From Flavobacterium omnivorum (GTDB lineage Bacteria; Bacteroidota; Bacteroidia; Flavobacteriales; Flavobacteriaceae): 64,000 bases of DNA. Every line of letters begins with the position of its first letter. Within the stretch, counting starts at the first letter, position 1. Positions 1 through 64,000 of this stretch are shown here, one piece after another. Location: NCBI RefSeq assembly GCF_900099915.1, contig NZ_FNDB01000019.1, forward strand, positions 1 through 64,000. Direction: 5' to 3'. The notes beneath the pieces are model-generated. The model saw only the letters and a list, made by a program, of their open reading frames with translations. It was not told where the DNA came from and did not search any database. The position numbers and the translations under genes are program-made.

Positions 1-192
1 TTGTCGTTTTTCATATTTTCGTTGAGCTAAATCAAAATCATAGTTACCACTGCGTAAATCACAATTACGTTTTAGCTCTCGTGTTAAAACTGACTTATCT
101 TTTTTAATAACTATTGCTATTTCGCTTTTACTGAAATTCTGCTCTAATAATACACTAATAGTATACCTTTGTTCACTGGTTAAATGGCTCAT
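1..192 (-). CDS. IS30-type transposase, N-terminal part (cut by window edge)
   Basis: The reverse strand opens with ATG at 192 and reads 64 codons to the window edge without a stop. The product begins MSHLTSEQRYTISVLLEQ and continues with a helix-turn-helix (SKSEIAIVIKKDKSVLTREL). This is the N-terminal HTH_38 arrangement of IS30-family transposases, which bind the element's inverted repeats before the DDE catalytic domain. The catalytic part lies outside the window, so intactness cannot be judged. The neighbourhood to the right is decayed sequence, which fits an insertion hotspot. The element's inverted repeat was not located with confidence. Confidence 0.75.
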   Translation of the reverse strand, partial: MSHLTSEQRYTISVLLEQNFSKSEIAIVIKKDKSVLTRELKRNCDLRSGNYDFDLAQRKYEKRQ

Positions 193-440
193 TATTTACA
201 ACTTTGGTCAGGAGTAAATAAAGACAATTTATTCCATTCGAAGGAGAGGACTTAAATGTCCTTTCTTTTGAAAAAATTATCCTATCTTTTTTCCTGAGAG
301 TTGCATTAACTAATTGAATCTAGTTAAATAAAGATTTGTAACTTTTTTGTTTGGTTAAAGTATCGCGTATTTTAGTCGTCAATTGGAATGATAAAGCATA
401 CACAAGAGCGATAATGAACTGAAGAAGTATTTCGCAACAC
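193..440. other. non-coding stretch beside the IS30-type gene
   Basis: No gene is seen. The upstream end of the insertion element should lie here. A short hairpin (AGGAC-ttaaat-GTCCT followed by a T-rich run, about 247-270) is the only structure noticed. From about 380 the sequence may be the decayed upstream part of the M20 peptidase remnant that follows. Confidence 0.4.
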
Positions 441-725
441 ATGGGAATGGGTAAAAAAGTTGCCGGCGACTCAGGTTCTGGAGGTGCCGGCGATATTTCT
501 TATACAGTCAAACATGCAGATTGTATTGATAGTTTAGGTTCTTCTGGTAGAGGTGACCATGCTTCTGGTAAAACTATTAACCTAAAACAATTTTCGCATT
601 TAATTCAACGAGCTGCGATTTTAATTTACAGATTAATGCAAATTAAAAGGTATTTACAACTTTCTTTAGGAGTAGGAGTTTACAGCTGTATGAAATTAAA
701 TTCCATTTGTTATTTTATAACGTAA
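441..725 (+). pseudogene. M20-family metallopeptidase, C-terminal remnant
   Basis: The first about 65 codons of this reading frame resemble the C-terminal end of M20 family (glutamate carboxypeptidase-like) peptidases. A GAGDISY motif is followed by IDSLGSSGRGDH, which carries the late metal-ligand or substrate His region, and the stretch ends in a helix reading LIQRAAILIYRL. The family is normally about 400-500 residues, so more than 300 N-terminal residues are missing. Upstream, weakly similar codons appear in another frame (about 380-440) and are interrupted by stops. The last about 30 codons (from about 637) look like random read-through. I read it as a degraded fragment with no function. 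The family match is by eye. Confidence 0.55.
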
Positions 726-1089
726 AGCATATTATTTTAAGTCCTTGTGATTTTGCTAATACTATCCATATCGATAATCGTTTTAAGAAGGCTATTAAAC
801 ACTAAAATTTATAAAAATTAATCAACCTTTAATGATTATGGGAATGCGGAAGGATACTAATCGAACAAATCTTTCGTTAAATCTAAATTTGGCACAACGA
901 TAATATCAGTTACTCCTAACAAATCAAGGCAAGTCACTACTTATATTTCTGAATCTTACTTGTTGAGACTAAATAAACAAACCAACTATAGGAAAGGCTT
1001 GATGTAAATCAATTAACAACTTTTTAAGCAAGAAAGTAGTTATCCCAATTTGTTTATCGAATTTTGTATCTTTAATTCAAACCATCAAA
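726..1089. other. intergenic region without a recognised gene
   Basis: AT-rich sequence with stops in all frames. A short open stretch around 737-803 (reading LSPCDFANTIHID) could be another gene remnant but matches nothing I recognise. Near 1065 the sequence GTATCTTTAA approximates the Bacteroidota -7 motif (TAnnTTTG) and may be the promoter of the next gene. Confidence 0.3.
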
Positions 1090-1482
1090 ATGACTTTACA
1101 AATAGAAACCCCTGCATTACTTTTTGGCGCTACTTCGCTAATTTTGTTAGCCTACACCAATCGGTTTTTGACCATTGCTACCATCGTACGAGGACTAAAA
1201 AAAACCTATACTGAAAAGCAAAATGCTGTAATCTTATTAGAAATAAAAAATCTGAATTTACGATTGACGCTAATTCGCAACATGCAATTGGCAGGCGTTT
1301 TAAGTTTATTTCTTTCCGTTTTTGCCATGCTCCTGCTGTTTTTAGAGCAACAAGTAGCTGGAATTTATCTTTTTGGACTGAGTTTATTAGGACTATTAAT
1401 TTCGTTGGGATTGTCATTTTGGGAAATCAGTATTTCTGTCAATGCCTTGCGTTTGCATTTGAGTGATTTGATTCAGAAATAA
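1090..1482 (+). CDS. DUF2721 family membrane protein
   Basis: A 130-residue protein. It begins LQIETPALLFGATSLILLAYTNRF, the signature start of DUF2721 proteins (PALLFxxxSLxxLAYTNRF). Three hydrophobic segments are visible at about residues 8-32, 67-88 and 92-115, separated by a charged stretch near 38-60, so it should be an inner-membrane protein. The family function is unknown. The gene is flanked by decayed sequence and followed by a strong hairpin terminator, so it appears to be a single-gene unit that survives intact in a degraded region. The ATG follows the AT-rich leader directly, and length agrees with the family. Confidence 0.8.
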   Translation: MTLQIETPALLFGATSLILLAYTNRFLTIATIVRGLKKTYTEKQNAVILLEIKNLNLRLTLIRNMQLAGVLSLFLSVFAMLLLFLEQQVAGIYLFGLSLLGLLISLGLSFWEISISVNALRLHLSDLIQK

Positions 1483-1498
1483 TAGTTCAAAAAAAGTC

Positions 1499-1542
1499 AT
1501 AAAGAAAGAGCTTCAAAAAGTATTTCACAGCTCTTTCTTTAT
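1499..1542. terminator. terminator after the DUF2721 gene
   Basis: Perfect 14-bp inverted repeat: 1499-1512 (ATAAAGAAAGAGCT) pairs with 1529-1542 across a 16-nt loop. It ends in CTTTCTTTAT. It stands between a plus-strand gene and a minus-strand pseudogene, so it may serve both sides. Confidence 0.7.
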
Positions 1543-1556
1543 ATTAATCCAGAAAA

Positions 1557-1880
1557 TTACTGATTTAAAATCTCATCGTCTTCCTTCTTTTCTTTATTCA
1601 ATAAATTCGGGTTTTCTTTGGCCAATTTATTTTTGGTTGGAATCTTATTATTCAGGCTAAAGCCAAATTTCCTCGTATCTTGTTTACTACTGATTAGCAA
1701 GGGTGTTTTAAACGAATTGAAAGCATTTCTATTAGTATTCAAAACATCATCCGCATAAATAGAAAGTGTCAATTGGTCTTTAAAGAACTTTTAGAGAATG
1801 TCAAATCCAAAGAGTTTCTGATGGGTTCAACGGCTATGAAATATAAGTAATTCCCTTTTGGAATAATATACTTATAATTG
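1557..1880 (-). pseudogene. partial duplicate of the outer-membrane beta-barrel gene (C-terminal end)
   Basis: This stretch is nearly identical to 9818-10142, the 3' end of the beta-barrel receptor-like gene. It carries a handful of point changes, and homology stops abruptly near 1880. The open part (1557-1772) encodes the last 71 residues of the barrel (SIYADDVLNTNRNAFNSF and onward). Upstream of that, a run of five T in the intact copy (near 10049) is four T here (near 1790), shifting the frame. It has no start, signal peptide or plug domain. It is a truncated, frameshifted copy left by a segmental duplication and is very unlikely to be expressed as a useful protein. Confidence 0.9.
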
Positions 1881-2275
1881 ATAGGATCATTTCATTTTTT
1901 ATGAGATTCACTTATCCGTTAGGTTATTGCAACACTCACGGTAACCACTTTTATTTCATTGATGAAACAAATCGGATAAAGAAAAAAATACAAGGAAAAA
2001 TCTTTAATAATTTAAGATTCAGGTTGAAAATGAAATTTATACACAACAGAACACGCTCTTAACTTATTTTTATCGTTGGTAATGAAATTATTGCATCCAT
2101 TTAACAATTTAGTTTTCTTAATACTATACCTTTAACAGATAATTAGAAGTTTATATGCATTAATAATCCTATTATCCTGAGCTATTATCAGTGATTTTTA
2201 GTAGAAGCTACATTTCCCTAGTACATGTAAAACAATGTTCTTAAGGATGATTTTATAATATTACTTATTTTTGCT
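1881..2275. other. intergenic region before the histidine kinase
   Basis: About 395 bp with no gene. It begins exactly where similarity to the beta-barrel gene breaks off, so the left part may be more rearranged sequence. No clear promoter or hairpin was recognised. A TATTTTTG motif at 2266-2273 is too close to the start codon at 2276 to be a -7 element for that gene. Confidence 0.35.
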
Positions 2276-4744
2276 ATGAAAGATTCCAAAATTAAACCTA
2301 AAGATCCGTTAAACCTTTACCAAAGGGCCTTAAAAATTCACAAAAAGAATATTACAAATGAAACTTCTAATTTACTTGAATGTGACAAAATTAAACTTAT
2401 TCATGAGTTAGAAGTACATCAGATCGAGCTAGAATTACAAAATGAAGAGCTACAGTTAACGCAGGCAAATGCAAATGCTGCTTTAGAAAAATATACTGAA
2501 TTTTATGAATTTGCATCTTTAGGGTATGTGATACTTGATACCAATGCAACAGTACTTGATGCCAATAAGGTTGCATGCCAATTATTAAAAGTTGATAAAT
2601 CAAATTTGATTGATAGTAATCTAAAACACTACATTGCTGATCATCACAAACCGGCTTTCAAAGAATTTTTTAGTAAACTGTTTCTTGAGAAAACTGTTGA
2701 GGATTGCTTATTAGGGCTAAAGGGAGGAAAAGATGTAAAAGACATCAAGATTTCTGGCTCCGTCATAAATAGTCAAAGTAACCAATGCTTTTTAAAAATC
2801 ACTAATTTAACTGCTGCAGAACAACTTCAAGAGGCTATTTTAGAAAAAGAATTCTTTCAAGAATTTCAACGTGTTGGACAAATTGGTTGGTATAAAGTAA
2901 ACATCACAAACAATGTTTGGGAGTTTTCTGAGATGTTATATTTTATTTTTGGCTTAAAAAATGATGCTGTTGTTAATTATAACAATTGGATAGACTGCGT
3001 TCATCCTGACGACAGGACAGAAATACAATTGTATTTAAAGAAAACAATAAAAAACAAAACATCATTTAAGAAGGAGTACAGAATTATCCGCAAAAATGAT
3101 GGAGTAGTTCGATGGGTTGACGGAAACGGAAGGTTTAATTATGACAAGAAGTCTAATGAAATTAATTTTTTTGGAGTAGTCCAAGACATAACGGAACAGA
3201 AGTTATCCCTTGAAAAAATACTAAGCGCTGAAAGTTGGTCAAACCGTCTTTTTGAAACTTCCAATGAAGGGATTTTAATTCTTGATTCCAATAGTGGGAA
3301 AGTCACTGATGCAAATACATTTTTCATTGAAATGATCGGTTTTAATCATGAACAACTTGTCGGAAAAGCACTTTGGGAATTGTGTGTATTTAAAAACACC
3401 ATCATTTCAAAAGAGACTTTTACCGAATTGAAAGAAAAAAAATACTGCCGTTTTGAAAACCAATTGTTGGAGACAAAGTCAGGAAAATTAATTGACGTTG
3501 AATTTGAGCTTGTGGTTTACATGGAAGAATCACACAATAATGTTCTTTGTCACATTAGAGATATCTCCGATCGTAAAAAAGCGGAAAATGCATTAAAGGA
3601 AAGCGGTTATTTATATCAAGCTATGTTCGAGAAAAACCAATCGCCTCAATTAATGATTAATCCTACTAACGGAAATATAGTAGATGCAAATTCAGCTGCA
3701 GCAAAATTTTACGGCTATTCTCTGGGACAGTTCAAATTAATGAATCTATCTGATATAAGTACTTTTCCTGCAGATCAAATAATAGAAGAAATAGGGAAAT
3801 TTGGAGTCGCTGGATCATCTTACTTTCAATTTTTACACAAATTTTCTTCAGGAACTACTAGGGAAGTCGAGATATACACCAGTCAGTTATTGATTAACGG
3901 GCAATTCCTATTAATTGCTACTATTAATGATATTACGGAAAGGAAATTAGAAGAGGAAAGACTAAAACATTTAAATCAACAATTACTAGAAGTAAATACT
4001 TTAAAATCCCAATTCATTTCTACAGTTTCCCATGAATTTAGAACTCCGTTAGCTGGAATTTTATCAAGTGTTCAATTATTACAAATTTATAATGATACTT
4101 GGAATGAGGAAAAAAAAGAAAAAATATTCAAACAGATTTTTGATGCGGTACAGCACACTAAAGCACTGCTGGACGATGTTTCCCTTATTGATGAAGAGCA
4201 AAATAGCAAATCTTTTTTTAGGCCTACAAACATTAAACTTCTGCCCCTTATAAATGAGATTATTGAAGAAAACATAAGTGCGGCAGGCACCAATCATAAG
4301 GTAATAGTAAGTTCAAAATTAGCTAGTAAAACCTATTACATGGATGTCCTTATCATTCGGCATATTTTTACTAATATTATCTCTAATGCTATAAAATACA
4401 GTTGCGAAAATAAAAAAATTACGATTGATATAGATGAAGTAGTCAACAAAGAGATAAAATTCATCATTACCGATCGAGGAATTGGAATACCTTCTGAGGA
4501 AATATCATATTTATTAGAACCTTTTTATCGCGCTTCAAATCACGGAGCTATAAAAGGAACTGGATTTGGTTTGTCAATTGTAAAAAGATTTATAGATCTT
4601 CATAAGGGCCAAATATTAATTGAATCAGTGGTGAGTGAAGGAACAAAAGTAACCATTATATTACCTTATTTTCAGCGAGAAAACAGTGAGGATGAACCAC
4701 TAAATAAAACAGAAATCAATTCTATTATTTTAAATCAGCAGTAA
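2276..4744 (+). CDS. soluble multi-PAS sensor histidine kinase
   Basis: An 822-residue kinase without membrane segments, so the signal is probably cytoplasmic. A charged coiled coil (HELEVHQIELELQNEELQ, about residues 43-60) precedes four PAS-type modules at about 73-185, 195-310 (with a PAC tail ending VVQDITEQK), 325-435 (ending HIRDISDRK) and 443-555 (ending TINDITERK). The HisKA box is STVSHEFRTPL with phospho-acceptor His586. The ATPase domain has an N box (Asn704 in NIISNAIKYS), a G1 box (DRGIGIP, Asp733) and a G2 box (GTGFGLSIV, about 761). It should autophosphorylate and pass phosphate to the regulator encoded 31 bp downstream. The signal is unknown; PAS domains often bind small ligands, haem or flavin, but no binding residues can be assigned here. 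Confidence 0.93.
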   Translation: MKDSKIKPKDPLNLYQRALKIHKKNITNETSNLLECDKIKLIHELEVHQIELELQNEELQLTQANANAALEKYTEFYEFASLGYVILDTNATVLDANKVACQLLKVDKSNLIDSNLKHYIADHHKPAFKEFFSKLFLEKTVEDCLLGLKGGKDVKDIKISGSVINSQSNQCFLKITNLTAAEQLQEAILEKEFFQEFQRVGQIGWYKVNITNNVWEFSEMLYFIFGLKNDAVVNYNNWIDCVHPDDRTEIQLYLKKTIKNKTSFKKEYRIIRKNDGVVRWVDGNGRFNYDKKSNEINFFGVVQDITEQKLSLEKILSAESWSNRLFETSNEGILILDSNSGKVTDANTFFIEMIGFNHEQLVGKALWELCVFKNTIISKETFTELKEKKYCRFENQLLETKSGKLIDVEFELVVYMEESHNNVLCHIRDISDRKKAENALKESGYLYQAMFEKNQSPQLMINPTNGNIVDANSAAAKFYGYSLGQFKLMNLSDISTFPADQIIEEIGKFGVAGSSYFQFLHKFSSGTTREVEIYTSQLLINGQFLLIATINDITERKLEEERLKHLNQQLLEVNTLKSQFISTVSHEFRTPLAGILSSVQLLQIYNDTWNEEKKEKIFKQIFDAVQHTKALLDDVSLIDEEQNSKSFFRPTNIKLLPLINEIIEENISAAGTNHKVIVSSKLASKTYYMDVLIIRHIFTNIISNAIKYSCENKKITIDIDEVVNKEIKFIITDRGIGIPSEEISYLLEPFYRASNHGAIKGTGFGLSIVKRFIDLHKGQILIESVVSEGTKVTIILPYFQRENSEDEPLNKTEINSIILNQQ

Positions 4745-4775
4745 AAAAAAATGCACTATTCTAAATTTTTTTGAA

Positions 4776-5753
4776 ATGAAAAAAATTCTTATCATAGAAG
4801 ACGATGCAGTCTTAAGAGAAAATACAGCTGAATTTATTGCAGGGGAAAATTTTGAAGTATTTGTTGCAGAAGATGGTCTTGTAGGGATCCAACAAACGTT
4901 GAAACATTTTCCAGACCTTATCCTCTGTGACATATCTATGCCCAATATGAATGGATTTGATTTTTATAAAACAATCAAGCAAATTAAGTCTACATCGACT
5001 ATTCCATTAGTCTTTTTTTCAGCGAGAACAGAAAATGAGGATATCAGAGCAGGAATGCAGCTGGGTGCTGATGATTATATTATCAAACCTTTTGATTTCT
5101 ATGAACTATTAAAAGTAATTAAAACACGTCTCGCTAAATACGAAACGATTGAACAGTTCAATGACGAAAAATTTCATGCATTAACAGACCATCCAAAACT
5201 AGGTTTTTATATTTACCAAAACGGAAAATTACTATTTCATAATGAAGCATTAGCAACCATTTTTGGGTATAGCTATGATGACTTCCAGTCCATCAATTTT
5301 GTTGATCTTCTCGATGATAAGTATTGTAATAAAACAAAAATATTAAATGATTTTGATCGCTGTTTAAAAGATTCAAAAGGAGCAATTTCATTCCAGTTTG
5401 AAGCCGTTCATAAAACTTTAAATACAGTATTTGTAGAGCTGTATGGCTCAGTAATTATATACAAAGGACATCCGAGTCTTGTAGGCAATATAATTCCCTT
5501 AGCTGATAAAAAAACTGTCCCAAAAATTGTTACACGTCCTGAAGAAATTCCAATTGCATTTACCAACCGTGAACTAGAGGTACTGAAATTGATTTGCAAA
5601 GGAAAATCTACTTTGGAGACCTCTGAAGTTCTTTTCCTAGGACAACGAACTATTGAAACTTACAGAGCAAATTTGCTAGAAAAAACAGATTGTAAAAACA
5701 TTGCTGAACTTATCATGTATGCAATTCGCAATACATTAATAACTATCGATTAA
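4776..5753 (+). CDS. response regulator, REC-PAS-LuxR type
   Basis: A 325-residue protein with three modules. The receiver (about 1-120) has the acidic pair Asp9/Asp10, phospho-acceptor Asp52 (LILCDISMPNMNG) and Lys104 (YIIKPFD). A PAS-like middle (about 140-250, FYIYQNGKLLFHNEALATIFGYSY) follows. The C-terminal LuxR/GerE helix-turn-helix (about 258-320, FTNRELEVLKLICKGKSTLE) should bind DNA. It is encoded 31 bp after the kinase on the same strand, so the two almost certainly form one two-component system. A PAS domain inside a LuxR-type regulator gives it a second sensory input. Its targets are unknown; the adhesin gene just downstream is a candidate. Confidence 0.93.
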   Translation: MKKILIIEDDAVLRENTAEFIAGENFEVFVAEDGLVGIQQTLKHFPDLILCDISMPNMNGFDFYKTIKQIKSTSTIPLVFFSARTENEDIRAGMQLGADDYIIKPFDFYELLKVIKTRLAKYETIEQFNDEKFHALTDHPKLGFYIYQNGKLLFHNEALATIFGYSYDDFQSINFVDLLDDKYCNKTKILNDFDRCLKDSKGAISFQFEAVHKTLNTVFVELYGSVIIYKGHPSLVGNIIPLADKKTVPKIVTRPEEIPIAFTNRELEVLKLICKGKSTLETSEVLFLGQRTIETYRANLLEKTDCKNIAELIMYAIRNTLITID

Positions 5754-5988
5754 ATTTTCTAATATACTATGTTAAGAAAATTTAAAAACAGACGTAGAAA
5801 ATTATACTTTCGGAGTGTTAACAGTTTATTTCATCCTTTTATAGCGGTTCTAAATAGTAAACTTACGATAGGTATTCTTCCGTACTTTTACTGATTTTTT
5901 TAAAAATTTGCTTATTTAAAAAGAGTAAATATACTGAACCTTCATACTTTTAATTAGCAGAATTTTGTGAATCCAAAAGTTTCACATT

Positions 5989-8900
5989 ATGAAAGCAAAT
6001 CTACCCCAATTACTAACAAGTCTCTTTTTAATAATTCAGACTAGTGTTGTTTTCTCTCAATACAATAACCCTATCGCCCCTTCGGTGGGCACTACCAGCA
6101 AATTTTTATTATTTACTTCGTTAGGAGCCGTAACCAATGCCGGATCTACCTCCATATATGCTGGAAATGTAGGAACTAATTCAGGTGCTTTTACCGGATT
6201 TGAATCCCTACAAACTCAACCTTTTGCCTTATTTAATGCCACCCCAGAAACGGCTCAATGCGCTACGGATTTGGGAGCCTTATACACTGATTTAAACAGT
6301 AGATTAGCTGATATTGAAACCACTGGTGGTTATGGATCAACCATCACAACACTTACTCAAGGTATTTATAACACAGGAGGAGCTATTTCAGTAAATGGAA
6401 CTCTTACCTTAGACGGTCAAAACAATCCGAACTCACGTTTTATTATTAGATCAGGTGGAGCGTTTACTATGGGTGCTGGATCGAAAATTATTTTAACAAA
6501 TGGTACCCAAGCTCAAAACGTATTTTGGATAATAACTGGAGCTGTTTCTTTAGCTGCAAACAGTGAAGCAAAAGGTATATTTATTAGTTCGGCAGCAATA
6601 AGTCTGGGGGCTAATTGTACCTTAGAAGGGGGCGTTTTGACTACGGCAGGAGCTATCACAACATTAGATGGGATGTCATTAGCCACACCGTCTATGTTGC
6701 TAAAAGAAAATCAATCAATAAATAGTGGAGCCACACCCGCGGATCTAGTATTGATTCGCAATAATAATCCAATTCTAAAATGGCAAAGTGCAACCGATAG
6801 CAATTTTACAAACCCCACAGACATAAACCATTATTTAGGAACCCTTAGTGGCTTCTGCATTGGACCTCTTACGTCAACCACTTATTACAGAGTTGCTGTC
6901 TTAATTGATGGATCAACCGTTTATTCCAATACAGTAAAAATCGACATTGTCGTTCCGCCAACGATGGAAGGACCGGCAAGCTCTTTTGCTTTATTTACAA
7001 CTGCTGGTGCAATTGCAAATACTGGCATTTCAACCAATATGGCAAATATTGGCACAAACGCCGGTGTAATTACTGGCCAATTTACTAATATGTCTTTATT
7101 ACATGTACAAGATGCTTTAACGACGGCTTGTGCAAATTTTATATTACCCTTATTTAATTCCTTAAAAAATATTACTACTACAAGTACCCATCCCGCGGCA
7201 CTAGGTGCTGGAGAAACACTACAGCCAGGCGTTTATCAAATTGCTAGTGCCGCAACTTTAGGAGGAATTCTTACCTTGGACGGACAAGGATTATCAAATT
7301 CAGTTTTTATTTTTAAAATTACTGGGGCACTAGCAATGGCAGCACATAGCCAAATAATAGTAACGAATGGTGCTATTACATCTAATATATTTTGGGTAAT
7401 TGATGGCGCTTTAGAAGTGGGTGCATTCAGTGATGTTAAAGGGAATTTCATTTGCCTAGCAGGTGCGATCGCTTTAGGAAATAACACAATAGCAGAGGGA
7501 CGATTTCTTACAATCGCAGGCGCTATCACATTAGAAAATGCTACACTATCCATCCCAATTATTCCTATTGCCTCTTCAAATCAAGTGATCTGTTCCGGCG
7601 CACAGCCTAATGCTTTAACGCTTACCGGAAATGTTACTACAGTTGTACAATGGCAAAAATCTACTGACCTTGTTTTCTCCAATCCAACCGATATTCCGAA
7701 TACGACTGCTTCCCTTACCGGAGCTGAAATGGGAAACGTTAGTGCAACAACCTATTTTAGAGCAGTGGTTACCATTGGAAGCAAAACTTTAAATTCTACT
7801 ATTGTCACGATTGCTATTAACCAAGCTACTATTCCTGGAATAATCTCATCAAACCAAGAATTTTGTTCCGTAAGTCAACCGGCCGATTTAATTTTAGAAG
7901 GGAATTGCGGCTCAGTCGTCAAATGGCAAAGCGCTTTAGATTCTGATTTTACAACTCCCATTGATATTGAAAATACAACAAATACCCTATCAGGAATAGC
8001 CATTGGAACTGTGACTGTAACAACTTTTTACAGAGCAGTGGTTCAAAATTGTACCTGCTGTCCCATTGGATATGCTACGCCAGCGGAAATTTCAATTGCA
8101 ACTCCTACAACGTGGAATGGCACTTCATGGAATAATGGCCCTCCGAATAGTACTAGGTCAGCTATTTTTAGTGGAAATTACACGGCTAGCGAAAACATTG
8201 ACGCGTGTTCCATTACAATTAATAATGGTGCCGTAGTCACTATTAATACTGGAGCTACGATGACTGCAACTAATGAATTAAATATATCAGGAGGATCACT
8301 TACTTTCGAAAATAACGCCAGCTTGATTCAAATTAATGATGGGATTATAAATTCCGGAAATGTAACGTACAAGCGACAATCTACTCCAGTTAGAAACTCC
8401 GATTACACCTACTGGTCTTCTCCTGTTGCAGGACAAATTTTATCCGCAGCCTTCCCAAATTCGCCCTTAAATACAATTTACTCATTTGATGCGTTCTCAA
8501 CTCCTGAAGATTATATTCGGGTAACACCATCGTCTTCTATGGGAATTGGAAAGGGATATATCGTGCAAGGTCCTCAAACCAATAGTAGCTTTCCTGCCTC
8601 TACTTATGAAACAAATTTTTTCGGTATACCTAATAATGGAATATTAGAAACACCCATTGGACCGAGCGATTCCTCAAATCTTATCGGAAATCCTTATCCT
8701 TCAGCTATTGATGCTGATCAATTTTTGGCCTTAAATTCAGCCCTATTAGATGGGACTATTTATTTTTGGACCCATAGTACAGCCATTCAATTAGCAAGCC
8801 AAATTTCAAATCCTGGTTCAGGCGCTTATGCATATACTTCTGATGATTATGCATCGTATAATTTATTGGGAGGAGTCGCTGTCTTTGCGGGAGGAATACC

Positions 8901-9738
8901 AACTGGAAAAATTGCAGCAGGACAATCTTTCTTTGCCATTAGTGATGCGCCAGGAAATGCTGTTTTTAATAATAACATGCGAACCGACAGTAATAACAAT
9001 GTATTAGATAATACTCAGTTTTTCAAAATGACACAAGACAAAACCAAGGTAATCAACACCTTAGAAAAATCAAGAGTTTGGTTGAACTTCACAAATGTAC
9101 AGGGAATATTCAAACAAGCTTTAGTGGGTTATGTGACGGGAGCTACAAATTTATTTGATGGTAATTTTGATGGAGAAAGTTTTGACGGTCATGAATTTGT
9201 TGATTTTTATAGTATAAATTCAAATAAAAATTTATCAATACAAGGTCGTACTTTACCATTTGATAAAAATGATGAAGTGATTTTAGGTTTCAGAACGACC
9301 GTTGCCGGCACCTTTAAAATAAGTATCGATCATGTTGATGGCTTTCTGCAAAGTCAAGAAGTGTTTATAAAAGACAAAGTATTGCAAACTATTTTTAATT
9401 TGAAAAATGGAGACTATACCTTTACAACCACCGAAGGAGTATTTAACGAACGTTTTGTCTTACTTTATTCGAACAAAAGTTTAGGAACTAACGACATAAC
9501 TACTACACAATCTTCTGTTTTGGTTTCTCATAAAAGCAAGCAGATCAATATCAATTCAGCTGTCGAACCCATAGACAAAGTGTATATTTATGATTTAGCA
9601 GGACGACAAATATATCAGAAAGACAAGATTAACACTAACACATTTTCAATATTAGAGCTTGATTTAAGCCATCAACCCTTATTCGTGAAAACAATACTAC
9701 AAAGTGACAAAGTAGTTACTACTAAAATTTTATTTTAA
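5989..9738 (+). CDS. secreted protein with two ice-binding (DUF3494) domains and a T9SS type C sorting signal
   Basis: A 1249-residue export protein. A signal peptide covers about 1-23 (cleavage near VVFSQ). Two DUF3494 ice-binding beta-solenoid domains lie at about 29-235 (start GTTSKFLLFTSLGAVTNAG) and 323-520 (start SSFALFTTAGAIANTG). Three related Ig-like repeats with the pattern SxxQxxCSxxQPxxLxLxG ... VxWQ ... TTxYRAVV follow at about 236-320, 521-612 and 613-705. A region beginning TWNGTSWNNGPPN (from about 710), common in flavobacterial cell-surface proteins, leads to a C-terminus (VYIYDLAGRQIYQ ... TTKILF) like the type C signal of the type IX secretion system. It should therefore be secreted or surface-attached. 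DUF3494 proteins bind ice or serve as ice adhesins; tandem domains suggest stronger binding. Ice binding itself is inferred from the family. Confidence 0.9.
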   Translation: MKANLPQLLTSLFLIIQTSVVFSQYNNPIAPSVGTTSKFLLFTSLGAVTNAGSTSIYAGNVGTNSGAFTGFESLQTQPFALFNATPETAQCATDLGALYTDLNSRLADIETTGGYGSTITTLTQGIYNTGGAISVNGTLTLDGQNNPNSRFIIRSGGAFTMGAGSKIILTNGTQAQNVFWIITGAVSLAANSEAKGIFISSAAISLGANCTLEGGVLTTAGAITTLDGMSLATPSMLLKENQSINSGATPADLVLIRNNNPILKWQSATDSNFTNPTDINHYLGTLSGFCIGPLTSTTYYRVAVLIDGSTVYSNTVKIDIVVPPTMEGPASSFALFTTAGAIANTGISTNMANIGTNAGVITGQFTNMSLLHVQDALTTACANFILPLFNSLKNITTTSTHPAALGAGETLQPGVYQIASAATLGGILTLDGQGLSNSVFIFKITGALAMAAHSQIIVTNGAITSNIFWVIDGALEVGAFSDVKGNFICLAGAIALGNNTIAEGRFLTIAGAITLENATLSIPIIPIASSNQVICSGAQPNALTLTGNVTTVVQWQKSTDLVFSNPTDIPNTTASLTGAEMGNVSATTYFRAVVTIGSKTLNSTIVTIAINQATIPGIISSNQEFCSVSQPADLILEGNCGSVVKWQSALDSDFTTPIDIENTTNTLSGIAIGTVTVTTFYRAVVQNCTCCPIGYATPAEISIATPTTWNGTSWNNGPPNSTRSAIFSGNYTASENIDACSITINNGAVVTINTGATMTATNELNISGGSLTFENNASLIQINDGIINSGNVTYKRQSTPVRNSDYTYWSSPVAGQILSAAFPNSPLNTIYSFDAFSTPEDYIRVTPSSSMGIGKGYIVQGPQTNSSFPASTYETNFFGIPNNGILETPIGPSDSSNLIGNPYPSAIDADQFLALNSALLDGTIYFWTHSTAIQLASQISNPGSGAYAYTSDDYASYNLLGGVAVFAGGIPTGKIAAGQSFFAISDAPGNAVFNNNMRTDSNNNVLDNTQFFKMTQDKTKVINTLEKSRVWLNFTNVQGIFKQALVGYVTGATNLFDGNFDGESFDGHEFVDFYSINSNKNLSIQGRTLPFDKNDEVILGFRTTVAGTFKISIDHVDGFLQSQEVFIKDKVLQTIFNLKNGDYTFTTTEGVFNERFVLLYSNKSLGTNDITTTQSSVLVSHKSKQININSAVEPIDKVYIYDLAGRQIYQKDKINTNTFSILELDLSHQPLFVKTILQSDKVVTTKILF

Positions 9739-9817
9739 CAAAATCTAAATAAAGACGGTAGTCATAATAATCAAAAGACAACAAAACAAAAGATAGTCGT
9801 TTATTATAGTAACCCCC

Positions 9818-11935
9818 CTATTGATTTAAAATCCCATCGTCTTCCTTCTTCTCTTTATTCAATAAATTCGGGTTTTCTTTGGCTAATTTATTTTTGGTTG
9901 GAAGCTTGTAATTCAGGCTAAAGCCAAATTTCCTCGTGTCTTGTTTACTACTGATTAGCAAGGGTGTTTCAAACGAATTGAAAGCATTTCTATTGGTATT
10001 CAAAACATCGTCAGCATAAATAGAAAGTGTCAATTGGTCTTTAAAGAACTTTTTAGAGAATGTCAAATCCAAAGAGTTTCTGATGGGTTCAACGGCTATG
10101 AAATAAAAGTAATTCCCTTTTGGAATAATATAATTATAATTGGCTACAAATTTTATTTTTTCTGGCAATACTAGCTGCGACATGAAGTTTAGCATCCAAA
10201 AGCCGTTAGTATCAACATTTGGGATTTGGTGGTATTGGTAGCCTGCATACACATATAAAAAATTCATTGTATCTGGATTCACATTCATTTTCAAAGTTTC
10301 TGCCAGTCCTTTGGTAAACAACATGTACGGAATAGGCATTCCAACGCTAAAATTATGAATCTTAACCTCGGGAATATTTTCATTAGTATTTACTACCAAA
10401 TCAGCATCAAGTGTGACTCTATTTATCACTTGATTCTTAGCAGAACTGATGTTATAACTGATAAAAGCATAATCAAAAGCGCTCAATTTTACCTCATAAT
10501 TATCAAAAATGGTGGGTTGTAAATTGGGATTACCGGAATAATCTACGTTTGGATTTTGATAATTGGTGTTGTTTGGGTTCAATGCTGAGGTACTTGGAAG
10601 CGTAATTTTTTTATTGTAATTCATGTTGAAATTAACCGAATTACTAAAATTATACTGCGCACTCGCATTGGGAAAAAATCGAAATTGCTTAAAAGCACTT
10701 AAAACAGCCACATCTGTTTTGCCTGTAATGTTGTACTCTTCGGCGCGACCGCCAACAATAAAATTCATTTTGTCAAACTTAGTCTGTACTTCTACATACG
10801 AAGCAGCTGTCCTCCTTTTGTATTCTAAATTGGTAACGCCTCTGCTAGCTGCATCAAAAAGCAACTCTTCGTACAAAGCCCCCAAACTCACTTTTCCTTC
10901 ATCAGAGAACTTGATGGGTTGTGAGAAATCAACCTTAGCATTGTATAAATTTTGATGAGAAGAATTGGCTAAAGTGACAAGTGAATTCCCTACTGGACTT
11001 AATTCAAAGTCATTTGTATTGTTGTTGTAATTGAACTTGAATTCTAGCTTTTTGGAGGTGTTTTCGAATTTTTTCTGATACGTAACAACCGCATCTTGGC
11101 GCAAGCCTGAACTCATAGAGGCATCATTAGTACTAAAACCGGGTCCGTTTCCAAGTGTATAACTGTCATTATTATTGTGAGTGATATCATAATTCAAGAG
11201 CAAACGATCCTTACCAATATCAAATGTCAAAGCCGATTTGACAAAATTATTTCGCCCTACACGATCTGCATCTGTTTTAGACAACAAAGAATTCATCCCA
11301 TTTCCCTGTTTTTCTAAAGAAGCCCACACCGCACTTTCTCTATAATTTTGTCCCAAATTCAACTGCCACCCAAAATATTTATTCTTGGCACTTAACAAAA
11401 GACTGTTGTTCATTCTTCACCGTACCTGGTCATAACTCGTAAAACTCGTGCTATTGGTATAGGTGGCACTCAAGTAATTCTTAGCATTTTTATTAGTAAT
11501 AATATTCAAAATCGCTCCACCAGAAGTAGCTGGAAATTCAGCACCCGGTTGTGTAATAATCTCTATTTTTTCAATTGCATTTGCAGGCATTCCTTCTAAA
11601 AAAGCATTCAACTCATTCGTCGAAATATTTAATGGTCTACCGTCCATAAATACGTCCAATTGTTTTCCTTGGTACATCATTCCTGCAATATCCGAAGCTA
11701 TTAAACCCGGAAGTTTTTTTATTCCTTCCAGCACCGATCCCGTGTTTAAACTAGGTTGGTCTGAAAAATTAAATATCGTACGATCTGCTTTTTGCTCGAT
11801 CGCTTTTTTTGTTTTTATAACAGTAACCTCAATTAATTGCGTTGTTTTTTCGGGAGCTTTTTCAGCAGTAGTTTGGGCAGAAACGGCAAACACACTTGCA
11901 AAAGTCATCATGGCGATTAGACCTAATTTTCGCAT
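9818..11935 (-). pseudogene. outer-membrane beta-barrel protein (TonB-receptor type) split by an in-frame TGA
   Basis: Reading right to left, 11935-11417 encodes a signal peptide (MRKLGLIAMMTFASVFAVSAQ) and a TonB-receptor plug (LEGIKKLPGL ... LDVFMDGRPLNIS ... IEKIEIITQPGAEFPATSGGAILNI), ending ...SYDQVR then TGA. One codon later the same frame resumes (MNNSLLLSAKNKYFGWQLN) and runs to 9818, encoding the barrel strands (531 residues). Together they make about 704 residues, a sensible length for an outer-membrane beta-barrel family receptor whose carboxypeptidase-like N-domain is absent. A Trp codon TGG turned to TGA explains the break. Barrel and plug are both needed for function, so the gene is probably dead unless the stop is read through. 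The last 325 bp are duplicated at 1557-1880. Ligand unknown. Confidence 0.85.
11417..11419 (-). other. internal stop codon TGA in the beta-barrel gene
   Basis: The two reading frames are the same frame: TGA at 11419-11417, an AGA codon at 11416-11414, then ATG at 11413. The sequence around it (QVR-stop-R-MNNSLLLS) suggests a former Trp (TGG). No frameshift is involved. Confidence 0.85.
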
Positions 11936-12039
11936 ATTATTTTATTTAATTTTTGCTATAAGACTTTGTAAGATATTATTTGTTACAGTTTTTCGAATAA
12001 TTTTAGTCCCTAAAAAAATCGGTCGTAAATAAATTCATC

Positions 12040-12047
12040 TATCTTTG
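12040..12047 (+). promoter_or_regulatory. Bacteroidota -7 promoter motif
   Basis: TATCTTTG fits TAnnTTTG exactly and lies 24 bp before the ATG of the DMT transporter gene. No good -33 TTG was found at the usual spacing, so this is a motif call only. Confidence 0.5.
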
Positions 12048-12070
12048 CCCGCTTTTTAAAATTGAAAAAA

Positions 12071-12967
12071 ATGATAAAAAATAGTGTACTAAAAGGAGTT
12101 TTACTAGTTGGTCTAGGTGCTACGAGCTACGGAATGCTGGCTACTTTTGTAAAAATAGCTTACGGTGAAGGTTTTACGACTCCCGAAGTTACCATCGCTC
12201 AATTTGTTTATGGAATTACAGGAATGCTGTTGATTAATCTTTTTCAAAAAGTTAAAAAAGGAAATGATGTGGTTAAAGCATCCAAGAAAAATATTTCTCA
12301 ATTAATGCTGGCAGGAACTTCCTTAGGGCTGACTAGTATTTTTTATTATTTGGCTGTAAAATATATCCCTGTTTCGATTGCCATTGTTTTATTGATGCAA
12401 ACCGTTTGGATGGGTGTTTTATTCGAAATGATTCTAGAAAAGAAAAGACCGTCAAACCAAAAAATAATAGCTGTCATTATCGTGCTTTTTGGCACAGCAC
12501 TTGCCACAAATCTCATACAAAGCAAAGTAGATTTAGACTGGCGTGGCATCGTTTTAGGATTTTTAGCAGCGACCTCCTTTACGACAACAATGTTTACGGC
12601 TAATCGGGTTGCTACTCATGTTTCCTCAGCACAACGCAGCCTTTATATGCTGCTTGGAGGCGCAGTAATTGTAGCTGGATTTGCCATAGCCACACAAACA
12701 GGCACATTCAATTTTGAGATTTTCCGAAAATGGGGACTTATACTAGCGCTTTTTGGAACTATAATTCCGCCTTTGTTGTTAAATGCCGGTTTCCCGCTAA
12801 CAGGAATTGGTTTAGGAAGCATCGTCTCGGCCCTAGAACTGCCTGTATCAGTACTAATGGCCTATTTTCTATTGAGTGAAAAAGTAACTCTGATCCAATG
12901 GATTGGCATCATTTTGATTATTTTTGCGATTGTGATTATGAATGTTAATTTTAAAAAATTCAAGTAA
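12071..12967 (+). CDS. EamA/DMT-family transporter
   Basis: A protein of about 298 residues made of roughly ten hydrophobic helices in two repeated EamA halves (about 1-150 and 155-295), the layout of the drug/metabolite transporter superfamily. Each half ends in a typical helix pair (VSIAIVLLMQTVWMG; IGLGSIVSALELPVSVLMAYFLLSE). Such inner-membrane exporters move small metabolites, amino acids or drugs; the substrate cannot be read. I chose the ATG at 12071 over an upstream TTG at 12062. It diverges from the broken beta-barrel gene and has its own promoter motif. Confidence 0.85.
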   Translation: MIKNSVLKGVLLVGLGATSYGMLATFVKIAYGEGFTTPEVTIAQFVYGITGMLLINLFQKVKKGNDVVKASKKNISQLMLAGTSLGLTSIFYYLAVKYIPVSIAIVLLMQTVWMGVLFEMILEKKRPSNQKIIAVIIVLFGTALATNLIQSKVDLDWRGIVLGFLAATSFTTTMFTANRVATHVSSAQRSLYMLLGGAVIVAGFAIATQTGTFNFEIFRKWGLILALFGTIIPPLLLNAGFPLTGIGLGSIVSALELPVSVLMAYFLLSEKVTLIQWIGIILIIFAIVIMNVNFKKFK

Positions 12968-13035
12968 CTTCAATTTGATGCTATTTGCTTTTATTTCATT
13001 TAAATTTTTATAAATTCGTACTAAATAACTTTATT

Positions 13036-13389
13036 ATGAATTTACCTTGGCATTTGTACGTGATGGCTTTTATTTACTTTATTGCTGGATTAAACCATTT
13101 CAGAAACCCGAGACTGTACCTGAAAATAATCCCTCCTTATTTTCCGAATCCAAAATTATTAAACCAAATTAGCGGTTTGGGGGAGATTTTTTTGGGAATT
13201 GTACTCTGCATTCCACTACTTTCAAGCTACGCTGCTTGGGGAGTTATTGCGCTACTGATCGCCATTTTTCCCACACATCTCTATATGTATTTTGATGAAA
13301 AAGCGAGAATGGGCTTGCCTAAATGGGTTTTGCTTTTGCGAATGCCTTTACAATTACTATTAATTTTTTGGGCCTACCAATATACCTAA
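13036..13389 (+). CDS. DoxX-like four-helix membrane protein
   Basis: A protein of about 117 residues with four hydrophobic segments, starting MNLPWHLYVMAFIYFIAGLNHFRNP. The GLNHF motif early in the first helix and PPYFPNPKLL are typical of DoxX-family or MauE-like small membrane proteins. A TTG-started longer reading frame exists from 12985, but the ATG at 13036 gives the canonical N-terminus. Function in this subgroup is not established; relatives take part in redox or detoxification processes. It ends 4 bp before the AlkB gene, so the two are probably cotranscribed. Confidence 0.8.
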   Translation: MNLPWHLYVMAFIYFIAGLNHFRNPRLYLKIIPPYFPNPKLLNQISGLGEIFLGIVLCIPLLSSYAAWGVIALLIAIFPTHLYMYFDEKARMGLPKWVLLLRMPLQLLLIFWAYQYT

Positions 13390-13393
13390 TCCC

Positions 13394-14002
13394 GTGAAAT
13401 CACTCTTTGAATCTTCATCAGAACCAGTATATCTTGACTTGCCAGACGCTGAAATTATTTATTATCCTCACTTTTTTGACAAAGAGCAAGCCGATATCAT
13501 TTTTGCCAAATTAGAGACAGATATCCCATGGCAGCAAGATGACATTAGGGTCTATGGAAAAATGCATCCACAACCTCGCTTAACGGCTTTATTTGGAAAT
13601 GAAGGAAAGCCATATTCTTATTCTAATATAACCATGCAACCGAACCCATGGAATTTACTTTTGCAAGAGATAAAGGCAAAAATCGAAACCGTCGCGGCTA
13701 CTACTTTTACAACGGTATTACTCAATCAATATCGCGATGGAAAAGACAGCAACGGCTGGCACGCCGATAACGAAAAAGAATTAGGCGTAAATCCGGTAAT
13801 TGCATCAGTGAGCTTTGGAACAGAACGAGCGTTTCAACTGAGGCATAATTTTGAAAAAGAGCTAAAAAAAACAATTAATCTGGAACACGGAAGCTTATTA
13901 TTGATGAAAGGGACGACACAACATTTCTGGAAGCACCAAATTCCGAAAACAGCAAAGACTATCGGCTCCAGAATAAATGGTACTTTTCGGGTAATCAAGT
14001 AG
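13394..14002 (+). CDS. alkB: AlkB-family 2OG/Fe(II) dioxygenase, DNA alkylation repair
   Basis: A 202-residue dioxygenase starting at GTG. The facial triad is His123 and Asp125 (GWHADNE) plus His181 (FWKHQIP). Arg193 and Arg199 (GSRINGTFRVI) are the 2-oxoglutarate and substrate-pocket arginines. A QPRLTALFG segment at about 60-68 is the nucleotide-recognition lid of AlkB homologues. The enzyme should oxidatively remove methyl groups such as 1-methyladenine and 3-methylcytosine from DNA, releasing formaldehyde. It is about the size of the human ALKBH2/3 core type that is common in Bacteroidota. It follows the DoxX-like gene by 4 bp. Confidence 0.9.
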   Translation: MKSLFESSSEPVYLDLPDAEIIYYPHFFDKEQADIIFAKLETDIPWQQDDIRVYGKMHPQPRLTALFGNEGKPYSYSNITMQPNPWNLLLQEIKAKIETVAATTFTTVLLNQYRDGKDSNGWHADNEKELGVNPVIASVSFGTERAFQLRHNFEKELKKTINLEHGSLLLMKGTTQHFWKHQIPKTAKTIGSRINGTFRVIK

Positions 14003-14047
14003 ATATTGTCTTAAAAATGTAGTAGATTTGAAATAAATACTCTAATC

Positions 14048-14875
14048 ATGAATGATCTAATTGCCTATTTTTCTACTATTCCTTCATCACATAGAAGTTT
14101 AATTCTTGTGGGCGGCATTACTTTTTTCTGGCTGATAGAAAATGCTTATCCACTTTTCAACTTCAATTACAAAAAATGGCATCATGCAGGTATCAATATT
14201 TTTATGACATTTACCACTATTGTCGTCAATTTTTGCTTGGCTTTCATCTTGTTGAAAACAGCTGATTGGACCATTGCAAACCATTTTGGCATTTTGCAAT
14301 GGCTACCTAAAATGTCGGTATGGTTTTATGCGCTTACGGGTCTACTGCTACTGGATCTAATTGGAGCTTACTTGGTCCATTTAGTAGAACATAAAACTAA
14401 AATCCTATGGCGTTTCCATTTAATTCATCATACAGATACATGGATAGACACCACCACAGCAAACAGGCATCATCCTGGTGAAAGTGTTATTCGGTTTACT
14501 TTTACTGCACTAGGTGTTTTAATCATTGGAACCCCCATGTGGCTGGTTTTCCTGTACCAAACACTATCTGTTGTAGCAACGCAGTTCAACCATGCTAACA
14601 TCTCGCTACCAAAAAAAGTAGATACTATCTTGAGTTATTTTATTGTTTCTCCAGACATGCATAAAGTACACCATCATCATGTTCTTCCTTACACGGATAG
14701 TAATTATGGAAATATCTTCTCCATTTGGGATAGACTATTTGGCACTTTTATGACGCTCCCTAAAGAGGAAATCGTTTACGGAATCGATACGCATCCCCAC
14801 CCTGAAGAGCACAATGAATTAAAAAATTTATTAAAAATACCCTTTAAAAAACAGCCTTTAAAAAAAAATCAGTAA
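14048..14875 (+). CDS. sterol desaturase / fatty acid hydroxylase family protein
   Basis: A 275-residue inner-membrane enzyme with four or five hydrophobic helices. The histidine clusters of the di-iron hydroxylase family are present: HLVEH, HLIHHTD (WRFHLIHHTD), NRHHPGES and HKVHHHH, at about residues 111-225. The family hydroxylates or desaturates lipids, carotenoids or sterol-like substrates using O2. The exact substrate cannot be read. It lies on the same strand 45 bp after alkB and may belong to the same transcript. Confidence 0.88.
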   Translation: MNDLIAYFSTIPSSHRSLILVGGITFFWLIENAYPLFNFNYKKWHHAGINIFMTFTTIVVNFCLAFILLKTADWTIANHFGILQWLPKMSVWFYALTGLLLLDLIGAYLVHLVEHKTKILWRFHLIHHTDTWIDTTTANRHHPGESVIRFTFTALGVLIIGTPMWLVFLYQTLSVVATQFNHANISLPKKVDTILSYFIVSPDMHKVHHHHVLPYTDSNYGNIFSIWDRLFGTFMTLPKEEIVYGIDTHPHPEEHNELKNLLKIPFKKQPLKKNQ

Positions 14876-14992
14876 AAAATATAAAAAAAGCAATCTTTTG
14901 ATAAAAGCTAAATATTTTTTTCTTAATATTGGAATTAAATTAGAATTGTAATTTATTAATCATTAATACTTATTTGAATTAATTTTCACGTG

Positions 14993-15271
14993 ATGAAAAA
15001 GAGTAACCGAAAAGAATTGAACTGGGAGCAAACAGAAAAACTTGTTACAATGGCTTTAGAAGAAAAAAACCCTTTTGAAATCATCAAAAAAGAATTTGGT
15101 CTGGCCGAGAAAGAAATTCTTGAGATCATGAAAAAGAAGATGCCAGCTGAAAAATTCGAAATGTGGAAAAAGAAAGCGACTGCAAACAAACCAAAACCAA
15201 AACCCGTTAAAATTGACGATTTTGATGAAGATCTAGATGGTAAATATTATATAAAAAACAAACTTGATTAA
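14993..15271 (+). CDS. DUF2805 (TIGR03643-type) protein
   Basis: A small charged protein of about 92 residues. The N-terminal half (LNWEQTEKLVTMALEEKNPFEIIKKEFGL...EILEIMKKKM) forms a helix-turn-helix-like fold in which a family-wide pattern FExIxxxFGLxExExxxxM is clear. The tail is lysine- and aspartate-rich. The DUF2805/TIGR03643 family is uncharacterised; the short HTH suggests nucleic acid contact, but that is inference. I chose ATG at 14993 over GTG at 14990. A strong terminator follows immediately. Confidence 0.75.
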   Translation: MKKSNRKELNWEQTEKLVTMALEEKNPFEIIKKEFGLAEKEILEIMKKKMPAEKFEMWKKKATANKPKPKPVKIDDFDEDLDGKYYIKNKLD

Positions 15272-15276
15272 AGACA

Positions 15277-15303
15277 AAACTCCTGAAATTCAGGAGTTTT
15301 TTT
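15277..15303 (+). terminator. rho-independent terminator after the DUF2805 gene
   Basis: Stem AAACTCCTG (15277-15285) pairs with CAGGAGTTT (15291-15299) across AAATT, followed by a run of T. Confidence 0.85.
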
Positions 15304-15330
15304 GTTTCTTTTCTTTAAAATCTAATTAAT

Positions 15331-15672
15331 GTGGTAACAGTATTAGTACAAAATGATAATTTTATTTTTGAAATTATAGGACTTCATAAAATTTGGGCAA
15401 TGGAAAGCAAAATTATTGTACCAAAAACAAGCATTATCAGAGCCCACCACGAACCAGAAGATTTCACCTTTTGGAAAGGCTTTAGAATGCCAGGAACTGA
15501 AATCCCAGGATTAATTGCTTCCGGAACATTTTATAAAAAAGGCAGGAATTTTTGGGACGTCATGAACAAAAAAAATGCGGTGGTAGTTGAATTGAAAGAT
15601 CATTATTTTAAAAAATTAATAATAGAAGTTAAAAACCCAGAGGAAATACTGCATCTATTAAACACGAAATAA
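15331..15672 (+). CDS. PH-like domain protein of unknown function
   Basis: A 113-residue soluble protein read from GTG at 15331. The pattern (GLHKIWAMESKIIVPKTSI, then WKGFRMPGTEIPGLIASGTF and NFWDVMNKKNAVVVELKD) resembles small bacterial pleckstrin-homology-like proteins in which a beta barrel carries a conserved RMPGTxxPGxxxxGTF loop. No catalytic residues are evident. The N-terminal strand upstream of the first internal ATG (residue 24) is part of the fold, which supports the GTG start. Function unknown. Confidence 0.65.
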   Translation: MVTVLVQNDNFIFEIIGLHKIWAMESKIIVPKTSIIRAHHEPEDFTFWKGFRMPGTEIPGLIASGTFYKKGRNFWDVMNKKNAVVVELKDHYFKKLIIEVKNPEEILHLLNTK

Positions 15673-15949
15673 TCTACTTCATCACAGCAATTCGAAGTCC
15701 AAAAAGACTAAAGATCTAATTCAGTCTATGAAAGCCTTGCCACTTTAAAATTGTATCACAATTCTAGAAATTCCTACACCTTACTTTGTATTAAACAGGG
15801 CTAATAGCCTTGAAAAATACTTTTAAAAACTACAGCTACATATAGTAAATCACCTCTTCCGAAACTGATGATAGTCAAAAGAAGCTATACGTAACCAAAG
15901 AATACAGTCTAAAATAATATAATTTTTTCCAACAAAAATAGCCACGTAT

Positions 15950-16816
15950 TTATTTTTGAGAACGCTGAAAATCCTGTCTGATTTTTTGTTCTTTCAGAAT
16001 AGTATTTAAAAAAGGCTTTGTTACCGTTTCAACTTCACTTTCAGAAATATCCAATACCTTAGGATTCGTAACTAACTTTAACCATGGTTTAGAAGCGGCA
16101 AAATCATACGCACCAAAAACGATTACCGGAGTTCCCTTTACCCTAACAGTTTCGGGATCGGCTAATTCCCATTGCTCTGCCCAATCATACAATTTACGTG
16201 CATCTTTTTCTTGCAGTCTTAAACAAGAATGAGAAGCGGGGTATCCTGGTAGAGCATATTGATGCCATCCCACACCCAATTTATTTTCTATGTTGAAATT
16301 CCAATGTAATTCCCATTCATCATCAAAAGTACTAGTGGTTTGCTCTGCTTTCCAGTTTGTAAAAAAAAGTCCTGTAGGAGTTTTATCTTTTTCACGTCCC
16401 ATATTAGTTGGGCCAGTATAAATTAACTGCCCTTTTTCATACGCCGCAAAGGTTTGAGTAGGATACGAGAAAAAAACAATCTTGTTAACTTCTTTCAAGG
16501 AAGAAACCTCTAATGGAAAAGGGAAGTAAAATTCTATATCTCCACTGCTATCATCTGGAATTACAACAGAATCCATTTCTTTAAAATTGGCTTCATCAGT
16601 CCTATTTAAGGCATATACAATATTTAATTGCGCAACATCATTACTGTTTTTTGACAAAAATTCTTTGGCGCTTTCGATATGATATGCTCTTTTTTTAGGC
16701 TCGTACCTTTCTTTGACAATGACAGTTTCATTTGTTGTATCCTGTTTATCTTGTTGTTTACAAGAAAAGAATAAGATTGCAATACTAATATTTAAAATAA
16801 GGGCTATTTTTTTCAT
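15950..16816 (-). CDS. L,D-transpeptidase (YkuD) lipoprotein
   Basis: A 288-residue lipoprotein: signal peptide with lipobox FFSC (Cys19). The YkuD catalytic domain covers about 110-235. Its active-site motif is ASHSCLRL with Cys198 and His196, preceded by the conserved His185 (GWHQYALPG) and a PTGLFFTNW loop. The usual SHGC reads SHSC here, a tolerated change in several flavobacterial members. These enzymes form 3-3 cross-links in peptidoglycan or attach proteins to it. It should sit in the periplasm, anchored to a membrane. It stands alone between non-coding stretches of 277 and 321 bp. Confidence 0.85.
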   Translation of the reverse strand: MKKIALILNISIAILFFSCKQQDKQDTTNETVIVKERYEPKKRAYHIESAKEFLSKNSNDVAQLNIVYALNRTDEANFKEMDSVVIPDDSSGDIEFYFPFPLEVSSLKEVNKIVFFSYPTQTFAAYEKGQLIYTGPTNMGREKDKTPTGLFFTNWKAEQTTSTFDDEWELHWNFNIENKLGVGWHQYALPGYPASHSCLRLQEKDARKLYDWAEQWELADPETVRVKGTPVIVFGAYDFAASKPWLKLVTNPKVLDISESEVETVTKPFLNTILKEQKIRQDFQRSQK

Positions 16817-17137
16817 AAGGGTATTTTATTGTTTTTTGGAATAGTCATTTGCAAAAATGATCTTTTTTACAAAGTTACTTGTTACATAATTATGATATTT
16901 TCTTGTCTAATTTAAATATTGGCAAAACTTAAAGTCGACACTACTTTACACCAAATGACTCCATTTAATGGTTGAAGAAGTTATTTGCCACCAAATAAAC
17001 ACAACATATAACAACATCTTAAGCTTTTTTTTTGGAACTACAAAAACGTTAATACTATGCCATTTTACCTTTTAGTATCGCTTAAAAAAAGCTAAATACT
17101 TAACTTTGCTAATCACGTCACACAAAAAGAAAATAAC
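16817..17137. other. intergenic region between divergent genes
   Basis: AT-rich stretch between the transpeptidase gene (leftward) and the reductase gene (rightward). It should carry both promoters. TAACTTTG at 17101-17108, 30 bp before the reductase start, fits the -7 motif TAnnTTTG. No hairpin or gene was seen. Confidence 0.45.
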
Positions 17138-17854
17138 ATGAACGACTTAAAAAATAAAAATGCACTGATAACCGGTGCCGGAAAAGGAATTGGTAAAGCA
17201 GTTGCTATCGCTTTAGCTAAAGAAGGGGTTAATGTAATCCTAGTTGCCCGAACACAATCGGATTTAGATCAAGTAGCGCAAGAAGTGAATGCTTTGGGAG
17301 TTAAATCATTGACTCTTATAGCTGATGTTGCCAACATTAATTCAGTAAACACCGCAGTAGATAAAGCTTTATCTGAATTTAAAACAATTGACATTCTAAT
17401 CAATAATGCTGGAATTGCTGCTTTTGGTAAATTCCTCGAACTGGAACCTGAAGCTTGGGAACGTATCATTCAAGTCAACTTGATGGGGACGTATTATGCG
17501 ACACGTGCCGTGTTACCAAATATGATTGAAAGACAAACTGGAGATATCATCAATATTTCCTCGACTGCAGGATTAAGTGGAAATGCGTTAACCAGTGCGT
17601 ACAGCGCTTCAAAATTTGCAGTGTTAGGATTGACAGAATCATTGATGCAAGAAGTTCGTAAATACAATATCCGAGTTACAGCCTTAACACCTAGCACTGT
17701 TGCCACTGATATGGCCAAAGAATTGAAACTAACCGATGGAAATCCTGATAAAGTAATGCAAGCCGAAGATATGGCCGAATTAATCATCGCTCAGCTTAAA
17801 TTAAACCGAAGAGTATTTATAAAAAACAGCAGTATTTGGTCTACGAATCCGTAA
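17138..17854 (+). CDS. short-chain dehydrogenase/reductase, 3-ketoacyl-ACP reductase-like
   Basis: A 238-residue SDR enzyme. The NAD(P)-binding motif TGAGKGIG lies at about 12-19, NNAG at about 88-91, and the catalytic Ser (INISSTAG), Tyr and Lys (AYSASKFA) in the right order. It most resembles FabG-type 3-oxoacyl reductases, but the substrate cannot be fixed from sequence, and the main fabG of fatty acid synthesis is probably elsewhere. The gene is monocistronic and convergent with mtaB. Confidence 0.85.
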
Positions 17855-17863
17855 TTTTTTTTT

Positions 17864-18032
17864 ACATATAAGTCATGTAGGTCAACCATTAAGGCTTTAA
17901 GGAAATTAAGCGTAAAACTTAATAAAACGTAATGCCTTAATGGTTTTTTAGCCTTTTTCTTGTATGGCTTATATGGTAAAAATCCCTTAATGATTTAAAA
18001 AAATTAAATGACTTATATGTTTAAATCATTAA
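17864..18032. repeat. nested inverted repeats between convergent genes
   Basis: Three inverted pairs lie here: an outer 13-bp perfect pair (ACATATAAGTCAT 17864-17876 and its complement 18008-18020), an inner 12-bp perfect pair (AACCATTAAGGC 17884-17895 and 17934-17945, followed by TTTTTT), and TTAATGATTTAA near 17984 with TTAAATCATTAA at about 18021-18032. The last overlaps the end of mtaB. The inner pair may work as a terminator for the reductase gene. The arrangement looks like a small REP or MITE-type element. Confidence 0.65.
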
Positions 18033-19357
18033 ACCAACGCCTTAATAAAATCCATTCGCACACTACCATCTTCATCGATTTTAGTCAAATTAATTTCGTG
18101 CAACGTATTAACTAATTCGGGATTCCACGGTGTTTTTACTTTTACGTAATTCTCTGTAAACCCATGAATATAACCTTCTTTATTTTCACTTTCGAATAAA
18201 ACAGTTCTATTGCTACCTAACTGACTTTCGTAAAAAGCACGGCGTTTTTTCACCGACAATCCACGCATCATTTTACTTCTTTTCACTCGGACATTTTCAG
18301 GAACTACACCATTCATTTCGGCCGCTTCTGTATTATCACGTTCCGAATATTTGAAAACGTGCAAATAAGAAATATCCATTTCATTTAAAAAATTGTAAGT
18401 CTCCAAGAAATGCTCCTCCGTTTCTCCAGGAAAACCAACAATTACGTCCACGCCAATACAAGCATGAGGCATTACTTCCCGAATTTTATTTACCCGTTCT
18501 GTATATATTTCACGTTGGTAACGTCGTTTCATTAATTTCAAAATGTCATTGCTACCGGATTGCAACGGAATGTGAAAATGAGGAACAAAAGTCCTGCTTT
18601 TTGACACAAATTCAATCGTTTCATTTTTCAATAAATTAGGCTCAATAGATGATATTCGTAATCTTTCGATGCCCTCAACTTTATCTAATTCCTGAACCAA
18701 TTCTAAGAAAGTATGTTCGTGTTTTTTATTTCCAAATTCTCCTTTTCCGTAATCACCAATGTTTACACCAGTCAAAACAATTTCCTTAATGTCCTGCGCT
18801 GAAATAGCTGCCGCATTTTTCAATACGTTTTCTAAGGCATCACTTCTGGAAATTCCTCTTGCTAGTGGAATCGTGCAATACGTACATTTATAATCACAAC
18901 CGTCCTGCACTTTCAAAAAAGCTCGGGTTCTATCCCCTATTGAGTAACTTCCCACATAGAAATCAGCTTCACTAATCTCACAAGAATGCACTTCACCAAA
19001 GTCATTTTTAGACAAATCATTAATATAATCTGCTAATTTAAATTTTTCGGTGGCGCCAAGAACCAAATCAACCCCATCAACGGCCGCCAACTCCTCCGGT
19101 TTCAATTGCGCATAACAGCCCACCGCCGCAACAAATGCTTTATTATTTAATTTCATTGCTTTTTTTACAATCTGCTTGAATTGCTTATCCGCATTTTCAG
19201 TCACAGAACACGTGTTTATCACGTACATATCAGCCACTTCTTCAAAATCCACACGATCAAAGCCTTCGTCTTCAATAGAACGAGCAATCGTAGATGTTTC
19301 GGAAAAATTTAGTTTGCAACCAAGCGTATAAAAAGCAACTTTTTTTCTCTCTGTCAT
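18029..19357 (-). CDS. mtaB: tRNA t6A37 methylthiotransferase MtaB
   Basis: A 442-residue radical-SAM enzyme. The N-terminal methylthiotransferase domain has its three cluster cysteines Cys14, Cys50 and Cys81. The radical-SAM core has Cys154, Cys158 and Cys161 (DGCDYKCTYCTIP). A C-terminal TRAM-like part follows (about 375-440). The opening MTERKKVAFYTLGCKLN separates MtaB from MiaB. It adds a methylthio group to N6-threonylcarbamoyladenosine at tRNA position 37, improving decoding of ANN codons. Length fits the family. Confidence 0.93.
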   Translation of the reverse strand: MTERKKVAFYTLGCKLNFSETSTIARSIEDEGFDRVDFEEVADMYVINTCSVTENADKQFKQIVKKAMKLNNKAFVAAVGCYAQLKPEELAAVDGVDLVLGATEKFKLADYINDLSKNDFGEVHSCEISEADFYVGSYSIGDRTRAFLKVQDGCDYKCTYCTIPLARGISRSDALENVLKNAAAISAQDIKEIVLTGVNIGDYGKGEFGNKKHEHTFLELVQELDKVEGIERLRISSIEPNLLKNETIEFVSKSRTFVPHFHIPLQSGSNDILKLMKRRYQREIYTERVNKIREVMPHACIGVDVIVGFPGETEEHFLETYNFLNEMDISYLHVFKYSERDNTEAAEMNGVVPENVRVKRSKMMRGLSVKKRRAFYESQLGSNRTVLFESENKEGYIHGFTENYVKVKTPWNPELVNTLHEINLTKIDEDGSVRMDFIKALV

Positions 19358-19371
19358 ATTCTTTTTGTTTG

Positions 19372-19464
19372 TGCGAGTCCCTTACTTCGTCGGGTCAGGC
19401 TATCCGCTGTATCTTTTGTTGCGCTATCGCTACACAAAAGGATGCCGCTGCTATCCTTCTCGCA
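19372..19464. repeat. flavobacterial hairpin repeat, copy A
   Basis: Ends TGCGAG (19372) and CTCGCA (19459) are inverted. Inside is the shared core CCGCTGTATCTTTT ... AAAAGGATGCCGCTGCTATCC with a variable stem (CTTTTGT ... ACAAAAG). It is closest to copy E near 58.7 kb. It lies in the divergent spacer between mtaB and the next gene. Confidence 0.8.
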
Positions 19465-19552
19465 ACGTGGTGCAAATTTACACACAATATTCTTTAAAAC
19501 GAAATCTATAATTTTCTGGATATTAGCATTATCTTGCATTAAAAATCACTCC

Positions 19553-20146
19553 ATGAAAAAATTAGTTTTAATAGCATTGGTTTTCGTAATGGCACAAGTA
19601 CATGCTCAAAATAACGTAGAGTGGGATGGAAAATACCAGTTGCAACTTTCCGATTTTCAATCTAATGCTACTCAAATTGGTGCTGTAAAAATAAATAGCA
19701 TGCATACGGCTTCCAGTCTTGATTTTGCATTCCAAATGAGCAATGTCGAGTTTATGTTTACCAAAAACTTTAATGCCAAAGTAATTTCATCATTCAAACG
19801 GAATGCCGCCTCCATTATCGCAACCGATAGTATTACAGCGAAATATTTACTAAATTTTGCGCAATATGAATTCGACTTATCTGAATTGTACGCGCGAAAA
19901 TTACGAAAAGAAATATACGATAAAAAAGGCACTTTTTCTGACGTGAGTTTTTTACAAGTCCTATTCAACAGCATTCAGCAACACTATACTGAAGATCATG
20001 CTATGGCTTCAAAGAATACTAATCTTGGTCAAGAGGAGGAGAAACTGGCTGCCATCCATTCTGCCGTGCTGCAAAAAATCAATGAATTACCTGATTTTTG
20101 TAAAAGCTGTAAACCACCAAAAAAGCCAAATAAACTGTTTAATTGA
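19553..20146 (+). CDS. secreted protein, possibly degenerate DUF922-like
   Basis: A protein of about 197 residues with a signal peptide (MKKLVLIALVFVMAQVHAQ). The ATG at 19553 puts this at the N-terminus; a longer frame from 19442 runs through copy A of the repeat and is unlikely. The middle reads YEFDLSELYARKLRKEIYDKK, which resembles DUF922 proteins in which HEQxHFDxxExYARKLR carries the zinc-binding HExxH. Here those histidines are absent (AQYEFDLSELYARK), so any metalloprotease activity is probably lost. Function unknown; the relationship is by eye. Confidence 0.6.
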   Translation: MKKLVLIALVFVMAQVHAQNNVEWDGKYQLQLSDFQSNATQIGAVKINSMHTASSLDFAFQMSNVEFMFTKNFNAKVISSFKRNAASIIATDSITAKYLLNFAQYEFDLSELYARKLRKEIYDKKGTFSDVSFLQVLFNSIQQHYTEDHAMASKNTNLGQEEEKLAAIHSAVLQKINELPDFCKSCKPPKKPNKLFN

Positions 20147-20165
20147 AATTGCAAACCTAAATTCC

Positions 20166-20969
20166 CTAATTCAAGATAAACCGTCTCACTACCTCAGCAA
20201 CACCATGATTATTATTTGAGGCAACAATAACATCTCCTTTATCTCTCAATTCTGGATCCACATTATCAACCCAAACGCCTAATCCTGCATATTCAATCAT
20301 GGATAAATCATTGCCTGCATTTCCTACGGCAATAATTTCGCTTTGAAGGATGTTCAGTTTCTCAGCCAAAAATTTTACACTTGCTGCTTTATCAATTCCG
20401 TTTTGTGCTACTTCTAAGAAAAAAGGTTTTGACATCGAAACACTCAAATGCGGCATGGCTTCTTTTAAATCTTTTTCAACCTTTTTAAGATAGCTGGGTT
20501 CTTGTAATAAAATACATTTTACCGCAGCAGTAGTCACAGCTTCCTTGAAATTTAAAACTTTATTATGCAGCAGCCCTGTTATATTTTTCTCGATATCAAT
20601 ATATTCCGAATCGGTTTCACTAACTATTTTACCATCGATGTACGTAATAATATCTGTTTTACTCTTTATACTATAATCATACAATTCATGAATTTGCTGT
20701 TGCGTCAAGGTTTGTTCAAACAACACTTTATCTTCTTTTAAATCCGTAATTACGGCGCCGTTAAAAGATAGCATATACGAATTATTGATATCCAATTGTA
20801 ATTCTTTGGCAAAAGCAGTCATGGCTAATGTTGGTCTGCCCGAAGCCAAAACAACATATACACCCAATTCTTGGGCCTTAAACAACATGGCTGCATTCTC
20901 TTTTGAAATTTTATGGTCATCAGTCAACAAGGTGTCATCCAAGTCTAAGACCAACATTTTATATTTCAT
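20166..20969 (-). CDS. Cof-type HAD-IIB phosphatase
   Basis: A 267-residue haloacid dehalogenase-fold hydrolase. Motif I is LVLDLDDTLL with nucleophile Asp9 and acid Asp11; motif II lies in LASGRPT; motif IV is GNAGNDLSMIEYAG, the magnesium site. The inserted cap of about 100 residues is the IIB type seen in Cof/YidA proteins, which dephosphorylate sugar phosphates, flavin or other small phosphates. The substrate is not assigned. In the second conserved acidic motif the usual GDxxND reads GNAGND, so the first Asp is Asn here. Confidence 0.88.
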   Translation of the reverse strand: MKYKMLVLDLDDTLLTDDHKISKENAAMLFKAQELGVYVVLASGRPTLAMTAFAKELQLDINNSYMLSFNGAVITDLKEDKVLFEQTLTQQQIHELYDYSIKSKTDIITYIDGKIVSETDSEYIDIEKNITGLLHNKVLNFKEAVTTAAVKCILLQEPSYLKKVEKDLKEAMPHLSVSMSKPFFLEVAQNGIDKAASVKFLAEKLNILQSEIIAVGNAGNDLSMIEYAGLGVWVDNVDPELRDKGDVIVASNNNHGVAEVVRRFILN

Positions 20970-20998
20970 CTACTTCTTTTTGCAATTATAATTTAAGC

Positions 20999-21217
20999 TT
21001 AAATACTCATTCTAAATTCTTCAATAACTGGATTTACTTTGGCAAATTCCGTTTCTTGAACGAACAATTCAACTGCTAAATCCGAATTTCCAAAACCTCC
21101 CAATCGAGCCGATTGTATGTTGTTTTTCACCACTACATCGACACCAATTTCTTCAATTTTTTGCTGTAAAGCCATTGCTAGAATTTCACTTCCCGAAAAT
21201 ACTTTCATTAATCCCAT
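20999..21217 (-). CDS. DUF2007-type small protein
   Basis: A protein of about 72 residues (MKVFSGSEILAMALQQKIEEIGVDVVVKNN...). It reads like a single ferredoxin-like signal-transduction fold domain of the DUF2007 family: a first strand with a helix that selects between substrates, then SDLAVELFVQETEFAKVNPVIEEF. The family is thought to be regulatory, without catalytic residues. It starts 16 bp downstream of the DEAD-box-like gene and so is probably in the same transcript. The start may be the second Met (21208). Confidence 0.65.
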   Translation of the reverse strand: MGLMKVFSGSEILAMALQQKIEEIGVDVVVKNNIQSARLGGFGNSDLAVELFVQETEFAKVNPVIEEFRMSI

Positions 21218-21232
21218 TTTTTCTATTTTTTA

Positions 21233-21955
21233 TTATTTGATACCGTCTTGATCCTTTTCTCCCTCTAATTCTTCTTTTTCAGCAGCAGTTTCCTGCTCTT
21301 CCGCACCTTCGTCTTCATCTTCCTCATCCTCTTCCTCATCCTCTTCTTCTATTTCGAATAAAAAAGGTTCTACTAACATTTTGTCAGCCAAAATCTCTAT
21401 TCGTTCTGTTAACAGATCTGAGAAAATAATACGTTGTGTTTTTGTAATACTATTCGAAATACGCATGATTTTAGTTTCATGACGCAGTTTCAAAATTGGA
21501 TCTGCATCGTCGAGAATAAGCATTTTTAGTCTGTTTACATTAAATCCAGCGGTCGTAAACATATCGCTCAATTTATTTGGCGTTCCAATTAAAACATCAA
21601 TACCGGTCGAAATATAGTTTTTATCATATTCCATATCGCCTTTGTCGTGCACTCCATAGACACGTAAGTCCGTGTATTTTCCAAATTTTTCAAAAAGGTC
21701 TTCCATCTCCAAAACCTTAGCTTTGTCCTCCACAATTACCAAAGCACGAGGTGATTCCTCACCCTCACGAACTAATTGTTGAATTACATTTAGCACAATT
21801 GTAGTCGATTTTCCACTCCCTTTATCTGCAATAATAATACAATCTGCACCACTTTTCAGCGTCGAAAATGTTTCTTTTTGCATGGCATTAGCCTCGATTA
21901 AACCATTTTCGATTAAGGCTTCTTGCAATTTTTCGTTTATTTTTTTTAGTTTCAT
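21233..21955 (-). CDS. single-domain DEAD-box-like ATPase with acidic tail
   Basis: A 240-residue protein equal to only the first RecA domain of a DEAD-box helicase. A Q-motif-like start (EANAMQKETF), motif I (ADKGSGKST), motif Ia-like region, GTPNKLSDM (motif Ib, usually TPGRL), motif II LDDAD (usually DEAD) and motif III-like FSDLLTER are all visible. The second RecA domain, which carries motifs IV-VI needed for unwinding, is missing. Instead the C-terminus is a long Glu/Asp tract (about 200-240). It may be a regulator or chaperone-like partner rather than a helicase. It ends cleanly, so this is not a window or frameshift artefact. Confidence 0.8.
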   Translation of the reverse strand: MKLKKINEKLQEALIENGLIEANAMQKETFSTLKSGADCIIIADKGSGKSTTIVLNVIQQLVREGEESPRALVIVEDKAKVLEMEDLFEKFGKYTDLRVYGVHDKGDMEYDKNYISTGIDVLIGTPNKLSDMFTTAGFNVNRLKMLILDDADPILKLRHETKIMRISNSITKTQRIIFSDLLTERIEILADKMLVEPFLFEIEEEDEEEDEEDEDEGAEEQETAAEKEELEGEKDQDGIK

Positions 21956-22050
21956 TTCTTATGATTGAAAGATTAAAAATTTAAAAATTTAAAGATTAAA
22001 ACTAGTACCAAATCTTTAAATCATAACATTTTTAAATCATTAAATTAATT

Positions 22051-23214
22051 TTATTTCGATGCAAATAACTTCACATCATTCTCGGAAATTTCGCTTCCAC
22101 CAAGGATAATTAAACGCTCCACGACATTTCGTAGTTCCCGGATATTCCCGGTCCAATCGTATTCCTTGAGTAGATTGATAGCTTCCTTAGAAAACTTTTT
22201 TACCACATTTCCTTGTTCCAAAGCAATTTTATCGGCAAAATGTGCAATTAACATTGGAATGTCGTCGCGTCTTTCATTTAAAGCAGGAACTTTTATCAAG
22301 ATGACTGCTAAACGGTGGTACAAATCTTCTCGAAAACGCCCTTCAGCTATCTCCACTTTCAAATCTTTATTGGTAGCCGCGACCACACGCACATCTACTT
22401 TGATATCTTTGTCCGCTCCTACTCTCGTGATCATACTTTCTTGCAACGCTCGCAATACTTTGGCTTGCGCCGAAAGACTCATATCCCCAATTTCATCTAA
22501 GAAAATAGTTCCTTTATCAGCTGCTTCAAATTTTCCTGCTCGGTCTTTTACTGCCGATGTAAAGGCCCCTTTTACGTGACCAAACAACTCACTTTCTATC
22601 AATTCGGATGGAATCGCAGCACAATTCACTTCAATTAAAGGAAAATTAGCTCGCACACTTTTTTCATGTAGTTGATGAGCAACAAGTTCCTTTCCAGTTC
22701 CATTGGGTCCAGTAATCAAAACACGGGCTTCCGTTTGTGCTACTTTTTCAATCATTATTTTAATATGATTGATTGCTTCACTTTCGCCAATCATTTCGTA
22801 GTTTTTACTGACTTTTTTCTTGAGGATTTTGTTTTCCACTACCAGTTGCTTTTTGTCTAAAGCATTGCGAACCGTATTCAATAATCGATTTAAATCCGGT
22901 GGTTTTGAGATGTAGTCAAATGCCCCCAAACGCATTGTATTAATAGCCGTTTCCATGTCGCCATGACCAGAAATCATAACCATGGGAATCTCGGGCTTGA
23001 TTTTTTTTACTGCTTCAAGCACCTCAACGCCGTCCATTTTTGGCATTTTTATATCACACAAAACCAAATCGTAGTCGTTGTTTTTTATTTTTTCAAAACC
23101 TACAACACCGTCTTCAGCCTCTTCTACTTGATAGGTATCATTTTCTTCAGAAAGTATTTTTGTCAATACTCTTCGGATTGCGGCTTCGTCTTCTATGATT
23201 AAAATTTTCGGCAT
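22051..23214 (-). CDS. sigma-54-type response regulator (NtrC family) without DNA-binding domain
   Basis: A 387-residue protein: receiver domain at about 1-120 (IIEDEAAI, phospho-acceptor in LVLCDIKMPKMDG, Lys in YISKPPD) and AAA+ sigma-54 activation domain at about 135-380. The latter has Walker A (GPNGTGKELVAHQLH), the sigma-contact loop GAFTSA (usually GAFTGA), Walker B (GTIFLDEIG) and sensor regions with NIRELRNVV. The usual C-terminal Fis-type HTH is missing: the protein ends SENDVKLFASK. It would activate sigma-54 promoters from solution or through partners. It sits alone, with no kinase gene next to it. Confidence 0.9.
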   Translation of the reverse strand: MPKILIIEDEAAIRRVLTKILSEENDTYQVEEAEDGVVGFEKIKNNDYDLVLCDIKMPKMDGVEVLEAVKKIKPEIPMVMISGHGDMETAINTMRLGAFDYISKPPDLNRLLNTVRNALDKKQLVVENKILKKKVSKNYEMIGESEAINHIKIMIEKVAQTEARVLITGPNGTGKELVAHQLHEKSVRANFPLIEVNCAAIPSELIESELFGHVKGAFTSAVKDRAGKFEAADKGTIFLDEIGDMSLSAQAKVLRALQESMITRVGADKDIKVDVRVVAATNKDLKVEIAEGRFREDLYHRLAVILIKVPALNERRDDIPMLIAHFADKIALEQGNVVKKFSKEAINLLKEYDWTGNIRELRNVVERLIILGGSEISENDVKLFASK

Positions 23215-23230
23215 ATTCTTTATTGTTTTT

Positions 23231-23310
23231 TAGCCCTGATGGAAGCGGCATCCTTTTCTGGACTTTTTCAGTCCAGAAAAGATATAGCGTACAGCAGGAA
23301 TCAGCTCCTA
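23231..23310. repeat. flavobacterial hairpin repeat, copy B
   Basis: Opposite orientation to copy D: ends TAGCCCTGAT and AGCTCCTA. The central stem is a perfect 12-bp pair, CTTTTCTGGACT (23253-23264) with its complement (23270-23281). It lies between two minus-strand genes and may act as a terminator. Confidence 0.8.
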
Positions 23311-23339
23311 ACATTAATTAGTATTCTTTTTATTTATCA

Positions 23340-24656
23340 TTAATATTTTAACCACTTGTACAATTCGCCCCAAGTTGGTTTTTTGCCGTACATCAGTATT
23401 CCAATTCGGTATATTTTTGCAGCAAACCACACCACTGAAAAGAAGGTCCCAAATAACAAGGTTACTGAAATCGCAATTTGCCACAAAGGTACGCCAAACG
23501 GAATTCGCATCAGCATGACAATTGGCGATGTAAGCGGAATCATTGAAAAAACTACTGCGACTGTACCATGCGGATCATTGATAACCGTGAAAAAACCTAC
23601 ATATACACTCAACATTAATGGCATAATAATAGGCAAGAGGAATTGTTGTGAGTCGGTTTGATTGTCTACAGCTGCTCCAATGGCGGCATAAAAAGAGCTG
23701 TATAAAAAATAACCGCCTATGAAATAGATTACAAATCCAATTAAAATACTAGCAATGGGTAAATTCCAAAGCTCCTTGATATACATTTGGGCTGTTCCAG
23801 TCATTTCTTGCTGAGCGGCTTGTAATAATTCTGGAGATAATTTAGCGGTTGGTCCCACATCTACGCCAAAAAATAGCGAAGCAGCAAACATTAATGAAAG
23901 TCCTATAAGTGCCCAAATGAAGAATTGCAGCAGTCCTGCTAATGCAGTTCCTATTATTTTTCCCATCATCAGTTGAAATGGTTTCACCGAGGAAATAATA
24001 ATTTCTACAATTCTACTGGTTTTTTCTTCTATGACACTGCGCATCACCATGTTGCCATAAATAATAATGAACATCATTATTAAATAGCCAAAAGCGCCAC
24101 CAATACCTATTTTAATTTCGTTAAGTCCTTTGACACTCTCTTCACCAGATGCTTTTGATAGACTAATGTTTACGTTGGCCTTAGCCTTCGTAATGGCTAA
24201 AGTATCCAGTTTTGCTTCTACAAGATTAGTTTTGGTCAATTTATCTGCAATGACCTCTTGAACATTTTCTATGAAGGAGATACTGGGACTATTATTAGAA
24301 ATAAATTGAATTTTATTTTCAAAATCCTTTGTGCTTTCTACTTTGGGAATGTACAGCAACCCTTCATAATTTTCGTTAGTGATGCTGTCTTTTAAAAATT
24401 TTAAATCTATAACCGATAAGTCGAGGTATTTATATTCCCCCTTCTTTTGATTTATGGCTGTAAACTCTTGCACAAACAAACCAGATTCATCATGAATTGC
24501 GATTCGTTTGGTATCGGCTTTCATCGTGCTTAAATAGCCTACAAATGCAGCAAGTCCAACAAATAATAACGGACTTAAAAAAGTCATGACGATAAAAGAT
24601 TTATTGCGCACCTTGGCAATAAACTCTCTTTTTATGATTAGTGAAATAATGCTCAT
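23340..24656 (-). CDS. ABC-2 transporter permease (NatB-like)
   Basis: A 438-residue membrane protein. One TM helix lies near the N-terminus (about 22-40), then a long extracytoplasmic loop (about 45-180), then a bundle of about five helices (about 185-430). This is the layout of ABC-2 permeases related to the sodium exporter subunit NatB. The segment VMRSVIEEKTSRIVEIIISSVKPFQLMMGKI is the characteristic cytosolic coupling motif. It pairs with the ATPase gene just upstream (70 bp). The substrate is unknown; Na+ or drugs are possible. Confidence 0.88.
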   Translation of the reverse strand: MSIISLIIKREFIAKVRNKSFIVMTFLSPLLFVGLAAFVGYLSTMKADTKRIAIHDESGLFVQEFTAINQKKGEYKYLDLSVIDLKFLKDSITNENYEGLLYIPKVESTKDFENKIQFISNNSPSISFIENVQEVIADKLTKTNLVEAKLDTLAITKAKANVNISLSKASGEESVKGLNEIKIGIGGAFGYLIMMFIIIYGNMVMRSVIEEKTSRIVEIIISSVKPFQLMMGKIIGTALAGLLQFFIWALIGLSLMFAASLFFGVDVGPTAKLSPELLQAAQQEMTGTAQMYIKELWNLPIASILIGFVIYFIGGYFLYSSFYAAIGAAVDNQTDSQQFLLPIIMPLMLSVYVGFFTVINDPHGTVAVVFSMIPLTSPIVMLMRIPFGVPLWQIAISVTLLFGTFFSVVWFAAKIYRIGILMYGKKPTWGELYKWLKY

Positions 24657-24726
24657 TTAAATTTTGATTTGTGATTTCAGGTTGGTGATTTTAGAAAACT
24701 AAAATCAAAGCGCTAAAATTGTGTGT

Positions 24727-25647
24727 TTATTTACTAACCGTTTGAATAAAAATATCATTAACACTCGGTATTTTTTCAACAAAATGGGTGACTTGACCGC
24801 GTTGCGTCAAGACCTGTAATAACTCGTTTGGCAAAGCCGTTCCAAGTTGGATTTCCAATTTTAACTCGTTATTAAGCGATTTAAAATTTGCTGGTGCTAC
24901 GGTGAATTTCTGGGTAATATCGTACATCAAACCCTCCACATTATCTGATAAAATTCCCACTTCATAGCTATTGGTTTTAAATTGTCTTTTGACATCGCTT
25001 AATTTCCCCTCTATCAACTTATTAGATTTATGGATCAAAGCAATATGATCGCACAATTCCTCGACACTTTCCATCCGGTGGGTAGAAAAAATGATAGTGG
25101 CTCCTTCCTCTCTAAGCGCAAGAATTTCATCTTTAATAATAGTGGCATTTACAGGATCGAAACCTGAAAAAGGTTCATCAAAAATCAGTAGTTTTGGCTT
25201 GTGTAAAACACAAACTACAAACTGAATTTTCTGCGCCATCCCCTTAGAAAGTTCTTGTATCTTCTTATTCCACCACCCTTGAATTTCTAATCTTTCAAAC
25301 CAGTATTCCAGTTGTTTTTTGGCCTCAGCCTTAGTGAGCCCTTTCATTTGAGCTAAATACAAGCATTGTTCACCCACTTTCATGGTAGTGTACAATCCTC
25401 TTTCTTCAGGTAAATACCCTATATATTGAACGTGTTTGGGTTGTAGTTTTTCACCATCTAAAATTATCTCACCTCGATCTGGCAACGTAATTTGGTTTAT
25501 GATTCGGATTAGTGATGTTTTCCCAGCTCCATTTGGACCTAGGAGTCCATAGATACTCCCTTTTGGAACTGTCAATGAGACACCGTTTAGCGCTACGTAA
25601 TCACCATATTGCTTTACGACTTTATTAACTTCAAGTATAGTACTCAT
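24727..25647 (-). CDS. ABC transporter ATP-binding protein (NatA-like)
   Basis: A 306-residue ATPase: Walker A GLLGPNGAGKTSLIRII at about 34-50, Q-loop and signature LSKGMAQKI, Walker B LLIFDEPFSGFDP, and H-loop STHRMESVEELCD. An accessory C-terminal domain (about 215-300, DUF4162-like) follows. It supplies ATP hydrolysis for the permease encoded downstream, the pair being transcribed together. It begins after the dnaJ terminator. Confidence 0.92.
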   Translation of the reverse strand: MSTILEVNKVVKQYGDYVALNGVSLTVPKGSIYGLLGPNGAGKTSLIRIINQITLPDRGEIILDGEKLQPKHVQYIGYLPEERGLYTTMKVGEQCLYLAQMKGLTKAEAKKQLEYWFERLEIQGWWNKKIQELSKGMAQKIQFVVCVLHKPKLLIFDEPFSGFDPVNATIIKDEILALREEGATIIFSTHRMESVEELCDHIALIHKSNKLIEGKLSDVKRQFKTNSYEVGILSDNVEGLMYDITQKFTVAPANFKSLNNELKLEIQLGTALPNELLQVLTQRGQVTHFVEKIPSVNDIFIQTVSK

Positions 25648-25712
25648 GCTTAATTTTTAATTGGTGTAAAAGTAAATAATTAGTACCAAAATACTTAGAA
25701 TAGTTATATAAA

Positions 25713-25743
25713 AAACCCATTCTTGTTAAACAGGAATGGGTTT
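25713..25743 (-). terminator. terminator after dnaJ
   Basis: Stem AAACCCATTC (about 25713-25723) pairs with GAATGGGTTT (about 25734-25743). The minus strand then reads TTTTTTAT, as expected for termination of dnaJ. Confidence 0.8.
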
Positions 25744-25812
25744 ATATTTTTTGGTGTAGCTGGAATAAATCGCAGCTACTATTTTATCTAAAGAAGCGAT
25801 ACATCGGGTCTC

Positions 25813-26925
25813 TTATGAAAACATATCTTTTACTTTCTCGAAAAATGATTTATCGGATTTCTCAGGATTCGGAATAAAATTATCATCTGTCAACGCATTT
25901 TCAAAAAACTGTTTTTGTTCTTTGTTCAATGTTTTTGGAGTCCATACATTCACATGAACCAATAAATCTCCATTCCCGTATCCGTTGATACTTGGAATTC
26001 CTTTTCCTTTTAATCTTAGAATTTTACCAGATTGAATTCCCTCTTCCAACTTAATTCTCACCTTGCCGTTTACAGCTTCAATATCTTTTGAAATTCCAAG
26101 CACCGCTTCAGCAAAGCTAATGTACAAATCAAAGTGTAAATTCTCTCCTTCACGTTTCAAGAATTCGTGTTCTAATTCTTCAATGGCAACTATTAAATCT
26201 CCTGGAATACTATTTCCTGGGGCATCATTACCTTTGTTAGACACTTTCAACTGCATGCCATCAACCACACCCGCAGGTATTTTTATTGAAACAGTTTCAT
26301 CTTCAAGAATCATTCCTTGAGAATCAGCTTCCGTAGGTTTTTTATCTAAAATTTGACCAGAACCTCCACAAGTAGGACAGGTTGAAGCCGATTGCATTCT
26401 ACCAAGAATTGTATTGGTCACGCGCATTACTTGCCCTTGACCGTTACAGGTAGAACACGTTTTATAGGTCACGCCTGGCGCTTGAACCTTACGTTTTACT
26501 TTTACTTTTTTCTCGACACCATTGGCAATTTCTTCCAATGTCAATTTTACTTTAATACGCAGGTTGCTTCCTTTAGCGCGACGAATTCCTCCGCCTCCGC
26601 CCCCAAAACCTCCAAAACCACCTCCAAAAATATCACCAAACTGACTGAAAATGTCATCCATATTCATTCCGCCCTGACCGCCACCACCAAAACCTCCAGA
26701 ACCATCAAAAGCTTGATGTCCATGTTGATCGTACTTTGCTTTCTTCTGTGGATCACTTAATATTTCGTAAGCTTCAGCAGCTAATTTAAATTTTTCTTCT
26801 GCCGATTTGTCTCCAGGATTTTTGTCAGGGTGATGCGCTATAGCTTGTTTTCTGTATGCTTTTTTAATTTCGGCAGCATCGGCACTCTTTGTAATGCCTA
26901 ATATTTCGTAAAAATCTTTTTTCAT
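25813..26925 (-). CDS. dnaJ: chaperone DnaJ
   Basis: A 370-residue Hsp40: J domain (about 1-70, with the HPD motif in AIAHHPDKNPGDKSAEE), Gly-rich stretch (about 75-110), zinc-finger region and two beta-rich C-terminal domains. It recruits substrates to DnaK and stimulates its ATPase. The zinc region has only two CxxCxGxG motifs (CSTCNGQG and CPTCGGSG), whereas classical DnaJ has four, so it should bind one zinc rather than two. It is followed by a terminator and preceded by grpE (58 bp), the usual chaperone arrangement. Confidence 0.95.
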   Translation of the reverse strand: MKKDFYEILGITKSADAAEIKKAYRKQAIAHHPDKNPGDKSAEEKFKLAAEAYEILSDPQKKAKYDQHGHQAFDGSGGFGGGGQGGMNMDDIFSQFGDIFGGGFGGFGGGGGGIRRAKGSNLRIKVKLTLEEIANGVEKKVKVKRKVQAPGVTYKTCSTCNGQGQVMRVTNTILGRMQSASTCPTCGGSGQILDKKPTEADSQGMILEDETVSIKIPAGVVDGMQLKVSNKGNDAPGNSIPGDLIVAIEELEHEFLKREGENLHFDLYISFAEAVLGISKDIEAVNGKVRIKLEEGIQSGKILRLKGKGIPSINGYGNGDLLVHVNVWTPKTLNKEQKQFFENALTDDNFIPNPEKSDKSFFEKVKDMFS

Positions 26926-26983
26926 TTTTATTTTTTCTTGTAAAAAATACAGACGCGATTCATTGCGTCTCTATACTTACGCA

Positions 26984-27562
26984 TTACTGACCTATTACCA
27001 CTTTTGGAAAACGAATGATTTTATCTCCTAGTTTATATCCTTTTTCAAGAACATCTACAATTTTACCTTTCATCTTGTCTGACGCAGCAGGAATTTGAGT
27101 TATGGCTTCCGCAAAGTCAGCATCAAATGTGTCTCCCGCGTTTACCTCAACTTGCTCCAATCCTTTAGCTACCAATGTGTTTTTTAATTTTTCATGAATA
27201 AGCTCCACTCCTTTTAACAAAAGTTCATCTTCGGATTTGCTTATTTCTGTAATTGCTCTGTCAAAATCATCCAATACAGGCAACATGGCTAATAAAACTT
27301 CCTGATTGGCCGTTTTGAATAATTCAATACGCTCTTTAGTAGTTCTTCTTTTGTAATTTTCGAATTCAGCGAATAATCGTAAATATTTATCTTTCTCTTT
27401 GGCTAAATCTTGCGTCAATTGCTCTTCAACACTTAATTCCTCAACAATGATTTGCTCTTCACTGGCATTATTCTCTAATGTCGCCTCCTCTAATTCTTGA
27501 TCGATTTCTGTATTTTCAGTAGTCATATTACTAGTATTTTTAAAAATATTCTTAAAGTTCAT
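26984..27562 (-). CDS. grpE: nucleotide exchange factor GrpE
   Basis: A protein of about 192 residues from the ATG at 27562; a longer frame reaches 27616 but begins with an unlikely leader. An acidic N-terminus leads to a long helix (LAKEKDKYLRLFAEFENYKRRTTKERIELFK) and a compact beta domain ending GYKLGDKIIRFPKVVIGQ, where the family reads GYxLxDRxLRPAxVxVG. It exchanges nucleotide on DnaK and acts with DnaJ next door. An ATG further in, at the start of MTTENTEID, is also possible. Confidence 0.93.
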   Translation of the reverse strand: MNFKNIFKNTSNMTTENTEIDQELEEATLENNASEEQIIVEELSVEEQLTQDLAKEKDKYLRLFAEFENYKRRTTKERIELFKTANQEVLLAMLPVLDDFDRAITEISKSEDELLLKGVELIHEKLKNTLVAKGLEQVEVNAGDTFDADFAEAITQIPAASDKMKGKIVDVLEKGYKLGDKIIRFPKVVIGQ

Positions 27563-27809
27563 TTTTATTCTTTTCTTTGGATTGCAAAAGTACTGCCAAT
27601 TCTTTTTAAATGTCAAATTGTCATCTTTTTAATAATTTCACTTTTTATAGCTACATAAAACAGAACAAGCTAAAATTTTAAGATTATTTTAAGATTATCT
27701 TATTATTGTTTTTTCTAGTTTTGTTAAAATTTTTATTTGATACCGTTTCAACAGTAAAAATTCTAGAGTTTATTCTCAACAATTATTAATTCACCATTAC
27801 TTTATATTA

Positions 27810-27845
27810 AAAAAAGCTTCGTTTACTTAAATGAAGCTTTTTTTA
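27810..27845. terminator. bidirectional hairpin between grpE and hisS
   Basis: AAAAAGCTTC pairs with GAAGCTTTTT across an AT-rich loop, with A and T runs on both sides. On the minus strand it terminates hisS. Confidence 0.8.
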
Positions 27846-27855
27846 TGTCTATAAT

Positions 27856-29232
27856 TTACGAACCCAGTAAAGCTTCCTTTAAACTTTCAAAACTCAGTGA
27901 AAGCTGCTCTCCCGAAATTAGATTTTTAAGTAAAAATGTGCTGGATGTCATCTCATCTGGACCAACGATAACGGCAAAAGGAATTCTTCTTTTATCCGCG
28001 TGCTGAAATTGCTTCGCCACCTTGACAGCATCGGGATACAGTTCTACTTTTATCCCTGCGGCTCTTAATTTTTGAATGGCTTGCAATCCATAAAAAGCTT
28101 CCATTTCTCCATAGTTTATAAATAGTGCTTGTGAGGTTGCCGATACCGTTTCTGGAAACAAATTCAATTCTTCAACCACTAAATAGATTCGGTCTAATCC
28201 AAATGAAATCCCTACACCGCTCATGTTTTTCAAACCAAAAATTCCAGTTAAATCATCGTATCTGCCACCGCCGCCAATGGATCCCATGGAAACGGATTTT
28301 GGAGGAGCGACTTCAAAAATAGCTCCCGTATAATAATTTAATCCTCGGGCTAAAGTTACATCTAAGTCTAAGACAGCGTTATTCAATCCAAGCTTCATGA
28401 CATTGTCACATATAAAACGTAATTCTTCTACCCCTTTCAAGCCTTCCTCTGATTCAGAAAGCAAAACAGAAAGTTTTTCTATTTTCTCTGAAATAGTTCC
28501 TGTGAAATTAAATAATGGTTGCACTTTTGCAATTGCTTCGACAGCAATTCCTTTCTCCATCATTTCTTTTTTGACACCGTCCTCTCCTATTTTATCAAGC
28601 TTATCTAAAGCAACTGTAAAGTCAATTAATTTATCAGAAGCGCCAATAACCTCAGCTATTCCTGATAATATCTTTCGGTTATTGATTTTTATGGTTACGC
28701 CACTCAAACCCAAATCAGCAAAAACAGCATCGTAAAGTTGCACCAATTCAACTTCCTGCCAAAGGGATTTAGACCCTACAACATCCGCATCACATTGAAA
28801 GAACTCTCTAAAACGTCCTTTTTGGGGTCGATCTGCACGCCAAACCGGTTGGATTTGATAGCGCTTGAATGGAAATTCAATTTCGTTTTGGTGCTGCACC
28901 ACGTACCGTGCAAAAGGAACTGTTAAGTCATAACGCAACGCTTTTTCCGAAATACTCGACGTTAGCTTGGTGCTATCCTTACTTTCCAAATGAGTGGCAT
29001 TGGCTTTCGCCAAATAATCGCCGGAATTTAATATTTTAAAAATCAAACGATCGCCTTCTTCGCCATATTTCCCCATTAGGGTTTCCGAATTTTCAAATGA
29101 AGGGGTTTCTATGGGCTGGAATCCAAATTTCTCGAAATTACTTTTTATAATCTGTATAATATACTGCCGTTTTGCCACCTCAGCAGGTGAAAAATCTCTG
29201 GTTCCTTTTGGAATGCTCGGTTTTGATGCCAT
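27856..29232 (-). CDS. hisS: histidine--tRNA ligase
   Basis: A protein of about 458 residues starting [16 protein letters not shown] at ATG 29232; the longer frame to 29346 has no family support. Class II synthetase motifs are visible: motif 2 in FRRYQIQ-like [29 protein letters not shown], the histidine signature [14 protein letters not shown], motif 3 GGGGRYDDL and [11 protein letters not shown], and a C-terminal anticodon domain. It charges tRNA-His. The gene runs into a hairpin terminator. Confidence 0.95.
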
Positions 29233-29587
29233 TGTATGAGTATTGGATTTTAGATTTTCAGATTTTGGAAGTATTGAAAAACTCCAAATTCTAATTCTTT
29301 GCAAATATCCTATTTTTAAAATTATTCTGTTTACAAATTTCATCATTTTATTGCAGGACCACTAGCCCAGATTGAAGTGAAAATGAGACAGTAAAAAAAT
29401 AATATTGTTTTCTTGCCGGAAAGAGCGACCGTAGGAAGCTCCTTTCAGGCAATTGAAAACAAATTATTTTTTGCTGTCGCATTGTAACGGAAAGCGGGAA
29501 ATAGCTTCAAATAAAAGAGATTACAATAAATTAGTTTTTAGCTAGATAAAATTTGTAACAAAAATTGTATTTTCGTGTCAAACCATT
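29233..29587. other. divergent intergenic region holding repeat copy C
   Basis: Between hisS (leftward) and the FtsX-like gene (rightward). Most is repeat copy C. The remaining about 75 bp before the start at 29588 is AT-rich with no clear -7 motif. Confidence 0.5.
29363..29508. repeat. flavobacterial hairpin repeat, copy C (compound)
   Basis: Read on the minus strand, ends are AGCTATTTCCCGCTTTCCG and CAATCTGGGCTA, matching copy D. The variable centre is a long imperfect stem (29387-29412 with 29455-29478). Inside it is a second hairpin, TTGCCGGAAAG with CCTTTCAGGCAA. Confidence 0.8.
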
Positions 29588-30832
29588 ATGATGTTAAAAT
29601 TATTCAAAGAAAATATTCGGATTGCATTAGGTTCAATTAGAACGCAGTTGTTACGAACGGTTCTTACTGTGATGATTATCGCTATAGGAATCACCGCTTT
29701 AGTTAGTATTCTTACGGTTGTTTCGGCACTTGAGAACACCATCTCCTCTGATTTTGCATCGATGGGAGCGAATACTTTTAATATTAAACAGTATGAAAAT
29801 ACGACGCGTAATCGTGGTGGTGACGAGCGCGTAATCATAAATCCAATTATTTCCTATCCTGAAGCAGTGGCTTTCAAGAACAAATACACCTATCCTTTTA
29901 CAGAAACCTCCCTTTCTTTTACAGCAACATCCGCTGCTGAAGTAAAATATGAAGCGACTAAAACAGATCCAGAAAATTCTATTCTTGGAGTGGACGAGTA
30001 TTTTATGACCAATTCTGGTTTAGAAACCAGCGCAGGACGAAATTTTACCAGTTTTGATATCGACAACAATGCCTATGTATGTGTTGTAGGATCTGATTTT
30101 GAGAAAGGATTGCTAAAAGACGTGAATCCAATTGATAAAACAATCGCAATCCGAGGTGCTAAATTTAAAGTTATTGGAGTGTTGAAAGAAAAGGGATCCA
30201 CCTTTGGAAACAATCAAGATTTACGTGTTTTAATTCCTATTCAGTTGGCTCGTTCTTTATTTACGGCGCCCAACATAAATTATACGGTAAGTGTTATGGT
30301 AGGTAAAAAAGAATTGCTAGAACAAGCTTTAGACAATGCCACAAGCACCATGCGCAGAGTTCGCAAATTAAGCCCTGTTAAAGACAATAATTTTGGTGTT
30401 GTTCGTAGTGACGATCTTATTAACCGAATTTTAGGAATCACAAAATACTTAGGACTGGCCTCTTGGTTGATTGGTATCATCACCGTTTTAGGCTCTTCTA
30501 TCGCTTTAATGAACATCATGATCGTTTCCGTAACGGAGCGTACGCGAGAAATAGGAGTTAGAAAAGCTTTGGGAGCTAAGAAAACAACCATCGCCATTCA
30601 GTTTTTTATAGAGACGTTATTGATTGGTCAAATGGGTGGATTGGTAGGTATTATTTTTGGAATCCTAATTGGATTTGGAATTGCCACTGCAATGGATTTT
30701 GCATTTGTAATCCCATGGGGCGCTATTATGGCCGCTTTTATCACTAGTTTCATCGTAGCTATTGCTTCGGGCTTATATCCTGCTATCAAAGCTGCAGTTC
30801 TCGATCCCATTGAAGCGTTGCGATACGAGTAA
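29588..30832 (+). CDS. ABC transporter permease, MacB/FtsX type
   Basis: A 414-residue protein: one TM helix near residues 20-45 (LRTVLTVMIIAIGITALVSIL), an extracytoplasmic MacB-like periplasmic domain (about 50-270), then three C-terminal helices with the FtsX motif (IMIVSVTERTREIGVRKALGA). MacB-like permeases work as mechanotransmitters or lipoprotein exporters with a separate ATPase. No ATPase gene adjoins, so the partner is elsewhere. Starts at 29588 and 29591 are both possible. Substrate unknown. Confidence 0.9.
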   Translation: MMLKLFKENIRIALGSIRTQLLRTVLTVMIIAIGITALVSILTVVSALENTISSDFASMGANTFNIKQYENTTRNRGGDERVIINPIISYPEAVAFKNKYTYPFTETSLSFTATSAAEVKYEATKTDPENSILGVDEYFMTNSGLETSAGRNFTSFDIDNNAYVCVVGSDFEKGLLKDVNPIDKTIAIRGAKFKVIGVLKEKGSTFGNNQDLRVLIPIQLARSLFTAPNINYTVSVMVGKKELLEQALDNATSTMRRVRKLSPVKDNNFGVVRSDDLINRILGITKYLGLASWLIGIITVLGSSIALMNIMIVSVTERTREIGVRKALGAKKTTIAIQFFIETLLIGQMGGLVGIIFGILIGFGIATAMDFAFVIPWGAIMAAFITSFIVAIASGLYPAIKAAVLDPIEALRYE

Positions 30833-30992
30833 AGTACGGTATACCAACGTGTTGTGATGCAAAAAATACAAGTGGATTAGTTAGCCACCTTCAAATTGCA
30901 TATCAAAAAAATTTCCCTGTAATAACTATGGGATCATCCTTCTATGACTCAACCATTTTAACAATCAAAAGAAACACGTTATATTCTAAACG

Positions 30993-31865
30993 CTATCTAG
31001 TACATTTTATCATCCTATCATTACCATAAATATCTTTTCGTAATTCGATATTTTTGAAATGCATTTGCTCCAACAAATCAATCATTGCTGCACCTAAATA
31101 TTGATTGATCTCAAAGTACAACAGTCCGTTTTCAGCGAGATTTTTTTGAGCTAATTCGGCTATTTTTTTGTAGAAAATCAACGCGTCATCATCCTCTACG
31201 AAAAGAGCCAAATGCGGTTCATTATCTAAAACATTTTTTTTAATTTCTTCTTTTTCCAAATTTCGAACATAAGGAGGATTTGAAACTATAACATCAAACT
31301 GTTCGTTGATTCCTTCAACTGCACTTAAGATAACCACATCTAGAATATTTTGATGAATGAAATTAACGCTTACTGCATTATTGGCAGCATTTTTTTTCGC
31401 TGTAGCCAAAGCCTTTTCAGAAACATCAATAGCAAAAACGGTAGCATTTGGAAGATTTTTTGCCAAGGAAATAGCAATACAGCCGCTTCCTGTTCCAATA
31501 TCCAGTATTTTTAAATTGTTGGATTGTTGTGTTTTTCGGTGATTCGATAGCATCCAATCAACCAACTCCTCTGTTTCTGGTCTTGGAATCAAAACGTGTT
31601 CATTGACACTAAAATCCAATCCATAAAAGCTCGTTTTACCTAATAAATATTGTATTGGGATCTCTTGTTTTAACGGTTCTAAAATCTCGTCCCATACCAC
31701 AATTTCTGCAGCCGAAAAAACCAAATCAGGATGCAGCGCCAAATCAATTCGTTTCATTTGCTGTTTTTTCTCTAATATTAAGTAGAAAAAACTCTCTGCT
31801 TCACCAGCATCATAAAGAGGGGTGAGTTCTTGAATAAAATGAGCTCTGTACTCTTTAATTTTCAT
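30993..31865 (-). CDS. prmC: peptide chain release factor N5-glutamine methyltransferase
   Basis: A 290-residue SAM enzyme: N-terminal helical domain (about 1-85), SAM motif I ILDIGTGSGCIAISLAKN, and the catalytic NPPY in VIVSNPPYV. It methylates the Gln of the GGQ loop in release factors 1 and 2, speeding translation termination. The N-terminal domain has the expected PLxYLxGxxxFyG pattern (QYLLGKTSFYG). Single gene. Confidence 0.93.
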   Translation of the reverse strand: MKIKEYRAHFIQELTPLYDAGEAESFFYLILEKKQQMKRIDLALHPDLVFSAAEIVVWDEILEPLKQEIPIQYLLGKTSFYGLDFSVNEHVLIPRPETEELVDWMLSNHRKTQQSNNLKILDIGTGSGCIAISLAKNLPNATVFAIDVSEKALATAKKNAANNAVSVNFIHQNILDVVILSAVEGINEQFDVIVSNPPYVRNLEKEEIKKNVLDNEPHLALFVEDDDALIFYKKIAELAQKNLAENGLLYFEINQYLGAAMIDLLEQMHFKNIELRKDIYGNDRMIKCTR

Positions 31866-32012
31866 GGTTTATAAGTATCAATTTAATTGTATAGCAAACA
31901 AAAAATCAGCTTAAAATGGATTGCTATTTAAAAATATAAAGAGTAATAAATAATGACTGCTTGCTGTTTCTAATCTTCTATCTTTAGAATTAAAACAATT
32001 AGGTCAAAATCA

Positions 32013-32501
32013 TTATTCTAAATTTTTCAACATCCAAATGGGACAACTGACATGTCCTGTACTACCCATTGGAGCTGAAATGTATTCAAAACCAACTTTT
32101 TTATATAATTTTTGTGCCTCAAGCATAAAAGGCATTGTTTCTAAATAACAGCTCTCAAAACCAAAATTCCTAGCACTTTGTAAACACACCGCCATCATTT
32201 CGGCACCAATTCCCAAACCGCGTGTTTCCGGCAGAAAATACATTTTTTGCAATTCACAAATAGTTTCCGCTTCGTTTTCTAATGGCGCAATTCCAGCAGA
32301 ACCAATAATTCTTCCGTTATTTTCAACCACATAGTACACAGATCTTGGCTTGCTGTACTCTTCAAACATAAAATCCAAATAAGGATCTTCATAAGCCGTC
32401 CCTACTTTTGGAATATTCAATTCATCAAAAACCGCGCGTATCAATGCTGCAACTTCTTGATTATCTTCTTTATTTATTTTTCTGATACTGTAATTTTCCA
32501 T
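32013..32501 (-). CDS. GNAT-family N-acetyltransferase
   Basis: A 162-residue protein with a GNAT fold. The acetyl-CoA loop is LPETRGLGIGAEMM (pattern Q/RxxGxG/A), preceded by strand GRIIGSAGIAPLE and followed by FGFESCYLETMPFMLEAQKLYKKVGF. Small-molecule or protein N-terminal substrates are possible; none can be assigned. It lies alone between prmC and ribD, divergent from ribD. Confidence 0.82.
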   Translation of the reverse strand: MENYSIRKINKEDNQEVAALIRAVFDELNIPKVGTAYEDPYLDFMFEEYSKPRSVYYVVENNGRIIGSAGIAPLENEAETICELQKMYFLPETRGLGIGAEMMAVCLQSARNFGFESCYLETMPFMLEAQKLYKKVGFEYISAPMGSTGHVSCPIWMLKNLE

Positions 32502-32601
32502 TTTTTAAAAATCTATTTATACCTGCAAAAATAGAAATTGTTTATTATTATTCTTCAAAGTTTTGAAACAAAATCATAAACTCAAAAATTACTACTTTTG
32601 T

Positions 32602-33648
32602 ATGGTGAAAAAACATGAAATATATATAAAGAGGTGCATCGAATTAGCTGAAAACGGTTTAGGAACTACATATCCAAACCCTATGGTAGGTTGTGTAATT
32701 GTTTATGATGGAAAGATTATCGGTGAAGGTTGGCATAGAAAAGCGGGTGAACCACACGCAGAAGTAAACGCCATAAATTCAGTAAAAGATAAGACCTTAT
32801 TGAAAAAAGCAACCATTTACGTAAGTTTAGAACCATGTAGCCATTTTGGAAAAACACCACCATGCAGCAATTTGATTATCGCTAATAAAATCCCAAAGGT
32901 GGTCATAGGAACTATAGATTCTAACGAAAAAGTGGCGGGAAAAGGAATCAAAAAACTAATCGAAGCCGGAATTCAAGTAACTGTTGGCGTATTAGAAGAG
33001 GACTGTTTTGAATTGAACAAGCGCTTTTTTACTTTTCACAACAAGAAAAGACCATACCTTATTTTAAAATGGGCAGAATCCAAAGACGGTTTTATCGCTC
33101 CACTAGAAAAATTAGAAAAAAAACCCGTTTGGATTACCAATGGGTTTTCCAGGCAACTAGTCCACAAATGGCGCACTGAGGAGCAGGCAATTCTGGTGGG
33201 AACACAAACTGTACTTGACGACAATCCTAAACTCGACGCACGAGACTGGCGGGGAAATAATCCTGTACGAGTAGTTTTAGACCAAAATAATCGCATTCCA
33301 GAACATAGCCAAATTCTTGACAATCAAGTTAAAACTATTCTTTTTTCTAAATTTAAAACCGCTGCTGAAAAAGAAAATACTATCTTTGAAATAATTGATT
33401 TTGAAGAAAACGTAGTACAGCAAGTAGTTCAATCGTTGTACGAACATCAAATTCAGTCCGTTATTATCGAAGGCGGGAGGCAAACTTTGCAATCTTTTAT
33501 AGATGCCAATCTATGGGATGAAGCACGAATATTCGTTGGAAACATCCCATTCACTTCCGGAATCAAAGCGCCTATTCTGGATAAAAAACAGTTCAACAAA
33601 TCGATGATTGGTACTGACGAACTTCTAATTTCTAGAAACTATGATTAA
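32602..33648 (+). CDS. ribD: riboflavin biosynthesis bifunctional deaminase/reductase
   Basis: A protein of about 348 residues from ATG 32602. The N-terminal deaminase has the zinc site His52-Ala-Glu54 (GEPHAEVNAI), Cys79 (PCSHFGKTPPC) and Cys88. The C-terminal reductase (about 148-345) has KWAESKDGFIA and the NADPH-binding IIEGGRQTLQSF. It converts the GTP-derived pyrimidine to 5-amino-6-ribitylamino-uracil phosphate in riboflavin synthesis. The next gene overlaps its end by 8 bp, so they are translated from one message. Confidence 0.94.
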   Translation: MVKKHEIYIKRCIELAENGLGTTYPNPMVGCVIVYDGKIIGEGWHRKAGEPHAEVNAINSVKDKTLLKKATIYVSLEPCSHFGKTPPCSNLIIANKIPKVVIGTIDSNEKVAGKGIKKLIEAGIQVTVGVLEEDCFELNKRFFTFHNKKRPYLILKWAESKDGFIAPLEKLEKKPVWITNGFSRQLVHKWRTEEQAILVGTQTVLDDNPKLDARDWRGNNPVRVVLDQNNRIPEHSQILDNQVKTILFSKFKTAAEKENTIFEIIDFEENVVQQVVQSLYEHQIQSVIIEGGRQTLQSFIDANLWDEARIFVGNIPFTSGIKAPILDKKQFNKSMIGTDELLISRNYD

Positions 33649-34243
33649 TACTATAATTTTTGATTTTGGTGATATTTTTATTAATTTAGACAAGCAAGCT
33701 TCTATTACTGCTTTTAAAAACTTAGGTCTAACGGAATGGAATGATGATCTTGAACAGTTGAACCTTCAGTTTGAAACTGGAAAAATATCTCGTGAAGATT
33801 TTCTGTTTGGCATTCAAAAACACATTCCAACGGCTAGTATTAAACAAATAACAACGGCTTGGAACGCCATCCTTCTTGACTTTCCTTTGTATCGATTAGA
33901 ATTTTTACAAATGCTTTCCCAAAAATACCGCTTGTTTCTGTTGTCGAACACTGACGCTATCCATATTGAAAATTTTGAGCAAACAAACGGGATTTCTTTT
34001 TACCGGGATTTTTATCAATGTTTTGAAAAAGTATATTTTTCGTTTGAACTTGGCACAAGAAAACCCAATCCTGAAACTTTTAATCACCTGATAAACAATC
34101 ATGAATTGGCTCCCAAAAGAACCCTGTTTGTAGATGACAAAAAAGAAAACACTGATGCTGCGCTGGCTTTAGGATTTGAAGTTTGGAATTTACAAGTTGG
34201 AAAAGAAGACGTCATCCATTTATTAGACAAAAAATTAATTTGA
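33641..34243 (+). CDS. HAD-IA family phosphatase
   Basis: A 200-residue haloacid dehalogenase-fold protein (HAD subfamily IA). Motif I is IIFDFGDIFINLD with nucleophile Asp8 and Asp10 replaced by Gly (DFGD instead of DxD), as in several YjgL/YihX-like members; motif II is LFLLSNTDA; motif IV FVDDKKENTDAA. The ATG overlaps the ribD stop codon. Dephosphorylation of the ribD product is an unsolved step in riboflavin synthesis, and this position makes that a fair, unproven guess. Confidence 0.85.
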   Translation: MINTIIFDFGDIFINLDKQASITAFKNLGLTEWNDDLEQLNLQFETGKISREDFLFGIQKHIPTASIKQITTAWNAILLDFPLYRLEFLQMLSQKYRLFLLSNTDAIHIENFEQTNGISFYRDFYQCFEKVYFSFELGTRKPNPETFNHLINNHELAPKRTLFVDDKKENTDAALALGFEVWNLQVGKEDVIHLLDKKLI

Positions 34244-34297
34244 AAAAAGGCTTCAAAAGCAAACCGAGTTTGAAATTCATTCCCTATTTAATTCTCA

Positions 34298-34921
34298 TTG
34301 AAAGATACATACAAAACCATTGAATTACCCGTAGAAGGAATTCTCCATAAAGACAAAAATAGTAAGTTTTTTGGTTACGCATTCCCCATGCAAGAAGAAG
34401 ATCAGCTAAAACCGATCCTAGACCATTTACGAAAACAACATCCGCATGCTGGTCATTTTTGTTATGCCTATCAAATGGGTACTGATGCGCTTACCTATAA
34501 AGCAAACGATGATGGAGAACCTAGCAACAGTGCTGGTATGCCCATTTATGGCCAAATTCAATCCTTTTCCGTTACAAATGTATTACTTGTAGTCGTTCGC
34601 GTTTTTGGAGGAGTAAAATTAGGCGTTGGAGGATTGATTACAGCTTACAAGACAACTGCGAAACTAGTACTTGCCACCTGCGATATTATCGAAAAAACCA
34701 TTGATGTACATTTTATAATCTCGTTTGATTACAAAAAGATGAATAAAGTGATGCGGGTAATCAAGGAAAAGAAACTAGAAATTGTTTCTCAAGAAATGGA
34801 AATAAATGAAATCTCAACCCTTCCAATGGGCATAATTGAGGTAAAAACACGAAAAAAAAATGCCGAAATAGTCTTCGACATTTTTCAAACGTTATTTGAA
34901 ATAGACATTAGGCGAGTCTAA
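34298..34921 (+). CDS. YigZ/IMPACT family protein
   Basis: A 207-residue protein in two domains. The N-terminal YigZ/UPF0029 domain has FGYAFPMQ and HFCYAYQMGTDALTYKANDDGEPSNSAGMPI, where the family motif DGEPxxTAGxP is modified. The C-terminal part is DUF1949-like. Homologues bind nucleic acids or regulate translation initiation (IMPACT in eukaryotes). The start is TTG at 34298 because an in-frame stop (34289-34291) lies just upstream. It follows the HAD gene by 54 bp. Confidence 0.85.
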   Translation: MKDTYKTIELPVEGILHKDKNSKFFGYAFPMQEEDQLKPILDHLRKQHPHAGHFCYAYQMGTDALTYKANDDGEPSNSAGMPIYGQIQSFSVTNVLLVVVRVFGGVKLGVGGLITAYKTTAKLVLATCDIIEKTIDVHFIISFDYKKMNKVMRVIKEKKLEIVSQEMEINEISTLPMGIIEVKTRKKNAEIVFDIFQTLFEIDIRRV

Positions 34922-34950
34922 TTCTGATTTAAAACAGTACTTTTTTCAGT

Positions 34951-35355
34951 TTATTCCAAAGTTTTTAACAATTCTAAAATATAATCTGGAGGAGCAGTTG
35001 GGCGACCTGTTTTTAATGACACAAAAACCAAAATAAACTGGGCAGTTGTTAATAACTCATTCGCTTCATTATAGATCGCGCAATCGAATTCTATCTTTAC
35101 GGACGTCTGACTTTTGAAAATCGTGTGAACCGTAAGCAACTCATCATAACGCGCTGATTTTTTATAATTTATATTCATGGAAACAATAGGAAGGGCAATT
35201 CCACTTTCTTCCATTTTTTTATACGATATCCCTTTGTTTCTAAGCCATTCCACTCTTCCTATTTCAAAATAAGGTATATAATTTCCGTGATATACAACGC
35301 CCATTTGGTCAGTTTCTGAGTAGCGTACCCTAACTTCTATTTGATGATCTTTCAT
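34951..35355 (-). CDS. acyl-CoA thioesterase (4HBT hotdog fold)
   Basis: A 134-residue hotdog-fold thioesterase of the YbgC/FadM type. The conserved start (VRVRYSETDQMGVVYHGNYIPYFEIGRVEWLR) contains the catalytic Asp (TDQMG) and Tyr/His (YHGNY). It hydrolyses acyl-CoA or a related thioester; the substrate is not fixed. It is convergent with yigZ and divergent from dnaA. Confidence 0.88.
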   Translation of the reverse strand: MKDHQIEVRVRYSETDQMGVVYHGNYIPYFEIGRVEWLRNKGISYKKMEESGIALPIVSMNINYKKSARYDELLTVHTIFKSQTSVKIEFDCAIYNEANELLTTAQFILVFVSLKTGRPTAPPDYILELLKTLE

Positions 35356-35539
35356 TAATTTTATATTAAATATTTAAATTTTAAATAGCGCCTTACAACA
35401 ATAATTCGTGAAATTATTACCCTATATATTTTTTTTTACAGAATTTTGTTCACATATTTGTTACCCCGATAAATAATTACAAAACTCCTTTTTTTTAGTA
35501 AGATAACAATTACCAATTAAAAACAATTTAATAGAATAT

Positions 35540-36967
35540 ATGAACAAAACTGCTCAATCAGTATGGGAAAACTGTTTGTCTTTTATAAAAGACAACATCC
35601 AAGACCAAGCTTACAAAACTTGGTTCGAACCAATCAAATCAGTTGAACTTACCGATAACGCATTATATATTCAAGTTCCAAGTAAATTTTTCTATGAATG
35701 GTTAGAGGAGCACTATGTAAAATTACTAAAAGTAGCCCTTACAAAAGAACTTGGAAAAAACGCTAAGTTACTTTATAAAATCAGAATGGAAAACACTTAT
35801 GGCAATAAACAACCGTTTACAGAACAGTTGCCAAGTGCGAATAGAGTTCCTATGAAACCACAAGAAGTAGATGCTCCATTTAAAAACTTAAACCCCGAAT
35901 TAAAAAATCCTTTTGTCATTCCAGGTATAAGAAATTTAAAAATTGAATCTCAACTAAATGCTAATTACAGTTTTGATAATTTTTTAGAGGGAGACTCTAA
36001 TAGATTAGCACGATCCGCAGGTATGGCTGTAGCCAATAAACCAGGTGGAACTTCATTCAATCCGCTATTGATTTTTGGGGGAGTTGGTCTAGGAAAAACT
36101 CATTTAGCACACGCTATTGGTGTGGAAATAAAAGACAAATACCCTGAAAAAACCGTTTTGTATATCTCAGCAGAGATTTTTACTCAGCAATATATTGACT
36201 CCGTTAAGAAAAATAATAGAAATGATTTCATCCATTTCTATCAGCTAATTGATGTTTTGATCATAGATGACGTACAATTTCTTTCTGGGAAATCAGGTAC
36301 TCAAGATGTGTTTTTCCACATCTTTAATTACTTGCACCAGAATGGAAAACAAGTGATCTTAACCTCAGATAAAGCACCGGTTGACATGCAAGATATCGAA
36401 CAACGTTTGTTATCTCGTTTCAAATGGGGATTGTCTGCTGAAATACACCAGCCCGATTATGAAACAAGAATTTCTATCTTAAAAAATATATTATATCGCG
36501 ATGGTGTAGAAATTCCTGAAGAAATTGTAGAATATGTTGCCCGCAACATCAAATCGAACGTTAGAGAATTGGAAGGAGCAATTATTTCATTGATTGCACA
36601 ATCCTCATTTAACAAGAAGGAAGTTACTTTGGAACTTGCTAAAAGTGTCGTTGAAAAATTCGTAAAAAATGTAAAACGAGAAATTTCTATCGATTATATT
36701 CAAAAAATTGTTTCTGATTATTTCCAATTGGATTTAGAAACCTTACAATCAAAAACGAGAAAAAGACATGTAGTGCAAGCCAGACAATTGGCTATGTTCT
36801 TCGCAAAGAAATTTACAAAAGCATCGTTGGCAAATATCGGCTCTCAAATTGGAGATCGTGATCACGCTACCGTGTTACATGCTTGCAAAACGGTTGACAA
36901 TTTAGTGGCTACCGACAAACAATTCAAGAAATTTGTGGAAGATATCAACAAAAAATTAACGTTGTAA
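35540..36967 (+). CDS. dnaA: chromosomal replication initiator DnaA
   Basis: A 475-residue initiator. Domain I (about 1-90) starts SVWENCLSFIKDNI. The AAA+ domain has Walker A GGVGLGKTHLAHAIG and Walker B VLIIDDVQFLSGK, with the arginine-finger region in LLSRFKWGL. Domain IV has the DNA-binding signature GDRDHATVLHACKTV. It binds DnaA boxes at oriC and melts the origin. A box-rich origin was not found in the 184 bp upstream or just downstream, so oriC may be elsewhere. The next gene follows by 7 bp, suggesting cotranscription. Confidence 0.96.
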   Translation: MNKTAQSVWENCLSFIKDNIQDQAYKTWFEPIKSVELTDNALYIQVPSKFFYEWLEEHYVKLLKVALTKELGKNAKLLYKIRMENTYGNKQPFTEQLPSANRVPMKPQEVDAPFKNLNPELKNPFVIPGIRNLKIESQLNANYSFDNFLEGDSNRLARSAGMAVANKPGGTSFNPLLIFGGVGLGKTHLAHAIGVEIKDKYPEKTVLYISAEIFTQQYIDSVKKNNRNDFIHFYQLIDVLIIDDVQFLSGKSGTQDVFFHIFNYLHQNGKQVILTSDKAPVDMQDIEQRLLSRFKWGLSAEIHQPDYETRISILKNILYRDGVEIPEEIVEYVARNIKSNVRELEGAIISLIAQSSFNKKEVTLELAKSVVEKFVKNVKREISIDYIQKIVSDYFQLDLETLQSKTRKRHVVQARQLAMFFAKKFTKASLANIGSQIGDRDHATVLHACKTVDNLVATDKQFKKFVEDINKKLTL

Positions 36968-36974
36968 AAGCATT

Positions 36975-37442
36975 ATGCCTGTAAAAATATTAATGGTTTG
37001 CCTAGGAAACATCTGCCGTTCTCCTTTAGCTGAAGGAATATTGGCTTCAAAACTTCCAAAGGATAAATTCACTGTTGATTCCGCAGGAACTGGTTCTTGG
37101 CATATTGGTCATGCACCTGACGAACGCTCTATTGCTGTTGCAAAAAAAAACAAAATTAGCATTTCACATCAAAAAGGAAGACAATTCAGCACTACTGATT
37201 TTGATGTGTACGATTACATATATGTGATGGACAATACTAATTATAGCGATGTACTAACTTTAGCCAAAACTGAACAACACAAAGAAAAAGTCCAGCTAAT
37301 TTTAAATGAATTATTTCCAAAAGAAAATGTAGATGTTCCCGACCCTTATTTTGGCTTACCCAATGGATTCGAAATTGTTTACAACATGCTGGATGAAGTT
37401 TGTGATGTAATTGCCAAAAAACTAGTAGCCAAACACCAATAA
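36975..37442 (+). CDS. low-molecular-weight protein-tyrosine phosphatase
   Basis: A 155-residue phosphatase. The P-loop is VCLGNICRSPLAEG with nucleophile Cys9 and Arg15; the general acid Asp lies in DVPDPYFG near the C-terminus. It removes phosphate from tyrosine in proteins, typically in envelope polysaccharide synthesis or stress pathways. Its gene begins 7 bp after dnaA, a linkage common in Flavobacteriia. Confidence 0.92.
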   Translation: MPVKILMVCLGNICRSPLAEGILASKLPKDKFTVDSAGTGSWHIGHAPDERSIAVAKKNKISISHQKGRQFSTTDFDVYDYIYVMDNTNYSDVLTLAKTEQHKEKVQLILNELFPKENVDVPDPYFGLPNGFEIVYNMLDEVCDVIAKKLVAKHQ

Positions 37443-37549
37443 TTTTTCTCTTCAAAAATTGTGGTTAGCACTTAGAATCTTATAATTCGTTATCAATCGG
37501 CAACAATAATAATCCTATCAACACCATAATAGGGACATAAAAAACACTC

Positions 37550-38272
37550 ATGAAATCAAACGCTGTTTTAGGAAAACTGTATTTAATACCTACAACCATG
37601 GGCGATTGTGATCCTACGGATGTTTTACCACAAACTATAAAAAGAAGTATTGATCTTATCGATTATTATATTGTTGAAAACGACAAAACAGCACGTAAGT
37701 CCATTAAGGAGGTAAGTCCAGAGAAAAAACAAGCTGAGCTAAAGCTTTTTGTATTGAACAAACATACCGAAATTAAAGAACATTTAGACTTTATAAAACC
37801 ACTTTTGGAAGGTCAAAACATGGGTTTAATGAGCGAAGCGGGATGTCCTGGAGTAGCTGACCCTGGAGCTGTAATTGTAAAATTAGCGCATGAAAAGGGA
37901 ATTCAGGTTATTCCTTTGGTAGGTCCTTCTTCTATTCTTTTGGCAATGATGGCATCAGGAATGAACGGTCAAAGTTTCACCTTTCATGGTTATTTACCTA
38001 TTGAAAAAGACGAAAAGAAAGCCAGTTTTAAAACGTTAGAAAGAGTCTCTTTTGAAAAGAATCAGTCTCAGATTTTTATTGAAACACCATACCGTAATAA
38101 TAAATTACTGGAAGATTTAATTCAGACACTACATCCCGAAACGCATTTATGCATTGCAACAGACATAACCTTGCCTACAGAATATATCAAAACCAAAAAA
38201 ATTGCGGCTTGGAAAAAAGAAACTATCGATTTGCACAAACGTCCTACCATTTTTATCATACATAAAATGTAA
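37550..38272 (+). CDS. SAM-dependent methyltransferase, RsmI-like
   Basis: A 240-residue tetrapyrrole-methylase-fold protein with LMSEAGCPGVADPGA and VGPSSILLAMMASGM, matching the RsmI superfamily that 2'-O-methylates C1402 of 16S rRNA. It starts LYLIPTTMGDCDPTDV, where RsmI itself reads LYLVxTPIGNLxD, and is shorter than classical RsmI (about 280 residues). It may be a paralogue of unknown target. The next gene is separated by two hairpins. Confidence 0.85.
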   Translation: MKSNAVLGKLYLIPTTMGDCDPTDVLPQTIKRSIDLIDYYIVENDKTARKSIKEVSPEKKQAELKLFVLNKHTEIKEHLDFIKPLLEGQNMGLMSEAGCPGVADPGAVIVKLAHEKGIQVIPLVGPSSILLAMMASGMNGQSFTFHGYLPIEKDEKKASFKTLERVSFEKNQSQIFIETPYRNNKLLEDLIQTLHPETHLCIATDITLPTEYIKTKKIAAWKKETIDLHKRPTIFIIHKM

Positions 38273-38359
38273 ATTCAAACTTTCCTTTAAAAATCCTAAA
38301 GGATGAAATTAACAGAAATCACAGAACATATACTTCATCAAAACGATATTAAGCTTGTA

Positions 38360-38389
38360 AATTATTCAACTCAAAAGAGTTGAATAATT
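38360..38389. repeat. perfect 13-bp inverted repeat
   Basis: AATTATTCAACTC (38360-38372) with its exact complement (38377-38389) and a 4-nt AAAA loop. There is no T run on either side, so a classical terminator is unlikely. Confidence 0.75.
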
Positions 38390-38406
38390 ATAAAAACAAT
38401 ACTTCT

Positions 38407-38465
38407 AATGATTAATTCTAAATATAAAAACCTATTTTTATGTTTAGAATTAATCATTTTTTTAT
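38407..38465 (+). promoter_or_regulatory. long hairpin with T run abutting a start codon
   Basis: AATGATTAATTCTAAA (38407-38422) pairs perfectly with 38443-38458, and the stem is extended inward by TATAAAAA with TTTTTAT. A T7 run ends at the ATG of the aminotransferase (38464). It can act as a terminator for the upstream gene, or it may mask the ribosome-binding site of the next message. An upstream ATG at 38440 lies inside the right arm. Confidence 0.7.
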
Positions 38466-39591
38466 GAGTAAACTTCCAAATATCAGCACGAGTATTTTTA
38501 CAGTTATGTCAAAAATGGCTGCTGAATATAATGCCATCAATCTTTCACAAGGTTTTCCAAACTTTCCTGTTGACGAAAGATTAACAGCTATTGTTGCCAA
38601 ACTGGCCAAAGAAAATGTGCATCAATACACACCAATGTCCGGCTATCCGCCGTTATTATCAAAAATAGCGGTATTAATTCAGAACTCTTATCAAAGAACA
38701 GTTCATCCTGAAACGGAACTATTAGTTACCGCCGGAGCGACACAAGGAATTTTTACCACTATACTAGCTTTGGTGAAAACCAATGACGAGGTTATAATTC
38801 TGGATCCCAGTTACGACTGTTACGAAGCACCTGTTTTATTATCGCAGGCCACTCCCATTCGCGTGACACTTAACGATGACTACACACCCAATTGGAAAAT
38901 TATAGAAAATGCTTGCTCCTCAAAAACAAAAATGATTATCATTAACAATCCGCACAATCCAACGGGGAAAATTTTAACGGAATCTGATTTTGAAGCCTTG
39001 GAAATGCTGCTCGAAAAATACCCTGATATCGTACTTCTTTCTGATGAAGTCTATGAATATATCACTTTCGAGGAAAAACATATTTCAGCTCATACTAGGG
39101 AAAAACTATTGAATCGTTGTGTGATGGTTTCTTCTTTTGGAAAATCATTCCATGTTACGGGATGGAAAATTGGCTATTTAGTAGCACCCGATTATTTAAT
39201 GAAAGAAATCAAAAAAGTGCATCAGTTTTTAGTTTTTAGTGTAAATAGCATTTGTCAAGTTGCTATTAGTGCGTATTTGGACTTGGTTTCCACAGCTGAA
39301 ATTGGAGAATTATACCAAGAAAAACGAGATTATTTTAGACAATTATTAAAGAATAGCCGCTTCAAACTCATGCCGTGTGAAGGAACTTATTTTCAAGTGG
39401 TTTCGTATGAAACTATATCAAATGAGAATGATGTTGCTTTTTGCAAACGTTTGATTATCGAGTATGGCGTAGCTGCTATTCCCATTTCTACTTTTTATGA
39501 TGATGGAAAAGACCTGAAATTAATTCGTTTTTGCTTCGCCAAAGATAATGCCACGCTGGAAGAAGCCGGTAAACGATTGTGCGCTATTTGA
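38464..39591 (+). CDS. methionine aminotransferase-like PLP enzyme
   Basis: A protein of about 375 residues from ATG 38464. The longer frame from 38440 starts inside a hairpin. Fold type I aminotransferase motifs are present: NPHNPTGKI, the PLP-lysine site SSFGKSFHVTGWKIGYLVAP, and IRFCFAKDN near the end. The GYPPLLSKIAVLI start of the cofactor-binding region and length resemble YbdL-type aminotransferases that use methionine or kynurenine. Substrate is not certain. A following gene is 70 bp away. Confidence 0.88.
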   Translation: MSKLPNISTSIFTVMSKMAAEYNAINLSQGFPNFPVDERLTAIVAKLAKENVHQYTPMSGYPPLLSKIAVLIQNSYQRTVHPETELLVTAGATQGIFTTILALVKTNDEVIILDPSYDCYEAPVLLSQATPIRVTLNDDYTPNWKIIENACSSKTKMIIINNPHNPTGKILTESDFEALEMLLEKYPDIVLLSDEVYEYITFEEKHISAHTREKLLNRCVMVSSFGKSFHVTGWKIGYLVAPDYLMKEIKKVHQFLVFSVNSICQVAISAYLDLVSTAEIGELYQEKRDYFRQLLKNSRFKLMPCEGTYFQVVSYETISNENDVAFCKRLIIEYGVAAIPISTFYDDGKDLKLIRFCFAKDNATLEEAGKRLCAI

Positions 39592-39661
39592 AAGTATTTG
39601 TTTTTGTTATGCGTGCATACTATTTTAATTTAATATATTTACATTATAAAAACATAAAAAC

Positions 39662-40543
39662 ATGAGCTATACAGATAAAATGTTACGCGACGATGCCCTA
39701 AAAGGCAAAGTGATTGTCGTAACAGGAGGCGGAAGCGGTTTAGGAAAAGCAATGACTAAATATTTCTTAGAATTGGGTGCGCAAGTGGCCATTACTTCCA
39801 GAGATTTAGAAAAACTGAAAAATACTGCTGCAGAACTAGAAGCGGAAACCGGCGAAACTTGTCTTCCTATACAATGTGATGTGCGTCATTATGAAGAAGT
39901 GGAAAATATGCTTCAAGAAGTGTTGAAAGCTTTTGGTAAAGTTGATGTTTTACTGAATAATGCTGCCGGAAACTTTATTTCACCAACCGAAAGATTGTCT
40001 GCCAATGCTTTTGATACTGTAATTGATATTGTTTTAAAAGGATCCAAAAACTGTACACTTGCTTTTGGAAAACATTGGATTGACACCAAACAAAAATCAT
40101 CTACCATTTTGAATATTGTTACGACTTACGCTTGGACAGGTTCTGCTTACGTGGTACCTAGCGCAACTGCAAAAGCGGGTGTTTTGGCCATGACACGAAG
40201 TCTTGCAGTAGAATGGGCAAAATACGGAATTCGTTCCAATGCAATTGCACCGGGACCATTCCCAACTAAAGGTGCGTGGGACCGATTGTTACCTGGAGAT
40301 TTAGCCGAGAAATTTGATATGGCTAAAAAAGTACCTTTAAAACGTGTGGGAGATCATCAGGAATTAGCTAATCTAGCGGCTTATTTAGTTTCTGATTTTT
40401 CAGCATACATCAACGGAGATGTCATAACAATTGATGGTGGCGAATGGCTCAAAGGCGCTGGACAGTTCAATTTACTTGAAGCAATTCCCGAAGAACTTTG
40501 GGATCAGTTGGAAATGATGATCAAAGCAAAGAAGAACAAATAA
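39662..40543 (+). CDS. short-chain dehydrogenase (2,4-dienoyl-CoA reductase-like)
   Basis: A 293-residue SDR: TGGGSGLG cofactor site at about 20-27, NNAAGNF in place of the usual NNAG, and a Ser/Tyr/Lys region in VTTYAWTGSAYVVPSATAKAG, where the usual YxxxK is altered to a shifted pattern as in peroxisomal dienoyl-CoA reductases (Tyr-independent). It probably reduces unsaturated fatty acyl-CoA with NADPH. A bidirectional terminator follows. Confidence 0.8.
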   Translation: MSYTDKMLRDDALKGKVIVVTGGGSGLGKAMTKYFLELGAQVAITSRDLEKLKNTAAELEAETGETCLPIQCDVRHYEEVENMLQEVLKAFGKVDVLLNNAAGNFISPTERLSANAFDTVIDIVLKGSKNCTLAFGKHWIDTKQKSSTILNIVTTYAWTGSAYVVPSATAKAGVLAMTRSLAVEWAKYGIRSNAIAPGPFPTKGAWDRLLPGDLAEKFDMAKKVPLKRVGDHQELANLAAYLVSDFSAYINGDVITIDGGEWLKGAGQFNLLEAIPEELWDQLEMMIKAKKNK

Positions 40544-40555
40544 TAGTTTATATAA

Positions 40556-40587
40556 AAAAAAGAGAGTCATTCACATGGCTCTCTTTT
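40556..40587. terminator. bidirectional terminator between convergent genes
   Basis: AAAAAGAGAG pairs with CTCTCTTTTT across the bases between them, with A/T runs on both sides. Confidence 0.85.
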
Positions 40588-40598
40588 TGTTTCTGCTA

Positions 40599-40907
40599 CT
40601 ATTTAGTATTTTCCAAAGTGAGTAGAATTTCACTTTTCAGTAAACCACTTCCGCCTCCATAATGCTGAACAATACTAATATTTGTGTTTATATTTTTGAA
40701 AAAAGTGCACAATTCAGTTTCGCTTTCTTCCTGAATACCGGAACCTAACAAGACAATGGAAAAATCTTTTTTTAGAAAAATTTCCTTCGCTTCCTCATCA
40801 TTCATAACGCCTACTCCATTCCAATTCTCGTTTGCATTTATTAATCGGATGACGGTTTCTAGAATTTCGGGATGTCTGCCTATGTATAAAATGTTTATGG
40901 TTTCCAT
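40599..40907 (-). CDS. receiver-like hypothetical protein
   Basis: A protein of about 102 residues. The pattern (INILYIGRHPEILETVIRLINANENWNGVGVMNDEEAKEIFLKKDFSIVLLGSGI) alternates strands and helices as in a response-regulator receiver, but the phospho-acceptor Asp is replaced by Gly/Ser (LLGSG) and the paired acidic residues are absent. It is probably a pseudo-receiver or an unrelated alpha/beta protein. Function unknown. ATG at 40907 or 40910. Confidence 0.55.
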   Translation of the reverse strand: METINILYIGRHPEILETVIRLINANENWNGVGVMNDEEAKEIFLKKDFSIVLLGSGIQEESETELCTFFKNINTNISIVQHYGGGSGLLKSEILLTLENTK

Positions 40908-40977
40908 CATTCTATTTTTAAAAAACACAAACCCCTAAGAAAATAATCCTTTGAGATTTGTGTCTAATTACTTTATA

Positions 40978-41508
40978 TTATTGTTGCAAAAATTGCAATT
41001 CGATGTTCAAACGAACTTCTTCACTTACTAAAACACCGCCAGTTTCAAGAGCAGAATTCCAGTTTAATCCCCAATCTTTTCTATTAATTTTTCCTTCTAA
41101 TGCAAGTGCCATTTTAGTATTTCCCCATGGATCTTTCATTAATCCTCCATAATCCGCCTCTAATTTCACTGATTTAGTAACACCGTGTAATGTTAAATCG
41201 CCAACCAATTCATATTCGCCTTCCTTAATTTTGGTAAAAGAAGTAGCGCTGAATTTAATTTCTGGAAACTGAGCAGCATCAAAAAAGTCATCACTCAATA
41301 AATGCGTATCTCTATCTGCGTTTCCTGTTGTTATAGAATCAATTGCTCCTGTAAATTCAATTTTTGCGTTTTCTAAATTGCTTTCTTCTGCTTCAATCGT
41401 GGCATCAAATTTTGAAAATTTACCTGAAACATTCGTAAACATCATGTGTTTTACTTTGAAACCAATTTCTGAGTGTGTTGGGTCAATTACCCATTTTGTT
41501 GTTGACAT
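40978..41508 (-). CDS. YceI family protein
   Basis: A 176-residue lipocalin-like protein beginning TTKWVIDPTHSEIGFKVKHMMFTNVSGKF, the family start. It contains DTHLLSDDFFDAAQFPEIKF and ends in ILNxxLQ-like strands. YceI proteins bind polyisoprenoid chains; no signal peptide is present, so this one is cytoplasmic. It shares the strand with the pirin gene upstream (27 bp gap). Confidence 0.9.
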   Translation of the reverse strand: MSTTKWVIDPTHSEIGFKVKHMMFTNVSGKFSKFDATIEAEESNLENAKIEFTGAIDSITTGNADRDTHLLSDDFFDAAQFPEIKFSATSFTKIKEGEYELVGDLTLHGVTKSVKLEADYGGLMKDPWGNTKMALALEGKINRKDWGLNWNSALETGGVLVSEEVRLNIELQFLQQ

Positions 41509-41535
41509 AATTTTGATATTTATTAGTTATTTTTA

Positions 41536-42297
41536 TTATTTATTAGATTCCAATTGCATTGGAACTTCCATCAATAGGATCTCTGCATTAGCTGAATTAG
41601 CGGTAATATTAATTGCATTTGTATCCCAAATTCCTAATCCGTCACGTTCATTTAAATCGATGTTTCCTATTGTAAAATCTCCTTTTAAAACAAAAGCATA
41701 AACTCCATTTCCCGGTTTTTTTAATTCGTAAACAGTAGAAAAATCGCTGTCAAACTTCCCAATATGAAACCAAGCATTTTGATGAATCCAAACCCCTTCA
41801 TCTTCTGGATTTGGTGACAAAATTTGCTGTAATTTATTGTGACGATCATTTAAATCTAAAGTGATTTGGTCATAACGAGGCGTTACATTTTTTTTATTTG
41901 GATAAATCCAAATCTGTAAAAATTTAACCGATTGATCTTTGTTTTTATTGTATTCGCTATGAAAAATTCCGGTACCGGCGCTCATCGCCTGAATATCACC
42001 TTCCTTGATTACGGTAGTATTCCCCATACTGTCTTGGTGTTCTAAATCCCCTTCGAGCGGAATAGAAATAATTTCCATATTATCATGTGGATGTTTCCCA
42101 AAACCCATTCCTTGGCTGACTCTGTCATCATTTAGAACGCGCAACACACCAAAATTCATACGCTCTGAATTTTGATAATTGGCAAAACTAAAAGTATGAT
42201 AGGATTCTAACCAACCATGATTAGCGTTACCGCGAGAATTTGCTTTATGCAAAACCGAATTAGTAATTGCACCGTCTATTATATCAGTATTTTCCAT
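41536..42297 (-). CDS. pirin family protein
   Basis: A 253-residue double-stranded beta-helix protein. The metal-binding residues are in FGKHPHDNMEIISIPLEG and TGIFHSEYN, the cupin motifs of pirins. Some pirins have quercetin dioxygenase activity; others act as redox or transcription cofactors. It lies upstream of yceI on the same strand, likely one transcript, and beside a Crp-like regulator. Confidence 0.9.
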   Translation of the reverse strand: MENTDIIDGAITNSVLHKANSRGNANHGWLESYHTFSFANYQNSERMNFGVLRVLNDDRVSQGMGFGKHPHDNMEIISIPLEGDLEHQDSMGNTTVIKEGDIQAMSAGTGIFHSEYNKNKDQSVKFLQIWIYPNKKNVTPRYDQITLDLNDRHNKLQQILSPNPEDEGVWIHQNAWFHIGKFDSDFSTVYELKKPGNGVYAFVLKGDFTIGNIDLNERDGLGIWDTNAINITANSANAEILLMEVPMQLESNK

Positions 42298-42383
42298 TGT
42301 CTTGATTTTTAAAAGTATAATGCAAAGTTGCGTCGAAAAAAGAGCGCATGCATTGAACTAGGACAAGAAATAAAAAAAAGAAT

Positions 42384-43019
42384 TTAAAGTTTAGCGATTT
42401 TAGTTCTTATTTTGCTTAAAAATTCGGCTGAAATACCTAAATAAGAAGCAATATAATGCTGGGCAACACGCTGTGAAAGCGCAGGATAATGTTCAAGAAA
42501 CTCTAAATATTTCTCGGTTGCCGTTTTAGAAATAGTATTAAATAAACGGTCTTGAGTGACCGCAAGACTCCTTTGCATTAGGATGCGGAACGCACGTTCA
42601 AATTGAGGTGCGTTACTAAACAATTCTTCTTTTGATTCAGGACTGAACATAAAAAATTCACAATCTTCCAATGTTTCGATAAAAACACGGCTTGGCTTGT
42701 TTTCGTAAATACTGAACGAAATATCGCTTACCCAAGCATTTTCGATAGCAAATTGGAGAATCACTTCAAAGCCATTGTCATCAATATAATATTTTCGAAC
42801 ACAGCCTTTGACAACAAAAGCTTCAAAGTTGCACATCTCTCCTTCTTGCAGTAACATCGTTTTTTTTGGAACGGTTTTAAACTCCAATAAAGAATTGAAG
42901 ATTTCTAATTCTTGCTGGTCAAAAGAGACGTAGCGGCTTATGTTTTTGTTGATTTGAGAATACAAAGTTTTAATTTTAGAAACTAAAGGTAAAAAATGTT
43001 TATTGAAAACCCCTACCAC
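42384..43019 (-). CDS. Crp/Fnr-family regulator
   Basis: A 211-residue protein with a cyclic-nucleotide-type N-terminal domain (VPKKTMLLQEGEMCNFEAFVVKGCVRKYY) and a short winged-helix C-terminus (AQHYIASYLGISAEFLSKIRTKI). The recognition helix is typical of flavobacterial Crp-like regulators that do not bind cAMP. It probably controls its neighbours (pirin and YceI genes). The start (GTG at 43019) is uncertain; a TTG about 18 codons further in is also possible. Confidence 0.85.
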   Translation of the reverse strand: MVGVFNKHFLPLVSKIKTLYSQINKNISRYVSFDQQELEIFNSLLEFKTVPKKTMLLQEGEMCNFEAFVVKGCVRKYYIDDNGFEVILQFAIENAWVSDISFSIYENKPSRVFIETLEDCEFFMFSPESKEELFSNAPQFERAFRILMQRSLAVTQDRLFNTISKTATEKYLEFLEHYPALSQRVAQHYIASYLGISAEFLSKIRTKIAKL

Positions 43020-43076
43020 ATATATTTAATTAGCAATATTTCCTAAAAAAACAAAAACTGCTCCCGATTAAATTCC

Positions 43077-43084
43077 TATTTTTG
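43077..43084 (+). promoter_or_regulatory. -7 promoter motif before udk
   Basis: TATTTTTG fits TAnnTTTG and ends 27 bp before the udk ATG. No clear -33 TTG at standard spacing. Confidence 0.5.
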
Positions 43085-43111
43085 TATTCATAAAAACACA
43101 ACAAAACATTT

Positions 43112-43720
43112 ATGCTCATTATAGGAATTGCAGGTGGTACAGGAAGCGGAAAAACAACAGTTGTACATCAGATTATGAATGAATTACCACAAACAGAAGT
43201 TGGTATTATTTCTCAAGACTCATATTACAAAGAGAATCACGGACTTTCATTTGATGAAAGAGCTTTAATTAATTTTGATCATCCGCGTGCTATCGATTTT
43301 GAGTTACTCGTTGCGCATCTTAAAGAACTAAAAGAGGGAAACAACATTCACCAACCCGTTTATTCTTTTGCAACACATAATAGAACTGATGATTCTGTTT
43401 TTACACATCCCAGAAAAGTGATGATAGTAGAAGGGATTTTAATTCTTGCAAATCCGGAGTTAAGAGAATTATTTGATGTAAAAATATACGTTCATGCCGA
43501 TTCTGACGAACGATTAATCCGACGGATGAAACGCGATATTGTAGAGCGAGGCCGAGATATGCACGAGGTCATTAATCGGTATCAAACCACATTGAAACCC
43601 ATGCACGAGCAGTTCATTGAACCAACCAAAGCATTTGCGGACATCATCATACCAAATGACAAATACAACACCGTAGCCATTGATGTGGTTCGTGCGGTAA
43701 TAAATCAAAAAATTCTTTAA
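43112..43720 (+). CDS. udk: uridine kinase
   Basis: A 202-residue P-loop kinase. Walker A is GGTGSGKTTVVHQI at about 8-21. QDSYYKE and NFDHPRAIDFELL are the substrate and lid regions of uridine kinases, and the RxxRD motif is present (IRRMKRDIVERGRDM). It phosphorylates uridine or cytidine in pyrimidine salvage. It is followed by a hairpin repeat (copy D). Confidence 0.95.
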   Translation: MLIIGIAGGTGSGKTTVVHQIMNELPQTEVGIISQDSYYKENHGLSFDERALINFDHPRAIDFELLVAHLKELKEGNNIHQPVYSFATHNRTDDSVFTHPRKVMIVEGILILANPELRELFDVKIYVHADSDERLIRRMKRDIVERGRDMHEVINRYQTTLKPMHEQFIEPTKAFADIIIPNDKYNTVAIDVVRAVINQKIL

Positions 43721-43750
43721 TTTAGTTGTAATTTTAGTGGAATAATTATT

Positions 43751-43850
43751 AGGAGCTATTTCCCGCTTTCCGTTGCAATCTTTTAGTAGGTGAATCTTCC
43801 TTCGTCATCATCACCTACTAAAAGGATTTACACTGTAATCGGGGCTAAAA
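43751..43850. repeat. flavobacterial hairpin repeat, copy D
   Basis: Starts AGGAGCTATTTCCCGCTTTC and ends CGGGGCTAAAA. The centre is a perfect 14-bp stem (CTTTTAGTAGGTGA 43780-43793 with 43811-43824). It is the best preserved copy, in the orientation opposite to copy B. Confidence 0.85.
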
Positions 43851-43858
43851 AAAATAAA

Positions 43859-44179
43859 ATGAAAAATCCGTACAAAGAGAAACCTTGGTTTAAATTTTTA
43901 AGCAACAAATATGTCTGGGTATTGTTGTTCTTTTGTACATGGATGATTTTTTTGGATAACTATTCCTACTTCGATCATCGTATTTTAGACAAACAAATTG
44001 AAGATTTAGAGGATAACGCGACTTATTACCAAGAAGAAATTAAAAAAGATCAAGAGAATATCAAGCAATTAAAAAATCCAGAACAGATAGAAAAATACGC
44101 CCGCGAAAAATACTACATGAAAAAAGATAGTGAAGATATTTATATCATCGAATTTGAAGGCGACACGATTAAAAAATAA
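43859..44179 (+). CDS. DivIC/FtsB-like septum protein
   Basis: A protein of about 106 residues from ATG 43859. A longer frame from 43790 runs through repeat copy D and is not credible. One TM helix at about 18-37 is followed by a coiled coil (RILDKQIEDLEDNATYYQEEIKKDQENIKQLKNPEQIEKYAREKYYM), the topology of FtsB/DivIC, with the EKYAREKYYMKKxxEDIYII pattern. It should work in the divisome at the cytoplasmic membrane. Confidence 0.85.
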   Translation: MKNPYKEKPWFKFLSNKYVWVLLFFCTWMIFLDNYSYFDHRILDKQIEDLEDNATYYQEEIKKDQENIKQLKNPEQIEKYAREKYYMKKDSEDIYIIEFEGDTIKK

Positions 44180-44310
44180 AATCACCTCCTAACAATTTCA
44201 AAATTGGGAAAAGAGCGTGAAATTAAATAGAAAATATTAAAAAATAAAATACCGATTTTTAGCTCAATTTCTTTTGGAGAATCGCTGGGATTAGGAAAAA
44301 TACAAATAAA

Positions 44311-45675
44311 ATGACAACAAATCTTTTCGATGCTTTCGATCCAATTTCCTCCAAACAATGGAAACAAAAAATCCAGTTTGAACTCAAAGGAGCGGATTAT
44401 AATGAAACCTTAGTTTGGAATTCTCCCGAAGACATTCAGGTAAAACCTTTTTACCACAAAGATGAGTTTACCAAAGCTTTTCCTGTTTCCACTAAAGCGT
44501 CTGAATTTAAAATTTGTCAAAATATATTTGTCTACGATCTTCAGAAATCAATAGAAAGAGCTCTCGACACATTAAGTCGTGGTGCGGATAGCCTTCGGTT
44601 TACAATAGAAAACGAATCAATTGATATCACCACTCTTTTGGATCAATTACCATTAGAAAAAGTTACCGTTTATTTTAATCTTGGATTTATTTCAATCGAT
44701 TTCGTAAAAAAAATTGATGCTTTCGCAAAAAAAAATAATACTGCTATTTTTTGCAATCTGGATCCAATTGGACAATTAGCCAAAGACGGAAACTGGTTTA
44801 CAACTAAAGAAAAAAGTAATTTTGATACACTGAATTTACTATCGGAAGAAACAAAATCAGTGTCATTAATCAGTATAAATGCTGTTTTGTATCAAAATGC
44901 AGGTGCCAATATGGTGCAGCAAATTGCTTATAGTTTAGGACAAGCCAATGAATATTTCAATAGAATTGAAATTATAAACCAACCCATAGTTTTTGAAGTG
45001 GCCGTTGGTACCAATTACTTTTTTGAAATTGCAAAACTGCGTGCATTACGATTACTTTTTAATCTTATTGCTAAAGAATACAACCACAACTTAGATTGCA
45101 ACATCATCGTATCGCCAACCAAACGAAATAAAACATTATACGATTATAATGTTAACATGTTGCGAACCACAACCGAATGTATGAGTGCGATTCTTGGCGG
45201 GGCAGATGCTATTGCAAATTTACCTTATGATGCGTTGTATCACAAAGACAATGAATTTGGCGACCGAATTGCCCGAAACCAATTATTGATTCTTAAAAAC
45301 GAAAGTTATTTTGACAAAGTGAATAATCCGGCTGACGGCAGTTATTATATCGAAAATCTCACCAATCAATTAGCCGAAAAAGCGTTGGCATTATTTAAAG
45401 ATATTGAGGCAAATGGCGGTTTCCTAAAACAACTTAATGACGGAATCATCAAAAGGAAAATTCAGGAAAGTGCTGATACAGCTCAGGAACTATTTGATTC
45501 TGGGAAAGAAATTCTATTAGGTACAAACAAACATCCTAATAAACAGGACAAAATGAAACATGATTTAGAATTGTTTCCTTTTGTAAAAGTCAAACCAAGA
45601 AAAACATTGATTACACCCATAATCGAAAAACGTCTGGCAGAAAAAATAGAACAGGAAAGATTGGATCTTGAATAG
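44311..45675 (+). CDS. mutA: methylmalonyl-CoA mutase small subunit
   Basis: A 454-residue beta subunit. The TIM-barrel core is visible: KQWKQKIQFELKGADYNETLVWN, then ILGGADAIANLPYD and NPADGSYYIENLTNQLAEKAL, aligning with the large subunit. No cobalamin-binding DxHxxG motif is seen, as expected of this subunit, and the length matches a barrel without the C-terminal B12-like fold. It acts with MutB (below) to convert succinyl-CoA and methylmalonyl-CoA. The genes are separated by a toxin-antitoxin pair. Confidence 0.9.
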   Translation: MTTNLFDAFDPISSKQWKQKIQFELKGADYNETLVWNSPEDIQVKPFYHKDEFTKAFPVSTKASEFKICQNIFVYDLQKSIERALDTLSRGADSLRFTIENESIDITTLLDQLPLEKVTVYFNLGFISIDFVKKIDAFAKKNNTAIFCNLDPIGQLAKDGNWFTTKEKSNFDTLNLLSEETKSVSLISINAVLYQNAGANMVQQIAYSLGQANEYFNRIEIINQPIVFEVAVGTNYFFEIAKLRALRLLFNLIAKEYNHNLDCNIIVSPTKRNKTLYDYNVNMLRTTTECMSAILGGADAIANLPYDALYHKDNEFGDRIARNQLLILKNESYFDKVNNPADGSYYIENLTNQLAEKALALFKDIEANGGFLKQLNDGIIKRKIQESADTAQELFDSGKEILLGTNKHPNKQDKMKHDLELFPFVKVKPRKTLITPIIEKRLAEKIEQERLDLE

Positions 45676-45747
45676 TCAACTCGACTCTGTTATTTAATTT
45701 AACACCACTGGAAAAGAGTATATTTACGTTACTAAAAACATAAAATA

Positions 45748-45981
45748 ATGGAAGCCATAAGACAAATCGTTAAGGTGAAAAATCACAAAATAAGTATCAC
45801 ACTGCCGGATGATTTTAATGCTGATGAAGTTGAAGTGATTATTCTTCCAAAGTCGAATAATGTAGAAATCCCTCAATGGCAAATGGACCAAGTTAGAGAA
45901 AGAACTGAGAAATATCTTAAGAATCCTTCTTCAGCCCAAAATATTGATGATTTTCTAAAAGATATTGATGGCGAGTTATAA
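45748..45981 (+). CDS. antitoxin of a ParE/RelE-type module
   Basis: A 77-residue protein starting MEAIRQIVKVKNHKISITLPDDFNADEVEVIILP. This pattern, a beta-hairpin followed by a helical tail (NIDDFLKDIDGEL), is typical of small antitoxins paired with ParE/RelE toxins in Bacteroidota. It overlaps the toxin start by 14 bp. No DNA-binding HTH is evident, so autoregulation would be by the N-terminal AbrB-like or Phd-like fold. Inference by pattern and context. Confidence 0.75.
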   Translation: MEAIRQIVKVKNHKISITLPDDFNADEVEVIILPKSNNVEIPQWQMDQVRERTEKYLKNPSSAQNIDDFLKDIDGEL

Positions 45982-46246
45982 AATTATAATTGTTGAGGAA
46001 GCTAAACTTGATTTCATAACAGCTTTGGATTGGTACAAAAGCATTCAACCTAAATTGGGCAATACTTTCTCCAATTCTTTCAAGGAAAGTTTAAAAATAA
46101 TTAAGTCAAATCCGCTACTTTTTCAAATAAGATATGACAAGACCAGAGTAGCTTTAATTCAAAATTTTCCATACTTAATTCATTTCAACAGCTACGATAA
46201 CACAATTGTTATTAAAGCTATTTTTTCATACTTCACGAAATACTGA
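45968..46246 (+). CDS. ParE/RelE-family toxin
   Basis: A 92-residue protein from ATG 45968 (a TTG lies one codon upstream). The fold pattern (IIIVEEAKLDFITALDWYKSIQPKLGNTFSNSFKESLKIIKSNPLLFQIRYDKTRVALIQNFPYLIHFN) matches RelE/ParE plasmid-stabilisation toxins. ParE poisons gyrase and RelE cleaves mRNA; which applies here is not known. It overlaps the antitoxin and lies between mutA and mutB. Confidence 0.85.
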   Translation: MASYKIIIVEEAKLDFITALDWYKSIQPKLGNTFSNSFKESLKIIKSNPLLFQIRYDKTRVALIQNFPYLIHFNSYDNTIVIKAIFSYFTKY

Positions 46247-46301
46247 AATATGGATTGAAAGGAATTAAAATTTCAAAAAATATAATCTTTGCACTAAACA
46301 A

Positions 46302-48440
46302 ATGAAAAGAAAAGATTTACAACATATAAAATTAGAAAGCAAACCGTTGAAAGTAGAGAATGAAAATTCTTTGGCTGTTGCTTTTCTAACCGCGGAGGGA
46401 ATCGAACTAAAACCAACGTATTCGGAACAAGATATTGAGCATCTTACTCATCTTGATTTTGGAGCTGGTTTTGCACCAAATTTACGCGGACCTTACGCTA
46501 CAATGTACGTTCGTCGTCCATGGACTGTGCGCCAATACGCCGGATTTTCGACCGCTGAAGAAAGTAATGCTTTTTACAGAAGAAACCTGGCTGCGGGTCA
46601 AAAAGGACTTTCCATAGCTTTTGATTTACCTACACACCGCGGTTATGATTCAGATCACGAACGCGTAGTAGGTGATGTAGGAAAAGCGGGAGTTGCGATT
46701 GACACCGTGGAAGATATGAAAGTATTATTCGACCAAATTCCGCTGGATGAGATGTCGGTTTCCATGACGATGAATGGCGCTGTTTTACCTATTATGGCTT
46801 TCTATATTGTCGCCGCCGAAGAACAAGGCGTAAAACCCGAATTGCTTTCCGGAACAATCCAAAATGATATTTTGAAAGAGTTCATGGTGCGAAACACGTA
46901 CATTTATCCGCCAACGCCTTCGATGAAAATCATTGCTGATATTTTTGAATTTACCAGCAAAAAAATGCCGAAATTCAACTCGATTTCAATTTCTGGATAC
47001 CACATGCAAGAAGCGGGAGCCACTGCTGATATTGAATTAGCCTACACTTTGGCCGATGGACTCGAATACATTCGAACTGGATTAGCGACCGGAATGAAAA
47101 TTGATGAATTCGCTCCAAGATTATCTTTTTTCTGGGCGATTGGTATGAACCATTTTATGGAAATTGCCAAAATGCGTGCGGGAAGAATGATTTGGGCGAA
47201 ACTAGTCAAACAATTCGAACCAAAAGACGATAAATCATTAGCCTTGAGAACCCATTGCCAAACTTCGGGTTGGAGTTTAACGGAGCAAGATCCTTTTAAT
47301 AATGTAGCGCGAACTTGTATTGAAGCTTCCGCAGCAGCTTTTGGAGGAACACAATCTTTGCATACCAATGCTTTGGATGAAGCCATTGCTTTACCAACGG
47401 ATTTCTCGGCTAGAATTGCCAGAAACACACAGCTTTATTTACAAGAAGAAACTAAAATCACCAAAACCGTCGATCCTTGGGCCGGAAGTTATTATGTAGA
47501 AAGCTTGACGAATGAGATTGCAGAAAATGCTTGGAAACTTATCGAAGAAGTAGAAGAACTTGGCGGAATGACCAAAGCCATTGAATCCGGAATTCCAAAA
47601 CTTAGAATCGAAGAAGCGGCAGCCAGAAAACAAGCAAGAATAGACAGTGGTCAGGATATTATTGTAGGTGTCAATCAATACCGATTAGAAAAAGAAGATC
47701 CTTTACAGATTTTGGATGTCGATAACCAAATGGTCCGCAAGCAACAATTGGAGCAATTAGACCGAATCAAAGCCAGCAGAGATTCTGAAAAAGTTCAGGA
47801 TTCACTTAAAAAATTAATCCTTTGTGCTCAAACTGGTGAAGGAAATTTACTGGAAATAGCTGTTGAAGCAGCTCGAAACCGAACAACATTAGGAGAAATC
47901 AGTGACGCACTGGAAACGGTTTTTGGAAGATACAAAGCACAAATTAAATCCTTTAGTGGTGTGTATAGCAAAGAAATAAAAGACGATAAAAGCTTTGAAA
48001 AAGCAAAACAACTGGCAGATGAATTCGCTAAAAAAGAAGGACGTCGACCACGAATCATGATTGCCAAAATGGGACAAGACGGACACGACCGAGGTGCTAA
48101 AGTGGTAGCCACCGGTTACGCTGATGTAGGTTTTGATGTGGATATTGGCCCACTTTTTCAAACGCCAGCTGAGGCTGCCAAACAAGCGGTGGAAAATGAC
48201 GTACATATTCTTGGAGTTTCCTCATTAGCTGCTGGTCATAAAACGCTGGTGCCACAAGTGATTGAAGAGCTAAAAAAATACGGTCGAGAGGATATTATGG
48301 TAGTTGTAGGAGGAGTAATTCCTGCACAAGATTATCAGTTTTTATTTGATGCAGGAGCGGTTGCTGTTTTTGGTCCTGGTACAAAAATTAGCGAGGCGGC
48401 TATTAAAATATTAGAAATTTTATTGGAAAGTTTCGAATAA
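46302..48440 (+). CDS. mutB: methylmalonyl-CoA mutase large subunit
   Basis: A 712-residue alpha subunit. The barrel has the substrate-binding region ([23 protein letters not shown]) and active-site segments ([32 protein letters not shown]). The C-terminal B12 domain carries [18 protein letters not shown] with the lower-ligand motif DxHxxG. It isomerises (R)-methylmalonyl-CoA and succinyl-CoA using adenosylcobalamin. The first few residues after the ATG are basic. It is 55 bp after the toxin gene. Confidence 0.95.
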
Positions 48441-48778
48441 TCAAACGCCATTTTAGACTCTATTTTACCTTAAAAACACCATTCGAAAGCTTGGTGTTTT
48501 TTGGTTTTTAATTAAAATAAAAAGCAAAAAAATCCTAATAAAAAGAATCTAATTTGGCTCATTTTGTTAACATAAATTATAGTAAAATTAACGCTACATC
48601 CTGAAATAAAAAACTAAATTTACATATACCTATTTACTTTTAGCGAAGAAATTAAATTTTAAATTACTGATATTAAGATAATTAACAAAATATAAAAGGG
48701 GAAGTAAAAAGTAAGCCTTAGAAAGTTATAGTTGAATATAATTCCAAAAATCATTAACTAATTTAAAACTTAAATATT
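48441..48778. other. intergenic region after mutB
   Basis: Contains the mutB terminator at 48472-48502, then AT-rich sequence that should hold the promoter of the next gene. No -7 consensus was clear and no other gene was seen. Confidence 0.5.
48472..48502 (+). terminator. terminator after mutB
   Basis: AAAAACACCA pairs with TGGTGTTTTT, then T run. Confidence 0.8.
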
Positions 48779-49297
48779 ATGAAAGCACTTATTATTATAC
48801 TTTTTTTAAGCGTTACACTAGCAGTAAATGCTCAAGTAACTGAAAAAGGAAAAATCAAAATAGAAGAATTACCTGGAGTGATCATTAAGAGAGTAGGAAC
48901 TGATTTTTCAGTTTACATTCCTGATAACAACCCGGATCAAAAGGTCAAAATGGTAGAAGAGAAATTCATCGCTTATGATTTAGGAAAAGATGCTGAAGGG
49001 TACGAAGAGTATCTTGTGGTTATGGAGGTTAAAAACGGATCGTTAACCGCTACTTATAATGAAAAAGGGAAGCTAGTACGTGTTGTAGAACAATTCAAGA
49101 ATGTGGTTCTTCCTAGCGAAGTAATCTACTCCATCTACCGAACATATCCCGGCTGGACTATTGTAAATGATAGTTTTCTTTATACTCAAGAGGACGGAGA
49201 CATCATTAAAAAACAATACAATGTAAAAATAAAAAAAGATAAGGAAACCATAAAATTATTGGTTCGGCCTAATGGAGAAATTCTTAAAGCAAAGTAA
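48779..49297 (+). CDS. secreted PepSY-like protein of unknown function
   Basis: A 172-residue protein with a signal peptide (MKALIIILFLSVTLAVNAQ). Two related segments (about 22-100 and 105-172) of beta-rich sequence with alternating hydrophobics (ELPGVIIKRVGTDFSVYIPD; LPSEVIYSIYRTYPGWTIVNDSFLYTQ) suggest a PepSY-like or beta-lactamase-inhibitor-like tandem fold. No catalytic residues are evident. It stands alone between terminators. Confidence 0.6.
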   Translation: MKALIIILFLSVTLAVNAQVTEKGKIKIEELPGVIIKRVGTDFSVYIPDNNPDQKVKMVEEKFIAYDLGKDAEGYEEYLVVMEVKNGSLTATYNEKGKLVRVVEQFKNVVLPSEVIYSIYRTYPGWTIVNDSFLYTQEDGDIIKKQYNVKIKKDKETIKLLVRPNGEILKAK

Positions 49298-49309
49298 TCT
49301 AATAATACA

Positions 49310-49352
49310 AAAAAAATAGGCTGTCAATCCTTGCTTGACATCCTATTTTTTT
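49310..49352. terminator. bidirectional terminator
   Basis: AAAAAATAGG-c-TGTCAA pairs with TTGACA-t-CCTATTTTTT between convergent genes. Confidence 0.85.
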
Positions 49353-49367
49353 TACCCTATAAATTGA

Positions 49368-50009
49368 TTATCTAATTTTGGCTTTCGCGTTGCTGTCTGC
49401 AACAATAAACGAAGTATCATAACCTCCAAACATTTTCATATAACTACGCACGGAACTTCCATAAGCATCTCTAAAATTTCGTTTGCCTTTGTATCTAAAA
49501 TATTTTTTTACAGACCCTGCACCTCCAAGGTGAGCAGCTGCTAATATCCCAGATTCTGTAACACGAATGCCATTTAAGATTGTACCCTCGTATTTTTTAA
49601 TTTCTTTTTTTAATTCCCACTTGTTCTGCGCCAAAAGGGCTAAAAACGCCTTTTCTTGCAGTTCAGGACTATTTAAAAAAGCAGAGCGATTGTATATGCC
49701 CACAGATTTTAAGGTTTCAATACCAAATTGGTATTTACCCATATATCCTAAAGAATTAATTTTTTTGTATTTGCTTTCTGATTCCCGATAGCCCAAAGCT
49801 TCTCTGAAACCAATAAAGAAATTTCCGGTAAAAGGGATGTTTAAATTCGTGTATTCTTCTTGTTCTTGAGATGGATATAAGTAGTGTGTACCATCTTCTT
49901 CATTGATAAGAAACCAAGGGTTGGTTTCTAAATTAAAAGGTCTAAAACCTGAGCTCAAAAAAACTGTAATCACAGTCAAACTTGCATAAAAATACCATTT
50001 CTTTATCAT
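49368..50009 (-). CDS. lysozyme-like peptidoglycan hydrolase (transglycosylase family)
   Basis: A 213-residue export protein with an N-terminal hydrophobic segment (about 5-22, probably a signal anchor). The core reads FREALGYRESESKYKKINSLGYMGKYQFG, resembling lytic transglycosylase or lysozyme folds that carry a catalytic Glu in the first helix (ALGYRESES). VTESGILAAAHLGGAGSVKKYF is the second conserved block. It would cleave peptidoglycan in the periplasm. Preceded by a good -7 promoter motif. Confidence 0.75.
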   Translation of the reverse strand: MIKKWYFYASLTVITVFLSSGFRPFNLETNPWFLINEEDGTHYLYPSQEQEEYTNLNIPFTGNFFIGFREALGYRESESKYKKINSLGYMGKYQFGIETLKSVGIYNRSAFLNSPELQEKAFLALLAQNKWELKKEIKKYEGTILNGIRVTESGILAAAHLGGAGSVKKYFRYKGKRNFRDAYGSSVRSYMKMFGGYDTSFIVADSNAKAKIR

Positions 50010-50055
50010 AAATTGTTTTTCTTCAAACGCTGTCCCGTTATGAAATTTCTACGTG

Positions 50056-50063
50056 CAAAGATA
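50056..50063 (-). promoter_or_regulatory. -7 promoter motif of the transglycosylase-like gene
   Basis: On the minus strand this reads TATCTTTG, matching TAnnTTTG, about 46 bp before the ATG. Confidence 0.5.
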
Positions 50064-50105
50064 CAATAAAAATAATTATACTGATAATCAGTTAGTTAAA
50101 CTTTT

Positions 50106-51056
50106 CTAAAAATAGATTAAGTGGTATTTTACCTCGTTGAAACGCACCAATTCTATAGTTGGTGCGGGAATTTTAATAGTATTAAAAACAGAAAAAACGG
50201 TCTTTAAAAAATGAGAATTGGTCTTAATTTTTGTTAAATCGACATCCAAACTCAGATAAAATTGTCTAAAACGTTGTAAATTTTCGGCTGAAAAAGTGGT
50301 TCTATTTTCATTTCTCCCAGTGATCATTCCTTCTGCTCCATATCCCAATGCTACATTCACCCATTTTGGTATTTTGGAGTCTTTAGCAAACGAATATAAA
50401 TTAACCGAAAGCCAATACGTTTGACCATTATAGTCTTTTAGCACTTGTTCTGAAATTGAACTTCCTAAAACTTCGGGTCGATAATTTGCAAATTTCGTAG
50501 TATTAAAAGAAAATTTCGGGGTAATGCGTTGTTCGTTCCAGATTAATTCTTGCGAAACATACAAAGCGGTTCCAGCAGCATTAGCTAGTATATCTCCGGA
50601 AGAAGCGCCCCACTCAGCAGAATAGCCGTCTAAGACCTCAACAGCGGTTAGAAATGCAAAACCGAGACCGGCGCCGTAAAGCAATTGATTCTTTTTTGAG
50701 GTGCCGCTCCATTCTAACATTTCTGCACCAAATCGTCCTAAATGGTAAGATGAAAACACATGACCTGCTTTATCCATTTGAAGCCACTCAGAATTGTCAT
50801 TTATAAAATGAAAATTAGATTTGGGATACTCGGCGTACCAAAGTTGGTTTAAACCTATTAAAGTTCCCGTAGCCAAAACAGCTTCCGAAATGATTACGAA
50901 ATTTTGTCTTTTCGTATTTAAAGAATCGGAGGGTTTAAAGGAATTTTTATTAGGGCTATCTTGTGAATACCCAATTTGAAAACTAAGTATGAACCCTACT
51001 ATAAGAAGGACTTTACAAGTCACAACTATCTTTTCACCCCTTGACTGTTGATCCAA
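50106..51056 (-). CDS. DUF2279 family protein
   Basis: A 316-residue protein whose N-terminal region is hydrophobic and whose core reads LWYAEYPKSNFHFINDNSEWLQMDKAGHVFSSYHLGRFGAEMLEW, the DUF2279 signature, with membrane-embedded helices after. Relatives include YfiM-like lipoproteins. It may sit in the envelope; function unknown. The ATG start overlaps mltG by 31 bp, and a GTG 11 codons further in (just past mltG) is a plausible alternative. Confidence 0.78.
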   Translation of the reverse strand: MDQQSRGEKIVVTCKVLLIVGFILSFQIGYSQDSPNKNSFKPSDSLNTKRQNFVIISEAVLATGTLIGLNQLWYAEYPKSNFHFINDNSEWLQMDKAGHVFSSYHLGRFGAEMLEWSGTSKKNQLLYGAGLGFAFLTAVEVLDGYSAEWGASSGDILANAAGTALYVSQELIWNEQRITPKFSFNTTKFANYRPEVLGSSISEQVLKDYNGQTYWLSVNLYSFAKDSKIPKWVNVALGYGAEGMITGRNENRTTFSAENLQRFRQFYLSLDVDLTKIKTNSHFLKTVFSVFNTIKIPAPTIELVRFNEVKYHLIYF

Positions 51057-52066
51057 TCTGAATATTTTTTTGCGTTTTTATTGTGCTCTTCTAAAGTGGC
51101 TGCAAATTCATGGTATCCGAAACGCTCTACGCTGGCACAGAAATAAATAAAGTTGTTTTTTTCAGGGTCCAAAACAGCTTCTAACGCCGTGATGTCAGGC
51201 ATGGCAATAGGTCCAGGAGGCAGACCAACATTCATATATGTATTATAAGGATGCGACATTGTCAAATCATTATAAAAAACTCTTTTAATGACTTGATTAA
51301 AATCATTCGATTTCTTTTTCATTGCAAATATTACGGTTGGATCAGCTTGCAACGGCATTCCGGCTCTTAAACGGTTCAAATACACCCCTGCAATTCTTGG
51401 TCTCTCGTCTTTTTTAACCGATTCTTTATGCACTATTGAAGCCAAAATAGTTGCTTCAATTGGAGTCAATCCTTGTTTTTGTGCTTTGGCAAGTCTTTCT
51501 TTATTCCAAAAATTACGATATTCTTTGATCATCTTATCGCGGAACTTTTCAGCAGTAGTGTTCCAATAAATCTCGTATGTATTGGGAATAAATAGTGCCA
51601 AAACGTTTTCTTCGTTAAATCCGTTTTCCTTTAGAAAAATAGAATCTTTAAACGCATTCAATAACGCTACACTATCAGCTTCGATTTGAGAACCTACACG
51701 TCCCGCTAAATTCTCTACTCGTTCTTGATTGTTGAAAGCTAGTTTTACCGCCGAATTTAGTCTTAAGGTTTTTACCAATTCATAACTGTTCATTCCTTTG
51801 GTTAGTAAAAAACGGCCTGGTATCACATTCTCTGCATAGCCTCTTTTATTTGCAACCATCTCAAAGCGATCTAAGTTTTCAATATACGGTGCCACTATTT
51901 TTTTTACCGCTTCATAATTCGAATCCGTTGGGATATAAACATAGACTTCATTTTCTGAAAATTTTGTGTTGGAAGAAAAAATCTGACGCAAAATAATTAA
52001 TCCGTAAATCATTAATATTGATATTAAGACAACGGATACTATCGTGATAATTTTTTTTAAATTCAT
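51026..52066 (-). CDS. mltG: endolytic transglycosylase MltG
   Basis: A 346-residue protein with an N-terminal TM helix (about 8-30) and the YceG domain: KIVAPYIENLDRFEMVANKRGYAENVIPGRFLL, then the catalytic Glu region (EATILASIVHKESV) and GLPPGPIAMPDITALEAVL. It cleaves nascent glycan strands at the inner membrane, acting as the terminase of peptidoglycan synthesis. It is in an apparent operon with the DUF2279 gene. Confidence 0.92.
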   Translation of the reverse strand: MNLKKIITIVSVVLISILMIYGLIILRQIFSSNTKFSENEVYVYIPTDSNYEAVKKIVAPYIENLDRFEMVANKRGYAENVIPGRFLLTKGMNSYELVKTLRLNSAVKLAFNNQERVENLAGRVGSQIEADSVALLNAFKDSIFLKENGFNEENVLALFIPNTYEIYWNTTAEKFRDKMIKEYRNFWNKERLAKAQKQGLTPIEATILASIVHKESVKKDERPRIAGVYLNRLRAGMPLQADPTVIFAMKKKSNDFNQVIKRVFYNDLTMSHPYNTYMNVGLPPGPIAMPDITALEAVLDPEKNNFIYFCASVERFGYHEFAATLEEHNKNAKKYSDWINSQGVKR

Positions 52067-52147
52067 TTGTGGTATTTTTTTGTTGGAGTGTTAGTCTCTA
52101 TAATCGTTACTTTCTGTTTAAAAGATTGGGAATTATAACTGTACTTT

Positions 52148-52681
52148 TTAAAATTTAGTATTAATCAATTGAAAAATAGCTTCGTCTTTGTATTTTCCGT
52201 TTACAAAAGTCCAGTCTTTCTTTACGCCTATCATTTCGAATCCAAATTTAGTAAAAAGAGCTTTACTTGCTTCGTTTTCGGTTCCTATATTTGCATATAA
52301 TTGGTGTAAATTAAGATTAAAAAAAGCATATTCTATTAATAATGCCAAAGCTTCGGAACCAATATTCTGTTTTCGGTTTTCGTTGTCTTGGATAACGATA
52401 CCCACTCCTGCCCTGTTGTTCTTTGGATCAAAATCAAATAAATCGATTAAACCCAGAGCAGGAAAATCCTGATCTTGACAAATAGCCAATCGCAATTGCT
52501 TGGCTTCATAAATATCCTGATGGGCATTTTCTAAATATTGTTTGACTAAAAACCGGCTGTAAGGGGTATGCGTATTACTGACTTCCCAAATGCTCTGGTC
52601 ATTTTCTATCGCATACACGAACTCCAAATCATTGGGTTCTAATGCTCGAATATAGATGTTGTCACCTTTTAATGTTTTCAT
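52148..52681 (-). CDS. GNAT-family N-acetyltransferase (RimJ/RimL-like)
   Basis: A 177-residue GNAT: start LKGDNIYIRALEPNDLEFVYAIEND, acetyl-CoA loop region DNENRKQNIGSEALALLIEYAF, and HQLYANIGTENEASKALFTKFGF. It resembles RimJ/RimL-type or SpeG-like enzymes. The substrate is not assigned. It shares a strand and short spacing with its neighbours. Confidence 0.82.
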   Translation of the reverse strand: MKTLKGDNIYIRALEPNDLEFVYAIENDQSIWEVSNTHTPYSRFLVKQYLENAHQDIYEAKQLRLAICQDQDFPALGLIDLFDFDPKNNRAGVGIVIQDNENRKQNIGSEALALLIEYAFFNLNLHQLYANIGTENEASKALFTKFGFEMIGVKKDWTFVNGKYKDEAIFQLINTKF

Positions 52682-52690
52682 TTTAAATAA

Positions 52691-52891
52691 TTACGAATTA
52701 TAAACCAGTTTATTAAAAATAGCAACCAATAAAATTATTATTACAATAGGAATGATTAAAAAACGAATCATTGAATGATATTTATCGTAATAATTCATTT
52801 TAGAAAATCCACCTTTTTTGAAGTGAGAATAAAAAAGAAAGCTACAAACAAATAATAACAATACTAAAATTGATAAATCCGGCGTTTGCAT
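52691..52891 (-). CDS. small two-helix membrane protein
   Basis: A protein of about 66 residues from ATG 52891. A longer frame from 52936 starts inside the dapF gene. Hydrophobic stretches at about 5-20 and 42-62 are separated by a basic region. No family recognised. It sits between dapF and the GNAT gene, probably in the same transcript. Confidence 0.6.
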   Translation of the reverse strand: MQTPDLSILVLLLFVCSFLFYSHFKKGGFSKMNYYDKYHSMIRFLIIPIVIIILLVAIFNKLVYNS

Positions 52892-52907
52892 AATTCCTAA
52901 TTTGTAA

Positions 52908-53690
52908 TTAAATGGCAATTGTTCCTTCAAATACAAATTCTGCTGGTCCTTTCAGGAAAACATTAGTAAATTTACCTTCTCCTTTATCAAAAGAAACGAC
53001 TAATTTCCCACCTTCAACATTCAAATCAATGGAAGAAGAATCCGTTTTTCCTAAAACATTCATCGCAATTGCAACTGCGGTCGCTCCTGTTCCGCAAGAA
53101 AGTGTTTCATCTTCTACGCCTCTTTCATACGTTCGTAGCGAAAAAGTGGTATCGTCAATTTGTTTGACAAAATTGATGTTACTTCCTGCTTTGCCGTATA
53201 AATCTCCATATCGAATAGCAGCTCCATTTTCTTTTATATTGTAATTTTCTAAATCATCAACTAATTGCACATGGTGTGGCGAACCCGTATTTAGAAACAC
53301 GTGATCTGGACTGACTTTTACCTCAGCAACATCAATCATTTGTAGCGAAACCAATCCATCATCGCCAATAATTGCGTGGTGCAAGCCATCTGTGGCTATG
53401 AAAGTTGCTTCATTCTCGATTACCTGTAGCTTTTTGGCGAAAGCCACTAAACAGCGTCCACCGTTCCCACACATGGAACTTTGGTTTCCATCTGAATTGT
53501 AATAGACCATTTTAAAATCGGTTTCAGAATCATTTTCTAACAAAATCAACCCATCGCCACCTATCCCGAAACGTCGGTCACATAAATGTGCTATTAGTTT
53601 TGTGTTCTCTTTTGGAAAAAACTCCGTGCGATTATCAATCATTACAAAATCATTTCCTGTTCCTTGGTATTTATAAAATTCTAAGTGCAT
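52908..53690 (-). CDS. dapF: diaminopimelate epimerase
   Basis: A 260-residue enzyme with two-fold pseudo-symmetry. The N-terminal half has the active Cys in SMCGNGGRCLVAFAK; the C-terminal half has the second Cys in LSCGTGATAVAIA. Start LEFYKYQGTGNDFVMIDN is characteristic. It interconverts LL- and meso-diaminopimelate for lysine and peptidoglycan. Preceded by a -7 motif. Confidence 0.95.
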   Translation of the reverse strand: MHLEFYKYQGTGNDFVMIDNRTEFFPKENTKLIAHLCDRRFGIGGDGLILLENDSETDFKMVYYNSDGNQSSMCGNGGRCLVAFAKKLQVIENEATFIATDGLHHAIIGDDGLVSLQMIDVAEVKVSPDHVFLNTGSPHHVQLVDDLENYNIKENGAAIRYGDLYGKAGSNINFVKQIDDTTFSLRTYERGVEDETLSCGTGATAVAIAMNVLGKTDSSSIDLNVEGGKLVVSFDKGEGKFTNVFLKGPAEFVFEGTIAI

Positions 53691-53711
53691 TTTAATTTGA
53701 TTTGTGTTTCA

Positions 53712-53719
53712 CAAAAGTA
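53712..53719 (-). promoter_or_regulatory. -7 promoter motif before dapF
   Basis: On the minus strand this reads TACTTTTG, fitting TAnnTTTG, 21 bp before the dapF start. Confidence 0.5.
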
Positions 53720-53828
53720 CAAACTATTAATGAAATGTTAATCATTGTTAAAGAGCGTTAAACTGTATTTTAGGAATCAATTTTAATTCTATTTTTACAA
53801 GTAAATATCTTAATAAACGAATTTAATT

Positions 53829-55229
53829 ATGAAAAATTTTTCAACACTTTTTTTAGTTTCCTTGTTAAGCGGAGTAGTAACACTAGGTTCCTACAAGTTA
53901 TTATTTGACCCCAATGGTTATTTTTCTAATGATAAAAATACTTTGGTAACAACAGCATCCAATTCTTACGGAAAAAAAGTAGGATTATCATCGGAAGTCC
54001 TTGATTTTACTGAAGCTGCAGAAAAAACTATTCATACGGTTGTGCACGTAAAAAACGTCTCGCGAAGAACCGTTACAAATCCTATTTTAGAATATTTTTA
54101 TGGGTATAAAGGAGGACAATCTCAGGAGCAAGTAGGAACTGGTTCTGGTGTAATCATTTCTGAGGATGGTTATATCGTAACCAACAATCACGTGATCAAA
54201 GGTGCCTCTGAAATCGAAATTACCTTAAACAATAAGAAATCATATCAGGCAAAACTCATTGGAACCGATTCTAAAATGGATATTGCCTTATTGAAAATTG
54301 ATGCAGAGGAGAAATTACCGTACACCGTTTTTGCCAATTCTGATTCGGTGAAAGTGGGCGAATGGGTTTTGGCTGTTGGTAATCCATATAATTTAACTTC
54401 TACGGTAACTGCTGGAATTGTTTCGGCGAAAGCCAGAGATTTAGACACCAGCGGTATCCAATCATTCATACAAACAGATGCCGCGGTAAATCCGGGAAAC
54501 AGTGGTGGCGCCTTAGTAAACACACGTGGCGAACTGATTGGAATCAACACGATGATTTCGTCTATGACGGGTTCTTACGTAGGCTATTCGTTTGCGGTTC
54601 CTTCGAATATTGCCCGAAAAATCATTGAAGATTTAATGGAGTTTGGAAATGTACAACGCGGAATTCTTGGGGTTGAAGGAGGTGAACTGAACAGCATTAC
54701 ATCCAAAGAATTAGGAATTTCCCAAACGCAGGGATTCTACATTAATAAGGTAACTAAAAATTCTGGTGCCGAGAAATCAGGCCTTACAAAAGGTGACGTT
54801 ATCATAAAATTAGACGAACAAAATGTGGCTACTTTTGCAGATCTCTCTGGTTACATCAACACCAAAAGACCGAACGACAAAGTGCAGGTATCTTTTATAC
54901 GAGACGGAAAAACTAAAGTTGTTGCAGTTATCTTGAGTAAAAATGAATTTTTCAGCACCGAGTTTAAAGGAATTGAATTAGAAAACGTAGAAGCAGCAGA
55001 TAAAAAGAAATTCAAAATAGATTATGGTGTAAAAATCAAATCGATCACCAGCGAAAATTTAAAACAATACAGAGAGGAGTTGGTAGGAAATATTATTTTG
55101 AGTATTGACAATGTCAAAGCTACAGATGTAGAAACGGTGTCTAAGCTTTTAAGTAAAAAAGAAGAAAGCCAAACCGTACGTATTGAAATGATTACTAAAA
55201 GTGGAGAAGTAATGCGAGTGATTCTCTAA
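53829..55229 (+). CDS. HtrA/DegP-type periplasmic serine protease
   Basis: A 466-residue protease. N-terminal hydrophobic segment (about 7-25) for export; trypsin-like domain with His in IVTNNHVIKGASE, Asp in TDSKMDIALLKID and catalytic Ser in DAAVNPGNSGGALVN; then two PDZ domains (about 270-365 and 380-465), the first with GFYINKVTKNSGAEKSGL. It degrades or refolds misfolded envelope proteins. The length and two PDZ domains match DegP/DegQ. Terminator follows. Confidence 0.93.
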   Translation: MKNFSTLFLVSLLSGVVTLGSYKLLFDPNGYFSNDKNTLVTTASNSYGKKVGLSSEVLDFTEAAEKTIHTVVHVKNVSRRTVTNPILEYFYGYKGGQSQEQVGTGSGVIISEDGYIVTNNHVIKGASEIEITLNNKKSYQAKLIGTDSKMDIALLKIDAEEKLPYTVFANSDSVKVGEWVLAVGNPYNLTSTVTAGIVSAKARDLDTSGIQSFIQTDAAVNPGNSGGALVNTRGELIGINTMISSMTGSYVGYSFAVPSNIARKIIEDLMEFGNVQRGILGVEGGELNSITSKELGISQTQGFYINKVTKNSGAEKSGLTKGDVIIKLDEQNVATFADLSGYINTKRPNDKVQVSFIRDGKTKVVAVILSKNEFFSTEFKGIELENVEAADKKKFKIDYGVKIKSITSENLKQYREELVGNIILSIDNVKATDVETVSKLLSKKEESQTVRIEMITKSGEVMRVIL

Positions 55230-55251
55230 TGCTTCCTTTTTTAATAAAACT

Positions 55252-55286
55252 AAAGCCATCTTGAAAAAACAAGATGGCTTTTTTAT
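55252..55286 (+). terminator. terminator after the HtrA-type gene
   Basis: AAAGCCATCTTG (55252-55263) pairs with CAAGATGGCTTT (from 55270) and a T run follows. Confidence 0.88.
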
Positions 55287-55331
55287 TTGCAAATAAATAA
55301 CAAAACACGTTACGAAATCGATTGAAATCGG

Positions 55332-55339
55332 TACTTTTG
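55332..55339 (+). promoter_or_regulatory. -7 promoter motif before the GAPDH gene
   Basis: TACTTTTG fits TAnnTTTG, about 47 bp before the ATG at 55387. Confidence 0.5.
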
Positions 55340-55386
55340 CACAAATTTTAAAAAATACAATCACTTATTTTCATTAAATTTTCAAC

Positions 55387-56835
55387 ATGGCAACTACCAC
55401 TTTATACGAAAAAGAAGTTTCTTTTCAAGCCGACAGGCGACGCGCAGGAGTAAAACTGATTAAAATTATCAGCGATTTATGGTATGACAAATCCATTGAG
55501 ATGGTCTTATTCCGCAATCAACTGCTAGACCGAAATGTTAGTGACATCATTAATCTACATGAATATGCAGCCGAATTTGTAGGGAAACCCATTTCTATAT
55601 TTGATTCTGTTAAAATTGCAAAAGCGGTTTTAGAATTGAACTTGCTACCTTCAAAATTAGATATTGGCAAGCTAACCTATGAATATGGTTTAGAAGAGGA
55701 CAAATATCCAGATGCTAAGTATTTTGTGATTGACAAATTAAAAAACGCAAAAGACTCAGAGGAAGTGCAACCTAAAGATGTTGTTTTGTATGGTTTTGGA
55801 CGTATTGGTCGTCTATTAGCCAGAGAGCTGATGTCTAAAACGGGAAAAGGAAGTCAGTTGCGCTTGCGAGCGATTGTTACCCGTGATAAAAATGACGCTA
55901 CCTCGCTCGAAAAAAGAGCCTCTTTATTGCGATATGATTCTATACATGGAGACTTTCAAGGCTCTGTAATTGCCGACCCCAAAAATAACGCATTGATAAT
56001 CAACGGAACTACCGTTCATGTCATTACTGCAAACGCTCCAGAAGAAATTGATTATACGCATTACGGAATTGACAATGCTTTAGTAATTGACAACACAGGA
56101 GCTTTTACCACACATGAAGCTTTGAGCAGACATTTAGTTTCTAAAGGTACAGATAAAGTATTGCTTACCGCTCCTGGAAAGGGAGTTCCAAACATTGTTC
56201 ATGGTGTAAACCAGAACGAATACAATCCGGATGAAATTAATATTTTTTCAGCGGCATCTTGTACTACAAATGCAATCACACCAATCTTAAAAGCTGTTGA
56301 AGATACATTAGGTGTTGTCAAAGGACATCTAGAAACGATTCATGCGTACACAAACGACCAGAATCTTGTAGACAACATGCACAAAAAATACCGTCGTGGA
56401 AGAGCAGCCGCTTTAAACATGGTGATTACCGAAACTGGTGCTGGAAGTGCTGTTGCAAAAGCGTTGCCATCATTAGAAGGGAAACTGACCTCCAATGCGA
56501 TTCGGGTCCCAGTTCCAAATGGCTCTTTGGTTGTCTTAAACCTTGAGGTTTCCAAAACCACTTCGGTACAGGAAATCAATGCTATCATGAAAAAATATGC
56601 TTTGGAAGGCGAGCTGGTAGAGCAAATAAAATATTCCATGAATAATGAATTAGTTTCTTCAGATATAATAGGGACTCCACAACCTGCTATTTATGACAGT
56701 AACGCAACTATCGTTTCAAAAGATGGAAAGAATATCGTCTTATACATTTGGTACGATAACGAATACGGTTACAGCCACCAAGTAATCCGATTGGCAAAAT
56801 ACATTGCTAAAGTAAGACGTTTTACGTATTACTAG
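55387..56835 (+). CDS. glyceraldehyde-3-phosphate dehydrogenase, long flavobacterial type
   Basis: A 482-residue enzyme. The GAPDH core runs from about 130 (DVVLYGFGRIGRLLAREL, the NAD site) to the end. The catalytic Cys is Cys292 in SAASCTTNAITPIL and the His region is HAYTNDQNL. An N-terminal extension of about 130 residues with no recognised domain is typical of a GAPDH subtype in Bacteroidota. It oxidises glyceraldehyde-3-phosphate to 1,3-bisphosphoglycerate in glycolysis; the subtype may be NADP-linked or work in the gluconeogenic direction (not certain). Confidence 0.92.
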   Translation: MATTTLYEKEVSFQADRRRAGVKLIKIISDLWYDKSIEMVLFRNQLLDRNVSDIINLHEYAAEFVGKPISIFDSVKIAKAVLELNLLPSKLDIGKLTYEYGLEEDKYPDAKYFVIDKLKNAKDSEEVQPKDVVLYGFGRIGRLLARELMSKTGKGSQLRLRAIVTRDKNDATSLEKRASLLRYDSIHGDFQGSVIADPKNNALIINGTTVHVITANAPEEIDYTHYGIDNALVIDNTGAFTTHEALSRHLVSKGTDKVLLTAPGKGVPNIVHGVNQNEYNPDEINIFSAASCTTNAITPILKAVEDTLGVVKGHLETIHAYTNDQNLVDNMHKKYRRGRAAALNMVITETGAGSAVAKALPSLEGKLTSNAIRVPVPNGSLVVLNLEVSKTTSVQEINAIMKKYALEGELVEQIKYSMNNELVSSDIIGTPQPAIYDSNATIVSKDGKNIVLYIWYDNEYGYSHQVIRLAKYIAKVRRFTYY

Positions 56836-57186
56836 CGGTCCTTTACAGGTTGTATATTGCGGTTGTAATTTTTTAGTTATTAGTTTTTAGTCATTAATTT
56901 GTAGATTTAAAACAACCGCAACACAACCTGAATTCAATAGAAAATCCGTCTGTTTTTAAAACGAGACGGATTTTTTTTGCTTTTTTATTGGCATTGTAGC
57001 TCTAATTTAGCCACAGATGACACGGATTAAACGGATTTTTTTTAAGTGTTCATTTTCTAATTTTGTATCGAATAGAACGCAGATGAAACGGATTTGAAGG
57101 ATTTTCACTGATTCGTAAAAAATCTCTATTTAAAAATACGATGTACATCCGCAAATTCATAACTCATAATTCATAATTTTAAAAAA
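56836..57186. other. intergenic region after the GAPDH gene
   Basis: Holds a terminator (56941-56978), then two degenerate copies of a short sequence CAGATGACACGGATTAAACG (about 57013-57036) and CAGATGAAACGGATTTGAAG (about 57080-57103). Such CAGATGACACGGATTAAACGGATT pieces recur in flavobacteria. No gene. Confidence 0.5.
56941..56978. terminator. terminator of the GAPDH gene
   Basis: AAATCCGTCT pairs with AGACGGATTT, followed by eight T. Confidence 0.85.
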
Positions 57187-58593
57187 CTACTCCTTAGCTT
57201 TAGTCAAATAGTAAATTGGTATTCCAACTAGCATAATCAAAACACCCCAACCACTCGTGCTCGTTTTAGTATAAAGTAAAGCGATGCATATTGCACTAGC
57301 AACAACAATATAAAGTGCTGGCAAAAATGGATAGCCAAAAGCTCTATACGGTCTTTCAGCATCTGGTAATTTCTTGCGCAAAATAAAGATTCCCAATATG
57401 GTCAAGATGTAAAATATCAACACAATAATCACCACAAAATCCAATAAATCACCGTATTTTCCTGTCAAACACAACGCCGAAGCCCAGATACACTGCGCCC
57501 AGATAGACCAAGCAGGAACACTCGCTTTATTTAATTCGGCAGCTTTCTTGAAGAAAACACCGTCTTGCGCCATCGTATAATACACTCTGGCACCCGCCAT
57601 AATCAAACCGTTATTGCAAGCAAAAGTCGAAATCATAATCATTACCGCAATAATTAAAGTCCCAATAGAACCAAAAATACTTTGTGAAGCCACCACAGCC
57701 ACACGATCGGATTCGGCCGTCGCAATATCATACAAAGGCACTACTGCCAAGTACATAATATTAGCCAAAATATAAATCACACTCACAATCAACGTTCCTA
57801 AAAACAAACTCAATCCTACATTCCGTTTTGGATTCTTAATTTCCCCTGCAATAAAAGTTACCCCTTCCCAAGCCACACTGGAAAACAAGGAACCTACTAA
57901 GGCTGCAGAAATGGCTGATATCAATGTCACTCCACTAATAGGCATCCAAGTTCCTGAAGTCGTATCCAGCGCTTGTGATGTCCAGGCATTGGTCCAGTTT
58001 GCGTCCCAAACCTCAGCTTTAGCTGCCATAAAACCAAAAATAATCAAACCAGCCAGCGACAAAATTTTGATCACAGTAAGAACCGTTTGTAAAATCTTCG
58101 AGTTTTTCACTCCACGACTATTAATATAACTTAGTAGAATAATGGTAATAATAGAAACAATCTGAGCAGCATTGAGTTTAAAACTACCTAACTCATATAA
58201 AATATTCTTATCACTCAAAGGTGCGTACAAGTAAGCAGCAAATTTAGCAAAAGCCACACCCACTGCGGCAATCGTTCCCGTTTGTATCACGGCAAAAAAG
58301 CTCCAACCGTATAAAAACCCAACTAATTTTCCGTACGCTTCCTTAATGTACACATATTGACCACCCGCTTTAGGAAACATTGCGCTCAACTCGCCATAAC
58401 TTACGGCGGCAATCACCGTAATGGTGCCCGTAAGCACCCACATCGCAATAAGCCAACCCGCAGAACCCAACTGGCGCACCATATCCGAGCTTACAATAAA
58501 TATCCCGGAACCTATCATAGAACCCACTACGAGCATGGTTCCGTCAAGTAATCCTAATTCTCTTTTAAAATCGTCTGGTTTTTGGTCTTCCAT
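57187..58593 (-). CDS. amino acid permease (APC superfamily)
   Basis: A 468-residue inner-membrane protein with twelve hydrophobic helices. It starts FKRELGLLDGTMLVVGSMIGSGIFIVSSDM, the APC/LAT signature GSxIGxGIF in helix 1, and VAWEGVTFIAGEIKNPKRNV matches the helix 6 linker region. It imports or exchanges amino acids; the exact one is not assigned (LAT-like). It is the last ordinary core gene before the cassette array. Confidence 0.92.
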   Translation of the reverse strand: MEDQKPDDFKRELGLLDGTMLVVGSMIGSGIFIVSSDMVRQLGSAGWLIAMWVLTGTITVIAAVSYGELSAMFPKAGGQYVYIKEAYGKLVGFLYGWSFFAVIQTGTIAAVGVAFAKFAAYLYAPLSDKNILYELGSFKLNAAQIVSIITIILLSYINSRGVKNSKILQTVLTVIKILSLAGLIIFGFMAAKAEVWDANWTNAWTSQALDTTSGTWMPISGVTLISAISAALVGSLFSSVAWEGVTFIAGEIKNPKRNVGLSLFLGTLIVSVIYILANIMYLAVVPLYDIATAESDRVAVVASQSIFGSIGTLIIAVMIMISTFACNNGLIMAGARVYYTMAQDGVFFKKAAELNKASVPAWSIWAQCIWASALCLTGKYGDLLDFVVIIVLIFYILTILGIFILRKKLPDAERPYRAFGYPFLPALYIVVASAICIALLYTKTSTSGWGVLIMLVGIPIYYLTKAKE

Positions 58594-58681
58594 AAAATGG
58601 GTTTTTGGTTTTTTAGTGGGCTAAAGATATACTTTTTTTAGAAATTTCAAAATAAGGATGGGAAAAGTGAGATTGTTCCTT

Positions 58682-58799
58682 TGGGCGTGACCCTGCAGCG
58701 GCTTTGTCGTTCCTCCTCGCCACTTTGGGTCGGGCGGTACGCTGTATCTTTATTTTCTTAAAGAAAGAAAATAAAGGATGCCGCTTCCCTCCCTCACGC
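58682..58799. repeat. flavobacterial hairpin repeat, copy E
   Basis: Ends GCGTGA (58685-58690) and TCACGC (58794-58799) are inverted, with the core GGGTCGGGC ... CGCTGTATCTTTAT ... ATAAAGGATGCCGCTTCC. The central stem is a perfect 12-bp pair (58748-58759 with 58765-58776). Closest to copy A. Confidence 0.82.
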
Positions 58800-58865
58800 A
58801 AACCGTAATAACTATAACGTTTATTCTTTTCCAGAAAAATTGTAAGAAAAATTTAATATATTTGA
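58794..58865 (+). repeat. promoter-like module, copy 1
   Basis: About 72 bp, near-identical to 62347-62418 (about 90 percent by eye). It contains TTG at 58840-58842 and TATATTTG at 58857-58864, a Bacteroidota-type promoter, though the spacer (14 bp) is shorter than the usual range. Confidence 0.8.
58857..58864 (+). promoter_or_regulatory. -7 motif TATATTTG at the head of the array
   Basis: Matches TAnnTTTG. Lies upstream of abiH and in the same position in the second copy of the module. May drive cassette expression. Confidence 0.5.
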
Positions 58866-58893
58866 GGGAGTATAGAACGAAAGAAAGTTTCAC

Positions 58894-58955
58894 CAATCTA
58901 CCCATATTTTGATGTATAGACGAAGGTTTGTTTCGCCTATATACAAGTTGGCAGA
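58894..58955. repeat. attC/attI-like palindrome R0 before the first cassette
   Basis: Imperfect stem (TTGATGTATAGACGAA with TTCGCCTATATACAAG around 58910-58946, loop GGTTTG) ends in CAAGTTGGCAGA. The core G at 58947 begins GTTGGCAGA, the exact complement of the start (TCTGCCAAC) of the palindrome at the far end of the same unit. Not similar in sequence to R1-R3 apart from the core. Confidence 0.5.
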
Positions 58956-58992
58956 CAGCATATTGCGAATCGTTGAAAATAAAACATATAAA

Positions 58993-60275
58993 ATGAATAG
59001 AATAATACTAATTGGAAATGGTTTCGATTTAGCACACGGAATGTTAACTAGTTATAGAAATTTTATTGATGACTATTGGAAAGAATTTTTAAAAGAAATA
59101 GATAATGGAAATTTTCATAAAAACGAATTTGAAAACGAAGAATTAATAATAAAATTTTTCATTGGTTATGATTTAAGCGATATTGATACTTACAAAAAAT
59201 TAAAAGACAAAATTGAAAATTATCGTGTAGAAAAATTGAAATTAAGTTCAAGAATAAATTTTTTGAAATCATAAGCACGAATTGCTTTATCAATAATTGG
59301 GTTGATATCGAAAATGAGTACTATTTATTGCTAAAAACTTCTTTCAAAGAAAAAAATTGCAATTACAAAATTGACTCATTAAATCAAGACTTCTATAAGA
59401 TTCAAAAACTACTAGAAGAATATCTGAAAAAGGTTGAAACAAAATTCAATGAAGATTTCGGAAAAGATATGAATAGTGTAAGAATGAGGAGTAACATTGG
59501 TTATAAAGTTTATTCAGATTTTAAACTTAAAGATTTTACTGAATCATCAATTAACAAAAAAACCGAATTCGAATTTTCTAAATTGCAAAATGACATTAAA
59601 GGGTTGAAAGATAATCAAGTTGAATTATCAGAATTAAAAGAAGAAAATCGTAATCTAATTTCTCGAATTGGAGAAAATAATCCAATAAAAGAATTACGTA
59701 AATTATTAATTTCAGAAAGCGCACCTAATTACTTCCTTTTGCAACCTGAAGAAATTTTATTTCTAAATTTCAATTACACATTTACTGAAAAAATATATTC
59801 CAATCACAATGAATTTGAATCATATCACTCAAACAGTGGATTAAAGAAAAAATATATACATATTCACGGAACAACAGATCAATATGATAGAAATGACGTC
59901 ATCTTTGGCTTTGGAGATGAAATTGATGAAGATTATAAATCTATAGAAAATCTTAACAATAATGAATATCTCGAAAACATAAAATCTATTAAATATTTAG
60001 AAACAGATAATTACAAACAATTGTTAGAATTTCTAAATAGTGGAGATTATCAAATATTTATTTTTGGTCATTCTTGTGGAATATCTGACAGAACATTATT
60101 AAGTACTTTGTTTGAGCATAAACATTGCGCATCAATAAAACCATTTTATCATAAAAGAGTCGATGGGACTGACAACTATAGTGATATAATTAGAAATATT
60201 TCAAGAAATTTCAACAACAAATCAAGTATGCGTGACAAAGTAGTGAATAAAGAATATTGTGAGTCACTAAAATAA
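58993..60275 (+). CDS. abiH: AbiH-family abortive infection protein with a -1 frameshift
   Basis: An AbiH-type protein. The first part (58993-59274) starts MNRIILIGNGFDLAHGMLTSYRN, the signature N-terminus of AbiH. The second part (from about 59265 in the -1 frame, to 60275) carries NWVDIENEYY, FLNFNYTFTEKI, KYIHIHG and the C-terminal FGHSCGISDRTLLSTLFEH of the family. Together they give about 427 residues, a normal AbiH size. The shift lies at a run of six T: T-TTT-TTG at 59259-59265 in the zero frame, a classical -1 slippery heptamer. Either one T is lost (pseudogene) or a programmed -1 slip makes the full protein. AbiH defends against phage by abortive infection. The gene lies at the head of the cassette array; a longer ATG start at 58909 lies in the palindrome and is rejected. 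Confidence 0.82.
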
Positions 60276-60284
60276 AAATGCCGA

Positions 60285-60410
60285 TCTGCCAACCGCTGTT
60301 TTGATATAGCTTGAATTTAGTGGAATTGCCGTTCCGCATCAAGTTTTCGTTAAGCCGAAAATTGAGCGGTTACGAACTTCCAGCCATCTCAAAGCAGCAA
60401 AACGTTAGCC
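60285..60410. repeat. attC-like palindrome R1 (3' end of abiH cassette)
   Basis: 126 bp from TCTGCCAAC to GTTAGCC. Arms GCTGTTTTGATATAGC and the reverse complement of CATCTCAAAGCAGC pair with few mismatches (about 17 of 21). A central arm (AGTTTTCG ... CGAAAATT) forms the apex. Ends AAAACGTTAGCC, with cassette exchange expected after the G at 60404. R2 and R3 are clear relatives. Confidence 0.72.
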
Positions 60411-60431
60411 ATAATACTAAACAAATAATAA

Positions 60432-61232
60432 ATGAAACAACTTTTAATATTTTTAACTATCGGAATTTTACTTTTTTCTTGTTCTAGTAATGACGAAGAA
60501 ATTGAGAACGCTCAAAATAATGCCCCTTTGATAACCAAAATGAGTCCTTACGGTCTCACTTCAGAAAATCAATCTGGGTTATACACTTATTTTGAATATG
60601 ACAATGCCAAACGATTAACTAAAAAATCGGGAAATTTTATTGAAATAAATCCCAGAACATTTTATATAAATGAAATATGTACTTCTTTAGAATATGACAA
60701 TAATATAGTTACTGTTGAAAACTTCACAACATTAGTGGGAAAGTCAGTTCCTAAGGAATCTATTTACATTACTTTAAATAAATCAATGCAAATTGAGAAA
60801 AAAGAAATTCCAAATGGTTACAATAACTCTTGGTATAGAAAACTTCTTTATTATTATTCAGACAATAAACTTGTGGAAATAAAAACAACTTTTCCAAATA
60901 CACCTTATACTTTTCCGGATAATTATTTGTTGACTTTCTCAGAAAAATTCTACTATGACTCTAATAGTAATTTAAGCAAAACTGAATATTTTGAGCAACG
61001 TAATAGCATAAATAAAGGTGAAAAAATTGTTCGAATATTTGAAAATTATGATAATTCTATAAATCCTTTGAAAAGGTTTTATTTATTAGATCAGTATTTC
61101 TATGGATCAATCTCAAAAAACAATTACACGAAATATACTGAAATACATTACGATGATGATGTGGAAACTACAAAACATGAAAGTAGCTGGAAATATTTGT
61201 ATGACGAAAAAGGAAATATTTTGGTTAATTAA
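60432..61232 (+). CDS. lipoprotein of unknown function (cassette gene)
   Basis: A 266-residue lipoprotein: signal peptide with lipobox LLFSC (Cys17). The body is rich in YxYDxxxxL-like strands (YTYFEYDNAKRL, YYSDNKLVEIKT, YYDSNSNLSKTEYFE, YLYDEKGNILVN), the pattern seen in flavobacterial lipoproteins with RHS-like beta repeats. No catalytic residue is evident. It is anchored at a membrane. It occupies its own cassette between palindromes R1 and R2, and its start is 21 bp after R1. Confidence 0.75.
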   Translation: MKQLLIFLTIGILLFSCSSNDEEIENAQNNAPLITKMSPYGLTSENQSGLYTYFEYDNAKRLTKKSGNFIEINPRTFYINEICTSLEYDNNIVTVENFTTLVGKSVPKESIYITLNKSMQIEKKEIPNGYNNSWYRKLLYYYSDNKLVEIKTTFPNTPYTFPDNYLLTFSEKFYYDSNSNLSKTEYFEQRNSINKGEKIVRIFENYDNSINPLKRFYLLDQYFYGSISKNNYTKYTEIHYDDDVETTKHESSWKYLYDEKGNILVN

Positions 61233-61250
61233 TTATTGAGATAGTACTAT

Positions 61251-61375
61251 GGCTGACAGCTGTTTTGAGCTAGCTGGAGTTTAGTGGAATTATCGTTTCG
61301 CATCAACTTTTCTGCAAAGCAGAATGTTAAAAGGTTACAAATTCCCCACCATCGCCAAGCTGCCAAACGTTGTGC
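61251..61375. repeat. attC-like palindrome R2 (3' end of lipoprotein cassette)
   Basis: 125 bp from GGCTGAC to GTTGTGC. Shares GCTGTTTTGAGCTAGCTGGAG, TTTAGTGGAATTATCGTTTC and GGTTACAAATTCC with R1/R3. The sequence before it (AGTACTATGGCTGAC) is the reverse complement of the start of the same unit (GTTAGCCATAATACT) with two mismatches. Confidence 0.75.
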
Positions 61376-61417
61376 GAAACTTTCGAGCGACAGAAAAACG
61401 AAAACAAACAAATAAAT

Positions 61418-62146
61418 ATGAAAAAACATTTAACAATTTTAGCATTTGTGCTTTTAACATTCAACTCTTTTTCACAGAATAAAACCGGAAATGAAATAAC
61501 AGCGGAAGGAATTGCAAAAATGAAAGTTAAGCCAGATTTGGCAAGTTTTAGAATTAGTGTTTCAAAACGTAATTTAGTAGAAAAGATTTCAATTAAGGAA
61601 TTAAATGAAGAAATAGAAAAAGTACAGAAATTACTTTTGCGAATTGGTTTTACAGAAAAAAACATTAAAATCTCGGAATACAAAGTATCTAGTGATGAAC
61701 ATAATGACAATAAAAAGGAATATACATCTGAAAATACTTTGGTTGTTGAATTTGCTCTTGATAACAAAATAATTGAGGCATTTTATCAAGAAATACAAAA
61801 CGAAAACCTAAAAGATTCAGATATAGATTTTGAAACTCAGGTTTCTGATCAATTAGAAAAAACTACAAGACAAAATCTAGTAAAAATTGCAATTGGAGAA
61901 GCAAAAAGTAATGCAGAAAATATTGCAAATGCACTTGAAGTGAAACTGCTAAATGTAAAACAAGTTTCAAAATTTACAATGCGTGATTTTGAAAGTGCTT
62001 CTATGATGAAAGTGTCAGAAATTAAAATGGGTAAAGTTATGCCAGCAATGGCTTCAAATCAAAAAACTTCTTTTGATAAATTTGATGTGGAAGAAAAAGA
62101 ATTGGAAGAAACGATTACAATTGTTTACGAAATAATAAATAAATAA
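61418..62146 (+). CDS. SIMPL-domain (DUF541) secreted protein (cassette gene)
   Basis: A 242-residue export protein from ATG 61418 (signal peptide MKKHLTILAFVLLTFNSFSQ). A longer frame from 61370 starts in the R2 palindrome and is rejected. The SIMPL domain is recognised by EITAEGIAKMKVKPDLASFRISVSK, then KLLLRIGFTEKNIKISEYKVS and ENTLVVEFALDNK. SIMPL proteins (Brucella BP26-like) form ring channels in the periplasm; the precise role is unknown. It is a cassette between palindromes R2 and R3. Confidence 0.85.
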   Translation: MKKHLTILAFVLLTFNSFSQNKTGNEITAEGIAKMKVKPDLASFRISVSKRNLVEKISIKELNEEIEKVQKLLLRIGFTEKNIKISEYKVSSDEHNDNKKEYTSENTLVVEFALDNKIIEAFYQEIQNENLKDSDIDFETQVSDQLEKTTRQNLVKIAIGEAKSNAENIANALEVKLLNVKQVSKFTMRDFESASMMKVSEIKMGKVMPAMASNQKTSFDKFDVEEKELEETITIVYEIINK

Positions 62147-62155
62147 AAAGCAATC

Positions 62156-62276
62156 GCACAAAAGCTTTGAGTTAGCTGGAGTACAATGGAATTATCGTTT
62201 CGCATCAAGTTTTCGTTAAGCCGAAAATTGAGCGATTATGAACCTCACTTCATTTCAAAGATGCAAAACATTATAA
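62156..62276. repeat. attC-like palindrome R3 (3' end of SIMPL cassette)
   Basis: 121 bp from GCACAAA to ATTATAA. Its central part, from TGGAATTATCGTTTCGC through CGAAAATTGAGCG, is nearly the same as R1 and R2. Begins TCGCACAA, the exact complement of TTGTGCGA that opens the same unit. Core at the right end is ACATT rather than ACGTT. Confidence 0.75.
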
Positions 62277-62293
62277 AAAAACTCAAACTAGAA

Positions 62294-62344
62294 ATGAAAT
62301 ATGCTGAATTTAATATTGACTATAATAAAAAAGAATTCTTAAAC
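62294..62344 (+). pseudogene. 5' fragment of the gene that follows R4
   Basis: The sequence from 62270 to about 62344 matches 63776 to about 63850, including the ATG and 16 codons (MKYAEFNID...). It breaks off at TTAAAC and joins promoter-like module copy 2. It is a broken duplicate of the hypothetical protein that begins at 63798. Confidence 0.75.
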
Positions 62345-62346
62345 CT

Positions 62347-62418
62347 TCACGCAAACCGCAGTAACTATAACGTTTATTCTTTCGCATGAAAATTGTAAGA
62401 AAAATTTAATATATTTGA
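62347..62418 (+). repeat. promoter-like module, copy 2
   Basis: Second copy of 58794-58865, with TATATTTG at 62410-62417. After it follow a spacer, the shared CAATCTACCC (62447-62456) and a palindrome, the same order as at the head of the array. Confidence 0.8.
62410..62417 (+). promoter_or_regulatory. -7 motif TATATTTG before the protease gene
   Basis: TATATTTG fits TAnnTTTG exactly, in the second copy of the module. Confidence 0.5.
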
Positions 62419-62461
62419 AAAAACATAAGGTGCAATTCAATAGCGACAATCTACCCGATTA

Positions 62462-62520
62462 GGGTTGAGTGTAAACGATATTTCGTGGCGAGTAAAAACA
62501 AATTGACAGTAATTCAACCC
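62462..62520. repeat. palindrome before the protease cassette gene
   Basis: GGGTTGA (62462-62468) and TCAACCC (62514-62520) are perfect terminal inverted repeats, with an internal ACGA/TCGT stem. Differs in sequence from R1-R3 and from R0 but holds the same place relative to CAATCTACCC. Confidence 0.55.
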
Positions 62521-62535
62521 AAAATATAATAACAA

Positions 62536-63708
62536 ATGATAAATATTAGAATCGTAATATTTCTTCTGCTTTCAAATTATTGTGTTGCACAAGATGTAAA
62601 TTTTAATTTAGGGAATTCGAAAGAATTAAACTATTATTCAGAAATACCTTTTGAATATGTTAATGGAAAAATAATAGTTTCAGTATTAATAAATGAAAAT
62701 AAATATAGATTTTTATTAGATACTGGTGCACCAAACCTAATAACAAAAAGATTAAGTACTATTTTAAATCTTGAAAGTTTGCAGGAATTAAAAATTAGTG
62801 ATGCAAATCAAATAAAGTCAACAATGAATATTGTTCAATTACCAAATTTGACAATAGGTAGTATTATTTTTGAAAATTCAGTTGCCTTATCTTCGCAAGA
62901 CGAAAATAATTTAGTATTTGATTGTTTTGAAATTGATGGTTTTATTGGAAGTAATTTATTAAGAAACTCGATTATTCAAATTGATGTTAAAAATAAAATA
63001 TTAATAATAACTAATGATCTTAAAAAACTTCACTTAAACAATGAAAATAGTTCAAAACTATCATTATTTGGGCAACAAAGTAGTCCTTTTATATGGTTAA
63101 AATTAACCGGCTCAAAAGATAGTGGCAAAGAACAAGTACTATTGGATACAGGAATGAAAGGTTTTTATGATATTTCACATAAAAATTATATAAAATTTAA
63201 AGATGAAAAAATTTTTAGTGAAGTTGCAAATGGAAAAGGTTCAGAAAGCATTGGATTAAGCGGGAATTCTCCAGAAAGTGAACAGGTAAGATTACTACTT
63301 AAACATATGAAGATTGCAAATTCAGCTTTCCTAAATATATCGACTACAACTACAAATGATAATAATTCGAGGATAGGAATTGGCTTATTCGAAAATGGTA
63401 TAGGTACAATTGATTTTATTAACAAAAAATTTTATTTTGAACAATATGAACATAATAAAGATTTAATCGAAAAATATTTACCGTTTTCCCGGACAATAAT
63501 AAATAATAAGCTCTCCATCGGTATTGTCTGGGATGAAAAATTGAAAGCTAAAATAAATTACGGTGACGAAATCATTGAAATTAATGGAAAAAACTACGAA
63601 AACTATAAATTATGTGATTTTATTAATAAATCAATTTTTGAGAATATCACAGTTTCAGAAATAAAAATAAGAAATAAAAAAGGTGAAATCAACATAATAA
63701 CATTGTAA
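62536..63708 (+). CDS. two-lobed retropepsin-like aspartic protease with C-terminal PDZ-like domain (cassette gene)
   Basis: A 390-residue export protein with a signal peptide (MINIRIVIFLLLSNYCVAQ). The first aspartic lobe has FLLDTGAPNLIT (Asp62-Thr-Gly), the second VLLDTGMKGFYD (Asp204-Thr-Gly). Both catalytic DTG triads are present on one chain, like pepsin-fold or flavobacterial retropepsin-like enzymes. The C-terminal part (about 320-390, with INYGDEIIEINGKNYENYKL) is PDZ-like. It should cleave proteins in the periplasm or at the surface; substrate unknown. The gene is the largest in the cassette region and is preceded by promoter-like module copy 2. Confidence 0.82.
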   Translation: MINIRIVIFLLLSNYCVAQDVNFNLGNSKELNYYSEIPFEYVNGKIIVSVLINENKYRFLLDTGAPNLITKRLSTILNLESLQELKISDANQIKSTMNIVQLPNLTIGSIIFENSVALSSQDENNLVFDCFEIDGFIGSNLLRNSIIQIDVKNKILIITNDLKKLHLNNENSSKLSLFGQQSSPFIWLKLTGSKDSGKEQVLLDTGMKGFYDISHKNYIKFKDEKIFSEVANGKGSESIGLSGNSPESEQVRLLLKHMKIANSAFLNISTTTTNDNNSRIGIGLFENGIGTIDFINKKFYFEQYEHNKDLIEKYLPFSRTIINNKLSIGIVWDEKLKAKINYGDEIIEINGKNYENYKLCDFINKSIFENITVSEIKIRNKKGEINIITL

Positions 63709-63712
63709 AAAA

Positions 63713-63782
63713 TCACAACAAAAAACTGTTTTGATATAGTGTCTAATTCCATACAACATTTCAATGCAGCGGAACATTATAA
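63713..63782. repeat. shortened attC-like palindrome R4
   Basis: About 70 bp. Begins TCACAAC and ends GGAACATTATAA. Left arm CTGTTTTGATATAG and right arm CATTTCAATGCAGC match the outer arms of R1 and R3, but the apex (about 55 bp) is missing. It looks like an internally deleted attC-like site. Confidence 0.6.
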
Positions 63783-63797
63783 AAAATCAAACTAAAA

Positions 63798-64000
63798 ATG
63801 AAATACGCTGAATTTAATATTGACTCGAATAAAATAGAATTCTTAAACTCAGTTTTTGGAATTGAAAGTGTTTTACTGAATGGAAAAAGAATTTCTAAAA
63901 AGTTTTCTTTTTCTGGAATTACCCACGAAATAAAACTAAACGCCAGAGATTTAGTATTAGAATCCAAATGCAAACAATTCGACAAAAAAGAAATCAAACT
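63798..64000 (+). CDS. hypothetical protein, start only (cut by window edge)
   Basis: Open from ATG 63798 to the window edge (67 codons). Begins MKYAEFNIDSNKIEFLNSV and continues with VLLNGKRISKKFSFSGITHEIKL. It is the next cassette gene after R4, and a 51-bp broken copy of its start lies at 62294-62344. No family recognised. Confidence 0.7.
   Translation, partial: MKYAEFNIDSNKIEFLNSVFGIESVLLNGKRISKKFSFSGITHEIKLNARDLVLESKCKQFDKKEIK

Follow-up and report, generated by a model that had tools for sequence, protein, structure and literature searches.

The region 58846-63778 is very probably a satellite array of a Bacteroidota-type integron, made up of an attI, three cassettes each closed by an attC, and a second, decaying unit that is again led by an attI. 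The window in which it lies comprises positions 1-64000 of a 67,381-nt contig (C14), in a genome of 3.81 Mb distributed over 40 contigs, which its relatives mark as flavobacterial. That the region is an integron-like cassette array is strongly supported, and the system recurs across Bacteroidota, apparently run by an integrase without the extra domain that defines the known integron integrases. The window array is taken to be a satellite on the strength of the complementarity of its cassette ends (the end rule, see below), an attI matching the one behind an integrase elsewhere in the genome, the linkage of integrase, attI and array in relatives, and the absence of the cassettes from congeners. 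Its present activity is doubtful: it looks old, having a frameshifted abiH and decayed R3 and R4, and thus may be inactive now.

The array in the window

The features are as follows, where cassette bounds presuppose a crossover at G^TT, as in integrons:

58846-58951, + strand: attI1, attI-like primary insertion site; conserved leader with TATATTTG box, hairpin, core GTTGGC at 58947
58948-60404, + strand: cassette 1 (abiH, frameshifted), bounded by the end rule; ORF pieces 58993-59274 and 59328-60275
60288-60410, + strand: R1, attC-like site closing cassette 1; covariance model 94.8 bits, E 1.7e-17; in training set
60405-61369, + strand: cassette 2 (lipoprotein gene 60432-61232), bounded by the end rule
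61252-61375, + strand: R2, attC-like site closing cassette 2; covariance model 77.3 bits, E 9e-14; in training set
61370-62270, + strand: cassette 3 (SIMPL gene 61418-62146), bounded by the end rule; Pfam SIMPL 72.8 bits
62154-62276, + strand: R3, attC-like site closing cassette 3; covariance model 45.6 bits, E 5e-7; not in training set
62392-62505, + strand: attI2, second, degenerate attI-like site, from the alignment of attI copies; core ATTGACAG at 62502
62536-63708, + strand: aspartic protease gene of the attI2-led unit; Pfam Asp_protease_2 30.4 bits
63713-63778, + strand: R4, attC remnant of ~65 nt, arms only, no CGTT core; CTGTTTTGATATAG common to R1
63798-64000, running on to contig position 64148, + strand: orf116, resident gene at the distal edge, judged by its congener orthologue

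As the preliminary description of this DNA had proposed, R1, R2 and R3 are genuine relatives, long palindromic repeats on the + strand with one gene before each (nhmmer E < 1e-28). They stand far above chance. An attC covariance search, which that description had suggested, was carried out with a model built from 35 sites and recovered all three, including R3 from outside the training set. The stems of R1 covary, and the core of R3 has decayed, with ACATTA in place of ACGTTR. Beyond these three, the model found no attC-like site in the 64-kb window (the next best match had E = 0.07), and R4 was not picked up. Genome-wide, it found 22 attC-like sites, seven of them on C17, five on C25, three each on C14 and C26, and two on C24, with single sites on C28 and C37. 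Related palindromes thus do lie beside other single genes elsewhere in the same genome, where their absence had been named as grounds for giving up the cassette interpretation. In Rfam there was no match to an attC family, the only hit being a Flavo-1 RNA adjoining the array.

The N-terminal piece of abiH matches Pfam AbiH (34.4 bits), and its reading frame is broken near 59240-59330, through either decay or a sequencing error. A lipoprotein 59% identical to the product of cassette 2 sits between two attC on C25. Of the five palindrome-ended units originally described, those with the abiH, lipoprotein and SIMPL genes stand, whereas the aspartic protease unit ends in the ~65-nt remnant. The fifth gene, orf116, is by its sequence context a resident gene rather than a cassette: an orthologue 86% identical lies at the same locus of the congener G157 without an attC, and nothing attC-like was found downstream of it with the covariance model. 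This leaves three complete cassettes, the fourth palindrome being a truncated remnant and orf116 a resident gene.

The start of the array had been placed at 58894, and is corrected here to 58947, behind the attI-like site at 58846-58951. This site is 80% identical (E 1.2e-19) to the one directly behind the integrase on C17, and the homology of the two regions starts at the integrase stop codon. On C17, the attI core GTTGGTGGCA and the end of the first cassette are complementary. The leader repeat of attI2, D3, is 91% identical to 58791-58865, and further attI copies are present on C25 (three) and on C24. The TATATTTG box is common to eight aligned attI copies from three genomes, points into the cassettes and resembles the Bacteroidetes -7 promoter element; it is at most a candidate promoter, which might serve the first cassettes.

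Cassette ends, attC structure and mobility

In integrons, the cassette circle joins the first bases of the cassette (TTRRRY) to the last (RYYYAAC..G), and a cassette therefore begins with the reverse complement of its closing site's left end. This end rule is obeyed by 3/3 window cassettes: the start of cassette 1, GTTGGCAGA (58947), is complementary to TCTGCCAAC (60285); that of cassette 2, GTTAGCCATAATAC (60404), to GTACTATGGCTGAC (61244) at 12/14 bases; and that of cassette 3, GTTGTGCGA (61369), to TCGCACAA (62154). These pairs were read by eye and their coordinates then checked; a search by an exact 9-mer rule recovered 0/3 of the window cassettes, owing to point changes or a decayed core. 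Among relatives, where attC sites were defined without the end rule, 35/49 cassettes have start/end pairs that are perfect at 6/6 variable bases, versus 1.2% of pairs swapped within an array. Such complementarity is the signature of circularising integron cassettes.

We measured 198 attC sites, in which GTT was fixed by the search rule. Their span from AAC to GTT peaks at 117-121 nt, with a minor mode at 182-187. The base after GTT is R in 89% of sites, and R at positions 5 and 6 is found in only 38% and 48%, respectively; the bases after GTTR thus vary and depart from the R' core GTTRRRY. With DNA folding parameters, the mean energy is -19.7 for the bottom strand, -17.4 for the top strand and -10 for shuffled sequences, the bottom strand being the more stable one in 164/198 sites. 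Arms match over at least 6 nt in 76% of cases within one site, versus 17% when swapped between genomes. Two attC stems covary, with 96.7% of cells paired versus at most 46.6% when slid, and 131 cells changed on both stem sides versus 38 in shuffles. These sites are accordingly imperfect palindromes conserved in structure rather than in sequence. Speaking against the integron reading, T-G pairs are frequent at one stem position of the top strand and become A-C mismatches on the bottom strand. On the whole, the evidence supports the earlier proposal of integron-like cassettes with a lineage-specific attC family.

Three cassettes are shared between genomes; their DNA identity goes from ~50-60% outside the GTT boundary to 76-96% over the 50 bases that follow GTT, and is ~90% over the 50 after those. 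One of them opens the array behind attI in one genus and in another is located deep in the array after an attC, its identity climbing from ~55% to 96% at GTT. The orthologous place of the window array lies between genes for an APC permease and a dehydrogenase; in a comparison across species, with one genome per species, it holds orf116 and unrelated genes in G157, an attI remnant and two other genes in G179, and other genes in G169, and the window cassettes are absent from this locus in all three. A constant order of the same genes and palindromes in sister genomes, which would have spoken against the cassette interpretation, was thus not what we found.

The integrase and its linkage to arrays

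The array had been described as lacking an integrase, which holds for the locus and not for the genome. A tyrosine recombinase of 347 aa (P0001) is encoded at C17:4719-5762, with an attI and then an array directly behind it. A search of the genome for the IntI family, also advised earlier, yielded many tyrosine recombinases, none above the cut-off: P0001 scores 204.6 bits against TIGR02249, under the curated cut-off of 265, and 218.6 bits against NF040815 (XerA_Arch), a near miss of the curated cut-off of 220. The IntI-family search also gives below-cut-off matches in 14/14 control genomes. Between two conserved blocks P0001 has 22 residues versus 64 in IntI4 (2a3v), and the KGxKDR-to-HxLRH spacing, in those Bacteroidota integrases where both motifs were measurable, is 57-63 versus 100 in four true IntI. 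By the domain that defines the family, the enzyme linked to these arrays is no IntI, and for this reason the alternative raised earlier, a different recombination system, is partly right: the cassettes are integron-like, but the integrase lacks the IntI-defining domain.

Across 20 aligned integrases the catalytic residues R/K/H/R/H/Y vary little or not at all, and many of the integrases have an extra N-terminal domain of ~70 aa. In a tree, the integrases with arrays branch within Bacteroidota sequences and are interspersed with several relatives that lack an array, two Xer-like genes from elsewhere in the genome group separately, and the four true IntI of the same scan, which carry the insert, group apart together with one unclassed row. 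Since this tree is midpoint-rooted and its bootstrap had not settled, leaving the deep forks unsettled, a separate origin and a loss of the I2 domain of IntI both fit. With Foldseek, the integrase model is nearest to XerA and IntI4; the model is weak (pTM 0.53, residues 321-335 below 50 pLDDT), so that no conclusion rests on this placement.

Integrase homologues are present in 89/151 Flavobacteriaceae genomes (E <= 1e-60), 55/121 congeners and 95/297 Bacteroidota genomes (both E <= 1e-70). Across 21 integrase loci (304 kb), the exact 9-mer rule finds 153 end-rule cassettes behind the integrase on its strand, 2 on the opposite strand and 0 upstream; the corresponding counts in other Bacteroidota families are 41 vs 7. 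In most loci fetched, from several families, the I2-less integrase is directly before attI and array. Named strains with an array behind the integrase are Algibacter onchidii, Seonamhaeicola aphaedonensis, Winogradskyella ursingii, Flavobacterium aciduliphilum and a Rufibacter, and one locus (L063) has ~22 consecutive cassettes with near-identical attC. Some homologues have no array. Of the congener contigs fetched, roughly half stop no more than ~4 kb past the integrase, as would be expected if a repetitive array followed. On a Chryseobacterium plasmid, where the integrase is 70% identical, the end-rule count is 3 vs 3. A match on a Flagellimonas plasmid was rejected as a transposon-linked XerA without an array.

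The covariance model finds attC in 54/61 congeners, with at least 56 in one genome, several of them at the very ends of contigs. Many congeners have attC and no integrase match at E <= 1e-70; a hand tally gives ~10 attC per genome without such a match vs ~18 with one. The number of attC per genome follows the presence of the integrase only loosely, so that this presence was not used as proof. Linkage nevertheless makes a recombinase of the C17 type (P0001 family) a well supported candidate for the recombinase of the window array, on which it would act in trans. Such an enzyme would cleave at the GTT core, release or take up circular cassettes and insert them at attI, and, by analogy with IntI, may work on the folded attC strand.

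Competing explanations and known systems

One may also consider that an ordinary IntI, lost since, produced the cassettes, the C17 recombinase being an unrelated XerA-like neighbour. R1-R3 lie within 2 kb with no integrase at the locus, in keeping with a CALIN, which takes two or more attC spaced by less than 4 kb and no integrase nearby; CALINs are common (PMC9024848), and the attC anatomy, the G-TT core and the bottom-strand bias resemble canonical attC. However, no IntI above cut-off is found in the genome, the core reads GTTR with variable bases after it rather than GTTRRRY, across several families most of the loci fetched have the I2-less integrase immediately ahead of attI and array, and the window array, unlike a CALIN, has its own attI-like site, homologous to that behind the matching integrase on another contig of the same genome. 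We therefore regard such an origin as unlikely.

Still less credible are two further explanations. Ordinary palindromic intergenic repeats (REP-/MITE-like, or terminators), standing behind genes by chance and distributed by gene conversion or a transposase, would agree with what is seen in that the repeats lie behind stop codons, fold and occur as single copies scattered over several contigs; yet they leave unexplained the complementarity between the start of a unit and the left end of the next repeat, the arrays behind one integrase and on one strand only, and the onset of homology exactly at GTT in shared genes. Equally improbable is the repeated insertion of a phage- or ICE-type element at attI with the attC-like palindromes as by-products, in favour of which one could cite that genomes carry several copies resembling attI and that some of these stand immediately before single genes. 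The units are, however, single genes with their own palindrome, up to ~22 in tandem, without phage or conjugation genes, and their stems covary as recombination sites would.

If the window array is indeed a satellite of a Bacteroidota-type integron, it can be compared with sedentary chromosomal integrons such as the Vibrio superintegron. The two share the cassette layout, an attI at the platform, palindromic covarying attC that are near-identical within one genome, the G-TT core, end complementarity, a more stable bottom strand and clusters without an integrase. In contrast, the Bacteroidota integrase lacks the I2 domain, groups apart from IntI, often carries the extra N-terminal domain of ~70 aa and is encoded upstream of attI on the strand of the cassettes, while the core is GTTR with free following bases and the commonest attC span is 117-121 nt. 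The I2 domain is seen as enabling IntI to recombine folded single-strand attC and serves as a mark for finding integrons (PMC9024848, PMC9668308); Ghaly et al. treat this extra domain as distinguishing IntI (PMC9668308). One review lists Bacteroidota among integron-bearing phyla without detail (PMC8618304), and in the literature searched Bacteroidetes integrons are reported only as rare. No description of these arrays was found there, and an earlier one is possible in the subscription journals and preprints that mostly lie outside it.

Arrays of dozens of cassettes tied to an I2-less integrase would mean that the I2 domain is dispensable, that a large part of the integrons of Bacteroidota has escaped surveys, given a homologue in more than half of the Flavobacteriaceae sampled, and that the cassettes exchanged there form an unexplored pool. 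Two questions would also become open to experiment: by what route tyrosine recombinases acquired their activity on hairpins, and for what reason the phylum had appeared to be almost free of integrons. We tentatively entertain, with somewhat more doubt than belief, that the Bacteroidota integron is of independent origin, a XerA-like lineage having gained hairpin attC recombination without I2, perhaps with the N-terminal domain in its place, and having built superintegrons that IntI-based searches overlook. By family score, sequence and fold search, XerA-type recombinases (NF040815; PDB 4a8e, 5hxy) are closest to P0001, whose type differs from them in standing before an attI and cassette array, in ending in an SPLD-like tail, as IntI does, and in that its array-bearing members group within Bacteroidota sequences.

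Copies of the attI site and the surroundings of the array

The attI-like site is present at several places in the F. omnivorum genome, namely at 58846 and 62392 in the window, at 206807, 205555 and 200815 on contig C25, and at 26352 on contig C24. These copies lie within cassette arrays or head them, and are sometimes found immediately 5' of one single gene; attI itself therefore seems to be subject to duplication.

The attI leader of the window array is immediately adjoined by a Flavo-1 RNA (RF01705, 57 bits; 58724-58817, minus strand), which overlaps the beginning of a stretch that has a second copy at 62344. Within the first cassette, abiH carries a frameshift at 59240-59330, close to an A/T run, which may reflect either decay or a sequencing error. 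Near the end of contig C14, an ORF at L017:9067-9381 resembles a transposase, of IS3 type as judged by eye.

Integrase relatives

The integrase P0001, encoded on contig C17, has an additional N-terminal alpha/beta domain (residues 1-60), which is common to many of the integrases, is missing from the shortest, and has no Pfam match. A 432-aa relative of this integrase (C25:199491-200789, i.e. L019:6491-7789, minus strand) combines a loss of catalytic residues with an added extension at the C-terminus. It is flanked by an attI copy on one side and an attC-like site on the other, and is itself borne in the manner of a cassette.

An integrase with 70% identity to P0001 is encoded on a Chryseobacterium plasmid (NZ_CP041688.1), with several genes downstream on the same strand; this integrase and the genes behind it are possibly a mobile version.

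attC sites in relatives

One congener genome (G180) contains at least 56 attC sites over many contigs, several of them at contig ends, probably representing one large superintegron fragmented by assembly. The attC sites of relatives include a second size class, measuring 182-187 nt from AAC to GTT as opposed to 117-121 nt.

Follow-up and report, generated by a model that had tools for sequence, protein, structure and literature searches.

Our analysis of a 64,000-nucleotide stretch of the Flavobacterium omnivorum genome (hereafter, the window) indicates that its consecutive gene units are very probably cassettes of an integron system, whose platform is built around an Xer-like recombinase lacking I2 and whose sites in the window would have been filled in trans and are now wearing out. 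The evidence is the observed anatomy of the units, the pairing of each unit's own two ends, the cassette boundaries, the linkage of the integrase to attI and attC sites, and the absence of the IntI-specific insertion from the recombinase. In Flavobacterium and related bacteria, this looks like an integron type that has gone unrecognised, and no description of such a system was found in the accessible portions of the open-licence PubMed Central literature.

The original prediction held that the first bases of each unit are complementary to the start of the palindrome at its own 3' end, and this pairing is present in units 1–3 (Table 1): GTTGGCAGA at 58947 pairs with TCTGCCAAC ending at 60293 (9/9), GTTAGCCATAATACTA at 60404 with TAGTACTATGGCTGAC at 61242-61257 (14/16), and TTGTGCGA at 61370 with TCGCACAA at 62154-62161 (8/8). 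Counted across the 12 bases that follow GTT, the own ends of units 1, 2 and 3 give 7, 11 and 8 matches, respectively, compared with 2–6 for swapped ends. Among random GTT/AAC pairs drawn from the window, 14 of 20,000 agree throughout the first six positions; units 1–3 all do so. The integron core consensus is GTTRRRY, which had also been proposed as the core here; the sites depart from it, units 1 and 3 beginning with GTTGGCA and GTTGTGC, and T is the second base after GTT in 29% of units.

Table 1. Features of the window between positions 58845 and 63778.
Feature	Coordinates	Strand	Details
attI-like site A	58845..58949	+	No adjoining integrase; GTT at 58947-58949; right border TATATACAA|GTT
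Site A, box	58857-58864		TATATTTG
Site A, palindromic arms	58877-58893 (worn), 58920-58936		
Cassette 1	58948..60404	+	Own ends paired 9/9 from GTT; AbiH-like gene
attC-like site 1	60285..60406	+	Covariance model R2, 116.5 bits (60290-60406); R'' = TCTGCCAAC; crossover G60404 / T60405
Cassette 2	60405..61369	+	Own ends paired 14/16; ORF 60432-61232, 266 aa
attC-like site 2	61242..61371	+	Covariance model R2, 82.9 bits (61254-61371)
Cassette 3	61370..62270	+	Own ends paired 8/8; ORF 61418-62146, SIMPL/DUF541, Pfam PF04402
attC-like site 3, worn	62154..62272	+	Covariance model R2, 78.6 bits (62156-62272)
attI-like site B, worn	62344..62504	+	No integrase
Cassette 4, decayed (probable)	62503..63776	+	Begins at worn attI border TTGACAGTAATTC
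attC-like remnant with internal deletion	63726..63778	+	CTGTTTTGATATAG common to sites 1 and 2; terminal GGAACATT

The attI-like site A can be aligned with 28 attI regions lying directly 3' of integrase genes, and a search of its own genome gave 81% identity to an integrase-adjoining copy. The initial 75 bases of site B are a 91% repeat of 58791-58865. Site 1 has homologous copies elsewhere in the same genome, and the wear of site 3 consists of ATT in place of GTT and AAA in place of AAC. In cassette 1, the AbiH Pfam match is confined to the first of two ORFs (58993-59274 and 59328-60275), and the AbiH-like gene is probably broken. The 266-aa protein of cassette 2 matched no Pfam family, and a relative of this cassette occurs at G000:C25:201965-202931. 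No clear own-end pairing was found for candidate cassette 4, whose ORF (62536-63708) encodes an aspartyl-protease-like protein (Pfam PF13650). An Rfam search of the region returned Flavo-1 as its sole match.

We compared unit ends at scale in 179 consecutive units (<4 kb), of which 170 had clean anchors and 163, from 22 genomes, were unique (9 with unclear anchors and 7 duplicates were left out). Own ends gave on average 9.07 matches of 12 versus 4.51 of 12 between different units, an excess reached by 0 of 10,000 permutations. Counting from GTT, the pairing is regularly interrupted by a mismatch at position 8 and resumes to position 12, and the same signature was seen again in 77 further, independent units, from which L148 and L175 had been excluded as repeats of G007 and G056. 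Pairing of own ends no better than that of other units' ends had been named as the outcome that would speak against the original prediction, and the comparison went the other way; the paired sequences differ from unit to unit, as had been claimed, the pairing being own-specific in both the 163 and the 77 units. At width 12, own ends ranked first or joint first in no more than 118 of the 163 units, and over the first six positions 17 of the 163 showed poor pairing; some, but not all, of these 17 can be put down to IS-like ends or to sites that were probably missed. Unit 3 of the window is counted among them owing to a misplaced model anchor at its worn site, and by hand it pairs at 8/8. A consensus pattern for cassette starts performed no better than chance.

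The attC-like sites, detected with covariance models, are imperfect hairpins of ~117–125 nt with an outer (R) and an inner (L) pairing; when 10 copies are folded to a consensus, covariation is weak (6 of 32 pairs, term +0.62). The same hairpin, with both pairings, appears in own-joint folds of the 163 units. When units were joined end to end, as the original prediction had proposed, the own joint gave the stabler hairpin in 152 of 163 cases when compared with joints to the start of a different unit, with bottom-strand means of –30.2 versus –23.3 kcal/mol. The bottom strand folds better than the top in 149 of 163 own joints, a computed bias that is consistent with recombination of a folded bottom strand. 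A hand-made hairpin scan was discarded as a means of detection for its many chance matches; in ten IntI loci it found no sites at a strict cut-off and few at a looser one, and these loci were therefore not used as controls. The IntI integron on the Gemmatirosa kalamazoonensis plasmid NZ_CP007129.1 served instead, and its 36 units show the same own-end signature over GTT+8.

Cassettes that are 95–100% alike recur with different neighbours, and their likeness stops at GTT. Insertion as cassettes with a crossover between G and TT, as originally proposed, is the reading with the best support, which comes from the IntI control, the joint folds and the identity of cassette copies ending at GTT. The longest ORF lies in the cassette direction in 233 of 250 cassettes, and the cargo includes defence genes, acetyltransferases and a Cass2 domain (100 ORFs scanned for function, from 150 of 230 cassette ORFs; transposase-like ones omitted by eye).

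A complete platform is found on contig C17 of the same genome, where a tyrosine recombinase is followed by an attI ~100 bp past its stop codon and seven attC-like sites. Pairing located the left end of the first cassette in 12 of 13 genus loci picked by hand from recombinase matches near arrays, 8 of them at 101–104 bp past the stop; outside this count are L128, which is divergent, L131, where the contig ends, and L132, which has a stop codon and lacks an array. In further loci, it was located in 37 of 39, with 33 at 84–131 nt past the stop. Of 129 attC matches in 80 loci retrieved solely by integrase similarity, 126 are downstream of the integrase and share its strand, 1 is upstream and 2 occupy the opposite strand; among the 50 integrase loci whose 3' flank reaches 1 kb or more, 40 contain an attC match and 10 contain none. 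A TAnnTTTG-type box is the Bacteroidota promoter consensus, and a similar box in most attI regions is a candidate for the promoter Pc, which in integrons precedes the first cassette. A recombinase-like gene on C25 (446 aa, L022 3491-4831) was set aside as an integrase because its motifs are degenerate by eye and it sits between attC-like sites like a cassette gene. The attI-like sites before unit 1 and at 62344, the platform elsewhere in the genome and the lack of the IntI-specific insertion had formed no part of the original prediction.

The platform recombinase has 347 residues and is Xer-like in sequence. The KDR–HxLRH spacing is 61–62 residues in array-linked recombinases and their relatives (24/24), as compared with 103 residues in canonical IntI (12/12 measurable). 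Positions ~180–238 of TIGR02249, the curated IntI model (cut-off 265 bits), are unmatched in the array recombinases, and the alignment with IntI4 falls into two pieces with ~40 extra residues between them. The additional domain around patch III / I2, called a defining characteristic of IntI in a passage of PMC9668308, is absent. Five integrases score 200–217 bits on TIGR02249. By sequence and fold, the nearest solved relatives are XerA / Xer (PDB 5hxy and 4a8e), from which the recombinase differs by an extra N-terminal part of ~65 residues, predicted to contain strands and helices, and by its adjoining cassette arrays. The predicted structure is of moderate quality (pLDDT 77, pTM 0.47). The recombinase tree, from which one duplicate and the second recombinase of L237 were omitted, does not settle the place of the clade relative to IntI (support 63/39).

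The window's contig (C14) gave no match to a PF00589 recombinase, as would be expected of ordinary attC clusters that a canonical IntI located elsewhere had built and mobilised, and the window agrees with the account of CALIN in part of PMC9024848 as attC arrays without a nearby integrase. However, the attI-like sites lie outside that definition, and the integrase of this genome is non-IntI by the curated model. Canonical IntI does exist in the phylum, where 105 of 395 genomes exceed the cut-off, but none passes the TIGR02249 cut-off in the 22 array-bearing genomes, and among the 108 genomes with an IntI match listed, one belongs to the same class and none to the genus. The arrays, moreover, begin at an attI adjoining a non-IntI recombinase (12/13 and 37/39 loci), and we regard a canonical IntI as an improbable source.

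The Xer-like character of the array recombinase, and hairpins that might suit Xer proteins, would also fit host XerC/XerD acting in trans as in Xer–dif modules, the neighbouring recombinase being incidental. The association of the sites with a single recombinase clade, in linkage as well as in strand, makes this highly unlikely, as does the site architecture: dif sites are short, unlike the ~117–125-nt imperfect hairpins found here. Single attC-like copies also occur in isolation in the genome, as would palindromes or MITE-like elements scattered through the intergenic spaces of unrelated genes, with end pairing as a by-product; we find this scarcely credible, since the pairing is own-specific and varies from unit to unit, and the mobile entity is the whole cassette, not the repeat alone. 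The original prediction had likewise regarded simple sharing of intergenic repeats as a poor explanation.

For cassettes of an integron with an I2-less recombinase, the course of events was probably as follows. Each cassette would originally have been a circle with an intact attC hairpin, opened between G and TT by a tyrosine recombinase and joined to attI or another attC; because the circle opens at this point, the left end of the cassette would derive from its own attC, being the former right half of that stem. In Flavobacterium and relatives, a working platform would consist of the 347-residue Xer-like recombinase, an attI ~100 bp past the stop and an array in the same direction. We infer that the linked recombinase is the acting enzyme and that it uses the folded bottom strand. 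The window's attI-like copies and cassettes, without a recombinase, would have been served in trans by the C17 platform, and the sites would now be decaying. As the IntI-specific insertion, in which I2 resides, is missing from the recombinase, the hairpins would have to be handled without I2. We further consider it reasonably likely that cassette capture at attC hairpins can do without the I2 domain, with a separate Xer-like clade running full platforms across Flavobacteriia and other Bacteroidota, as a pre-I2 survivor or an independent invention, perhaps with an extra N-terminal domain of its own and a four-fold symmetric attI.

In this regard, parts of PMC7790495 report that I2 is necessary for cassette capture and present in no other protein, and that its causal role is without direct proof, deletion of I2 killing IntI1; whether attC or I2 came first is termed a chicken-egg paradox in a passage of PMC4792948. 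Natural attC-like cassettes together with an I2-less recombinase open the I2 question to direct test. In the section available, a 2022 survey (PMC9024848) names one complete integron, that of Salinibacter, for Bacteroidetes proper, and tools seeking the IntI domain may overlook Bacteroidota cassette arrays.

Comparison with IntI integrons reveals a shared anatomy: one ORF and one hairpin site per cassette, movement at G|TT, a recombinase gene adjoining the array, and an attI beside the integrase that receives the first cassette, as on C17. By comparison, the IntI insertion is absent from the Flavobacterium-type recombinase, and although own-end pairing starts from GTT and is followed by a fixed mismatch in the Gemmatirosa control as well, it ends there at position 8 and here runs on past its mismatch to position 12. 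In the Treponema integrons, the integrase reads toward attI in the cassette direction, as it does here; these are described as intI systems, belong to a different phylum, and the passages available of PMC3607928 report no I2-less integrase. Individual arrays of the present system vary: the integrase of L128 (G022) is directed away from its array, the arrays in G047 and G016 adjoin longer recombinases instead (590 and 609 residues, respectively), and in Chryseobacterium the recombinase is located on plasmids.

The original prediction described pairing between the left end of each of the three cassettes in the window and its own attC-like site, the hairpin repeat at the cassette 3' end. These pairings are present as written, and their sequences differ between units as claimed; own ends match at 7, 11 and 8 of 12 positions, as compared with 2–6 for swapped ends. 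The possibility that ends of different units pair equally well, which would have argued against cassette insertion, was examined on 163 unique units (239 sites gave 179 consecutive units, 170 of them with clean anchors), and own ends paired clearly better. At positions 1–6 after GTT, the own-end match is 0.93, 0.90, 0.88, 0.90, 0.90 and 0.86, as compared with 0.53, 0.43, 0.32, 0.27, 0.59 and 0.34 for ends of different units, and the observed sum was reached by none of 10,000 permutations. The own-end match is 0.56 at position 7 and just 0.04 at position 8, a fixed mismatch, followed by 0.84, 0.77, 0.75 and 0.74 at positions 9–12 and chance level thereafter. The same profile was obtained from 77 independent units of 22 named loci (0.94–0.84 at positions 1–6, 0.61 at 7, 0.03 at 8, then 0.84–0.79). 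Pairing is poor in 17 units, some of which carry IS-like ends at the site; others are long and probably hide a missed site. The proposed folding of end-to-end joints, computed with DNA parameters, bore out the pairing: on the bottom strand, own-end joints average –30.2 kcal/mol, as compared with –23.3 kcal/mol for joints with the start of a random other unit and –23.0 kcal/mol for the arrangement standing in the array. The own joint is more stable than the random one in 152 of the 163 units, and the bottom strand folds more stably than the top strand in 149.

As a positive control, we analyzed 36 unique units of the Gemmatirosa kalamazoonensis integron, which has a matched IntI (canonical integron integrase) gene. 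Its own ends match at 0.97–1.0 at positions 1–6, 0.83 at position 7, 0.72 at position 8 and 0.03 at position 9, with chance values beyond. As the control shows, own-end pairing that runs past the seven-base core up to a fixed mismatch is characteristic of integron cassettes. By comparison, the mismatch of the Flavobacterium cassettes lies at position 8 rather than 9, and four further paired bases follow it.

DNA similarity revealed about ten copies of the attC-like repeat in the window's genome. A covariance model built from these ten copies with the variable end bases left out (R1) matched 40 of 61 genomes of the genus. At the family level, a second model trained on 150 of the R1 matches (R2) hit 45 of 199 genomes, representing 44 of 198 genera. 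Comparison of 264 cassettes uncovered three in one genome (G045) that are each present in three copies of 715–754 nt, 99.7–100% identical and with differing neighbours. Between the window's genome and Flavobacterium sp. 245, one cassette is shared at 97.3% identity across all 709 nt, and another between-species pair reaches 95%. GTT is the limit of identity in each of the six sets that were examined, and the 120 nt outside show an ungapped identity of 0.27–0.66. The median cassette has one ORF that starts 47 nt from the left end and spans 70% of the cassette; matches among 100 scanned ORFs include GNAT acetyltransferases, Abi_alpha, Cass2, Drt2, an oligonucleotide cyclase and restriction-modification genes. 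On contig C24 of the window's genome (L025 3820–5637), a reverse transcriptase of 605 residues, assigned by eye, lies directly before an attC-like site, in the manner of cassette cargo.

On contig C17 of the same genome, a 347-residue tyrosine recombinase is followed on its strand by seven attC-like sites, two of which are parted by a transposase-like insert, and most other array genomes examined contain similar platforms. With the pairing rule, the left border of the first cassette could be placed in 12 of 13 loci; in eight of these it lies 101–104 bp past the recombinase stop codon. For an unbiased test, recombinase similarity served as the sole criterion for selecting 80 loci, which were then searched with R2. 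Of the 129 sites found, 126 are located on the 3' side of the recombinase and on its strand, one lies 5' and two are on the opposite strand; among the 50 loci with 3' flanks of 1 kb or more, 40 contain a site. Pairing located the first-cassette junction in 37 of 39 loci, 84–131 nt past the stop in 33. L128 (G022) has the sole integrase oriented away from the array, which is the arrangement of classical integrons. In L118 (G047) and L126 (G016), arrays are preceded by longer recombinases (590 and 609 residues) that likewise lack the IntI insertion, with the paired attI border just 36–45 nt past the stop. Chryseobacterium plasmids (L258, L259) carry the recombinase at 68–70% identity, and on one of them, NZ_CP041688.1, several cassette-like genes in a row and a group II intron come after it.

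Among curated models, the recombinase scores best with XerA-type NF040815 (218.6 bits, cut-off 220); the IntI model TIGR02249 scores lower, with 204.6 bits over two stretches (cut-off 265). Among solved structures, its closest relatives are XerA and a Xer-like protein of archaeal origin, with IntI4 next. The KDR–HxLRH distance was measured in 24 array-linked recombinases and relatives, where it is always 61–62 residues; in canonical IntIs of the phylum, it is 103 in all 12 that were measurable. A tree of 43 proteins groups the array-linked recombinases at 93/92 and IntI at 100/100, with no clear branching between the two. None of the 22 array genomes tested has an IntI over the cut-off; across the phylum, 105 of 395 genomes do, almost all of them belonging to other classes. 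A passage of PMC9668308 gives the additional domain around patch III as a defining characteristic of IntI. For I2, a part carried by this insertion, a passage of PMC7790495 reports that it is necessary for cassette capture, that other proteins lack it and that its deletion abolishes IntI1 function; its origin is termed a chicken-egg paradox in a passage of PMC4792948. By this criterion, the recombinase is not a member of IntI.

Taken together, the finding is real, and its reading as inserted cassettes of the integron type holds. A circular cassette with a whole attC would undergo recombination between G and TT at an attI or attC, and its left end would retain the half stem brought along. As the I2-bearing insertion is missing from the recombinase, hairpin recognition may work without I2, or the role of I2 may be taken over by another region such as, perhaps, the extra N-terminal domain. 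The system appears to work like an integron with a recombinase outside IntI, and we therefore regard it as a new variant of the integron. IntI integrons with the same type of pairing signature are known, as in Gemmatirosa; what appears to be new is an integron-like cassette system whose recombinase falls outside the IntI definition. In the open-licence literature, we found no paper describing a cassette platform with such a recombinase, lacking the IntI insertion.

An alignment of 29 attI regions, including site A, places an attI-like site and a worn copy in the window. The alignment contains a TATATTTG-like box and two palindromic arms; its middle reads CTACCC...GGGT, and its border is TATATACAA|GTT. 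All 12 predicted pairs of the arms covary across species, and each arm is able to pair with itself and with the other.

attI-like sites of the window
Site	Position	Context	Basis
attI-like site A	58845–58949	before cassette 1	attI alignment
attI-like site B, worn	62344–62504		

Within attI, a short motif occurs four times in alternating orientation (window 58877–58893 and 58920–58936); it varies between species, yet covaries at all four places; hairpins, operators and recombinase arm sites are candidate functions. A Flavo-1 RNA (Rfam RF01705, 57 bits) lies on the minus strand at 58724–58817, directly before site A. A duplicated gene start (62274–62344 and 63778–63848) flanks site B and the probable decayed cassette 4, which look from these flanks as if both had moved in as one unit. 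Further attI-like copies without a platform occur on contigs C25, C24 and C19 of the window's genome, and the C17 platform may fill them in trans. Among attC-like sites on C25 (L022 3491–4831), a recombinase-like gene with an extra C-terminal part has catalytic motifs that, read by eye, are apparently degenerate, and an attI-like copy lies just before it.

G045 also contains a 328-residue tyrosine recombinase in five near-identical copies, two of which lie close to the end of the genome's big cassette array (L120 7571–8554 and 11533–12516); this is probably a mobile element in its own right. IS-like ends (GTCAGGCTGTGAAAAAACC, GTCAAACTGTCTAAAAACC) start at the attC crossover in L062, L064, L065, L067, L070, L071, L085 and L086, and on C17 at about 9500–12100; thus, some insertion sequences seem to target attC-like sites.
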